From: an uncultured bacterium
GTDB lineage: Bacteria > Bacillota > Clostridia > Oscillospirales > Oscillospiraceae
Direction: 5' to 3'
NCBI GenBank assembly: GCA_949840775.1
Contig: CATKXO010000031.1
Location: 1-36,860, forward strand
Length of the DNA: 36,860 nucleotides
In this document: positions 1 to 36,860 of the stretch, piece after piece
Layout: each line of letters starts with the position of its first letter
How positions within the stretch are numbered: position 1 is the first letter of the stretch
Translations under genes and position numbers: made by a program
The notes under the pieces: model-generated
What the model was told of the DNA's origin: nothing
The model's database searches: none
The model's input: the letters and a program-made list of their open reading frames with translations, nothing else

Positions 1-162
1 TTCACCAGCAATCTCCTCTCCTACGGCGCGGCCCCCAAGGATATTCAGGAGCTGTTGGGACACTCGGATGTCAACACGACCATGAACATCTACGCCCACG
101 CCACCAGGGAGGCAAAGCGTTCCAGCGCAAGACTTCTGGACAAGGTAGTGAGCAGCGGCTGA
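1..162 (+). CDS. Tyrosine recombinase/integrase, C-terminal end only
   Basis: The window opens inside this gene; 53 residues and a TGA stop are present. The visible part carries the end of the phage-integrase catalytic domain: LLGHSDVNTTMNIYAHA, holding the box II histidine (residue 21 of the fragment) and the nucleophilic tyrosine (residue 31) that forms the 3'-phosphotyrosine link to DNA. This arrangement is typical of integrases of integrative conjugative elements and prophages in Firmicutes. The gene lies at the edge of a stretch of mobile-element debris, so it is probably the integrase of an element lying mostly to the left. No tRNA gene or clear attachment duplication is visible after the stop, so the att site cannot be placed. 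Family assignment is firm; element type is inference. Confidence 0.9.
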   Translation, partial: FTSNLLSYGAAPKDIQELLGHSDVNTTMNIYAHATREAKRSSARLLDKVVSSG

Positions 163-167
163 CGAGG

Positions 168-197
168 TTTTCCCTTAAATTTTCTCGTAAGGGAAAA
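168..197 (+). terminator. Perfect hairpin just after the integrase stop
   Basis: A perfect 10-bp inverted repeat (TTTTCCCTTA / TAAGGGAAAA) with a 10-nt loop starts six bases after the integrase stop. The right arm ends in A rather than T, so it is a weak rho-independent terminator for the plus strand. A further AAGGGAAAA copy follows at about 202. It could instead be a recombinase arm-type or core-type site. Confidence 0.4.
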
Positions 198-339
198 ATC
201 AAGGGAAAAGGGCAGGAGGGTAAACCTTAAAAGCCTTGAAAACACTGGATTTCCGGGGGATAGAGGCCCTGTTGATTGACAAACATAAATTTGTTTTTCT
301 TAAAAATTCAAAAATTTTTGTCTTGTACTTGACATAAGG

Positions 340-462
340 GTGACCTACATCGTGCGTGTTCATTTCAGCACCACCAGCAAGGAAACATTCAGCGATAAGG
401 TCAAGTGGTTACTGCGAAATGAAGTCTGGCAGTTGATGGAGCAGGAGGCCGCAGGAGAATGA
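340..462 (+). pseudogene. TnpW-like transposon protein, 5'-truncated fragment
   Basis: The frame reads VTYIVRVHFSTTSKETFSDK and then about 20 more residues to TGA at 460-462. The block V-T-Y-x-V-x-V-H-F-S-x-T-S-K-E-T-x-x-D-K resembles my memory of TnpW, a short protein carried by Tn4451-type and related clostridial conjugative transposons. The usual N-terminal third is missing: the frame is open back to 304 but holds no ATG, and the only candidate starts are GTG at 340 or 352. AAGGG sits just before the first GTG, so weak translation is possible. I treat it as a remnant, consistent with the integrase on its left. Family is recognised from memory without a search; its state as a pseudogene is inference. 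Confidence 0.5.
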
Positions 463-469
463 CCATATG

Positions 470-499
470 GAGGGCCGGGAAACTCCCGGCCCTCTTTTT
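470..499 (+). terminator. Rho-independent terminator
   Basis: GAGGGCCGGGA pairs perfectly with TCCCGGCCCTC around a 3-nt loop and is followed by TTTTT. It closes transcription from the TnpW-like fragment and insulates the next gene. Confidence 0.9.
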
Positions 500-575
500 G
501 CTATCTTGAAAAGCTGGGATATTTGTGTTAAGATAAAGGCGAATCAGATAGCAGAAACGAAAGCAGGTGGTAGAT

Positions 576-1391
576 TTGACAGTAACGGAACAGATAGACC
601 AGCAGCACCAGGAGGATTTACAGAGGCTCAGAGGTTTTCGTCTGCTGGACGATGATTTTCTGACAAAGTGTTTTGAGGGGGATCCCAAGTACATCCAGCT
701 TGTATTGCGGATTGTGTTGGAGATGCCTGATTTAGTAGTCGTGAATGTTCGCACACAGGTATTCGTAGAAAATTTGCTTAACCGTTCTGTGCAGCTGGAC
801 GTTCTGGCAACGGACAGCACCGGGCGAAAGATAAACGTGGAAATTCAGCGATCCGACAAAGGCACTGGACGAAAGCGGGCAAGATATAACAGTAGCATGA
901 TGGACACTAACCTTTTGTGGAAGGGCGAGAAGTTTGATGAACTGCCCGAAACCTATGTTGTGTTCATAACTGAACATGATGTGATTGGCGATGGACAGCC
1001 TCTTTACAAAATTGAGCGGTATATTTCTGGCAGCAATAAAAAGTTTGAGGATGGTTCGCATATTCTGTATGTGAACGGCGCATACCGGGACGAGACACCC
1101 ATCGGAAAGCTGATGCACGATTTCTCCTGCACAGCCCCGGCTGATATGTACTATGACGAGTTGGCGGAACGGGTTAGATTTTTCAAAGAAAGTAAGGAGG
1201 GAATTTCGATTATGTGTAAGGTCATGGAAGATATGAGAAATCAGGCCGCAACTCAAGCTGCGCTCGAACGAGCAAAATCAGTGGCACACCGTATATTAGC
1301 GACCGGGAAATTTTCATTAGAAGAAATCGCTGATATGACCGAGCTTTCCCTAGACGAAGTAAAGAAATTACAATCTGGGCAGAGCGCATAA
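576..1391 (+). CDS. Rpn/YhgA-type PD-(D/E)XK nuclease family transposase
   Basis: Protein of about 271 residues of the PDDEXK_2 (Rpn) group. Members are recombination-promoting nucleases, often annotated as family transposases, that cut DNA rather than move as classic transposons. Visible features are the N-terminal block DDDFLTKCFEGDP, then LDVLATDSTGRKINVEIQ, which carries the metal-binding Asp and the E-x-Q variant of the nuclease motif, and a C-terminal EEIADMTELSLDEVKKLQ helix pair common in the family. No ATG start exists. TTG at 576 has AGGTGG five bases upstream and is preferred; GTG at 567 is the alternative and adds three residues. The gene is bounded by terminators on both sides, so it is monocistronic. 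Base composition is lower in GC than the chromosomal genes to the right, which fits transfer. It appears intact. Confidence 0.85.
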   Translation: MTVTEQIDQQHQEDLQRLRGFRLLDDDFLTKCFEGDPKYIQLVLRIVLEMPDLVVVNVRTQVFVENLLNRSVQLDVLATDSTGRKINVEIQRSDKGTGRKRARYNSSMMDTNLLWKGEKFDELPETYVVFITEHDVIGDGQPLYKIERYISGSNKKFEDGSHILYVNGAYRDETPIGKLMHDFSCTAPADMYYDELAERVRFFKESKEGISIMCKVMEDMRNQAATQAALERAKSVAHRILATGKFSLEEIADMTELSLDEVKKLQSGQSA

Positions 1392-1409
1392 ATTGCCATA
1401 CCAATTTGA

Positions 1410-1447
1410 GGGCGAGAATCTGACTAATCAGGTTCCCGCCCTTTTTT
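1410..1447 (+). terminator. Rho-independent terminator of the Rpn gene
   Basis: GGGCGAGAATCTGA pairs with TCAGGTTCCCGCCC (14 positions, three of them G-U wobble) and is followed by TTTTTT. Confidence 0.85.
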
Positions 1448-1494
1448 GCACCCTAATTGTGAACAATTCGTAAACATGATTAGGAAGTTGTTGA

Positions 1495-1740
1495 CAAGTC
1501 GTTTCAGGCAAAACAGCAAAAAGCATCCTTATTTCCTGCGGCGCAAGGATGGCCCCTTTTGACATTGCAGAAGTCCGGCAGATGATGGAGGGGGACGATC
1601 TGGAATTGGAACTGATCGGGGACAGAAAGACGGCGCTGTTCTGTATCGTGTCTGATACGGATATGACATTTAATTTCATATCGGCCATGGTGTATACGCA
1701 GATGTTCAACGTCCTGTGTGACAGGGCTTTCTGGAATTGA
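1495..1740 (+). pseudogene. Fragment of a conjugative coupling protein (VirD4/TraG type)
   Basis: The plus frame reads SGKTAKSILISCGARMAPFD, then IGDRKTALFCIVSDTD and FNFISAMVYTQMFNVLCDRA. This is the middle of a T4SS coupling ATPase as found in Tn916-like and other clostridial integrative elements: the stretch after the Walker A domain, including the GDRKTALF-x-I-x-SDTD strand. Both ends are missing. A TGA lies just upstream (1492-1494), and after the CDRA block the frame runs into unrelated DNA and stops at 1738-1740. ATG at 1549 is an internal methionine, not a true start. It is a relic of a lost conjugative element. Its right end abuts the 3' end of a second relic on the other strand. Confidence 0.75.
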
Positions 1741-2166
1741 TCAAACACAAACGCATTGAGCTTTGTGAGGTCCACCTTGCCCTTTTCATCCAGAACACTG
1801 TCCTCCACTAGGACTCCAACAATTTCGCCAATCACATGGAATCCATATACCTCCTGCCTGGCTTCCACAACCCTGCGTTCTAAGGTCAACGGAAATTCTG
1901 TCACGATGGTACATCCACCTTTTCGCTTTTCACAGCGGTCAGGCCTGTGAGAGAAAACTTGTCGGGCATTTTGTTGCCGGAGGCAATACCAAAGAAATCA
2001 GCGGCCTCAATGTGGGGGATATCCGCAATGCTCAGTGTAAATGCCCCTCGCTGATATTTAGAGACACCATATTTTCTGCACAGATTCCGCCCCATGCCAT
2101 ATTCATCACATTAACGGTTCCATCCTCGCCATAGGTGGATATCATCAGCACAGGCATAGGAAATAG
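1738..2166 (-). pseudogene. Flavin reductase (flavoredoxin family) pseudogene
   Basis: Three minus-strand segments in different frames together make most of a flavoredoxin/FMN-binding split-barrel protein. They are FPMPVLMISTYGEDGTVNVM and following residues (about 2166-2032), then ADFFGIASGNKMPDKFSLTG and following (about 2060-1901), then TEFPLTLERRVVEARQEVYG through NAFVFDQF (about 1904-1740). At least two frameshifts separate them: one after the SLNISEGH block and one at VDVP/TEFP. The usual N-terminus is replaced by unrelated sequence, and the C-terminal 20 or so residues are lost at the junction with the coupling-protein fragment. The protein would have bound FMN and reduced small substrates; it cannot be made now. 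Confidence 0.75.
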
Positions 2167-2214
2167 TTTGATAAGATTGTGATAAAATAATGATAAAGCA
2201 AGAGGAGGATTTTT

Positions 2215-2436
2215 ATGCTGCACATCCGTCCTGTCTCTGATTTGAGAAATAAGTTTCCAGAAATTGAATCCACCGTGTTAAAAAACGGTGAACCTGTCTA
2301 CCTTACGAAAAACGGGTACGGTTCCATGGTGCTGCTCAGCTTGGAACAGTACGCCGCCCTCACGGACGATGTGGAGTTAGCCTTGGACGAAGCGGACAAA
2401 GCGGCTGAGTTATCTGATATGCGCGATTCCGGCTAG
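2215..2436 (+). CDS. Type II toxin-antitoxin system antitoxin, YefM/Phd family
   Basis: A 73-residue protein starting at ATG 2215, with AGAGGAGG seven bases upstream. The N-terminus (HIRPVSDLRNKFPEIESTVLKNGEPVYLTKNGYGSMVLLSLEQY, shown here only to locate the fold: residues 2-46) is the Phd/YefM DNA-binding fold. It has the P-V-S-D-L-R-N-K start and the Y-L-T-K-N-G-x-G turn typical of the family. The acidic tail (ALDEADKAAELSDMRDSG) would wrap the toxin. In a working module this protein neutralises a RelE/ParE toxin and represses the shared promoter. The toxin gene that follows is broken, so this antitoxin is now solitary; it might still repress its own promoter or buffer a related toxin elsewhere. 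Confidence 0.9.
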   Translation: MLHIRPVSDLRNKFPEIESTVLKNGEPVYLTKNGYGSMVLLSLEQYAALTDDVELALDEADKAAELSDMRDSG

Positions 2437-2467
2437 GAGGTATTCAACCGGGTGAGGGGGCGTATCC

Positions 2468-2781
2468 GTGAACGGAAAGCGTTATGAGTTGAGCATTCTT
2501 CCGCTGTTTGAGGATGATTTAAATGAAATTGTGGACTATATCACTTACCGTCTGCGGAATCCTCTGACCGCCGAGGCTTTCATTGATGAAGTAGAGAAGG
2601 CCATTTATGAGCGGCTAAGCTGTGTGGAATCGTTTTAGCCATACCGCTCTGGCCGTGAACAAAAGTCCCCATACTATCCTATCCAGGTAAAAAATATACT
2701 ATCTTCTATGTGGTGGTCGGTAACACGATGGAAGTACGCCAGATCATCTACAGCAGGCAAAATATGAAAAAGCTGATATAG
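2468..2781 (+). pseudogene. RelE/ParE-family toxin, broken
   Basis: Starts at GTG 2468 after GAGGGGG. The first 56 codons read VNGKRYELSILPLFEDDLNE and then IVDYITYRLRNPLTAEAFID, the N-terminal helices of a RelE/ParE toxin. An in-frame TAG stands at 2636-2638, just after VESF and before the conserved P-Y-R-S-G-R. The frame then continues but slips by one base near 2686, after which the other frame gives IFYVVVGNTMEVRQIIYSRQ and NMKKLI with stop at 2779-2781, the family's usual last strand and end. A nonsense codon and a frameshift thus disable it. The genuine toxin would cleave ribosome-bound mRNA (RelE) or poison gyrase (ParE); the sequence does not decide which. Confidence 0.8.
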
Positions 2782-2815
2782 CTCTTTCCTAAGTTTTAGG
2801 GCTAACACACTCTTG

Positions 2816-2856
2816 CCCCGCCCTAATTTGTGCGGACAGCACAAACCTGGGCGGGG
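2816..2856. other. Nested inverted repeat in non-coding DNA
   Basis: The outer arms CCCCGCCC / GGGCGGGG pair perfectly and enclose a second perfect repeat, TTGTGC-GGACA-GCACAA. No T-run follows on the plus strand. The stretch 2782-2977 holds no gene that I can support; this palindrome is its only clear feature and may mark the right end of the mobile debris. Confidence 0.45.
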
Positions 2857-2977
2857 TCCCCAATTCGTTTCGTGTACCCGCCCCCGCAGGGGATGGGAAT
2901 CATAGGGATATTTTCGCCTTGTGGAACACAAAACAGGCAGTAGCCGCCGATGATATGTAAACAAATTATGAACCCTA

Positions 2978-3006
2978 TTGCTTTTTTTCATAAGGTGCGC
3001 TAAAAT
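2978..3006 (+). promoter_or_regulatory. Sigma-A promoter of htpG
   Basis: TTGCTT, a 17-base spacer and TAAAAT at 3001-3006. The start point falls inside the CIRCE element, so HrcA bound there would block initiation. Confidence 0.8.
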
Positions 3007-3042
3007 ATGGTTAGCACTCGATAAATACGAGTGCTAACCATA
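3006..3042 (+). promoter_or_regulatory. CIRCE operator (HrcA binding site)
   Basis: TTAGCACTC-N9-GAGTGCTAA at 3011-3037 matches the CIRCE consensus base for base. The dyad extends to a perfect 15-bp inverted repeat over 3006-3042. In Firmicutes HrcA binds CIRCE and represses class I heat-shock genes such as groESL and dnaK. Here the element lies between the -10 box and the htpG ribosome binding site. Confidence 0.97.
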
Positions 3043-3084
3043 TTGTTATCAAATAAATTTAATATACATGGAGGAATCAAAATC

Positions 3085-5001
3085 ATGGCAAAGAAGCAAT
3101 TTAAGGCGGAATCCAAGCGGCTGCTGGACCTGATGGTCAATTCCATCTACACCCACAAGGAGATTTTCCTCCGGGAGCTGATCTCCAACGCCAGTGACGC
3201 AGAGGACAAGCTGGCCTACAAGTCCCTCACCGACGACAGCGTGACGGTAAAGCGGAAGGACCTGAAGATTACCATTGTTCCCGACAAGGAGAAGCGGATG
3301 CTCACCGTGTCGGACAACGGCGTGGGTATGAGCAAGGAGGACCTGGAGTCCAACTTGGGCACCATTGCCCGCAGCGGCTCCGGCCAGTTCAAGGCCGGCC
3401 TCAGCGAGGACGACAAGGCGGCGGACAAGATCGATGTCATCGGTCAGTTTGGCGTGGGCTTCTACTCCGCCTTTATGGTGGCCGACCATGTGACCGTCAT
3501 CTCCCGGGCCTGGGGCAGCGAGGAGGCCTGGATGTGGCAGTCCGACGGGGCCGACGGCTACACTGTCACCGCCTGCGAGAAGGAGGACCCCGGCACCGAT
3601 GTCATCATGCACATCAAGGCCAACGCCGAGGGAGAGGACTACGACCAGTATTTAGACACCTACAAATTACAGGAGCTCATCAAAAAGTACTCCGACTATA
3701 TCCGCTACCCCATCGTCATGGAGGTGGAGGACTACCGCCAGAAGGAGAAGCCGGAGGATGCCCCCGAGGACTACAAGCCCGAGTGGGAGACCGTCAAGGA
3801 GTGGAAGACCCTGAACTCAATGGTCCCCCTGTGGCAGCGGCAGAAGTCCAAGGTGAAGCCCGAGGAGTACAACGCCTTTTACAAGGAAAAATTCGGCGAC
3901 TGGCAGGACCCTCTGACCGTCATCCACACCAGCGCCGAGGGGGCGGTGACCTATAAGGCCATGCTCTACATCCCGGAGAAGACGCCCTATGACTTTTACA
4001 CCCGGGAGTACCAGAAGGGACTCCAGCTCTACTCCTCCGGGGTGCTCATCATGGACAAGTGCGCCGACCTGCTCCCCGACCACTTCCGCTTTGTCAAGGG
4101 CGTGGTGGACTCCTCCGACTTCTCCCTGAACATCAGCCGTGAGGTCCTCCAGCACACCCGGCAGTTGAAGGTCATCGCCTCCGCCCTGGAGAAGAAGATC
4201 AAGAACGAGCTGCTGAAAATGCAGAAGGAGGACCGGGAGAAGTATGAGAAGTTCTGGTCCGCCTTCGGCGCCCAGCTGAAATACGGCGTGGTGGCCGACT
4301 ACGGTCAGCACAAGGACGTGCTCCAGGACTTGCTGCTGTTCTGGTCCTCCAAGGAGGAGAAGAATACCACCTTGGCCGCCTACAAGGACCGGATGCCTGA
4401 GGACCAGCCCTTCTACTACTACGCCTGCGGTGAGAGCGTGGAGAAGATTGCCAAACTGCCCCAGGTGGAGCGCATCTTGGACAAGGGGTATGAGATTCTC
4501 TACTGCACCGAGGATGTGGACGACTTTGTGATGAAGGGCCTGCGGGAGATGGACGGCAAGCAGTTCAAGTCGGTCACCGAGGAGGACGCCCTGCCCCAGA
4601 CCGACGAGGAGAAAAAAGCCGCTGAGGAGAAGGCCGAGTCTGGCAAGCCGGTGCTGGAGGCCGTCAAGGAGGCCCTGGGGGACCAGGTGAAGGAGGTGCG
4701 CGTCTCCGCCATCCTCAAGTCGGGGGCCTGCTGCCTGTCCGCCGACGGCCCCGTCTCCATTGAGATGGAGCGGTATATGCGTAAGGTGGAGGGCGGCCAG
4801 CCCATGAAGGCCGACCGGGTACTGGAGCTCAATGCCGACTCCGCCCCCTTTGCCGCCCTGAAAAAGGCGGTGGACGCCGGAGACAAGGACACCGTCGCCA
4901 AGTACTCCAAGCTGCTCTATGCCCAGGCCCTGCTCCTGGCCGACCTGCCCCTGGAGGACCCGGCGGAGTATACCGAGCTGGTGTGCTCGCTGATGGTGTG
5001 A
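3085..5001 (+). CDS. htpG: Molecular chaperone HtpG (bacterial Hsp90)
   Basis: Cytoplasmic ATP-dependent dimeric chaperone of 638 residues, a normal length for HtpG. The N-terminal GHKL ATPase domain is visible: FLRELISNASDAEDKL (residues 28-43; the catalytic Glu, the Mg-binding Asn and the Asp motif), DNGVGMSKEDLESNLGTIAR, and the lid loop GQFGVGFYSAFMVAD. The middle domain contains SSDFSLNISREVLQ with the conserved arginine that contacts ATP phosphate, and the C-terminal dimerisation region follows. Translation starts at ATG 3085 behind GGAGG; the upstream in-frame GTG at 3031 lies inside CIRCE and is not a start. Regulation by HrcA is read directly from the operator. A strong terminator follows, so the gene is transcribed alone. 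Confidence 0.98.
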   Translation: MAKKQFKAESKRLLDLMVNSIYTHKEIFLRELISNASDAEDKLAYKSLTDDSVTVKRKDLKITIVPDKEKRMLTVSDNGVGMSKEDLESNLGTIARSGSGQFKAGLSEDDKAADKIDVIGQFGVGFYSAFMVADHVTVISRAWGSEEAWMWQSDGADGYTVTACEKEDPGTDVIMHIKANAEGEDYDQYLDTYKLQELIKKYSDYIRYPIVMEVEDYRQKEKPEDAPEDYKPEWETVKEWKTLNSMVPLWQRQKSKVKPEEYNAFYKEKFGDWQDPLTVIHTSAEGAVTYKAMLYIPEKTPYDFYTREYQKGLQLYSSGVLIMDKCADLLPDHFRFVKGVVDSSDFSLNISREVLQHTRQLKVIASALEKKIKNELLKMQKEDREKYEKFWSAFGAQLKYGVVADYGQHKDVLQDLLLFWSSKEEKNTTLAAYKDRMPEDQPFYYYACGESVEKIAKLPQVERILDKGYEILYCTEDVDDFVMKGLREMDGKQFKSVTEEDALPQTDEEKKAAEEKAESGKPVLEAVKEALGDQVKEVRVSAILKSGACCLSADGPVSIEMERYMRKVEGGQPMKADRVLELNADSAPFAALKKAVDAGDKDTVAKYSKLLYAQALLLADLPLEDPAEYTELVCSLMV

Positions 5002-5009
5002 TAAAAGAC

Positions 5010-5041
5010 AAAAGCGGAACATCTCCAGTGTTCCGCTTTTT
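5010..5041 (+). terminator. Rho-independent terminator of htpG
   Basis: AAAAGCGGAACA and TGTTCCGCTTTT form a perfect 12-bp stem with a 7-nt loop, ending in a T-run. Confidence 0.93.
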
Positions 5042-5077
5042 ATGACACACATGATCCCCTCACAACTATATTTTAAC

Positions 5078-5106
5078 TTGACAGAAGATACTTTAATATA
5101 TATTAT
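5078..5106 (+). promoter_or_regulatory. Strong sigma-A promoter
   Basis: TTGACA, 17 bases, TATTAT. It lies just upstream of the 5145 gene in AT-rich DNA. Confidence 0.85.
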
Positions 5107-5144
5107 ATTGAAAATACATAGTGATTCAGGAGGTCATCTGTAAC

Positions 5145-5735
5145 ATGAAAAAGGTAAGTACATGGCTCCGGGTCGGTCTGTTTTTGGTCATTACAGTCGC
5201 GGCTGTGGTAATCTTTATTTTGCCGATCCTGGGCACCACCGCCCCCGGCGGACCGAAGCTTTCCTTCGGCGGCTCGGATACCTGCCAGCTGGGCGGTTCG
5301 CTGGAGGAGTTCAACGCCGCCGGCTTCTACATGGGAGAAAAAACACAGGAGCGCAGCTTTTCGGGCCACACCTCGCAGGATAATTTTAAGGTGTTTTTGG
5401 ATGCCGGGCGCAGCCAGTCCTGCGGAGGCGGCCAGCTGGTAAATAAGGGCGACGGCTACAGGTCGGGAACGGAGTGTATGGTGTACTCCTTTGAACTGCG
5501 GTACGCCGACGGCGGACATATGACCTGCAACGGGACGGAGACCCTGGGCAATACCCAGGAGGCGATCCATTCCGGACTGGGAAAGCCGGCGCTGCATGAC
5601 AGCAAGTACGACCAGTATACATATCAAAAAGGCGGGCGCTCCTACGACTTCTATTTCTACTATGATGAAAGCGGCGTCTGTACCAGTGTTGCTGCCTACC
5701 AGATTGACCCCAAGCTCTCCTTCCAGTCCTTCTGA
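5145..5735 (+). CDS. Putative membrane-anchored or secreted protein of unknown function
   Basis: A 196-residue protein starting at ATG 5145 with AGGAGG eleven bases upstream. Residues 1-30 are a short basic start (MKKVSTWLR) followed by a strongly hydrophobic segment (VGLFLVITVAAVVIFILPIL), so it is either a signal anchor or an uncleaved signal peptide. The rest, outside the membrane, is rich in Gly, Ser, Tyr and Asp with several cysteines (DTCQLGG, QSCGG, TECM, MTCNG, GVCTS), which could form disulphides. No catalytic motif was recognised. It has its own strong promoter. The start of the next gene follows within a hairpin. I do not recognise the family and assign no function. Confidence 0.75.
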   Translation: MKKVSTWLRVGLFLVITVAAVVIFILPILGTTAPGGPKLSFGGSDTCQLGGSLEEFNAAGFYMGEKTQERSFSGHTSQDNFKVFLDAGRSQSCGGGQLVNKGDGYRSGTECMVYSFELRYADGGHMTCNGTETLGNTQEAIHSGLGKPALHDSKYDQYTYQKGGRSYDFYFYYDESGVCTSVAAYQIDPKLSFQSF

Positions 5736-5746
5736 GGGCTGTATAA

Positions 5747-5804
5747 AAAACCGCCCTTCCGGTTAAACTGGCCATAAGCCAAATTTTACCGAAAGGGTGG
5801 TTTT
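5747..5804 (+). promoter_or_regulatory. Long hairpin ending at the next start codon; terminator and SD-occluding element
   Basis: Arms 5747-5767 and 5784-5804 pair at 19 of 21 positions (one a wobble), with a smaller TGGC/GCCA stem in the loop. The right arm contains the Shine-Dalgarno AAAGGGTGG and ends in TTTT directly before ATG 5805. It can terminate transcripts from the 5145 gene, and in any read-through transcript it would hide the ribosome binding site of the CBS-domain gene. Confidence 0.75.
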
Positions 5805-6233
5805 ATGCAGGTGAAGGATTTGATGAACCCCAGCGCGGTGACGGTAGAGCCCACATCTTCGGCAGCGCTGGCCGCCCGGCTCATCAGCCGGCACAACGTA
5901 GGCGCCCTGCCGGTGTGCACACCGGACCGCCGCCTCCGGGGGATGGTCACAGACCGGGACATCGTGCTCCGGTGTGTGGCCGCGGAGGAGGACCCGGCCC
6001 AGACTCCGGTGCGGGATATCATGACCCGCCACTGTGCGGCGGTTGCCCCCGGTGACGACTGCCGGGAGGCAACCCGGCTTATGGCCCAGCACCAGGTCCG
6101 CCGCCTGCCGGTGGTGGACAACGGAAAGCTGGTGGGGGTGATCTCTCTGTCTGACCTGGCCCGCAGCGGCCGGTTTGACATGGAGGCGGCCAAGGCCCTC
6201 AGCGAGATTTCGGAAAATATCATCGTCCGCTGA
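5805..6233 (+). CDS. CBS-domain pair protein
   Basis: A 142-residue cytoplasmic protein made of two CBS modules and little else. Module one runs over residues 1-60 (VKDLMNPSAVTVEPTSSA ... GALPVCTPDRRLRGMVTDRD), module two over 65-125 (VRDIMTRHCAAVAPGDD ... VRRLPVVDNGKLVGVISLSD). Both carry the G-x-V-T/S-x-x-D turn that lines the adenosyl-ligand pocket. Stand-alone CBS pairs bind AMP, ATP or related ligands and sense energy state; the partner here is unknown. Start ATG 5805 follows AAAGGGTGG, embedded in a hairpin. Its neighbours give no functional hint. Confidence 0.9.
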   Translation: MQVKDLMNPSAVTVEPTSSAALAARLISRHNVGALPVCTPDRRLRGMVTDRDIVLRCVAAEEDPAQTPVRDIMTRHCAAVAPGDDCREATRLMAQHQVRRLPVVDNGKLVGVISLSDLARSGRFDMEAAKALSEISENIIVR

Positions 6234-6263
6234 TTGGACAAAAACCCTCCTGTGCCTTATAAT
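6234..6263 (+). promoter_or_regulatory. Promoter of trmO inside a hairpin loop
   Basis: TTGGAC, 18 bases, TATAAT at 6258-6263. The predicted start point (about 6270) lies after the left arm of the overlapping hairpin, so transcripts from here cannot form it. Confidence 0.7.
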
Positions 6264-6283
6264 GGGGAGCAGGAGGGATTTTT
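6240..6283 (+). promoter_or_regulatory. Terminator-like hairpin ending at the trmO start codon
   Basis: AAAAACCCTCCTG (6240-6252) pairs with CAGGAGGG-A-TTTTT (6270-6283), with a single bulged base. The right arm is the trmO Shine-Dalgarno plus a T-run that touches ATG 6284. It can stop read-through from the CBS gene or mask the ribosome site in such transcripts. Confidence 0.7.
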
Positions 6284-6955
6284 ATGGATTTTACCCCCAT
6301 CGCCCACATTTGCAGCGACTTTCCGGAGAAATTCGGCATCCCCCGGCAGAGCGGCCTGGTGGAAGAGCTGTCCGCCAGGGTGGTGTTTGAGCCGCTCTAC
6401 CGGGACCCCAGTGCCCTCCGGGGACTGGAGGGTTTTTCCCACGTCTGGCTCATCTGGGAGTTCTCCCAGGCCAGGCGGGAGGGCTGGTCGCCCACCGTAC
6501 GGCCGCCCCGGCTGGGGGGCAACAGACGGCTGGGGGTGTTCGCCACCCGGTCCCCCTTCCGGCCCAACCCCATCGGACTGTCCTGTGTGCGGCTGGTGGA
6601 GGTAAGGCAGGACCGGGAGCTGGGGCCCGTCCTCACCGTGGCCGGGGCCGACCTGCTGGACGGCACCCCCATCTATGACATCAAGCCCTACCTCCCCTAT
6701 GCCGACTGCCGTCCGGAGGCTGTGGGGGGCTTTGCCGCCCGGCCCAAGGGAGCGGACTTGGAGGTGGAATGTCCTCCGGAACTGCTGGAGGCCGTCCCGG
6801 CGGATAAGCGGGCTGGGCTGCTGGCCGTTTTGGCCCAGGACCCCCGGCCCCAGTATCAGGACGACCCGGACCGGGTGTATGGCATGGCCTTCGCCGGGGT
6901 GGAGGTGAAGTTCCGGGTGGCGGGAGACGCGCTGATTGTGACGGAGATTGTGTAG
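6284..6955 (+). CDS. trmO: tRNA (N6-threonylcarbamoyladenosine(37)-N6)-methyltransferase TrmO
   Basis: A 223-residue TrmO/TsaA-like (YaeB) protein that uses S-adenosylmethionine to methylate N6 of t6A at position 37 of tRNAs. Family signatures seen are IAHICSDFPEKFGIPRQSGL near the N-terminus, LRGLEGFSHVWLIWEFS, the core LGVFATRSPFRPNPIGLS that builds the SAM-binding beta-barrel, and DLLDGTPIYDIKPYLPYAD. The C-terminal 70 residues form the small second domain. It starts at ATG 6284 behind GCAGGAGGG. The stop codon lies inside a dispersed palindromic repeat (6951-7029). Identification is secure. Confidence 0.95.
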   Translation: MDFTPIAHICSDFPEKFGIPRQSGLVEELSARVVFEPLYRDPSALRGLEGFSHVWLIWEFSQARREGWSPTVRPPRLGGNRRLGVFATRSPFRPNPIGLSCVRLVEVRQDRELGPVLTVAGADLLDGTPIYDIKPYLPYADCRPEAVGGFAARPKGADLEVECPPELLEAVPADKRAGLLAVLAQDPRPQYQDDPDRVYGMAFAGVEVKFRVAGDALIVTEIV

Positions 6956-7029
6956 GGGCGCACATTGTGCGCCCGCAGGATAATAAACCGCATATTTGTC
7001 AGAGCGGGCGGACAATGTCCGCCCCTACA
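6951..7029. repeat. REP-like palindromic repeat, copy 1
   Basis: Begins TGTAGGGGCGCACATTGTGC and ends GGACAATGTCCGCCCCTACA: terminal inverted repeats TGTAGGGGCG / CGCCCCTACA, each followed by its own inner palindrome (GCGCACATTGTGCGC; GGCGGACAATGTCCGCC). The same plan recurs at 8972, 21790 and 26018, with a half copy at 36741. It supplies the stop codon of trmO and could terminate transcription in either direction. Confidence 0.85.
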
Positions 7030-7062
7030 GTAGGTGGAACCTCAAAAAATTTGAAAAAACCC

Positions 7063-7093
7063 TTGACCTTCCCCCTTGTGGAAGGTGTAGAGT
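7063..7093 (+). promoter_or_regulatory. MerR-type promoter with 19-bp spacer and operator dyad
   Basis: TTGACC and TAGAGT are separated by 19 bases, the over-long spacing on which MerR proteins act by DNA distortion. A perfect dyad ACCTTCC-N7-GGAAGGT (7066-7086) fills the spacer. The MerR gene starts 24 bases downstream, so the regulator very likely activates its own operon. Confidence 0.9.
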
Positions 7094-7116
7094 ATCATCG
7101 GAAAGGGGGAAAGCCC

Positions 7117-7767
7117 ATGAAAATCAATGAGGTGGAGGCCCAGGTGGGCATCACCAAGAAGAATATTCGCTTCTACGAGGAGCAGGGGCTGCTGTCCCCC
7201 CGGCGGGACAGCTCCAACGGCTACCGGGACTACGGCGGGAACGAGGTGGCTGTCCTGCGGCAGATCAAGCTCATGCGCAAGCTGGGCGTGCCCTTAGAGG
7301 AAATCCGGAGGATGCAGGCCGGGGGGACGGTGGCCGACGGGATGCGCCGCCACCTGGTCACCCTGGAGCGGGAGCAGAAGAGCCTGGAGCAGTCCATTCA
7401 GCTGTGCCAGAGCCTGAAGGACCGGGAGGAGCGGCTGGACGCCCTGGACGCCGCCGCCCTGCTGGAGGAGATGGAGCGGCTGGAGAAGACAGGCACCACC
7501 TTCCAGGACAAGCAGAAAAACGATTTGAAGCCGGTCCGGTACGCGGGGGCCGTTGTCATGGCCCTGCTGACCACCGCCCTGATGGCCGCCCTCATTGTAC
7601 TGATGGTGTGGGGCTTCACCGTGGACCCCGCCGACGCCCCGCCCCTGGCTCTGCTGGTGGTGCTGGTGGCCATTCCTGGGGTGATTATCCTGGGGGTACT
7701 GCTGGCCCTGTTCCAGCGGATCAAGGAAATCCGGAAAGGAGAAGAGGACGATGCAAAAAACTATTGA
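7117..7767 (+). CDS. MerR-family transcriptional regulator with C-terminal membrane segments
   Basis: A 216-residue protein. Residues 1-70 form the MerR winged helix-turn-helix (MKINEVEAQVGITKKNIRFY; EEQGLLSPRRDSSNGYRDYG; LRQIKLMRKLGVPLEEI), and residues 75-130 a dimerisation coiled coil. Instead of a metal-binding loop or a soluble ligand domain, residues 145-205 hold two hydrophobic helices (YAGAVVMALLTTALMAALIV; LALLVVLVAIPGVIILGVLL), so the regulator should be membrane-tethered. It ends RIKEIRKGEEDDAKNY, a tail shared with the next three proteins. Start ATG 7117 follows GGAAAGGGGG; in-frame codons back to 6967 are non-genic repeat DNA. It heads a five-cistron operon behind a MerR-type promoter and overlaps the next gene by 17 bases. 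The inducer is unknown. Confidence 0.93.
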   Translation: MKINEVEAQVGITKKNIRFYEEQGLLSPRRDSSNGYRDYGGNEVAVLRQIKLMRKLGVPLEEIRRMQAGGTVADGMRRHLVTLEREQKSLEQSIQLCQSLKDREERLDALDAAALLEEMERLEKTGTTFQDKQKNDLKPVRYAGAVVMALLTTALMAALIVLMVWGFTVDPADAPPLALLVVLVAIPGVIILGVLLALFQRIKEIRKGEEDDAKNY

Positions 7768-7915
7768 CGGGCCGGCCCTGGCCGGAGCCGCAATGATCAC
7801 GATTCTTACCGGAGGGCTGCTGCTTCTGCCCCTGGGGCTGGTCTTTTTCTGGACTCTGGTCCAGCGGCAGGAGGAGCTCAGGAAAGGAGAGCTGAACGAT
7901 GCGAAAAACTACTGA
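7751..7915 (+). CDS. Small membrane protein 1 of the MerR operon (54 aa)
   Basis: Begins at ATG 7751, which lies in the +1 frame inside the last codons of the MerR gene (GAC-GAT-GCA), with AAAGGAG encoded upstream within the MerR tail. The 54 residues hold one or two hydrophobic helices (LAGAAMITILTGGLLLLPLG; LVFFWTL) and end RQEELRKGELNDAKNY, nearly the same tail as the MerR protein. It is too short for a catalytic domain and is probably a subunit or regulator in the membrane. It overlaps the next gene by 17 bases, implying coupled translation. The product is hypothetical, but the overlap geometry and the shared tail make it a convincing real gene. Confidence 0.75.
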   Translation: MQKTIDGPALAGAAMITILTGGLLLLPLGLVFFWTLVQRQEELRKGELNDAKNY

Positions 7916-8171
7916 CAAAAAGGGCCACGGCCTGGTGGGCGGCGTGATTGTGACGGTGCTGGTGGTGGGCTTTGTCCTGCTGATTCTGGCCACGCTGATT
8001 CAGGCCTTCGGCCCGGTGTTCCCCTTTCTGGGGGAGCTGGGGGCGGCCTTTGGGGTGATGCTGTTCTACGCCGGGGCCATCCTGGCCGTGGGAATCGGCG
8101 TGGTTGTGGCGCTGATCCAGCGGTGGAAGGAGATCAAGGGAGGTGAGGAGGATGAGGCCAAAAAGTATTGA
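7899..8171 (+). CDS. Small membrane protein 2 of the MerR operon (90 aa)
   Basis: ATG 7899 is again nested in the preceding gene's tail codons (AAC-GAT-GCG), with AAAGGAG upstream. After a basic start (MRKTTDKKGHG) there are two long hydrophobic helices (GGVIVTVLVVGFVLLILATL; GVMLFYAGAILAVGIGVVVA) and the tail RWKEIKGGEEDEAKKY facing the cytoplasm if the positive-inside rule holds. It resembles the membrane part of the MerR protein in plan: two helices, then R-x-x-E-I-x-x-G-E-x-D-x-A-K-x-Y. It probably arose by tandem duplication of that module. Function unknown. Confidence 0.85.
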   Translation: MRKTTDKKGHGLVGGVIVTVLVVGFVLLILATLIQAFGPVFPFLGELGAAFGVMLFYAGAILAVGIGVVVALIQRWKEIKGGEEDEAKKY

Positions 8172-8409
8172 CCGCCGGGAGGAGAAGCGGGCAGCGGTGC
8201 GTTCGGTGGTGCTGAACACCCTGCTCCAGCTGATGACGGTGGGGGCGCTGCTCTATCTGCGGTCCGTCGTCCAGGCGGACTGGCTGCGGAGCCTGGCCCT
8301 GTTCCTGGCTGTGATTGATCTGGTTATCATTCCCTTCACCTTTGCCGCCCTGTGGCAGCGGGTGCGGGAGATTGAGAAGGGAGAGCTGGATGAAGCCCGG
8401 AAATACTAG
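8152..8409 (+). CDS. Small membrane protein 3 of the MerR operon (85 aa)
   Basis: ATG 8152 sits within the tail codons of the previous gene (GAG-GAT-GAG), preceded by GGAGGTGAGGAGG, which also encodes part of that tail. The overlap is 20 bases. The protein begins MRPKSIDRREEKRAAVRS, then has two hydrophobic stretches (VVLNTLLQLMTVGALLYL; LALFLAVIDLVIIPFTFAAL) and ends RVREIEKGELDEARKY. It is the third tandem copy of the two-helix plus tail design. No known domain is recognised. The GTG at 8143 in the same frame is a less likely start because it would overlap the Shine-Dalgarno. Confidence 0.85.
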   Translation: MRPKSIDRREEKRAAVRSVVLNTLLQLMTVGALLYLRSVVQADWLRSLALFLAVIDLVIIPFTFAALWQRVREIEKGELDEARKY

Positions 8410-8968
8410 AGAGAAGCGGGGGGCCGTTATTGGGATTGTGCTGTTCGGCCTGCTCCAGGCGGCCTGCGTCGTGGGTTTCTGGGCCCTGTGCCTCATCCCG
8501 GACCTGCCCCAGTGGCTGTTCATCCTGTTCTTCGCCCTGGGCGCCTTCTGCGCCGCGCTGATGGTTCCCGCCCTGTGGGCACTGAAAAAACGGTTCCAGG
8601 AGCTGGACGCTCTGGAAGATATTCAACCTGTGACATTGTATAAGGAGGAAAAAACTATGGTACTGGTAAACATCGATTATATCCCCGGAAAGGAATTTGA
8701 GGTGCTGGGCATGGCCAAGGGCACCGTGGTACAGTCCAAGAACTTCGGAAAGGACTTTATGGCCGGCATGAAGACCCTGGTGGGCGGCGAGATCACCGGC
8801 TACACCGAGATGCTCAACGAGGCCCGGCAGATTGCCGTCAAGCGCATGGTGGACGAGGCCGAGGGTATGGGGGCCGACGCCGTCATCAATATCCGCTACG
8901 GCTCCTCCGCCGTGATGCAGGGGGCCGCCGAGGTCATCGCCTACGGCACAGCGGTAAGGTTTAAATAA
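8390..8968 (+). CDS. Fusion of a two-helix membrane module with a YbjQ (DUF74) domain
   Basis: ATG 8390 lies in the tail codons of gene 3 (CTG-GAT-GAA), overlapping it by 20 bases. Residues 1-80 repeat the small-membrane-protein plan (GAVIGIVLFGLLQAACVVGF; LFILFFALGAFCAALMVPAL; KKRFQELD) but lack the conserved tail and stop. Residues 90-192 are a complete YbjQ/DUF74 domain (VNIDYIPGKEFEVLGMAKGT; ARQIAVKRMVDEAEGMGADA; VINIRYGSSAVMQGAAEVIA; YGTAVRF), a pentameric beta-barrel family often labelled heavy-metal-binding without firm proof. An internal ATG at 8657 has a perfect AAGGAGG eight bases upstream, so free YbjQ of 103 residues, the family's usual length, may also be made. It is the last gene of the operon. 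Confidence 0.88.
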   Translation: MKPGNTREKRGAVIGIVLFGLLQAACVVGFWALCLIPDLPQWLFILFFALGAFCAALMVPALWALKKRFQELDALEDIQPVTLYKEEKTMVLVNIDYIPGKEFEVLGMAKGTVVQSKNFGKDFMAGMKTLVGGEITGYTEMLNEARQIAVKRMVDEAEGMGADAVINIRYGSSAVMQGAAEVIAYGTAVRFK

Positions 8969-8971
8969 ATC

Positions 8972-9045
8972 TGTAGGGGGCGGCCTCCGGGCCGCCCCGT
9001 TTCTTTTGCCTTACGGGCGGGCCGCCGAGGGCGGCGGCCCCTACA
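8972..9045. repeat. REP-like palindromic repeat, copy 2
   Basis: Starts TGTAGGGGGCGGCCTCCGGG and ends GGGCGGCGGCCCCTACA. Both halves are GC-rich hairpins (GGGCGGCC-TCC-GGGCCGCCC; GCCGCCGAGGGCGGC). It follows directly on the YbjQ-fusion stop and may serve as the operon terminator. Confidence 0.8.
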
Positions 9046-9051
9046 TTATTG

Positions 9052-9080
9052 TTGACACCTTTTTCTTCCAGACTTATAAT
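9052..9080 (+). promoter_or_regulatory. Consensus sigma-A promoter
   Basis: TTGACA, 17 bases, TATAAT: a perfect match at both hexamers. It drives the 9122 gene. Confidence 0.93.
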
Positions 9081-9121
9081 ACAGTCAGCGTTTTCCCAAA
9101 ACAAAACAGGAGATGACCGTG

Positions 9122-10021
9122 ATGTTTGGTCTGTTTGGAAAGAAAGAGGCAAAGTCCCCGGAGGAGCGGCTGGCCGGACTCCAGCAGAAGAAGGACTGGG
9201 CGGGTCTGGCCAAAACCTACTATGAGATGGGCGTCTCCGCCATGGAGGCGGGGGACCTGAACCGGGCCCAGCTGTGGCTCCACCGGGCGGATACCATCTA
9301 CAGCGCCGACGACGCCACCTATGACAAGGTGGGGGACAAGCTCATCGACGACTGCGGCCGCCGCATCGGTGCTCTGGAGGACGAGGAAGCGCTGCTGTAC
9401 AACGCCGTCCCCGCCGAAATTGAGGCCAGGGCGGAGGAGCTGAGCGACGTTCAACTGCGCATCTGGGGGATGCTGTCCATGGCCCGGCTGGTGAAGCTGG
9501 GAAAACGGCTCTCCGCGCTGCCCGGCTGCCAGGTGCTGGGCGAGCTGGGCTGGGCGGTGGAAATGATGTTCCAATCCACCCAGGCGCCCCCCACTCAGGA
9601 GGAGTACCAGCGGCTGATGGACGTGTGCAACGCCCTCTATGAGCTCAACGGCAAGCCGGTCTACTACACCGGCGAGATTGAGGCAGCGGGCGGAGCCCCC
9701 TTCCAGGTCTTTGACCTGAACGGCATGTTCGGGGTGGAGCAGGAGCTGAACGGCTTTCTGGACAGCCACCTGCGGCTGCTGGCCGCCCTGAGCCAGGGGG
9801 CGGAGGAGCTGCCCACAGCCGAGAGCAGCGTGGTGGCCTGCGCCCTGCTGCCCGACTACTATGTCCGCACCGGGGCCGGCAAGCTGGAGGAGGTCCTCCA
9901 GATTCAGGCGGAGCTGGCGCGCATCTGGAGCGACTACGCCGCCGTTCGGGACCAGATTCCTCTGGCGGAGATCGGAAAGAGAATTGAGGAGTATGAGCAG
10001 CTGGATATTCTGGCGAAATAA
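9122..10021 (+). CDS. Hypothetical helical repeat protein (299 aa)
   Basis: Start ATG 9122 has AGGAG nine bases upstream; ATG 9113 in the same frame is too close to that site. The protein opens MFGLFGKKEAKSPEE and is soluble. Residues 15-70 look like one or two tetratricopeptide-type helical pairs (WAGLAKTYYEMGVSAMEAGD; LNRAQLWLHRADTIY). The rest is largely helical and acidic with no signal peptide, membrane segment or recognised catalytic motif. It has a perfect promoter and its own terminator, so it is transcribed alone and probably strongly. I do not recognise a named family; a role as a scaffold or partner-binding protein would be a guess. Confidence 0.85.
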   Translation: MFGLFGKKEAKSPEERLAGLQQKKDWAGLAKTYYEMGVSAMEAGDLNRAQLWLHRADTIYSADDATYDKVGDKLIDDCGRRIGALEDEEALLYNAVPAEIEARAEELSDVQLRIWGMLSMARLVKLGKRLSALPGCQVLGELGWAVEMMFQSTQAPPTQEEYQRLMDVCNALYELNGKPVYYTGEIEAAGGAPFQVFDLNGMFGVEQELNGFLDSHLRLLAALSQGAEELPTAESSVVACALLPDYYVRTGAGKLEEVLQIQAELARIWSDYAAVRDQIPLAEIGKRIEEYEQLDILAK

Positions 10022-10028
10022 GGGTGAA

Positions 10029-10062
10029 CCCCGGCGGATTGCTCCGCCGGGGCCGTTTTTTT
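10029..10062 (+). terminator. Rho-independent terminator
   Basis: CCCCGGCGGA-TTGC-TCCGCCGGGG, a perfect 10-bp stem, followed three bases later by seven T residues. Confidence 0.93.
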
Positions 10063-10129
10063 ATTGGGGTAAATCTTGGGCGAAAAGCGCGGTCCAATTC
10101 TGCCAAAATAACGATATATTGTCAAGCGC

Positions 10130-10363
10130 TCACTGCTTCCTGCGGTAAGGCGCGGGGTCATCCGTCAGTCCCACCAGATAGTCGATGGAGACCTTGTAAA
10201 ATTCTGCGATTCTCATGATAATGGACAGCTTTGGTTCCTGTCTGCCTACTTCATAATTCTGATAGGCTTTTTCCGTTAAGTCACAATATATGGAGACATC
10301 TCTCTGCGTATAGCCTCCATTTTTTCGACATTCCCGTAACCGTTTTGCTAATATTTCCCGCAT
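10130..10363 (-). CDS. XRE-family helix-turn-helix regulator (77 aa)
   Basis: A small cytoplasmic DNA-binding protein made of a single Cro/C1-type HTH domain. LAKRLRECRKNGGYTQRDVS and IYCDLTEKAYQNYEVGRQEP cover helices 1-4, and ISIDYLVGLTDDP-like residues close the domain (actual: FYKVSIDYLVGLTDDP). It matches the many stand-alone XRE regulators of Firmicutes that repress their own and adjacent promoters. It is divergent from the 10461 gene, with a perfect dyad over that gene's promoter between them, its likely operator. It could belong to a phage-derived or antitoxin-like two-gene module. Confidence 0.92.
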   Translation of the reverse strand: MREILAKRLRECRKNGGYTQRDVSIYCDLTEKAYQNYEVGRQEPKLSIIMRIAEFYKVSIDYLVGLTDDPAPYRRKQ

Positions 10364-10387
10364 TCAAATCAACACCCATGATTGTTC

Positions 10388-10415
10388 TTGACATATCATT
10401 ATAGGGTGCTATAAT
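10388..10415 (+). promoter_or_regulatory. Promoter with overlapping palindromic operator
   Basis: TTGACA, 16 bases, TATAAT at 10410-10415. A perfect dyad ATTATAG-GGTG-CTATAAT (10398-10415) covers the spacer end and the -10 box. The left arm reads TATAAT on the minus strand, so the dyad may also provide a -10 box for the divergent XRE gene. Confidence 0.8.
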
Positions 10416-10460
10416 CAAAGATATTCTAGTAATCGTTCGGTAATGATTGGTGGGTTAGTG

Positions 10461-10679
10461 ATGGAGCCAAAGTTGTCTTATACCGTGGGGGACGATCTCA
10501 TTGCGGGGGTAATCGCCACAGCAGTGCTGTCGGAAAAGCGGCGGCCCGGGCTCTGGCAGGACATGCTGCGGGCGGTGGAACGAGGGGCGGCCGGGACGGA
10601 GGAGGGGACGGCCAACGCCTTTTTCTTCCGGGCCATGGTGGACCGCCTGCTGGAGGAATTTCACACACAAGAAAAATAG
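10461..10679 (+). CDS. Hypothetical small protein divergent from the XRE regulator (72 aa)
   Basis: Open frame MEPKLSYTVGDDLIAGVIAT through LLEEFHTQEK. GGTGGG lies six bases before ATG 10461; an in-frame ATG at 10443 adds six residues but has no ribosome site. It looks soluble and helical, with an acidic-basic mix and no recognised motif. The good promoter, the terminator directly on its stop codon, and the divergent regulator argue that it is real. It may be the regulated partner of the XRE protein. Function unknown. Confidence 0.7.
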   Translation: MEPKLSYTVGDDLIAGVIATAVLSEKRRPGLWQDMLRAVERGAAGTEEGTANAFFFRAMVDRLLEEFHTQEK

Positions 10680-10713
10680 GGACTGTCCGTTTGAGGACAG
10701 TCCCTGGTTTTTT
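10679..10713 (+). terminator. Rho-independent terminator, possibly bidirectional
   Basis: GGGACTGTCC-GTTTGA-GGACAGTCCC with a T-run at 10708-10713. The first G belongs to the stop codon of the upstream gene. The T-run reaches the stop of the convergent DUF1846 gene. Confidence 0.92.
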
Positions 10714-12193
10714 ACCGGTGATACAGCTGATTGGTCTGATATTTGGGCTCACAGGTGAGCTGTAGGCCCAGCTTTTTATAGGTGTTGGCGTCCGCCGGGG
10801 AGAGGATGACGGAGCAGTGGGCCTGGCAGCCCTTGAGGGCGGCCAGCTGTTCCAGGGCGCGGGCGGCCTTGGGCTCGGCGCTGGCGGAGGAGGCCAGGGC
10901 GATGAGCACCTCGTCGCTGTGCAGCCGGGGGTTGGCGGAGCCCAGGTATTTCACCTTGACGGTCTGGATGGGCTCGATGGCGGACTGGGCGATGAGGTGG
11001 ACGCCGTGTCCCCCCGCCCCGGACAGCTGCTTCAGGGCGTTGAGCAGGGCGGCGGCGGAGCAGCCCATCAGCTCGGAGGTCTTGCCGTTGACCAGGGTGC
11101 CGTCGGCCAGCTGGATGGCCATGGCGGGCTCGCCGGTGGCCTGGGCCAGCTCATTGGCCCTGGCCGCCACGGGGCGGATGTCCGTGGTGATGCCGGCCTG
11201 CTGCATCAGCAGCTCCAGCTTGTAAACCGCGCTGTCGGAGCCCTTGCCCTGGCGGCGCTCGCACAGGGCGTCGTAGTACCGGCGGACAATCTCCTGGCGG
11301 GCGGCCTCCTGGCAGGCTCCGTCGTCCACGATGCAGCTGCCCGCCATATTCACCCCCATGTCGGTGGGGGACTGGTAGGGGCAGGAGCCGGTGATTTTCT
11401 CGAAGATGGCGGACAGGACGGGAAAGACCTCCACGTCCCGGTTGTAGTTCACGGTGGTCTGTCCGTAGGCCTGGAGGTGGAAGGGGTCGATCATGTTCAC
11501 GTCGTCCAGGTCGGCGGTGGCGGCCTCGTAGGCCAGATTGACGGGGTGCTTCAGCGGCAGGTTCCAGATGGGGAAGGTCTCAAATTTGGCGTAGCCCGCC
11601 ACCACCTCCCGCTTGTGCTCGTGGTAGAGCTGAGACAGGCAGGTGGCCATTTTGCCGCTGCCTGGGCCTGGGGCGGTGACCACCACCAGGGGATGGGAGG
11701 TCTCAATGTACTCGTTGCGGCCAAAGCCCTCGTCGCTGACGATTTTGGCGATGTTGTGGGGGTAGCCCTCGATGGGGTAGTGGCGGTAAACCCGCAGGCC
11801 CAGCCCCTCCAGGCGGCCCTGGAAGGCATCGGCGGCGGGCTGGCCGGTGTAGCGGGTGACCACTACGCTGCCCACATACAGCCCCCGGCCCCGGAACTGG
11901 TCGATGAGCCGGAGGACATCGCTGTCGTAGGTGATGCCCAGGTCCCCCCGGACCTTGTTCTTCTCGATGTCTCCAGCGTTGATGGCGATGATGATCTCCG
12001 CCTTGTCCCGGAGCTGCTCCAGCATGCGAAGCTTGCTGTCCGGCTCAAAGCCGGGGAGCACCCGGGAGGCGTGGTAGTCGTCAAAGAGTTTGCCGCCAAA
12101 CTCCAGATAGAGCTTGCCGCCAAACTGGGAAATGCGGTCCCGGATGTGCTGGGATTGGGTGGACAGATATTGCTCGTTGTCAAAGCCGGCCAT
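10712..12193 (-). CDS. DUF1846 domain-containing protein
   Basis: A 493-residue protein matching the length and sequence of the DUF1846 family of Firmicutes and Bacteroidetes. Marks seen are FGGKLFDDYHASRVLPGFEP near the N-terminus, AEIIIAINAGDIEKNKVRGD, TRYTGQPAADAFQGRLEGLG, the glycine-rich P-loop-like TAPGPGSGKMATCLSQLYHE (near residue 175), FPIWNLPLKHPVNLAYEAAT and DPFHLQAYGQTTVNYNRDVE. Structures of relatives show an N-terminal nucleotide-binding-like fold, but the reaction is not established. Start ATG 12193 has AGGAG eight bases upstream; the TTG two codons earlier is less likely. It has its own promoter (12237-12266) and ends convergently with the 10461 gene. Its link to the neighbouring histidine genes is unclear. 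Confidence 0.93.
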   Translation of the reverse strand: MAGFDNEQYLSTQSQHIRDRISQFGGKLYLEFGGKLFDDYHASRVLPGFEPDSKLRMLEQLRDKAEIIIAINAGDIEKNKVRGDLGITYDSDVLRLIDQFRGRGLYVGSVVVTRYTGQPAADAFQGRLEGLGLRVYRHYPIEGYPHNIAKIVSDEGFGRNEYIETSHPLVVVTAPGPGSGKMATCLSQLYHEHKREVVAGYAKFETFPIWNLPLKHPVNLAYEAATADLDDVNMIDPFHLQAYGQTTVNYNRDVEVFPVLSAIFEKITGSCPYQSPTDMGVNMAGSCIVDDGACQEAARQEIVRRYYDALCERRQGKGSDSAVYKLELLMQQAGITTDIRPVAARANELAQATGEPAMAIQLADGTLVNGKTSELMGCSAAALLNALKQLSGAGGHGVHLIAQSAIEPIQTVKVKYLGSANPRLHSDEVLIALASSASAEPKAARALEQLAALKGCQAHCSVILSPADANTYKKLGLQLTCEPKYQTNQLYHR

Positions 12194-12236
12194 ATTCAAG
12201 TCTCCTCTTCTCTCTTCTTACAGCACGTACCGAGTT

Positions 12237-12266
12237 ATTTTACATCCTTTTGGGGGAGAACGTCAA
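12237..12266 (-). promoter_or_regulatory. Minus-strand promoter of the DUF1846 gene
   Basis: On the minus strand TTGACG (12261-12266), 18 bases, TAAAAT (12237-12242), 44 bases before the start codon. Confidence 0.75.
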
Positions 12267-12304
12267 GGGAAAATCACGTTGAAGCGCAAAGCCGGTATGA
12301 CGGG

Positions 12305-12329
12305 AAAAAGGGCGCGGCGCGCCCTTTTT
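12305..12329 (-). terminator. Rho-independent terminator of the yerC-type gene
   Basis: GGGCGC-N3-GCGCCC flanked by five A on one side and five T on the other, so it works in both directions. On the minus strand it closes the operon that ends with the TrpR-like gene. Confidence 0.85.
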
Positions 12330-12350
12330 CCAGCCGGTTTTCTGTTGAGG

Positions 12351-12656
12351 TCAGGGGTCGGGGAGCTCCCGCAGGCGGTCCAACACCAGCCGGTATCCCC
12401 CGGAGCCGTAGCGGAGCTCGGTATTCACACGGGTGATGGTGGAGCTGCTGGTGGCGATTTCGGCGCGGATGGCCTCGTAGGTCATTCCGTTGGAGAGCAT
12501 ACGGGCCACCTGAAGGCGCTGGGCAAAGGCGGACAGCTCCTGCACCGTGAGCAGATCGCCGAAAAAGCGGTAGCACTCATCCTGGTCCTGGAGAGACAAA
12601 ATCGCTTGAAACAGCTGGTCGATGGAGTCGTTTCGGTCGTTTCGGATGCGGGGCAT
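12351..12656 (-). CDS. YerC/YecD family TrpR-related protein
   Basis: A 101-residue member of the TrpR-like YerC/YecD family. Residues 10-45 are the helical dimer region (IDQLFQAILSLQDQDECYRF). Residues 50-85 are the DNA-binding part, LSAFAQRLQVARMLSNGMTY then EAIRAEIATSSSTITRVNTE, with the S-S-x-T-I-x-R-V recognition helix. YerC family proteins are helix-turn-helix DNA binders found across Firmicutes; their ligands are poorly known, though TrpR itself binds an amino acid. Lying immediately after the histidine racemase and hutH, it may sense histidine or a breakdown product, which is inference. It shares the transcript of the genes upstream and is followed by a terminator. Confidence 0.92.
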   Translation of the reverse strand: MPRIRNDRNDSIDQLFQAILSLQDQDECYRFFGDLLTVQELSAFAQRLQVARMLSNGMTYEAIRAEIATSSSTITRVNTELRYGSGGYRLVLDRLRELPDP

Positions 12657-12683
12657 AGGGAAACAGCCCTCCTTCTTTATGGC

Positions 12684-13469
12684 TTAGAGCTCAACTACCA
12701 CAGGGGAGTCCAGGGTGACAGGGCCGCCGATGGAGGCAGACACCGCCATGCCGCCGCTGCGGGTGACGGAGGCCTGAATCACACCTGCGGGCTGGACGTA
12801 GTCCCGGAGAAAGACGCCGCCGGGCAGGTCCCGGCTCTGGGCAATGGCGGCGGCCAGAGAGCCGGAGCCGCAGCTGCCCTCCCACATCAGCGTGCCGGCG
12901 GAGGGGACCTTGACCAGCGGGGTCAGCGTATTCCCGGACGGGTCCAGGAAGATCACGCCATAGGCCTCCGGGCCCGTGATGCGCTTTAAGACCGGCTCGG
13001 CGCGCTGAAAAAATTCCAGGCTGGGCAGGATGTTCTCCACAACCAGGTGGACAATGCCGCCCAGATGCACCAGCGTGCCGGGATGACCGTCCACCTGGGT
13101 CTGCTCCACAGACTGGGGCAGGGGCATCTGTGCCTGGGCTGTACCGGCAGACCAGTCCACATTTACTGTGACGGGCTGCCGGCAGCCGCTGACCTCCACC
13201 CTGACTTGGGGGAGGTCGCCCATCTCGTGGGCGAGCAGCATCCCGAAGGCCCGGGCGGCGTTGCCGCAAAACTCGCCGCCGGCCATTTCCAGCCGACGGC
13301 CTGTGCCGCCGGGAAGCGGCGGGCAGACAAAGCCCACCTGCTCCACGTCGGACCCCGGCAGGGCCATCAGCCGGGAGGCAGTCCGGACCCACTTCTCTTT
13401 TGGGACCGGGTCCAGGACAAAAAGGGTGATATTGCCTGCGGGGTCGGCCCGCTGAACCGTCAGATGCAT
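12684..13469 (-). CDS. DapF-fold amino acid racemase, probable histidine racemase (CntK-like)
   Basis: A 261-residue cofactor-independent racemase of the diaminopimelate epimerase fold. Its best likeness, from memory, is Staphylococcus CntK histidine racemase: ADPAGNITLFVLD at the N-terminus, VEQVGFVCPP, LEMAGGEFCGNAARAFG with catalytic Cys68, a VSGC strand, and LMWEGSCGSGSLAAAIA with the second catalytic Cys200. Two cysteines deprotonate and reprotonate the alpha carbon. True DapF differs around both cysteines. The gene starts 3 bases after the hutH stop, so it is co-translated with histidine ammonia-lyase, and histidine is the natural substrate to propose. It could make D-histidine usable by converting it to L-histidine. 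No metallophore genes such as cntL or cntM are nearby. Fold is secure; substrate is inference. Confidence 0.8.
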   Translation of the reverse strand: MHLTVQRADPAGNITLFVLDPVPKEKWVRTASRLMALPGSDVEQVGFVCPPLPGGTGRRLEMAGGEFCGNAARAFGMLLAHEMGDLPQVRVEVSGCRQPVTVNVDWSAGTAQAQMPLPQSVEQTQVDGHPGTLVHLGGIVHLVVENILPSLEFFQRAEPVLKRITGPEAYGVIFLDPSGNTLTPLVKVPSAGTLMWEGSCGSGSLAAAIAQSRDLPGGVFLRDYVQPAGVIQASVTRSGGMAVSASIGGPVTLDSPVVVEL

Positions 13470-13472
13470 GGC

Positions 13473-15041
<1,569 letters not shown>

Positions 15042-15142
15042 AATCATTACCTCGCTTTATCTATAGTTTCGGCTTGAGCCGGGAGTTTCTTAGACAGGGG
15101 CGGCCCCCAAAAGGGAGGGGTCCCTCTGAGGGCCGCAGATGG

Positions 15143-15631
15143 TCAGATGCCCTTGCGGGAAAAGCCGCCCGGGCGGGGCTTGTCGGTAAGCTGGCGTACC
15201 GGGATGCCGGGGTTCTTTTCCCGGGCCAGGACCAGAATCTCCTGGGTGTCTTTCCGGGTGAAGAAGAAGCGCTTGCTGGCGCTGCCGCGCCCGATGTGGA
15301 GGGCGATGAGCTCCGGGTGGTTCCGGTCCTCCACCACGATAGCGTTAATCTCTTCCCAGGGCCAGAAGTTGTAATTGGTGGTAATCTTCATCTGGTAGAA
15401 AATCTCCAGCCCCCGCTCCGTTACCGCTGCGTCCTTTTTAGACAGCAGGGTCAGGCCGTACAGCGCGGCGAAGATCAGGGCGATCTTAAAACGGGTGAAG
15501 ATACCGCCCACCAGCAGGAGAATTACCATGGCCCAGCAGCCGTAGATGACGTAGGGCTTCCGGGGTTTCAGTTCCCGGGGGGTATAGATGGGGCCGGACA
15601 GCCCGGCCCAGGGGAGGGAGTTTTTGCTCAC
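15143..15631 (-). CDS. Membrane protein with bacterial PH-like domain
   Basis: A 162-residue protein with two hydrophobic helices near residues 27-60 (YVIYGCWAMVILLLVGGIFT; IALIFAALYGLTLL). A C-terminal soluble part follows (residues 68-150) containing ERGLEIFYQMKITTNYNFWP, WEEINAIVVEDRNHPELIAL and RFFFTRKDTQEILVLAREKN. The alternating strands, the central P-W-E-E-I and the closing helix are typical of the PH-like domains that follow membrane hairpins in many small bacterial proteins. Ligands of such proteins are unknown. It lies between the NhaC gene and hutH on the same strand, so it is probably cotranscribed with them, but no role in histidine use can be read from it. Confidence 0.8.
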   Translation of the reverse strand: MSKNSLPWAGLSGPIYTPRELKPRKPYVIYGCWAMVILLLVGGIFTRFKIALIFAALYGLTLLSKKDAAVTERGLEIFYQMKITTNYNFWPWEEINAIVVEDRNHPELIALHIGRGSASKRFFFTRKDTQEILVLAREKNPGIPVRQLTDKPRPGGFSRKGI

Positions 15632-15708
15632 AGGACAGGTCCTTTCTTTTACCGGAGGTTTCTGGCGTCCGCCCCCGGAGGGGCGGACAGAGGTAAACGA
15701 TGGTTCAA

Positions 15709-17310
15709 TCAGGCGCTGATCTTGGGGGCCTTGCCGGCGGCGCGGCGGGCTTCCAGAGCCTTGAGGGCCTTCTCGTGGGCCTCGGCGGGGGCGCCGGCGG
15801 GCTTGCCGGCCTTGGTCTTGCCGAAGAGGTTGGTGTAGGAGCCGTCAGCCCAGAAGATATTGCGGCCCAGGAAGGCGGTGATGGCGGCGTAGATGGGATT
15901 GAGCAGGTTCACGAAAGCGAAGGGGAAGTAGACGAAGGGGGACATGCCGAACACGCCCTGCTGATAGGCGCCGCAGCCGGTCCAGGGGAACATGGCGGCC
16001 CACAGGGTGCCGCAGTCCTCCAGAGTGCGGGACATCATGTTCCGGCCCAGGCCCATCTCGTCGTATTTCTCCACGTACAGGGGGGCGGGAACGCCGATGC
16101 CCAGGAACTGGTCACACATGGTGGCGTCGCAGAACAGAGAGGTGAGCATGGTGGTGAAGATCAGGCTGCCCACGGAGTTGATCTTGTTCTTCAGCTTGCC
16201 GAACAGAGCCTCGGTGCAGCCGCAGCGCTCCAGGGCGCCGCCGTAGGCAACGGCCAGGAGAATCAGGTTGATGGTCCACATGGTGTGGTCCATGCCGCCC
16301 CGGTTGAGCAGGCTGGAGACGGTGAGATAGGAGTCGGGGCTTACGTTCAGGGCGGCGGCGGCCTCAGCCACCAGCTCGGGGAAGTCGGTGTCAACGCCGA
16401 AGCCGTAGCCATAGTGCAGCATGTCGAACAGGTCGGCCAGGCTGCCCACGCCCTGGAAGATCACGGCGAAGATAACGCCGGTGCCCACCGAGATGGCGAT
16501 GCCCACCAGACCGGGCAGCTTCATCACGCAGGCGGCAATGACTACCAGAATGGGGACCAGCAGGAAGGGGTTGATGTTGAAGCCGTCGGCCAGGACGATC
16601 TGAATCTCCTTGGCCACGGTGGGGTCGTAGCTGCCGCTGCTGGTGGCAACGCCCAGAATGGCGTAGCCGATGAGGGCGAGGATAAAGGTGGGGGCGGTGG
16701 TGGACACCATGGCGGTCACGTGGTCGAACAGGCCGGTCTCAGACACGGCGGCGGCCAGGTTGGTGGTGTCGGACAGGGGGGAGAACTTGTCGCCCACATA
16801 GGCGCCGGAGATGGCCATGCCGGCGGTGATGGGGGCGGGGATGCCCAGGCCGGCGCCGATGCCCAGCATGGCGATGCCCATGGTGGCGGTGGCGGTCCAG
16901 GAGGAGCCGCAGGCCAGGCCCACGATGGCGCACAGGATGCAGCCCACAGGCAGGAACAGCTGGGGCGTGAGCAGGTTCAGCCCGTAGTAGATCAGGGCGG
17001 GAATGGTGCCCGACATGAGGAAGGAGGCGACCAGCAGGCCCACGGTGCACAGGATCAGGATGGCCTCCATGGTGGCGTTCAGCCGGTCGATCATGCCGGC
17101 CAGCATGTCGGAGAAGCTGTGGCCGCAGACGCAGCCCACGATGCAGGCCACGACGATGGATACGGCCAGCGGCATGTGAGCGTCTACATAGGTCTCGCCG
17201 CTGAAGTTCAGGCCGTAGATCATCAGGCCCATCATGACTACGATGGGGAGCAGCGCCTCAACAACGTTGGGCAGCCGCACAGCGCGGGTTTTGGTTTCCT
17301 TGGTTGGCAT
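15709..17310 (-). CDS. NhaC-family Na+/H+ antiporter-type transporter, candidate histidine transporter
   Basis: A 533-residue inner-membrane protein with about a dozen hydrophobic helices, of the NhaC/ion transporter superfamily. The signature is AISGAYVGDKFSPLSDTTNLAA, with GLACGSSWTATATMGIAMLG before it; both are hallmark re-entrant segments of the family. Relatives include NhaC (Na+/H+), MleN (malate-Na+/lactate-H+) and several amino-acid transporters. It is the first gene of the minus-strand set leading to hutH, and no other histidine permease is in the window, so uptake of histidine or exchange for a product is a reasonable inference. A Pro/Ala/Lys-rich cytoplasmic tail follows the last helix. 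Start ATG 17310 follows GAGGGG. Confidence 0.9.
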   Translation of the reverse strand: MPTKETKTRAVRLPNVVEALLPIVVMMGLMIYGLNFSGETYVDAHMPLAVSIVVACIVGCVCGHSFSDMLAGMIDRLNATMEAILILCTVGLLVASFLMSGTIPALIYYGLNLLTPQLFLPVGCILCAIVGLACGSSWTATATMGIAMLGIGAGLGIPAPITAGMAISGAYVGDKFSPLSDTTNLAAAVSETGLFDHVTAMVSTTAPTFILALIGYAILGVATSSGSYDPTVAKEIQIVLADGFNINPFLLVPILVVIAACVMKLPGLVGIAISVGTGVIFAVIFQGVGSLADLFDMLHYGYGFGVDTDFPELVAEAAAALNVSPDSYLTVSSLLNRGGMDHTMWTINLILLAVAYGGALERCGCTEALFGKLKNKINSVGSLIFTTMLTSLFCDATMCDQFLGIGVPAPLYVEKYDEMGLGRNMMSRTLEDCGTLWAAMFPWTGCGAYQQGVFGMSPFVYFPFAFVNLLNPIYAAITAFLGRNIFWADGSYTNLFGKTKAGKPAGAPAEAHEKALKALEARRAAGKAPKISA

Positions 17311-17439
17311 AGAATGTACCCCTCTTTCTTAAATATGTTTCCTCTTCCGATTTCTCGCGGTCCGGCCAGATCTCCTTTTCCGGGAGGATGGTTTTCCAGG
17401 AAAAGGAGCCCCTCTCCAGCAGGGCCTTGATACAAAGGC

Positions 17440-17468
17440 ATTATAACATGTTTAATTGTTAAAATCAA
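17440..17468 (-). promoter_or_regulatory. Minus-strand promoter of the nhaC-hutH operon
   Basis: On the minus strand TTGATT (17463-17468), 17 bases, TATAAT (17440-17445). Confidence 0.85.
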
Positions 17469-17516
17469 CAAAAATATAGCTGAAAAATATTTTTTGGTTG
17501 GGCACTATCACAGTCT

Positions 17517-17541
17517 ACTGCTGATGAACTGTTTCAGCAGT
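17517..17541. promoter_or_regulatory. Inverted repeat between divergent promoters
   Basis: ACTGCTGA-N9-TCAGCAGT, a perfect 8-bp dyad in the 17469-17678 gap between the nhaC and fhs promoters. A regulator site is possible; nothing else stands out in this gap. Confidence 0.4.
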
Positions 17542-17678
17542 GCGGTGAATGATGAAAGAAGCCTTGCGGGAGAAGGGATACGGGGGACGGGACGACGGGC
17601 GGTTTGAAAAGCGGGCGTCAAAAGCGGGTTTTTCTTTCGGAATGAAAGTGTTTGTCCCGATGTGAGAAAAAAATGCGG

Positions 17679-17707
17679 TTTACTAGATTTGGTTTGTACG
17701 TTATAAT
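17679..17707 (+). promoter_or_regulatory. Promoter of fhs
   Basis: TTTACT, 17 bases, TATAAT at 17702-17707, 72 bases before the fhs start codon. Confidence 0.8.
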
Positions 17708-17779
17708 AGCGGCAGTGAATATACCGAGGGGAACCCCGGAAGGGGACAACAAAAATAAAATAACAGGAGGCCCACAGAG

Positions 17780-19453
17780 ATGAGCGTAAAATCCGACATC
17801 GAGATCGCCCAGGAGCACATCCCCCAGCGGATTACAGAGGTCGCCGCTGCCGCCGGCATCGACGAGAAGTATCTGGAGCTGTACGGCAACTACAAGGCCA
17901 AGATCGACTACAAGCTGCTCAGCGAGACCGCCGCCCCTGACGGCAAGCTGATTCTGGTCACTGCCATCACCCCCACCCCGGCCGGCGAGGGCAAGACCAC
18001 CACCTCTGTGGGCCTGGCCGACGGCCTGCGCAAAATCGGGAAGAGGTCCGCCGTGGCCCTGCGGGAGCCCTCCCTGGGCCCGGTGTTCGGGGTGAAGGGC
18101 GGGGCCGCCGGCGGCGGTTACGACCAGGTGGTGCCCATGGAGGACATTAACCTCCATTTCACCGGGGACTTCCACGCCATCGGCGCGGCCAACAATCTGA
18201 TGGCCGCCATGCTGGACAACCACATTCAGCAGGGCAACGCCCTGGGCATCGACGTGAAGCAGATCACCTGGAAGCGGGCGGTGGACATGAACGACCGCCA
18301 GCTGCGGCACATCATCAACGGCCTGGGGGGCAAGATGCAGGGCGTGCCCCGGGAGGACGGCTTTGAAATCACGGTAGCCAGCGAGATTATGGCGGTGCTG
18401 TGTCTGGCCTCCTCCATCACCGACCTGAAAGAGCGGCTGGGGAAGATGATCGTGGCCTACACCTACGACGGCAAGCCTGTCACCGCCCACGACCTGAAAG
18501 CGGAGGGGGCCATGGCCGCCCTGCTGAAGGACGCGGTCAAGCCCAACCTGGTCCAGACCCTGGAGGGCACCCCCGCCTTTATCCACGGCGGGCCCTTCGC
18601 CAACATTGCCCACGGCTGCAACTCCCTGATGGCCACCCGCATGGCCCTGAAGGTGGCGGACTATGCCGTGACCGAGGCGGGCTTTGCCGCCGATCTGGGG
18701 GCGGAGAAGTTCATCGACATCAAGTGCCGCAAGGCGGGGCTCAAGCCCTCCGCTGTGGTGATTGTGGCCACCGTCCGGGCGCTGAAATACCACGGGGGCG
18801 TGCCCAAGCCCGAGCTGAACCAGGAGAACCTGGAGGCCCTGGAGAAGGGCCTGCCTAACCTGCTCCAGCACGTGGACAATGTGAAGAACGTCTACGGCCT
18901 GCCCTGCGTGGTGGCCATCAATGCCTTCCCCACCGACACCAAGGCCGAGCTGGACCTGGTGGAGCAGAGGTGCAATGAGCTGGGGGTCAACGTGGCCCTG
19001 TCCGAGGTGTGGGCCAAGGGCGGCGAGGGCGGCATCGCCCTGGCCGAGGAGGTTGTCCGCCTGTGCGGGGAGCCCAACCGGTTCTCCTTCGTCTACGACG
19101 AGAAGGCCACCATTGAGGAGAAACTGAATGCCATCGTGAAGAAGGTGTACCACGGGGACAGGGCGGTGCTCACCGCCAACGCCAAGAAGCAGGCCCAGCA
19201 GCTGACCGATCTGGGCTTTGGCGAGCTGCCCATCTGCATGGCCAAGACCCAGTACTCCTTCTCTGACAACGCCGCCCTGCTGGGGGCCCCCAAGGGCTTT
19301 GAGGTCACGGTGCGCAACCTGAAGGTGTGCGCCGGCGCCGGGTTCATCGTGGCCCTCACCGGGGACATCATGACCATGCCCGGCCTGCCCAAGGTTCCCG
19401 CCGCCGAGAAAATCGACGTGGACGAGAACGGGAAGATTACCGGACTGTTTTAA
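17780..19453 (+). CDS. fhs: Formate-tetrahydrofolate ligase
   Basis: A 557-residue enzyme of full family length that reversibly couples formate, THF and ATP to 10-formyl-THF, ADP and phosphate. Visible are the P-loop [20 protein letters not shown] (residues 68-87), [40 protein letters not shown] and [11 protein letters not shown]. Start ATG 17780 follows AACAGGAGG. In acetogens it fixes formate; in histidine or purine fermenters it runs backwards and makes ATP. With ftcD, fchA and a formate channel nearby, the second role fits here. It is monocistronic: promoter upstream, strong terminator just after. Confidence 0.98.
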
Positions 19454-19466
19454 TCCTGAAAGACAT

Positions 19467-19506
19467 AAAACCGGCCCCTCCCCTACTGGGGAGCGGGCCG
19501 GTTTTT
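19467..19506 (+). terminator. Rho-independent terminator of fhs
   Basis: AAAACCGGCCC-CTCCCC pairs with GGGGAG-C-GGGCCGGTTTT (one bulge) and ends in a T-run. The minus-strand small gene at 19483 ends inside it. Confidence 0.9.
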
Positions 19507-19644
19507 GGGGTCCAGTACTTGAATCTCCGGGTCCGGTGAGGACATATACATCTCCTCACACTCCTGCTGGGCCTGAATCAAAATGTTAACAGCCTTTGCG
19601 TTGGCCCGGGCCATGTTTAGGTACATCTCGTGATAATCTGCCAT
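19483..19644 (-). CDS. Small hypothetical protein (53 aa)
   Basis: Minus-strand frame MADYHEMYLNMARANAKAVN, then ILIQAQQECEEMYMSSPDPE and an acidic-basic end. It is a single amphipathic helix followed by a proline-rich tail. Similar tiny proteins (start M-x-D-Y-x-E-M-Y, middle I-x-x-L-I-x-A-Q-x-x-C-E-E) are, from memory, common in Oscillospiraceae and close relatives, with unknown function. ATG 19644 is the likely start; the frame stays open to 19881 but that part lies over structured non-coding DNA. The ribosome site is weak. The stop lies within the fhs terminator, so both genes share it. Confidence 0.6.
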   Translation of the reverse strand: MADYHEMYLNMARANAKAVNILIQAQQECEEMYMSSPDPEIQVLDPKNRPAPQ

Positions 19645-19694
19645 AGGAACACAACCATTCCGAGAGACAGCCGCAAGAGGTTGCCTCTCTGTTT

Positions 19695-19767
19695 TCTCAA
19701 CGGTTCCGCCCGCGGGGGGAGTGCACAGGAAGAAGGAGGGCTCCCCCCGCAGGGTTTCCCGTTGAGA
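19695..19767. other. Long nested inverted repeat
   Basis: Outer arms TCTCAACGG / CCGTTGAGA (9 bp, perfect) enclose GCGGGGGGAG / CTCCCCCCGC (10 bp, perfect) around a 19-base loop. It lies upstream of the 53-residue gene on its transcribed strand and could be a leader structure or a small insertion-type repeat. Confidence 0.65.
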
Positions 19768-19776
19768 CAAATAAAA

Positions 19777-19966
19777 GCGGCGCGGGGTTTGAATCCCCCA
19801 CACCGCATATCTCAGACACAAACTCTCAAATGCTACTTGAAAACGTGAACTTTTCTGGTATAATGAGAGCTGGTGCAGCAATGCTGTTGTGTGGGTGCTG
19901 CTTTCACCCGCATAGGGACGTGGGGTGTTCGCTTCACCCCGCGTCCTGCCTTATTCATTTGTCTCT
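19777..19966 (-). ncRNA. Candidate structured small RNA (about 190 nt)
   Basis: A minus-strand promoter (TTGTAT at 19996-20001, 17 bases, TATAGT at 19973-19978) would start RNA near 19966. The RNA would contain a 13-bp hairpin (GGGACG-type arms around 19915-19948), a second 8-bp hairpin over about 19890-19912, and possible end-to-end pairing (CTCAGAGAC-AAATG near the 5' end with CATTT...GTCTGAG near 19810-19835). It ends in an 11-bp terminator stem at 19777-19806 followed by TTTTATTT. No open frame with a ribosome site occupies it. Length and closing stem recall 6S-type RNAs, but I cannot match a family. Promoter and terminator are seen; the RNA is inference. Confidence 0.5.
19837..19864 (+). 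promoter_or_regulatory. Plus-strand promoter facing into the candidate RNA
   Basis: TTGAAA, 16 bases, TATAAT. It would produce a transcript antisense to the candidate small RNA, carrying the same two hairpins (GTGGGTG...CACCCGC and GGGACGTGGGGTG...CACCCCGCGTCC). No gene follows on that strand. Confidence 0.55.
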
Positions 19967-20015
19967 GAGAGTACTATAGCATATTTTGTCGAATAATACA
20001 AGGTGTTTTTCTAAA

Positions 20016-20054
20016 TAAATCCGGCCCGGTGGAGCGTCCATCGGGCCGGGTCTT
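20016..20054 (-). terminator. Terminator of the hutI-lrp transcript
   Basis: On the minus strand CCGGCCCGATGGA-CGC-TCCACCGGGCCGG, with one mismatch, followed by ATTTATTTA. The T-run is interrupted, so strength is moderate. Confidence 0.65.
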
Positions 20055-20056
20055 GT

Positions 20057-20494
20057 TTATTTGGGCAGGGGGACATCCTTCTGCTCGAAGTAGGCCCCCA
20101 GCTCCACAGAGGTCTGGGAGTCTCCGAACTGCTTGATGGCGGCCAGGAGGGTGTCCAGCTGGCGGGTGTCCTTCACGGCAAAGCGCAGCAGGGCGTTGAA
20201 CACGCCGATAACGTGGTGGTGGGCCAGAATGGCGGGGGTGTTTTCGCAGAACTGGCAGAATTGGCCGTACTTCTCCGGGGCGGGGGCCACCAGGATAAAG
20301 CCGGTCATGTTGCAGTCCAGCCGGTTGCGGTCGATGCTGATGGAGAAGCCCTTGATGACCCCCTTCTCCTCCATGCGGCGGATGCGCTCAGACACGGCGG
20401 GGGCTGTAAGCCCCACCTGGTCCCCGATGGATTTCAGGGTGGTGCGGCTGTCCCGCTGGAGGAGGTTCAAAATCTGATAGTCGGTGCGGTCCAT
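20057..20494 (-). CDS. Lrp/AsnC-family transcriptional regulator
   Basis: A 145-residue feast/famine regulator. The N-terminal winged HTH is MDRTDYQILNLLQRDSRTTL, SIGDQVGLTAPAVSERIRRM and EEKGVIKGFSISID, and the C-terminal half (residues 60-140) is the RAM ligand-binding and octamer-forming domain. Such proteins usually sense an amino acid. Its start codon overlaps the hutI stop (TGATG), so it is translationally coupled to hutI. A role as local histidine or glutamate sensor for the hut genes is therefore likely, though not shown by the sequence alone. A terminator follows. Confidence 0.93.
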   Translation of the reverse strand: MDRTDYQILNLLQRDSRTTLKSIGDQVGLTAPAVSERIRRMEEKGVIKGFSISIDRNRLDCNMTGFILVAPAPEKYGQFCQFCENTPAILAHHHVIGVFNALLRFAVKDTRQLDTLLAAIKQFGDSQTSVELGAYFEQKDVPLPK

Positions 20495-21717
20495 CAGTCC
20501 ACCACCACCGCGCCCTTTTTGATGACCGTCCTGGCCAGGTTGCTGCCCATGCGGTAGCAGATGTAGTCCAGGTCGGGGGCGTCCCAGATGACCAGGTCGC
20601 CCTGCTTGCCCGGCTCCACCGAGCCCACCCTGCCGGCCAGGTCAATGGCGGCGGCGGCGTTGAGGGTGACGGCGGTGAGGACCTCCTCCGGGGTGAGCTT
20701 GTATTTGAGGCAGCCCAGGTTGATGATGAATTGCAGGTTCAGGCAGGGGCAGGAGCCGGGGTTGAAGTCGGTGGCCATGGCCACCGGGACCCCGGCGCTG
20801 ACCATGTCCCGGGCGGGGGCGAAGACGGCCCCCAGGTAGAAGCTGGTGGCGGGGAGGAGGCAGGCAATGGTGCCCCCTTTTGCCATGCTGGCAATGCCCT
20901 CCGGGGGGCAGACGATGAGGTGCTCGGCGGAGATGGCCCCGATTTCACCGGCCAGAACGGAGCCGCCGATGGCCTCAATCTCGTCGGCGTGGATTTTGGG
21001 CCGCAGGCCGTACTTCAAGCCGGCCTCCAGTACCTGCCGGGACTCCTCCACGGTGAAGGTGTCGGCCTCACAGAACACGTCGCAGTATTTGGCGACGCCC
21101 TGCTGGGCCACCAGGGGCATCATCTCCTCGCACACCAGACGGATGTACTCCCCCCGGTTGGATTTGTACTCGGCGGGCACCAGGTGGGCCCCCATGAAGG
21201 TGGCGACCAGGTCGATGGGGTGGGTGCGGTTCAGGTTGTCGATGACCTGGAGGGCTTTCAGCTCGTGCTGGGTGGCCAGGCCGTAGCCGCTCTTGGCCTC
21301 ACAGGTGGTTACGCCGAAGTGGAGCATCTCGTCCAGGGCCTTCTCCGCCTTATGGGTCAGCTCCTCCTCGGTGGATTGGCGGGTGGCGTTGGTGGTGGAC
21401 TGGATGCCCCCCCCGGCGTTCTGAATCTCCAGGTAGGTCTTGCCGTGGAGCTTCAGGCCCAGCTCGTTCTGCCTCCAGCCGCCAAAAATCAGGTGGGTGT
21501 GGGCGTCCACCAGACCGGGGGTGACCAGGTTTCCCCCCGCGTCGATGGTCCGGTCCGCCGCCGGGGCGGGGCCGGTTCCAACCTGGGTGATGACGCCGTC
21601 CTCCATCAGGACCCAGGCGTCCCTCAAAATCTGGATGTTCCCCTGGTCCGGGCCGCTCTTGGGGCCGGTTCCCTGGGGGGTGGCCAGCATGCCGATATCA
21701 ATGACGATGGTTTTCAT
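20494..21717 (-). CDS. hutI: Imidazolonepropionase
   Basis: Hydrolyses 4-imidazolone-5-propionate to N-formimino-L-glutamate, step three of histidine breakdown. The 407-residue amidohydrolase has all metal and substrate motifs: DAHTHLIFGGWR (two metal-binding His), ATFMGAHLVPAEYKSNR, IHADEIEAIGGS, SAEHLI and ATDFNPGSCPCLNL with the metal-binding Asp. The start is ATG 21717 after GGAAAGGAA; the open frame reaches further upstream but only over repeat and terminator DNA. hutU lies upstream on the same strand, separated by a palindromic repeat and a terminator, so hutI expression depends on read-through or an unseen promoter. It overlaps the lrp gene by one base. Confidence 0.97.
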   Translation of the reverse strand: MKTIVIDIGMLATPQGTGPKSGPDQGNIQILRDAWVLMEDGVITQVGTGPAPAADRTIDAGGNLVTPGLVDAHTHLIFGGWRQNELGLKLHGKTYLEIQNAGGGIQSTTNATRQSTEEELTHKAEKALDEMLHFGVTTCEAKSGYGLATQHELKALQVIDNLNRTHPIDLVATFMGAHLVPAEYKSNRGEYIRLVCEEMMPLVAQQGVAKYCDVFCEADTFTVEESRQVLEAGLKYGLRPKIHADEIEAIGGSVLAGEIGAISAEHLIVCPPEGIASMAKGGTIACLLPATSFYLGAVFAPARDMVSAGVPVAMATDFNPGSCPCLNLQFIINLGCLKYKLTPEEVLTAVTLNAAAAIDLAGRVGSVEPGKQGDLVIWDAPDLDYICYRMGSNLARTVIKKGAVVVD

Positions 21718-21733
21718 GTTGCCATTCCTTTCC

Positions 21734-21767
21734 AAAAGAGGGGGCGTTTTGGGACGCCCCCTCTTTT
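21734..21767. terminator. Bidirectional terminator between hutU and hutI
   Basis: GAGGGGGCGT-TTTGGG-ACGCCCCCTC, a perfect 10-bp stem flanked by AAAA and TTTT. On the minus strand it lies between hutU and hutI and would lower hutI transcription. Confidence 0.88.
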
Positions 21768-21789
21768 CGTCGTTGTATTGTTGGTCATT

Positions 21790-21881
21790 TGTAGGGGCGC
21801 GCAGTGCGCGCCCGCGGGCGGCCAAAGGCCGCCCCTACGAGGATGCCGGTATTCTGCGGGCGGCTGATAGCCGCCCCTACA
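21790..21881. repeat. REP-like palindromic repeat, copy 3 (one and a half units)
   Basis: TGTAGGGGCGCGCAGTGCGC opens the unit, CCGCCCCTAC closes it near 21838, and an extra half (GCGGGCGGCTGATAGCCGCC then CCTACA) runs to 21881. Same end sequences as the copies at 6951, 8972 and 26018. Confidence 0.85.
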
Positions 21882-21891
21882 GAGGGATGGA

Positions 21892-23907
21892 TCAGCCCTG
21901 GATGCTCTTGAGGGCCTCGGCGACAATGGCGTCGTCGGCGATGTAGGGCAGGGTGATGTGGTCCTGGCCCTCGTACAGCTTGTTATACTCGGCAGCGGTG
22001 GTCAGGGCGTTCTCGTTCCTGGCCCAGGCCCGGCGGGACACGCCGATCATGGTGTCCCAGGGCATGGCCATGCGCAGGATGGTGTCCACCCGCTCGGAGC
22101 CGTCCAGCACCATGCCAAAGCCGCCGTTGATGGCGTTGCCGATGCCGGTGCCGCCGCCGTTGTGCAGAGCGATGTAGCTCATGCCCCGGGCGGCGTTGCC
22201 GGCGTAGCACTGGGTGGCCATCTCGGCCATGATGTTGGAGCCGTCCTTGATGTTGGAGGTCTCACGGAAGGGGGCGTCGGTTCCGCCGGTGTCGTGGTGG
22301 TCCCGGCCCAGGATGACGGGGCCGATCTCGCCGTTGCGCACCATTTCGTTGAATTTCAGGGCGATGTTCATGCGGCCCATGGCGTCCTGATACAGGATGC
22401 GGCACTGGGTGCCAACCACCAGCTTGTTTTTCTTGGCGTCCCGGACCCAGACGTAGTTGTCATAGTCCTGATAGCGGCGGTTGTGCTCCTTGATGTAAGC
22501 GGCGGCGGCGGCGTCGGTCTTGTCCAGGTCCTCCGGGTTCCGGGACAGGCAGCACCAGCGGAAGGGGCCGTAGCCGAAGTCGAACAGGCAGGGCCCCAGG
22601 ATGTCCTCCACGTAGGAGGGGAAGATGAAGCCGTCCAGGTCGTTTTCGCCGTTCTTGCAGATGGACTTGACGCCGGTGTCGTACACGGCCTTCAGGAAGC
22701 TGTTGCCGTAGTCGAAGAAGTAGGTGCCCCGGTCGTGGAACTTGCAGATCATCTCGTAGTGATGCTGGAGGGTCTTGTCCACCAGCTTGGCAAAGCCCTC
22801 CGGGTCCTTGTCCAGCATGTCGGTGCGCTGCTCGAAGGTCAGGCCCTGGGGGCAGTAGCCGCCGTCGTAGGGCACGTGGCAGGAGGTCTGGTCGCTCATC
22901 AGGTCCACGTGGACATTGTGCTCATACAGGTACTCCAGCAGGTCCACGATGTTGCCGTGGTAGGCCACGGCGCAGGGCTGCTTGGAAGCCTGATGCTCCT
23001 GGGCAATCTTCACGGCCTCGGCCAGGTCGCCGGTGCGGTGGCTCACCCAGCCCTGGGTGTAGCGGGTCTCGATGCGGGAGTCGTCCACCTCGGCGATGAT
23101 GGAGGCGGCCCCGGCAATCTCAGCGGCCTTGCCCTGGGCCCCCGACATGCCGCCCAGACCGGCGGAGATGAACAGCCGTCCGGCCAGATTACCGTCGGTG
23201 GGGATGCCCAGCTTCAGCCGGCCGGCGTTGAGCAGGGTGTTGAAGGTGCCGTGGACGATGCCCTGGGGGCCGATGTACATCCAGCCGCCGGCGGTCATCT
23301 GGCCATAATTGGCCACGCCCAGGGCGGCGGCCCGGTTGAAGTTCTTCTGGTCGTCGAAGGTGCCCACCATCAGGCCGTTGGAGATAATCACTCTGGGGGC
23401 CAGCTTGTGGCTGTGGAACAGGCCCATGGGGTGGCCCGACATGACCACCAGGGTCTGCTCGTCGGTGAGGACCTCCAGGTACTTCTTGATGAGGCGGTAC
23501 TGCATCCAGTTCTGGCAGACCTGGCCGGTCTCGCCGTAAGTGACCAGCTCATAGGGGTAGAGGGCCACGTCGAAGTCCAGATTGTTGTCGATCATCACCT
23601 GAATGGCCCGGCCCTCAATGCACGCGCCCTTGTACTGGTCGATGGGCTTGCCGTACAGCTTGCCGGCGGGGCGGAAGCGGTAGCCGTAGATGCGGCCGTG
23701 TTCCTCCAGCTCCTGGGCAAATTCTTTGGCCATCTGGGCGTGGTGGTCGGGGTGGATGTACCGCAGGGCGTTCTTGATGGCCAGGGCCTTGTCGGCCTCA
23801 GTCAGGTGGGACTCCCGACGGGGGGCCCGGCGGTACTGGGGGTCGAACTGGGGGTACTCGGGCAGGTCATAGTCCAGCTTGATGGTCATGGCGTCTGTCA
23901 GATTCAT
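21892..23907 (-). CDS. hutU: Urocanate hydratase
   Basis: NAD+-dependent enzyme turning urocanate into 4-imidazolone-5-propionate. At 671 residues it belongs to the longer urocanase form found in many Firmicutes and animals rather than the roughly 555-residue proteobacterial type. Motifs seen are VVMSGHPMGLFHSHKLAPRV, YGQMTAGGWMYIGPQGIVHG, the NAD-binding LFISAGLGGMSGAQGKAAEI, DQTSCHVPYDGGYCPQGLTF and GRDHHDTGGTDAPFRETSNI, plus HNGGGTGIGNAINGG near the end. Start ATG 23907 follows GGAGG. It is divergent from a LysR gene; the shared 153-base gap holds overlapping promoters and a dyad, so LysR control is likely. Confidence 0.98.
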   Translation of the reverse strand: MNLTDAMTIKLDYDLPEYPQFDPQYRRAPRRESHLTEADKALAIKNALRYIHPDHHAQMAKEFAQELEEHGRIYGYRFRPAGKLYGKPIDQYKGACIEGRAIQVMIDNNLDFDVALYPYELVTYGETGQVCQNWMQYRLIKKYLEVLTDEQTLVVMSGHPMGLFHSHKLAPRVIISNGLMVGTFDDQKNFNRAAALGVANYGQMTAGGWMYIGPQGIVHGTFNTLLNAGRLKLGIPTDGNLAGRLFISAGLGGMSGAQGKAAEIAGAASIIAEVDDSRIETRYTQGWVSHRTGDLAEAVKIAQEHQASKQPCAVAYHGNIVDLLEYLYEHNVHVDLMSDQTSCHVPYDGGYCPQGLTFEQRTDMLDKDPEGFAKLVDKTLQHHYEMICKFHDRGTYFFDYGNSFLKAVYDTGVKSICKNGENDLDGFIFPSYVEDILGPCLFDFGYGPFRWCCLSRNPEDLDKTDAAAAAYIKEHNRRYQDYDNYVWVRDAKKNKLVVGTQCRILYQDAMGRMNIALKFNEMVRNGEIGPVILGRDHHDTGGTDAPFRETSNIKDGSNIMAEMATQCYAGNAARGMSYIALHNGGGTGIGNAINGGFGMVLDGSERVDTILRMAMPWDTMIGVSRRAWARNENALTTAAEYNKLYEGQDHITLPYIADDAIVAEALKSIQG

Positions 23908-23978
23908 GAAAATTCCTCCGTTTCATAAGATTTTTGTGAAAAGTCTCCGGGCCGCAGCCTGGATTTCCCTCTTATGTA

Positions 23979-24018
23979 TTGTATTTTAACGGAAATGTGG
24001 TAGAATGAAAAGTACCAC
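23979..24018. promoter_or_regulatory. Overlapping divergent promoters with dyad (LysR site)
   Basis: Plus strand: TTGTAT (23979-23984), 16 bases, TAGAAT (24001-24006) for the LysR gene. Minus strand: TTTTCA (24006-24011), 17 bases, TAAAAT (23983-23988) for hutU. A perfect dyad GTGGTA-N10-TACCAC (23997-24018) overlaps the LysR -10 box and the hutU -35 box, a typical place for a LysR-type site that represses itself and activates the divergent gene. Confidence 0.7.
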
Positions 24019-24060
24019 TATTGTATATTTGCTATATCAAAAAAGTATGGAGGAACGGCG

Positions 24061-24969
24061 ATGAATTTTAAGCAGCTGGAATATTTTTCTGCCGTCGCGG
24101 AGGCTGGGAGCATCTCCGGGGCCTCCCGGACCCTCCACGTGGCCCAGCCCCCCGTCAGCCGGCAGCTGGCCCTGCTGGAGGACGAGCTGGGCGTGACCCT
24201 TTTCCTGCGCACCAACAAGGGGGTGGAGCTCACCGAGGCGGGGCGGTGCCTCTGGCAGCAGAGCCGGCAGATGTTCCAGAGCCTGCGGACCATGGCGGAC
24301 AGCGTCCGGGATGTGGACGCCGGGGTGCGGGGACAGCTGAAGCTGGGGGTGATCTATTCCGACGTTCAGATTGCCACCAGCCTTTTGAAGCGGTATCACC
24401 AGCAGTTCCCGCAGGTGGAGCTGTACGTCCGCATGGGCTCCCCCAAGGACCTGCTGGACGACCTGGAGCGGGGGGAGCTCCATATGCTGTTTCTGCGCAG
24501 TCAGTCAGAGCGGTCCTACAGCCTGGGGGAGCGGGTGCTGGGAGTGGACCCCCTGGAGCTGGTGATGTGCCTGGAGACCGACCCGGCGCCGGGGCAGGAG
24601 GCTGTGCCCATCCGGGCCCTGCGGGACGCCCCCATGTGCCTGCTGCGCAGCGACGACCTGTGGGGCTACAGCCGGGACCTGCTGGAGGAGTGCCGCCGGG
24701 CGGGGTTCAGCCCCAACGTGGTCTGCCACTGCTACGACACCCCTATGGAGATGCAGATGGTCCAGGCCGGCTTTGGGGTGGGATTTCTGCCAAAATCCAT
24801 TGTGGCCGCCCACCCGGGGTCGCCGGTGTACACCAAGCCGGTGCTGGAGTTTTCCGCCAAATCCTACCCCGTTCTGGTGTGGGAAAACAGCCCGTATCAG
24901 GTGGGATGCGTCACCCGTTTTCTGGAGCTGGCGGAACAGGACTGGGAGGAGCGGCAGAACAGGGCTTAA
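24061..24969 (+). CDS. LysR-family transcriptional regulator, probable hut regulator
   Basis: A 302-residue LysR-type protein: MNFKQLEYFSAVAEAGSISG, ASRTLHVAQPPVSRQLALLE and DELGVTLFLRTNKGVELTEA form the N-terminal HTH and linker, and residues 90-295 the periplasmic-binding-like effector domain (GQLKLGVIYSDVQIATSLLK). It is divergent from hutU with a dyad in the shared promoter region, and upstream of ftcD on the same strand. The effector is probably urocanate or another pathway intermediate, by analogy with other hut systems; that is inference, since Firmicutes often use HutP or HutR instead. GGAGG precedes the ATG. Confidence 0.93.
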   Translation: MNFKQLEYFSAVAEAGSISGASRTLHVAQPPVSRQLALLEDELGVTLFLRTNKGVELTEAGRCLWQQSRQMFQSLRTMADSVRDVDAGVRGQLKLGVIYSDVQIATSLLKRYHQQFPQVELYVRMGSPKDLLDDLERGELHMLFLRSQSERSYSLGERVLGVDPLELVMCLETDPAPGQEAVPIRALRDAPMCLLRSDDLWGYSRDLLEECRRAGFSPNVVCHCYDTPMEMQMVQAGFGVGFLPKSIVAAHPGSPVYTKPVLEFSAKSYPVLVWENSPYQVGCVTRFLELAEQDWEERQNRA

Positions 24970-25009
24970 TATTTTTAAGGAAAAAGTTGAAAACACCTTT
25001 GTCCTGGTA

Positions 25010-25038
25010 TTGCATCTCTGTGCCGGTTTCTATATAAT
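25010..25038 (+). promoter_or_regulatory. Promoter of ftcD
   Basis: TTGCAT, 17 bases, TATAAT at 25033-25038, 54 bases upstream of the ftcD start. Confidence 0.85.
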
Positions 25039-25092
25039 GGATGTGCCAAAGGAGAATCGGCCGGCTTAAAAAATTTTAGGAGGAAATCACAA

Positions 25093-26007
25093 ATGCCTAG
25101 ACTTGTCGAGTGTATCCCCAATTTCAGTTGCAGCAAGGAGAAGGACGAGGCCACCTATAACGCTCTGGTGGAGACCGCCAACAGCGTGCCCGGCTGTACC
25201 CTTTTCGATGCCCAGACCGACGGCAACCACAACCGCTGTGTGTTTACCCTGATTGGCGACATCGACGCCATTGAGGAGGCCGCCTTCCGGCTGACTAAGG
25301 TGGCCACTGAGCGTATTGACATGACAAAGCACAAGGGCGAGCACAAGCGCATGGGGGCCACCGATGTCATCCCCTTTGTCCCCCAGTCCAAGGATGTCAC
25401 CGTTGAAGACTGCGTGGAGCTGTCCAAGCGCCTGGCTCAGCGCATTTGGGATGAGCTGAAGGTCCCCTCCTTCCTGTATGAGGACTCCGCCACCCGGCCC
25501 GAGCGCCGCAACCTGGCCACCTGCCGCAAGGGCGAGTTCGAGGGTATGCCCGAGAAGCTGCTCCAGGAGGAGTGGGCCCCCGACTTCGGTGAGCGGAAGA
25601 TTCACCCCACCGCCGGCATTACCGCCATCGGCGCCCGTATGCCCCTGGTGGCCTTCAACATCAACCTGGCCACCTCCGACGTGGAGGTCGCCAAGAAGAT
25701 TGCCAAGGTCATCCGCGGCTCCTCCGGCGGCTTCCGCAGCTGCAAGGCCATGGGCTTTATGATGGAGGACCGGGGCATCGCCCAGGTGTCCATGAATATG
25801 GTCAACTATGAGGACACCCCCCTGTATGTGGTCTATGAGATGGTCAAATCCCTGGCCGAGCGCTACGGTACTTATATTGTGGACAGCGAGATTGTGGGCC
25901 TGACCCCCGCCAAGGCCATGATTGACTGCGGCGAGTTCTACCTGAAGGCCCGGGACTTCGACTGCCACAACCAGATCATGGAGTATCACCTTCTGGACAT
26001 GAAGTAA
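25093..26007 (+). CDS. ftcD: Glutamate formimidoyltransferase
   Basis: Moves the formimino group from N-formiminoglutamate to THF, giving glutamate and 5-formimino-THF. The 304-residue monofunctional form corresponds to the N-terminal half of mammalian FTCD. Marks are RLVECIPNFSCSKEKDE at the start, DAQTDGNHNRCVFTLIGD with the catalytic-region His, HKGEHKRMGATDVIPFVP, and HPTAGITAIGARMPLVAFNI in the second subdomain. AGGAGG precedes ATG 25093. The cyclodeaminase gene follows after a palindromic repeat, so the two FTCD activities are encoded by neighbouring genes. It has its own strong promoter. Confidence 0.97.
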   Translation: MPRLVECIPNFSCSKEKDEATYNALVETANSVPGCTLFDAQTDGNHNRCVFTLIGDIDAIEEAAFRLTKVATERIDMTKHKGEHKRMGATDVIPFVPQSKDVTVEDCVELSKRLAQRIWDELKVPSFLYEDSATRPERRNLATCRKGEFEGMPEKLLQEEWAPDFGERKIHPTAGITAIGARMPLVAFNINLATSDVEVAKKIAKVIRGSSGGFRSCKAMGFMMEDRGIAQVSMNMVNYEDTPLYVVYEMVKSLAERYGTYIVDSEIVGLTPAKAMIDCGEFYLKARDFDCHNQIMEYHLLDMK

Positions 26008-26017
26008 GGGCCCGTTC

Positions 26018-26095
26018 TGTAGGGGCGGGTATTACCCGCCCGCCGTAACAGGGAATCTATTTATCCCAAACGGGCGGATGATATCCGCCTCTACA
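26018..26095. repeat. REP-like palindromic repeat, copy 4
   Basis: Begins TGTAGGGGCGGGTATTACCC and ends GGATGATATCCGCCTCTACA. Both ends match copies at 6951 and 21790, with one changed base in the last arm. It fills the gap between ftcD and fchA. Confidence 0.85.
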
Positions 26096-26123
26096 TAAAT
26101 AACTGAATTAGGAGAAATAAGCT

Positions 26124-26750
26124 ATGAAATTAGCCGAGCTGAAAACCGCCGGGTTTGTGGACCTGCTGGCCTCCGACGCCCCCGCCCCCGGCGGCGGGTC
26201 CGCTGCCGCCCTGGAGGGCGCGCTGGGCGCCGCCCTCACCGCCATGGTGTGCTCCCTGACGGTGGGCAAGAAGAAATACGCCGAGTATGAGGAACTGGCC
26301 AAGTCCGCTCAGGAAAAGGCCAACGGCCTGAAAGCCCGCTTTGTGGACGTGATGGACCGGGACACCGAGGCATTTAACGTGGTCAGCGCCGCCTTCGGGA
26401 TGCCCAAGGCCACCGACGAGGAGAAGGCTGCCCGTTCCGCAGCCATCCAGCGGGGGCTGGAGGGCTGCACCAAGACCCCCTTCGAGATGATGGAGCTGGC
26501 CGTGGAGGCCCTGGAGCTCACCGCCTCTGTGCTGGGCAAGAGCAACGACAGCGCCGCCAGCGACCTGGGGGTGTCCGCCCTGTCCCTGCGCGCCGCCATC
26601 CAGGGGGCATGGCTCAATGTGCTCATCAATATCGGCAGCCTGAAGAATCAGGAGCTGGCCGCCGGTTACCGGCAGAAGGGCGAGGCCCTGCTGGCCAAGG
26701 CTCTGCCCCTGGCCGATCAAATCTATGATACTGTGGTCAAATCCATGTAA
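26124..26750 (+). CDS. fchA: Formimidoyltetrahydrofolate cyclodeaminase
   Basis: Converts 5-formimino-THF to 5,10-methenyl-THF with release of ammonia. The 208-residue helical protein matches the FTCD C-terminal domain and clostridial FchA: FVDLLASDAPAPGGGSAAAL (residues 11-30, the glycine-rich folate-binding loop), MVCSLTVGKKKYAEYEE, FNVVSAAFGMPKAT, and SNDSAASDLGVSALSLRAAI near the end. GGAG precedes ATG 26124. It directly follows ftcD and precedes the riboswitch-controlled folate transporter. No methenyl-THF cyclohydrolase (folD) is in the window, so that step needed to reach 10-formyl-THF must be encoded elsewhere. Confidence 0.96.
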   Translation: MKLAELKTAGFVDLLASDAPAPGGGSAAALEGALGAALTAMVCSLTVGKKKYAEYEELAKSAQEKANGLKARFVDVMDRDTEAFNVVSAAFGMPKATDEEKAARSAAIQRGLEGCTKTPFEMMELAVEALELTASVLGKSNDSAASDLGVSALSLRAAIQGAWLNVLINIGSLKNQELAAGYRQKGEALLAKALPLADQIYDTVVKSM

Positions 26751-26772
26751 ACATGTAAATATCCGTACCTGA

Positions 26773-26865
26773 CAGAGTAGGTACCGCGCGTCAAGTGCCA
26801 TTGGATGGGAGGTTGCCAATGGACGAAGGGAGATCAATCCCGCGTTGCTGTGCCGCATCCGCTGC
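26773..26865 (+). ncRNA. Tetrahydrofolate (THF) riboswitch, class I
   Basis: The segment contains the conserved blocks of the folT-type THF riboswitch in order: AGAGTAGG, GCGTCAAGTG, a CCATTGG / CCAATGG stem enclosing ATGGGAGGTTG, GGACGAAGGG, CCCGCG and GTGCCGCATCCGCTG. The central stem pairs perfectly. The final conserved block pairs back on the 5' end (CAG / CTG). It precedes folT by about 50 bases. Binding of reduced folate should shut off the downstream gene. Confidence 0.95.
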
Positions 26866-26879
26866 CATGGGGGGAGAGT

Positions 26880-26912
26880 GCTCCTTTCGTGGCAACACGC
26901 CGTGAAAGGAGC
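26880..26912 (+). promoter_or_regulatory. Shine-Dalgarno sequestering hairpin (riboswitch output)
   Basis: GCTCCTTTC pairs perfectly with GAAAGGAGC, which holds the folT ribosome binding site six bases before the ATG. CCATGGGGGGAG between riboswitch and hairpin could pair with the left arm and free the site. This indicates control of translation rather than transcription. Confidence 0.85.
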
Positions 26913-26917
26913 GTATT

Positions 26918-27487
26918 ATGATGTCAACAAACAAAAAACGGTTTAATGTCTACACAATCTGCATGGTAGCCCTGCTGACAGCCATGATGGTACTGCTGTC
27001 TCTGACCCTGTCCATCCGGACGCCGACCTTTAAGCTTTCCTTTGGGTCCCTGCCCGTGGTGCTGGGCGCTATGATCTTTGGTCCTGTAGAGGGTGCGCTG
27101 GTGGCTATCTTTGGCGAGTTTCTCGTTCAGCTTCTTACCTATGGTCTGGTCCCTACAACCATTATCTGGATCATTCCCCCCGCCATCCGGGCCCTGGTGA
27201 TCGGGGCGGTGGTCCTCTATCTGCGCCGGAATGGCGGCACGCCTTTAGAAAGCAGACCTGTGATCTGTTATGCCACCTGTATCATTGGAGCAATCCTTAC
27301 CACGACCGGAAACACCTTTGGTATGTGGCTGGACAGCCTTTTTTATGGAACCTCCTTCACGCCTGTCCTCTTTATCACGCCGGCCCGCTATGTTTCCGGT
27401 GTCATTACCGCTGTTGTTGTAACAACGGCGTGCGTTCCGTTGATGCATATGCTGCGCCGCAGCGGCGTGGTAAAATATACCGATTGA
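26918..27487 (+). CDS. folT: Folate ECF transporter, substrate-binding S component
   Basis: A 189-residue membrane protein with about six helices that binds folate and docks onto a shared ECF energy module (EcfA, EcfA', EcfT) encoded elsewhere. Visible are the N-terminal ALLTAMMVLLSLTLSIRT, then FKLSFGSLPVVLGAMIFGPV, EGALVAIFGEFLVQLLTYGL and WIIPPAIRALVIGAVVLYLR, all typical of FolT, and ITPARYVSGVITAVVVTTAC near the end. The THF riboswitch and sequestering hairpin upstream confirm the ligand. ATG 26918 is favoured by spacing; ATG 26921 is possible. It supplies the THF on which the formimino-transfer route depends. hutD follows after 16 bases. Confidence 0.96.
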   Translation: MMSTNKKRFNVYTICMVALLTAMMVLLSLTLSIRTPTFKLSFGSLPVVLGAMIFGPVEGALVAIFGEFLVQLLTYGLVPTTIIWIIPPAIRALVIGAVVLYLRRNGGTPLESRPVICYATCIIGAILTTTGNTFGMWLDSLFYGTSFTPVLFITPARYVSGVITAVVVTTACVPLMHMLRRSGVVKYTD

Positions 27488-27503
27488 CGGGAGGAGGACG
27501 CTT

Positions 27504-28076
27504 ATGGAATGGAAGCTGCTGACCCGGGATGACTATGTAACGACGAATTGGTCCGGGGGGACCACCACCCAACTGGCCATTGCCCCGGAGGGAGCGGTGT
27601 ACGCCGGCCGGGATTTCCTCTGGCGGCTCAGCTCCGCCACTGTGGAGCTGGACCACTCCGACTTCACCCCCCTGCCCGACTACAACCGGTGGCTGTCTGT
27701 GCTGTGCGGGGAAATCCAGCTGAAAATTGACGCTGACGCGCCCGTCCCGGTGGCCCCCGGCAAGGTGGTGGCCTTTGACGGCGGCGTGCCGGTGGAGAGC
27801 TGGGGCAGGTGCGTGGACTTCAACCTGATGGTCCGCAAGGGCAGGGGAGAGGGGGCTGTGACCGTCCTGTCCAATACCCATCCCCAGGACGGGACCTGGA
27901 ACCCGGAGCCGGGGGACCTGGCCGTCTACTGCGCCTCCGGTTCGGTGAGCCTGCCGGAGTTCGGCGTGGCGGCCAAGACCGGCCAGACCCTGCTGTGCCG
28001 GGGGTTTGAGAGCGGTCCGGTCAGCCTGGCCTGCGAGGCCGGGCTGGTGATTCTGGCCGCCGTCCGGGGGGTATGA
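27504..28076 (+). CDS. hutD: HutD/Ves family protein
   Basis: A 190-residue bicupin-like protein of the HutD/Ves family (PF05962). Visible marks are the N-terminal WKLLTRDDYVTTNWSGGTTT (the W-S/A-G-G-T-T-x-x motif), FLWRLSSATVELDHSDFTPL, PDYNRWLSVLCGEIQLKID, PVESWGRCVDFNLMVRKGRG and a glycine-rich C-terminal cupin. HutD accompanies histidine-utilisation genes in many bacteria and has been proposed to bind formiminoglutamate or urocanate and limit pathway flux; its exact role is unsettled. GGGAGGAGG precedes ATG 27504. Its stop overlaps the folC start (ATGA), so the two are co-translated. Confidence 0.92.
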   Translation: MEWKLLTRDDYVTTNWSGGTTTQLAIAPEGAVYAGRDFLWRLSSATVELDHSDFTPLPDYNRWLSVLCGEIQLKIDADAPVPVAPGKVVAFDGGVPVESWGRCVDFNLMVRKGRGEGAVTVLSNTHPQDGTWNPEPGDLAVYCASGSVSLPEFGVAAKTGQTLLCRGFESGPVSLACEAGLVILAAVRGV

Positions 28077-29332
28077 GCATGACCGGACAGGAAGCGGCGG
28101 ACCTCATTCACCAGCGGGCCTGGGTGGGCCAGAAGCCGGGACTGGACCGCATCCGCCGGCTGCTGGGACGGCTGGGCGACCCCCAGAAAAAGCTGAAATT
28201 CGTCCACATCGCCGGGTCCAACGGCAAGGGGTCCACCGCCGCCATGCTGGCCTCTGTCCTGACCGCGGCGGGGCTGAAAACCGGGCTGTATACCTCCCCC
28301 CACCTGTGGCGGTTTCACGAGCGGTTCCAGGTGGACGGCGTGCCCATTTCAGACGGAGCGCTGGCGGACATCACCGCCCGGGTGCTGGAGGCGGCGGAGG
28401 ACGAGACGGAGTTTGAGCTGATGACCGCCATTGGGATGGTCCACTTTCTGCGGTCGGGGTGCGATATCGTGGTGCTGGAGACCGGACTGGGGGGCCGGCT
28501 GGACTCCACCAACGTCATCGACGCCCCCGAGGCGGCCGTCATCACCCGCATTGGGCTGGAGCATACCGGACTGCTGGGGGACACGCTGGAGAAAATTGCC
28601 GCTGAAAAGGCGGGGATTATCAAGGCAGGGAGCGATGTGGTCCTTTACCGGCAGGGGCAGGAGGTGACTGCGGTTGTTGAGAATGCCTGCCGCAGGGCGG
28701 GCGGGCGGCTGTTTGTCACCCCCCAGGCGGTGGAGGTGATTGCCAGTACTCCGGAGGGACAGCGGTTCCGCTGCCGGGGGACCGGCCCCTTCCACATCCC
28801 CCTGCTGGGGGAGTATCAGCTGCATAACGCCCTCACCGTTCTGGAGACGGTGGACGTTTTGCAGCGGCGGGGCTGGGATATTCCCTTGGAGGCGGTTCAG
28901 TCGGGGCTGGAGCGGGCCCGGTGGCCCGGACGGTTGGAGCTGGTCCGCCGCTCCCCCGATGTCATTCTGGACGGGGGCCACAACCCCCAGTGCATGGAGG
29001 CCCTGGCCCAGTCGTTGGAGGAGCTGTACCCCGGAAAGAAGCTGATTTTCCTTACCGGCGTGCTGGCCGACAAGGACTACCCCGCCATGATGGGGGAGCT
29101 TCTCCCCCTGGCCGGGGAGCTTTACACCATCACCCCGGACAGCCCCAGGGCTCTGCCCGCCCCGGAGCTGGCTGCCTGGTTGGAGGACAGAGGGGGCAGG
29201 GCGGTCCCCTGCGGCAGTCTCCGGGAGGGGCTGGACCGGGCCCTGGCGACGGCAGGCCCGGAGGACGTGGTGTGCGCCTGCGGGTCGCTGTATATGATTG
29301 GAGAGGTGCGGCATTTGCTGGGGCTGTGCTGA
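28073..29332 (+). CDS. folC: Bifunctional folylpolyglutamate/dihydrofolate synthase
   Basis: A 419-residue Mur-ligase-family enzyme that adds glutamates to folates, which keeps them in the cell and improves binding by folate enzymes. The P-loop is FVHIAGSNGKGSTAAMLASV (residues 43-62), then GLYTSPHLWRFHERFQVDG, VVLETGLGGRLDSTNVIDAP, the carbamylated-Lys region EKAGIIKAG, and LDGGHNPQCMEALAQSLEEL. It overlaps hutD by four bases. After folT imports folate, FolC would retain it. The source of the folT-hutD-folC grouping inside a histidine gene set is metabolic: glutamate and folate meet at FtcD. Confidence 0.96.
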   Translation: MSMTGQEAADLIHQRAWVGQKPGLDRIRRLLGRLGDPQKKLKFVHIAGSNGKGSTAAMLASVLTAAGLKTGLYTSPHLWRFHERFQVDGVPISDGALADITARVLEAAEDETEFELMTAIGMVHFLRSGCDIVVLETGLGGRLDSTNVIDAPEAAVITRIGLEHTGLLGDTLEKIAAEKAGIIKAGSDVVLYRQGQEVTAVVENACRRAGGRLFVTPQAVEVIASTPEGQRFRCRGTGPFHIPLLGEYQLHNALTVLETVDVLQRRGWDIPLEAVQSGLERARWPGRLELVRRSPDVILDGGHNPQCMEALAQSLEELYPGKKLIFLTGVLADKDYPAMMGELLPLAGELYTITPDSPRALPAPELAAWLEDRGGRAVPCGSLREGLDRALATAGPEDVVCACGSLYMIGEVRHLLGLC

Positions 29333-29349
29333 CATCCTCCCTGTTCGTG

Positions 29350-29374
29350 TTTTCCCGCCCGCAGGGCGGGAAAA
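29350..29374 (+). terminator. Perfect hairpin after folC
   Basis: TTTTCCCGCCC-GCA-GGGCGGGAAAA, an 11-bp perfect stem. No T-run follows on the plus strand (AAAAC), so it may lower read-through into the next gene or stabilise the folC mRNA rather than terminate fully. Confidence 0.55.
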
Positions 29375-29411
29375 CAGACACTTGATCTCTAAAGGGAAAG
29401 GCGTGACACCT

Positions 29412-30212
29412 ATGCTGAGTCCGACGGAATTTGTCCCCTTTTATGCCAGGATCGGGACGAAAAAATGCAGTAACAGCACTGTAAGGCTGCTTTTGGCGGC
29501 GGTGCTGGCGGGATTTTTTATCGCTTCCGGTGCGGTGGCGGCCAGCGTTGCCTCCTACGGGGTGGAAAACCCCTCCGCCGCCCGGGTGGTCAGCGGACTG
29601 CTGTTTCCCTTCGGGCTGATTATGGTCATCCTCACCGGGGCGGAGCTGTTCACTGGGAACTGTATGATTACCATTTCCCTGCTGGAGCGGAAAGCGACTT
29701 TGGCCGGGATGGCGCGCAATCTGGCTGTCGTCTACCTGGGCAACTTTATAGGGGCGGCGCTGCTGGCCGCCGCCGTGGCCTGGGGCGGAGTCTTTGACAA
29801 TGGGGCGCTGGGTATGTACGCCATTCAAACGGCGGCGAAGAAGTGCCAGCTTGCCCCCGGGCGGGCGGCGGTGCTGGGGATTTTGTGCAATATCCTGGTG
29901 TGTGCCGGGGTGATGTGCTCCCTGTGCTCCAAGAGTTTGCCCGGCCGGGCCATCGGGGCCTTTGTGCCGGTGAGCTTCTTTGTCATCGGCGGCTTTGAGC
30001 ACTGCGTGGCCAACATGTATTACATCCCCGCCGGGCTGCTGGCGGCGGGCGTCCCCCCATGCGCCCAGTTGGCCCGGGAGGCCGGGGTGGACCTGTCCGC
30101 CCTGAATCTGGGCGGGTTTTTCGCCAATATGATCCCCGTCACCATAGGCAATATCATCGGCGGCTGCGGTTTTGGGGCTTTGATCTGGGCCACCCAGCGG
30201 CCAGGGGAATAA
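29412..30212 (+). CDS. Formate/nitrite transporter (FNT) family channel
   Basis: A 266-residue membrane protein with six helices of the FocA/NirC fold. Motifs seen are LTGAELFTGNCMI (the first re-entrant loop), LAVVYLGNFIGAALLAAAVA, and GGFEHCVANMYYIPAGLLAA with the conserved F-E-H and N-M-Y residues, including the central pore histidine. FNT channels move formate, nitrite or hydrosulphide with a proton. Next to fchA, folC and an fhs gene the likely substrate is formate made by reverse Fhs, but family membership alone does not prove that. Start ATG 29412 follows AAAGGGAAAGG; upstream in-frame codons overlap the folC end and are not used. A bidirectional terminator follows at once. Confidence 0.93.
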   Translation: MLSPTEFVPFYARIGTKKCSNSTVRLLLAAVLAGFFIASGAVAASVASYGVENPSAARVVSGLLFPFGLIMVILTGAELFTGNCMITISLLERKATLAGMARNLAVVYLGNFIGAALLAAAVAWGGVFDNGALGMYAIQTAAKKCQLAPGRAAVLGILCNILVCAGVMCSLCSKSLPGRAIGAFVPVSFFVIGGFEHCVANMYYIPAGLLAAGVPPCAQLAREAGVDLSALNLGGFFANMIPVTIGNIIGGCGFGALIWATQRPGE

Positions 30213-30244
30213 AAAATTCCAGTCCGGAGGGACTGGAATTTTTT
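30211..30244. terminator. Bidirectional terminator between the FNT gene and glgP
   Basis: AAAAAATTCCAGTCC-GGAG-GGACTGGAATTTTTT, a perfect 15-bp stem that serves both convergent transcripts. Confidence 0.95.
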
Positions 30245-30248
30245 ATGC

Positions 30249-32696
30249 TTACTTTCTGGTGGGTACGTGCCAGATGTCGCGGGCGTAGTCCTGGATGGAG
30301 CGGTCGGCGGCGAAGATGCCGGACCGGGCGATGTTGATGAGGGACATCTGGTTCCAGTGCTGGCGGTCGGCGTAGGCGGCCAGGGCGCGGCGGTGGGCGT
30401 CGCAGTAGCTGTCAAAGTCGGCCAGCAGCATATACTCGTCGGCCTGGCTGCCCCCCGCGCCAAAGAGCAGGCGGTTGGACAGGTCGGGGTAGGTCACCTT
30501 GTCGTCAAAGCCGGCGGTGATCTGGTCGATAATCCGCTTCAGGGTCTGGCTGTGGAGGTAAAGCTCGTGGGGGCGGTAGCCGTCCCGCTTGCGCTGGTTC
30601 ACCTGGTCGGTGGTCAGGCCGAAGAGGAAGATGTTTTCGTCTCCCAGCTGCTGGTGCATCTCCACATTGGCGCCGTCCAGGGTGCCGATGGTGAGGGCGC
30701 CGTTCATCATAAACTTCATGTTGCCGGTGCCGCTGGCCTCCTTGCCGGCGGTGGAAATCTGCTCGGAGATCTCGGAGGCGGGCATCAGCTTCTCGGCCAG
30801 GGAGACCCGGTAGTTCTCCAGGAAGACCACTTGCAGCTTGTCCTTGCAGATGGGGTCGTTGGCGATCTGGGCGGCCAGGGAGTTGATGAGCTGGATGATC
30901 TGCTTGGCCACATGGTAGCCGGGGGCCGCCTTGGCGCCGAAGAGGAAGGTCTGGGGGGTGAAGTCCATATTGGGGTTGTCCCGCAGCTGCTGGTACAGGT
31001 AGATGATGTGCAGAACGTTGAGCAGCTGGCGCTTGTACTCGTGAAGGCGCTTGACCTGAACATCGAAGATGGCGTCGGTATTCAGCGCGATGCCGGATTC
31101 CCTGGCCACCCAGGCGGCGAAACGGCGCTTGTTCTCCTTCTTGATGTCCTCCAGCTGCTGGAGGACGGCCTTGTCGTTTACCGACTTCTCAAAGTCCCGC
31201 AGGGCCTCGGGGTGGAGGAGGTACTGGCTCCCGCCGGTGCAGTCCCGGATCAGGGCGTCCAGCTTGGGGTTGATCTGGGACAGCCAGCGGCGGTGGTCGA
31301 TGCCGTTGGTCACGTTCTTGAACTTGCCGGGCTGGGCCTGGTAGGCGTCCCGGAAGACATCCCGCTTTAAAATCTCAGAGTGGAGGGCGGATACGCCGTT
31401 GATGGTCTGGCAGGCGCAGACGCACAGGTTGGCCATGCGGACCTCGCCCCCCCAGATGATGGCCATATGGCTGATCTTGCCGGTGTCGCCGCCGTAACGG
31501 CGCTCCAGCTCCTGCTGGTAGCGGCTGGCAATCTCCTTCAAAATCTGCCAGATGCGGGGGAGGAGGTCCTCGATCAGCTTCTGGGGCCAGCGCTCCAGGG
31601 CCTCGGCCAGGACGGTGTGGTTGGTGTAGCACACCGCGTCGGTGACGATGTGCCAGGCCTCATCCCAGCCGTAGCCCTCCTCGTCCAGGAAGATGCGCAT
31701 GAGCTCGGGGATGACCAGGGTGGGGTGGGTATCGTTGATCTGAATGACATGCTTCCGGGCAAAGTTGCGCAAGGTGCCGTACTGGGCCTTGTGCTGGCGG
31801 ACGATGGACTGGATGGTGGCGGAGACAAAGAAGTACTGCTGTTTCAGGCGCAGAGACTTGCCTTCGGCGTGGTTGTCGTCAGGGTAGAGGACCTTGGCGA
31901 TGACCTCGGCCATGGCCTGCTGCTCCACCGCTTTCAGGTACTCGCCCCGGGAGTAGAGGGACATGTCCACGGGGACGGGGCTCTTGGCGTCCCACAGGCG
32001 GAGGGTATTGGTGTGGCGGGTGTTGTAGCCGGCGATTTTCATGTCCCGTGGGATGGCCAGCACAGCGGTGTAGCCCACGTGCTCGGGGTGGTTGTTCCCG
32101 TTCTCGTCCCAGCGGTCCACAATCTTGCCGCCAAAGCGGACCTCCTCAGTCTCCTCCATCTTGGGGATGAGCCAAGCGTCGCCCAGGCCCAGCCAGTTGT
32201 CGGCCAGCTCCTCCTGCTTGCCGTCGATGATCTTCTGCTTGAAGATGCCCAGCTCGTAGCAGATGGAGTAGCCGGTGGCGGGAATTTCCAGGGTGGTCAT
32301 GGAGTCCAGGTAGCAGGCGGCCAGACGGCCCAGGCCGCCGTTGCCCAGACCGGCATCCGGTTCGGACTCAAACAGGTCGGAGGCGGAGAAGCCCATGCCC
32401 TCCAGGGCCTCTTTCAGGGTGTCCAGCAGCCCCAGATTGTAGGCGTTTTTCTCCAGGGAGCGGCCCATGAGAAACTCCAGAGACAGGTAGTGGACCTGCC
32501 GCTGCTGCTTCTCCCAAACCTGGTTGCTGGTCTCCATGCGGTGGCGGGACATAATGTCCCGGAGGACCATGGCGCAGGCCTTGAACATATGGTGGTTGTT
32601 GGCGGTCTCAACTGTGCAGCCGAAGTTGCGCTGGAGCTTGCCGGTAATCATCTCGGTAAGCTGTTCCTTATTGTATTCAGGGGAAAAATCCGTCAT
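30249..32696 (-). CDS. glgP: Glycogen/starch/alpha-glucan phosphorylase
   Basis: An 815-residue PLP-dependent enzyme releasing glucose-1-phosphate from glycogen ends. It is full length and shows VHYLSLEFLMGRSLEKNAYN, EPDAGLGNGGLGRLAACYLD, HVIQINDTHPTLVIPELMRI, VQVKRLHEYKRQLLNVLHII, and EASGTGNMKFMMNGALTIGT, with the PLP-binding lysine, then LDGANVEM. AGGAGG lies before ATG 32696; in-frame codons upstream to 32741 are in the promoter leader. It is last of the glycogen genes, with a promoter of its own (32756-32784) besides any read-through from glgA, though a strong terminator lies between. Confidence 0.98.
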   Translation of the reverse strand: MTDFSPEYNKEQLTEMITGKLQRNFGCTVETANNHHMFKACAMVLRDIMSRHRMETSNQVWEKQQRQVHYLSLEFLMGRSLEKNAYNLGLLDTLKEALEGMGFSASDLFESEPDAGLGNGGLGRLAACYLDSMTTLEIPATGYSICYELGIFKQKIIDGKQEELADNWLGLGDAWLIPKMEETEEVRFGGKIVDRWDENGNNHPEHVGYTAVLAIPRDMKIAGYNTRHTNTLRLWDAKSPVPVDMSLYSRGEYLKAVEQQAMAEVIAKVLYPDDNHAEGKSLRLKQQYFFVSATIQSIVRQHKAQYGTLRNFARKHVIQINDTHPTLVIPELMRIFLDEEGYGWDEAWHIVTDAVCYTNHTVLAEALERWPQKLIEDLLPRIWQILKEIASRYQQELERRYGGDTGKISHMAIIWGGEVRMANLCVCACQTINGVSALHSEILKRDVFRDAYQAQPGKFKNVTNGIDHRRWLSQINPKLDALIRDCTGGSQYLLHPEALRDFEKSVNDKAVLQQLEDIKKENKRRFAAWVARESGIALNTDAIFDVQVKRLHEYKRQLLNVLHIIYLYQQLRDNPNMDFTPQTFLFGAKAAPGYHVAKQIIQLINSLAAQIANDPICKDKLQVVFLENYRVSLAEKLMPASEISEQISTAGKEASGTGNMKFMMNGALTIGTLDGANVEMHQQLGDENIFLFGLTTDQVNQRKRDGYRPHELYLHSQTLKRIIDQITAGFDDKVTYPDLSNRLLFGAGGSQADEYMLLADFDSYCDAHRRALAAYADRQHWNQMSLINIARSGIFAADRSIQDYARDIWHVPTRK

Positions 32697-32755
32697 AACA
32701 GTACCTCCTGTTTTATTTCTGGTACAGAGAGCGCTGTACACTCCCGTAACTACTG

Positions 32756-32784
32756 ATTTTAACAGATTTTTGAAGGAGCGTCAA
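32756..32784 (-). promoter_or_regulatory. Promoter of glgP
   Basis: Minus strand TTGACG (32779-32784), 17 bases, TAAAAT (32756-32761). The same hexamers occur in the DUF1846 promoter. Confidence 0.85.
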
Positions 32785-32787
32785 CAC

Positions 32788-32818
32788 AAAAAACAGCCCC
32801 GGCCTCCGGCCGGGGCTG
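32788..32818 (-). terminator. Rho-independent terminator of glgA
   Basis: Minus strand CAGCCCCGGCC-GGA-GGCCGGGGCTG followed by six T. It separates the glgC-glgD-glgA transcript from glgP. Confidence 0.93.
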
Positions 32819-32833
32819 CGGAATCGGGCGGAA

Positions 32834-34279
32834 TCAGCCCAAAATGTGGTTGTAGATGTCGATATACTGCTGGGCGGAATTTTTCCAGGAGAAGTCGGCG
32901 GTCATGCCCTCCTTTTGCAGGCCCTTCCAGGCCTTCTGGTCGCCGTTGTACAGGTCTACCGCCTCCCGGAGGACCCACACCATGTCGCCGGCGCTGATGT
33001 TGGCGAAGGTGAAGCCCCGGCCGGTGCCCTCGTACTTGTTGTAGGGGGTGACGCTGTCCTTCAGGCCGCCGGTCTCCCGCACCACGGGGATGGTGCCGAA
33101 GCGCATGGCGATCATCTGGGACAGGCCGCAGGGCTCGGAGACCGAGGGCATGAGGAAGATGTCTGCGCCGGCATAGATCATGTTGGACAGGGGGGCGGAG
33201 TAGGTCAGCTGGGCGGAGAAGCGGCCGGGGTACTGGCCCTGGGCATTGCGGAAAGCCTCCTCATACTGCCAGTCGCCGGTGCCCAGCACCACCATCTGCA
33301 CCCCCTTGGTGCCCAGGCCCATGATCTCGTGGATGGCGTCGGTGACCATGGAGAAGCCCTTGTGGCCCACCAGCCGGGAGACGCAGGCAATGAGGGGGAT
33401 GTCCGGGTTCTGCTCCAGGCCCACCGCCTGCTGGAGGGCGGCCTTGCAGGCGGCCTTGCCCTTGGCGATGGTCTTCAGGGTGAAGTTGGCGGCCAGTCCC
33501 TCCATCTTGGCGGGGTCGTACAGGTCCACGTCGATGCCGTTGAGGATGCCCTCCAGCTTACCGCTCTGCTGATTGATGACCCCGTCCAGGCCGTGGGCGT
33601 AGAAGGGGGTGCGCAGTTCCTGGGCGTAGGTGGGGGAGACGGTGGTGACGAAGTTGGAGGCCATGATGGCGCCCTTCATCAGGTTTACGTCCCGGTGGTA
33701 GGCCAGCATCCCCTCGTTGAAGTAGCTGCGGTCCAGGCCGATGACATCCTGGAGCACCTGGTCGCCGTAGCGGCCCTGATACTCGATGTTGTGGATGGTG
33801 TATACGGTCTTGGTGCCCGCCAGCTCTGGGACGCGGTACTTCTCCTCCAGCAGGTAGACGGGGACCAGGGCGGTCTGCCAGTCGTTGCAGTGGATGACAT
33901 CGGGGGACCAGCCCAGCTGGCCGGGAGTTTCCACTACGGCCCGGGAGAAGTAGGCGTAGCGCTCGCAGTCGTCAAAGTGGCCGTAGAGCTGCCAGCGCTT
34001 GAAGTAATACTCATTGTCCACAAACCAGAAGGTGACCCCCTGATACTCCACCTCGAAGATGCCGCAGTAGACCTGCCGCCAGGCCAGGGTGACGTTGAAG
34101 TATTTCAGGAAGGTCATTTTGGAGCGCCAGTCCTCGCTGATGCCCTCGTAGAGGGGGAGGATGACCTTGACCTCGTGACCCTCGGCCGCCAGGGCCTGGG
34201 GCAGGGAGCCGGCCACGTCGGCCAGACCGCCGGTTTTGATGAAAGGGGCCGCCTCGGAGGTAGCGAACAGAATTTTCAT
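32834..34279 (-). CDS. glgA: Glycogen synthase (ADP-glucose)
   Basis: A 481-residue GT5 glycosyltransferase adding glucose from ADP-glucose to the growing alpha-1,4 chain. Visible are MKILFATSEAAPFIKTGGLA (K-T-G-G-L is the ADP-glucose loop), WSPDVIHCNDWQTALVPVYL, TVYTIHNIEYQGRYG, NGIDVDLYDP, LIACVSRLVGHKGFSMV and FLMPSVSEPCGLSQMIAMRF with the catalytic E-x7-E motif. ATG 34279 follows AGGTG; the GTG three codons earlier is not preferred. It lies downstream of glgD across a 71-base gap with a perfect hairpin. Confidence 0.98.
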   Translation of the reverse strand: MKILFATSEAAPFIKTGGLADVAGSLPQALAAEGHEVKVILPLYEGISEDWRSKMTFLKYFNVTLAWRQVYCGIFEVEYQGVTFWFVDNEYYFKRWQLYGHFDDCERYAYFSRAVVETPGQLGWSPDVIHCNDWQTALVPVYLLEEKYRVPELAGTKTVYTIHNIEYQGRYGDQVLQDVIGLDRSYFNEGMLAYHRDVNLMKGAIMASNFVTTVSPTYAQELRTPFYAHGLDGVINQQSGKLEGILNGIDVDLYDPAKMEGLAANFTLKTIAKGKAACKAALQQAVGLEQNPDIPLIACVSRLVGHKGFSMVTDAIHEIMGLGTKGVQMVVLGTGDWQYEEAFRNAQGQYPGRFSAQLTYSAPLSNMIYAGADIFLMPSVSEPCGLSQMIAMRFGTIPVVRETGGLKDSVTPYNKYEGTGRGFTFANISAGDMVWVLREAVDLYNGDQKAWKGLQKEGMTADFSWKNSAQQYIDIYNHILG

Positions 34280-34313
34280 AGTAATCACCTTTTCAATTTG
34301 GTATTTTGTAGGA

Positions 34314-34342
34314 GGACGCCCTCCTGATTGGGGAGGGCGTCC
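34314..34342 (-). other. Intercistronic hairpin between glgD and glgA
   Basis: GGACGCCCTCC-N7-GGAGGGCGTCC, an 11-bp perfect stem with no T-run on the minus strand. It may protect or process the mRNA, setting the glgD:glgA ratio, rather than terminate. Confidence 0.6.
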
Positions 34343-34350
34343 GGAAAAAA

Positions 34351-35466
34351 TCAGACGACAGAGCCTTTGGCGATGGCCAGGGGATAGGTGGCGTGGCCCA
34401 TGAGCATACGGCCCTCGTTTACCGTCACGTCTTTGTCGGCGATGACGTAGGACAGGGAGGCGCCTGCCTTGACCACGGTGCCCTGCATGAGCACGCTGTT
34501 GGACACCTTGGCGCCCTTTTCCACCACCACGCCCCGGGCCAGGATGGAGTTCTCCACCTCGCCTTCGATCTGGCAGCCGTCGGCCACCAGGGAGCGGACG
34601 GATTTGGACTCCGGCCCGTAGTAGGTGGAGGGGTTGGACTGGTCCTTGGTGCGGATGGGACGGGCGGTGTTGAACAGGTCGGCCCGGACTGCCGGGTCCA
34701 GCAGGTCCTGGGAGCGCTGGAAGTAGTCGCTCACCGACTGGAAGCGGCCCACGTAGCCCGTGTGGATGTAGGGCATCATCTTTAGGGACTTCATCCGGGG
34801 CTGGAGAACGCCGCGGCTGAAATTGGTCACGTCGTGGGCGGAGCAGTAGTTCACCATATCCATCAGCAGGCGCTTGGACAGGATGTAAATCTCAAGGGAC
34901 TCCAGGGCCTTGTCGGCGGAGGTGGGGTGGACGGACAGGTCGGTGATCCGGCCCTCCTCGCTGACCTCTACGTACTCGGAGAACTGGGGGGCTCCCTTTA
35001 AAGTGGGGGTACAGACGATGGTGATGTCCGCCCCGGAGTTCTTGTGCTGCTCAAAGACCTGGTTGACGGGCAGGTTGATGGCGATGTCGCCCCAGGCCAG
35101 CAGGACATACTCCTGACGGATGTCCTCCAGGTAGTCGTACACCCCGGCCAGGGCCTCCATGCTGCCCCGGTATTCGCCCTGGCCCTGCTCGGTATAGCTG
35201 AAGGGGGGCAGGATGCGCAGGCCGCCGTGTTTGCGGCTCAGGTCCCAGTCCTTGCCGGAGCCCAGATGGTCCAGCAGGGACTGATAGCTCTGGTGGACCA
35301 CCACGCCCACGTCGGTGATGCCAGCGTTGACACAGTTGGAGAGCATGAAGTCGATGAGGCGGTACCGGCCGCCGAAGGGCAGGGAGCAGGTGTTCCGGGG
35401 ACGGGTCAGCTCGCCCAGGTTGGCGTCAGAGCGGTAAGCAAACAGGATGCTGTGCAGATCATTCAT
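34351..35466 (-). CDS. glgD: GlgD, ADP-glucose pyrophosphorylase regulatory-type subunit
   Basis: A 371-residue GlgC paralogue found in Firmicutes, which pairs with GlgC to make a more active heteromeric ADP-glucose pyrophosphorylase. It keeps the nucleotidyltransferase outline ([36 protein letters not shown]) and the left-handed beta-helix end ([20 protein letters not shown]). However, it lacks the N-terminal G-G-x-G-x-R-L loop present in GlgC, as expected of the poorly catalytic subunit. The start overlaps the glgC stop by four bases (ATGA), so both subunits are made in step. Confidence 0.96.
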
Positions 35467-36674
35467 GCCTGCTCACCTCCTTTCACATCTTCACGAATCA
35501 TGGCTTTTGGTGAGACGGTGGCCTTTTCGCCCACGGTGACCCCGCCGGCCACCACGGCGATGCCCCAGTTTTCACTGCCGTCAGGGGCGGCCCCCACGGT
35601 GGCCCCGGCCTCTACCGTGGCGTTTTCGGCCACGATGGAGTAGTAGACCTTGGCTCCCTCCTTGACGGTGGCCCCGGGCATGAGGATGGAGTACTGGATG
35701 TCGGCTCCCTTCTCTACAGTGACCGAGTTGAAGAGCACCGAGTTGGCCACGGTGCCGTCCACCTGGCTGCCGCCGGTGACCATGGAGTGGGAGATGACGG
35801 CATCAGGGCCGGTGGAGTGGGGGGGCTTGATGGGGGTGCGGGCGTAGATAGGCCAGCTGTCGTCGTACATGTCCAGGCCGCTGCTGCTGCCGGCCAGCAG
35901 GTCCATGTTGGCGTCCCACAGGGAGTCGATGGTGCCCACGTCCTTCCAGTAGCCCGCAAAGCGGTAGGCCATCAGCTTCTCGCCGGCGTTCAGCATGTTG
36001 GGGATGATGTTCTTGCCGAAGTCGTTGGAGGAGTTGGGGTCGGCCTCGTCGTCGATGAGGTACTTGCGCAGCTTGGACCAGGTGAACACGTAGATGCCCA
36101 TGGAGGCCAGGTTGCTCTTGGGCTGGGGAGGCTTCTCCTCGAACTCATAGACCTTGTCGTCGGATTCCACGTTGAGGATGCCGAAGCGCTTGGCCTCCTC
36201 CATGGTGACCTCCAGCACTGAAATGGTGCAGGCGGCCTCGGACTTCTTGTGGAAAGAGACCATCTCGGAATAGTCCATCTTATAGATGTGGTCGCCGGAC
36301 AGGACCACTACGTACTCGGGGTCATACAGGTCAAGAAAGCCGATGTTCTGGTAGATGGCATTGGCGGTGCCCTTGTACCAGCTGCCCTTCTCGCCCTCGC
36401 CCAGGTAGGGGGGGAGGATATGGACGCCGCCGTCGGACCGGTCAAGGTCCCAGGGCTGGCCGTTGCCCAGGTAGCTGTTCAGCTCCAAGGGGCGGTATTG
36501 GGTAAGTACGCCCACCGTGTCGATGCCGGAGTTGACGCAGTTGGACAGGGGGAAGTCGATGATGCGGTACTTTCCGCCGAAGGGGACGGCGGGCTTTGCC
36601 ACGTTGCTGGTCAGGGCGTAGAGCCGGCTGCCCTGGCCGCCGGCCAGCAGCATGGCGACAACTTCTTTTTTCAT
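35463..36674 (-). CDS. glgC: Glucose-1-phosphate adenylyltransferase
   Basis: Makes ADP-glucose from glucose-1-phosphate and ATP, the committed step of glycogen synthesis. The 403-residue protein has [20 protein letters not shown] (the nucleotide loop), [40 protein letters not shown] with the metal-binding Asp, [20 protein letters not shown] with the sugar-phosphate contacts, and a hexapeptide beta-helix C-terminus. Start ATG 36674 follows GAGGTG; a GTG three codons upstream is less likely. It is the first complete gene of the operon in this window, overlapping glgD. No clear promoter was seen in the 102-base gap upstream. Confidence 0.98.
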
Positions 36675-36740
36675 GGTGTTCACCTCTCACTTTTTTGGTG
36701 CGATGGCATCTATGGAGAATCGGGGCATAGGCCCCGAGGG

Positions 36741-36780
36741 CGCCCGGAGGGGGCGGGCCGCCGAGGGCGGCGGCTCCTAC
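36741..36780. repeat. Half copy of the REP-like repeat
   Basis: GGGCGGGCCGCCGAGGGCGG and its continuation to CTAC repeat the right half of the 8972-9045 copy with one or two changes. It covers the stop codon of the partial gene at 36777. Confidence 0.75.
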
Positions 36781-36860
36781 TGGTCCGTCTTTTTGGCGCG
36801 GGTGCGCTTGGGCTTGTCCGCTGCGGGGGCCTTCTCCGCCTTGGCCGCCGCCTTTTTAGC
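36777..36860 (-). CDS. Lys/Ala-rich C-terminal tail of a partial gene
   Basis: Only the last 27 codons are present: AKKAAAKAEKAPAADKPKRT and RAKKTDQ, then TAG at 36777-36779. Such low-complexity basic tails occur on DNA-binding, ribosomal and some enzyme proteins. In a glycogen operon the missing upstream gene is often glgB (branching enzyme), but nothing in these residues identifies it. The stop lies within a repeat unit. Confidence 0.55.
   Translation of the reverse strand, partial: AKKAAAKAEKAPAADKPKRTRAKKTDQ

Follow-up and report, generated by a model that had tools for sequence, protein, structure and literature searches.

The stretch of DNA analyzed here (the window, 36,860 nucleotides) carries an operon in which a MerR regulator ending in two predicted membrane helices is followed by three small proteins and an open frame containing a YbjQ domain. 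We propose, with a probability of about 40%, that MerR controls its own promoter by docking on YbjQ with its C-terminal tail, and that the free small proteins compete with it for YbjQ. The main evidence is that the regulator and the small proteins have related helix pairs and a common tail, that a YbjQ gene follows MerR in every named locus, and that tailed helix-pair genes precede YbjQ in genomes where no MerR gene lies nearby.

Organization of the MerR operon

All features described below lie on the forward strand. A promoter scan located a −35 box (TTGACC, 7063..7068) and a −10 box (TAGAGT, 7088..7093) separated by a 19-bp spacer, together with the operator dyad ACCTTCCCCCTTGTGGAAGGT (7066..7086), a perfect 7+7 repeat (ACCTTCC-N7-GGAAGGT). 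A dyad operator inside a 19–20-bp spacer is a trait of the MerR family, and the operator of the window also matches the published CueR signal, ACCTTCCC-(5)-TGGAAGGT, as given in PMC1526738. With up to two mismatches allowed, the window contains a single copy of the dyad, against 0.20 expected from shuffles. In the regions upstream of MerR in relatives, a dyad with six or all seven of its pairs matching was detected in 69/80 cases, versus 33/400 mononucleotide shuffles; the best-scoring spacer was 19 bp in 47 and 17 bp in 28 of these 80 promoters. A genome-wide operator scan revealed no second convincing operator. The only other strict match lies within an apparent folD coding frame and has no TTGAC box; for this reason, we dropped a regulon wider than the operon and retained autoregulation alone.

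The regulator (216 aa, 7117..7767) consists of a MerR_1 DNA-binding part (residues 1–67), a dimer helix, two predicted membrane helices and a tail. Its N-terminal helix-turn-helix domain was identified with Pfam PF13411 (E = 1.3e-19; 70.5 bits, cut-off 21.6). Hydropathy analysis marked hydrophobic segments at residues 146–164 and 177–195, and an AlphaFold2 model (mean pLDDT 85.4) placed helices at residues 138–169 and 177–207. The helix pair is encoded at 7552..7701.

Small protein 1 (54 aa, 7751..7915) overlaps MerR by 17 nt and has one hydrophobic segment followed by the tail. Small proteins 2 (90 aa, 7899..8171) and 3 (85 aa, 8152..8409) each have a helix pair and the tail, and overlap the preceding cistrons by 17 and 20 nt, respectively. 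The last cistron, an open frame of 192 aa in which a helix pair without the tail precedes YbjQ (8390..8968), shares 20 nt with small protein 3. None of the three small proteins matched a Pfam or NCBIfam family over its curated cut-off. The junctions contain direct repeats of one family (D1), with a 61-nt copy at 7708..7768 and further copies at 7856–7916 and 8112–8172 that are 75–77% identical. The stem of a terminator-like hairpin (8977..8998), followed by a T-rich tail, lies 3' of YbjQ, but this signal is weak, because three such sites occur in the region against 2.4 expected.

When a profile of the small proteins (A2), which included small proteins 2 and 3 of the window, was run against the window's genome, these two were the top matches (8.5e-26 and 1.9e-23), with the C terminus of MerR next (1.8e-19), then the pair that precedes YbjQ in the last frame (1.3e-13), then small protein 1 (3.8e-4). 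The next matches, elsewhere in the genome, reached only E = 0.009 and 0.09. At the sequence level, the likeness among MerR, the small proteins and the YbjQ frame exceeds chance. In profile comparisons from which the tails had been removed, the MerR helices scored 97.4% against the second-last small proteins and 89.8% against the last small proteins, with reversed controls below 5%. Judged by these profiles, the helix pairs of MerR and the small proteins are homologous, tails aside. The MerR helices scored only 1.75% against the YbjQ-fused helices, so the link between these two is indirect, running via the last small proteins (99.4%). The last small proteins scored only 3.44% against the lone helix-pair genes described below.

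The preliminary description had read this region as a MerR operon with a 19-bp-spacer promoter and a perfect dyad, a regulator ending in two membrane helices, and paralogous small proteins. The promoter at 7063–7093, the MerR domain, the overlapping cistrons, the hydropathy and model of the regulator, and the profile comparisons bear out each of these points, the membrane helices as a prediction. It had also described four overlapping cistrons, each with a helix pair; the overlaps stand, as does the pair in three of them, but small protein 1 has a single segment.

Two roles of the C-terminal tail

A single C-terminal tail is common to MerR and small proteins 1–3, as previously described (R-x-x-E-(I/L)-x-x-G-E-x-(D/N)-(D/E)-A-(K/R)-x-Y in four of the five proteins), and is absent from the YbjQ protein. 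The pattern R..E[ILMV]..GE is kept in 181/186 overlapping cistrons. The DNA of the tail also contains the signals at which translation of the next gene begins, both its ribosome-binding site and its start: a Shine-Dalgarno core lies 3–11 nt ahead of the start at 179/180 overlapping junctions, and the Gly codon of the tail is GGA in 118 of 183 cases, versus 100 of 1032 at other Gly codons of MerR.

The Arg of the tail lies outside the Shine-Dalgarno region and is encoded by all six Arg codons, indicating that selection acts on the amino acid. The tail is also kept in 22/28 cistrons scored as non-overlapping with the next, a count in which some starts were wrongly chosen, and in lone helix-pair genes separated from YbjQ by gaps of +18, +27 and +37. 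Given the six Arg codons and the persistence of tails without overlap, we rejected a pure overlap artefact as the sole cause of the tail. On the evidence of these codon and junction counts, the tail has two roles, its DNA serving as the ribosome-binding site of the next gene and its amino acids being conserved separately. As the title of PMC10666635 states, gene pairs that overlap frequently code for subunits of one complex.

YbjQ and the order of origin

A YbjQ gene was detected by profile within 3.5 kb downstream of MerR in 80/80 named loci. The tailed proteins between MerR and YbjQ numbered zero in 11 loci, one in 4, two in 52 and three in 13; these counts are pattern matches and hence minimum values, and inspection by eye shows five or more small proteins in one locus (L043). 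MerR is linked to small proteins in 69/80 loci. Of the 11 loci without a small protein, seven belong to Faecalibacterium, in which MerR overlaps YbjQ directly in 7/7 loci. The check suggested in the preliminary description, whether the linkage of MerR and YbjQ persists as copy number changes, was thus answered in the affirmative, with zero to three copies recognised. The overlapping, repeat-flanked cistrons may explain how the number of small genes changes without breaking translation. Because small proteins are missing from 11/80 loci, and because helix pairs precede YbjQ without MerR nearby, we regard YbjQ, rather than the small proteins, as the constant partner.

Residues 90–190 of the last frame match PF01906 (YbjQ_1; E = 2.6e-35; 121.6 bits, cut-off 23). 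This frame had been called a membrane–YbjQ fusion. It is indeed open over 192 aa, but an internal Shine-Dalgarno sequence (AAGGAGG, 8642–8648) and ATG (8657) occur at the first YbjQ codon (8642..8659), and the frame probably also yields free YbjQ (103 aa) via this start. The same internal signals are present in 17/17 helix-pair/YbjQ frames recognised among 81 loci (window included), and E86, E87 and M90 are invariant in 16/16 aligned frames. The predicted model of the whole frame is of low confidence (mean pLDDT 67). The YbjQ domain (8657–8968), which has zero Cys and zero His, matches the PDB entries 1y2i, 2gtc and 1vr4 (E about 1e-10), each of which has five chains. YbjQ occurs in bacteria such as E. 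coli as well as in archaea, with 10 of the 14 control genomes having it; no established function is known to us.

In many genomes, a lone two-helix gene with the tail precedes YbjQ, usually with a 20-nt overlap, and no MerR gene lies within the fetched flanks. We sampled 100 YbjQ loci non-randomly (the 60 best-scoring of those returned and 40 hand-chosen from the rest) and scored them with a profile derived from these operons, which separated a high group (55) from a low group (44). A two-helix gene lies directly upstream of YbjQ in 41/55 loci of the high group, 38 of them with the tail and 35 at exactly −20 nt, compared with 1/44 in the low group, where none has the tail. Judged by size, 38 of these 41 upstream genes do not encode MerR proteins. 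In the high group, 13/55 YbjQ genes have no upstream two-helix gene, and one further gene is at a contig edge. The lone helix-pair proteins matched no Pfam (four tested) or NCBIfam (three tested) family over its curated cut-off. The most distant of these genes, L197 and L205, are without the exact tail, and L205 carries a long-branch warning. The YbjQ tree is weakly resolved (4 starred of 86 inner branches), and its MerR-linked rows do not form one clade.

The preliminary description had supposed that the module began as a part of the regulator. We rejected this as the likelier order, given the helix-pair/YbjQ genes without MerR in their flanks; the tree bearing on this point is the weakly resolved one above. 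Because lone tailed helix-pair genes precede YbjQ without a nearby MerR, the module probably belonged to YbjQ first. From these gene arrangements, helix pair and YbjQ are probably the older unit, and MerR probably gained its helix pair at the position of the metal-binding end of CueR.

A proposed switch and its alternatives

In the proposed mechanism of tail docking, the helix pair and YbjQ would be an older working unit at the membrane, from which MerR would have acquired the pair. By prediction, the helix pair has its two ends in the cytoplasm; the tail would be cytoplasmic as well and would there meet the YbjQ ring and dock on it. Overlapping translation would keep the partners in step. A change in the membrane or envelope, whose state is the putative signal, would move YbjQ from the free small proteins to MerR or back, and this shift would switch the 19-bp-spacer promoter. 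Since the MerR helices resemble a small protein encoded beside YbjQ in many relatives, the switch likely reads the membrane via YbjQ.

We entertain only tentatively, and with considerable doubt, a wider reading in which YbjQ is a membrane-docked hub, a tailed helix-pair protein holds the YbjQ ring, a captured MerR reads the occupancy of the hub, and the copy number of free pairs sets the threshold. Its range would be many Bacillota for the helix pair with YbjQ, and Oscillospiraceae and Faecalibacterium for the capture of MerR. If true, it would give the YbjQ family its first function and MerR switches a new design for sensing the membrane. With a conserved small membrane partner and a regulator bearing the same module, there is a direct handle on YbjQ. 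Well-known members of the MerR family sense in the cytoplasm; the regulator described here would add a membrane-anchored branch to the family, in common gut bacteria including Faecalibacterium.

Alternatively, the MerR helix pair might itself sense the membrane or a lipophilic compound, with the small proteins tuning it by helix pairing within the membrane and YbjQ acting only as an effector or bystander. This reading comes near to that of the preliminary description, in which the small proteins sequester or tune the regulator. It is consistent with the homology of the helix pairs, with the linkage of MerR to small proteins in most loci, and with the proposal, in PMC10269533, that membrane regulators with few other domains are membrane sensors. 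We consider it rather unlikely, however, in view of the loci, those of Faecalibacterium among them, that have YbjQ but no small protein, and of the helix pairs that precede YbjQ without a nearby MerR.

It is also conceivable, if unlikely, that the helix pair and YbjQ are a mere effector (e.g., a membrane-protective complex), that the pair in MerR serves only to place the regulator in the membrane near this unit, and that the tail is conserved mainly as DNA for a ribosome-binding site and start. The strong signs of Shine-Dalgarno sites encoded in the tail point in this direction, as does the loss of the tail from the YbjQ-fused helix pair, where YbjQ has its own site, whereas the six Arg codons outside the Shine-Dalgarno region and the tails kept without overlap argue for a role of the protein sequence.

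In NCBIfam, the DNA-binding half of MerR matches CueR best (TIGR02044, 53.7 bits), at a score far below the family cut-off of 147.4, and CueR is also its best PDB match (E = 7.1e-10). Among 41 aligned MerR proteins, the sole invariant Cys is C97, in the dimer helix, and no invariant counterpart was found for the two metal-ligand Cys of CueR, residues 112 and 120 in its C-terminal loop. A switch for copper or another metal, as suggested by these matches, the CueR-type operator and the YbjQ name 'putative heavy-metal-binding', is therefore very improbable, since the Cys ligands are absent and the YbjQ domain of the window has neither Cys nor His; moreover, no metal exporters are among the downstream genes seen.

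In agreement with the preliminary description, which knew of no system with this layout, none was described among the titles listed in searches of the open-access literature. Several known systems are partly similar. The CueR/HmrR copper regulators are alike in the MerR DNA-binding half, the 19-bp spacer and the operator sequence (PMC1526738), but the window MerR, which scores below the CueR cut-off, has a helix pair and tail in place of the metal-binding end, and its operon continues with small membrane proteins and YbjQ, not copper genes. Transmembrane transcription regulators (TTRs) carry a DNA-binding domain and at least one predicted membrane region in a single protein (PMC10269533), a definition that covers the window MerR as judged from hydropathy and the model; its predicted anchor differs in that small proteins encoded separately have it too and in its tie to YbjQ, and MerR is not named in the main text of that survey. 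The closest other MerR relatives found are MerR-RDD fusion proteins (about 480–500 aa), such as G000:C19:18866 in the same genome, which likewise join a MerR half to a membrane domain. They differ in having a large RDD domain (PF06271) rather than a short tailed helix pair, and neither small proteins nor YbjQ were seen in the short flank of G000:C19:18866. LytTR regulatory systems, in which a DNA-binding regulator is encoded with a membrane inhibitor, would act alike, in that the regulator is encoded with small membrane partners, but they use another DNA-binding family, and their membrane part is a separate inhibitor, whereas the window MerR has its predicted membrane part built in. The YbjQ domain at 8657–8968 is that of the YbjQ/UPF0145 family (PF01906), to which 1y2i, 2gtc and 1vr4 belong; unlike ordinary stand-alone YbjQ genes, that of the window falls in the high-scoring group, whose members mostly follow a helix-pair gene. 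The MerR-YbjQ operon was found in Oscillospiraceae and related bacteria.

The MerR regulator and its promoter

The operon at window 7063–8968 opens with a promoter (TTGACC-19 bp-TAGAGT) that encloses a perfect dyad, ACCTTCC-N7-GGAAGGT, at 7066–7086, bearing out the MerR-type promoter and operator of the preliminary description. The dyad is identical to the CueR signal, ACCTTCCC-(5)-TGGAAGGT, published with the same 19-bp spacer (PMC1526738). The first gene (7117–7767) encodes a 216-aa MerR protein (MerR_1 domain PF13411, E 1.3e-19). CueR was its best match in NCBIfam, at a score far below the CueR family cut-off, and also in PDB; the regulator is a MerR protein and not CueR. Two hydrophobic segments were detected by hydropathy close to its C-terminus, and an AlphaFold2 model had a mean pLDDT of 85.4 (final eight residues below 50). 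By prediction, this protein belongs to the transmembrane transcription regulators, a class surveyed at 50,302 regulators with over a hundred DNA-binding domains; the main text of the survey does not name MerR, and its tally may already include MerR proteins with membrane anchors (PMC10269533).

Elsewhere in the genome, the operator had one match, inside an apparent folD coding sequence and lacking a −35 box, which makes control of its own operon the likeliest role of the regulator. A 26-nt inverted repeat (6951–7029; 92% complementary, 27 nt between arms) in the gap separating TrmO from the MerR promoter resembles a dispersed repeat element.

Metal sensing was judged unlikely: the MerR proteins have one invariant Cys only (C97, window about 7405–7407, in the dimer helix; 41/41 aligned proteins), and the window YbjQ domain has neither Cys nor His. 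The nearest other MerR relatives within the order are MerR-RDD-like proteins. The same genome encodes such a second membrane-linked MerR of 498 aa (G000:C19:18866-20362, equal to L002:1501-2997), combining a MerR domain with an RDD domain (PF06271, E 6.4e-15). By eye, a similarly placed Cys is present in the MerR-RDD relatives at loci L002, L128, and L139.

Small cistrons, shared tail, and the YbjQ frame

Downstream of MerR, three small cistrons encode proteins of 54, 90, and 85 aa and overlap the gene before them by 17, 17, and 20 nt, respectively. The next frame (8390–8968, 192 aa) joins a helix pair to YbjQ and overlaps the preceding cistron by 20 nt. This gene layout agrees with the preliminary description, save that the 54-aa protein has a single hydrophobic segment by hydropathy, not a pair. 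The small proteins matched no Pfam or NCBIfam family above cut-off. Downstream, a 302-aa gene (9113–10021; no Pfam match above cut-off) is preceded by a sigma-70 promoter at 9052–9080 with 12/12 consensus (TTGACA-17-TATAAT), and similar genes come after the operon in many same-genus relatives.

MerR and the small proteins share a C-terminal motif, R..E[ILMV]..GE (the tail), absent from the YbjQ protein. At 179 of 180 overlapping junctions a Shine-Dalgarno core lay 3–11 nt ahead of the start, indicating that the tail DNA is the ribosome-binding site of the next gene. The Gly codon was GGA in 118/183 tails, versus 100/1032 Gly codons of MerR residues 1–190. The motif was kept in 181/186 overlapping cistrons, with Arg in all six codons, and in 22/28 cistrons scored as non-overlapping, where some gaps reflect wrongly chosen starts. 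Since the tail encodes the Shine-Dalgarno sequence and is also kept with six Arg codons and without overlap, selection appears to act on it as both DNA and amino acid sequence. The window junctions form 61-nt direct repeats (75–77% identical), which could allow in-frame gain and loss of cistrons.

We compared profiles of the helix modules with the tails cut off beforehand. The MerR helices matched the second-last small proteins at 97.4% (E 1.1e-11), the last ones at 89.8%, and lone helix pairs (tailed two-helix genes before YbjQ, with no MerR nearby) at 89.6%. Second-last proteins matched last ones at 97.8% and lone pairs at 93.6%, and last ones matched the YbjQ-fused helices at 99.4%. Links were weak or absent for MerR versus fused (1.75%), last versus lone (3.4%), fused versus lone (14.4%), and second-last versus fused (49.6%); every reversed-sequence control stayed below 5%. 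On these profiles, the modules are homologous independently of the tail. The proposed kinship of the modules is supported for the MerR helices and small proteins, whereas MerR and the fused helices are linked indirectly, through the last small proteins.

The membrane-YbjQ fusion exists as an open frame, but probably not as its sole product. In all 17 recognised frames, YbjQ opens with an ATG codon preceded by AAGGAGG or GAGGAGG, and E86, E87, and M90, which this internal DNA encodes, are invariant in 16/16 aligned frames, whereas other linker residues vary. The frame therefore likely yields both anchored and free YbjQ. Related loci of the same group encode free YbjQ with its own start 27–29 nt past the previous stop (e.g., L039, L045, L048, and L058).

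Helix-pair and YbjQ genes without MerR

A search with the small-protein profile found lone tailed helix-pair genes before YbjQ in several other families (L147, L148, L154, L155, and L156). We then scored 100 YbjQ loci (the 60 best-scoring of those returned and 40 chosen by us from the rest; one duplicate) with a profile of YbjQ from MerR operons plus one lone-pair YbjQ. Two score groups emerged, a low one of 45 loci at 40–80 bits and a high one of 55 loci above 100. Among the latter, a two-helix gene lay immediately upstream in 41/55 (38 tailed, 35 at exactly −20 nt), 13 had none, and one borders a contig edge; the low group had such a gene in 1/44, and none with the tail. Full MerR proteins were detected by MerR profile at 5/103 distinct loci (L149, L150, L152, L153, and L172), within flanks that spanned ~1.5 to 2.5 kb, or less where a contig ended. 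In a YbjQ tree, ordinary YbjQ genes lay to one side (99*) and MerR-linked YbjQ among the helix-pair ones; 4/86 inner branches were starred, the MerR-linked rows did not form one clade, and a long-branch warning applied.

With moderate confidence, these sequence comparisons suggest that the helix pair and YbjQ are older than the MerR fusion, contrary to the earlier proposal that the module was first attached to the regulator. We found no description of the helix-pair/YbjQ unit, or of its helix pair's capture by MerR, in the open-access papers searched. In some high-group loci lacking a helix-pair gene, the gene before YbjQ looks, by eye, alpha/beta-hydrolase-like (L165, L178, L236, and L237) or transporter-like (L161).

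Conservation, neighbours, and a predicted mechanism

In a search of 149 relatives, MerR matches at E <= 1e-25 occurred in 51 genomes, counting that of the window; all but one of these (50) belong to the same genus as the window. When the search was widened to 245 genomes from the order, seven, again counting that of the window, had matches spanning the full 216 positions. A genome-contig scan gave 80 named loci, including Lawsonibacter, Flintibacter, Pseudoflavonifractor, Oscillibacter, Dysosmobacter, and Faecalibacterium, all 80 with YbjQ within 3.5 kb downstream of MerR. Small tailed cistrons between them numbered 0 in 11 loci, 1 in 4, 2 in 52, and 3 in 13, minimum values because the tail pattern was used for counting (inspection of L043 by eye shows no fewer than five). 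Copy number thus varies while MerR and YbjQ stay linked, as had been anticipated. In Faecalibacterium (7/7 loci), MerR and YbjQ overlap by 20 nt with no gene between.

Overlapping gene pairs reportedly often encode subunits of one complex. Because YbjQ is a constant partner, the tail is shared, and translation is coupled, we tentatively predict, at slightly less than even odds, that the tail would dock on a YbjQ ring and that free small proteins would compete with MerR for it.

Genes directly 3′ of YbjQ vary by lineage. A CAAX-protease-like membrane protein follows in 7/7 Faecalibacterium loci (one tested, PF02517), whereas L119, L121, and L122 carry an ABC ATPase (PF00005, tested in L122) and then a gene that looks like its membrane subunit; neighbours of the exporter and CAAX-protease-like kinds would be compatible with a role in the envelope. 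Sequence similarity places a metallo-beta-lactamase-fold protein after YbjQ in 11 loci (two Pfam-tested, PF13483), its gene −7 to +1 nt from YbjQ in Oscillibacter/Dysosmobacter-type loci (L068, L075, L077, L079, L083, L087, L098, L099, L101, L103, and L106). In L077, L082, L089, and L096, an opposite-strand gene (about 245 aa, PilZ-type by eye) lies inside the operon, between the first small helix-pair gene and the last.
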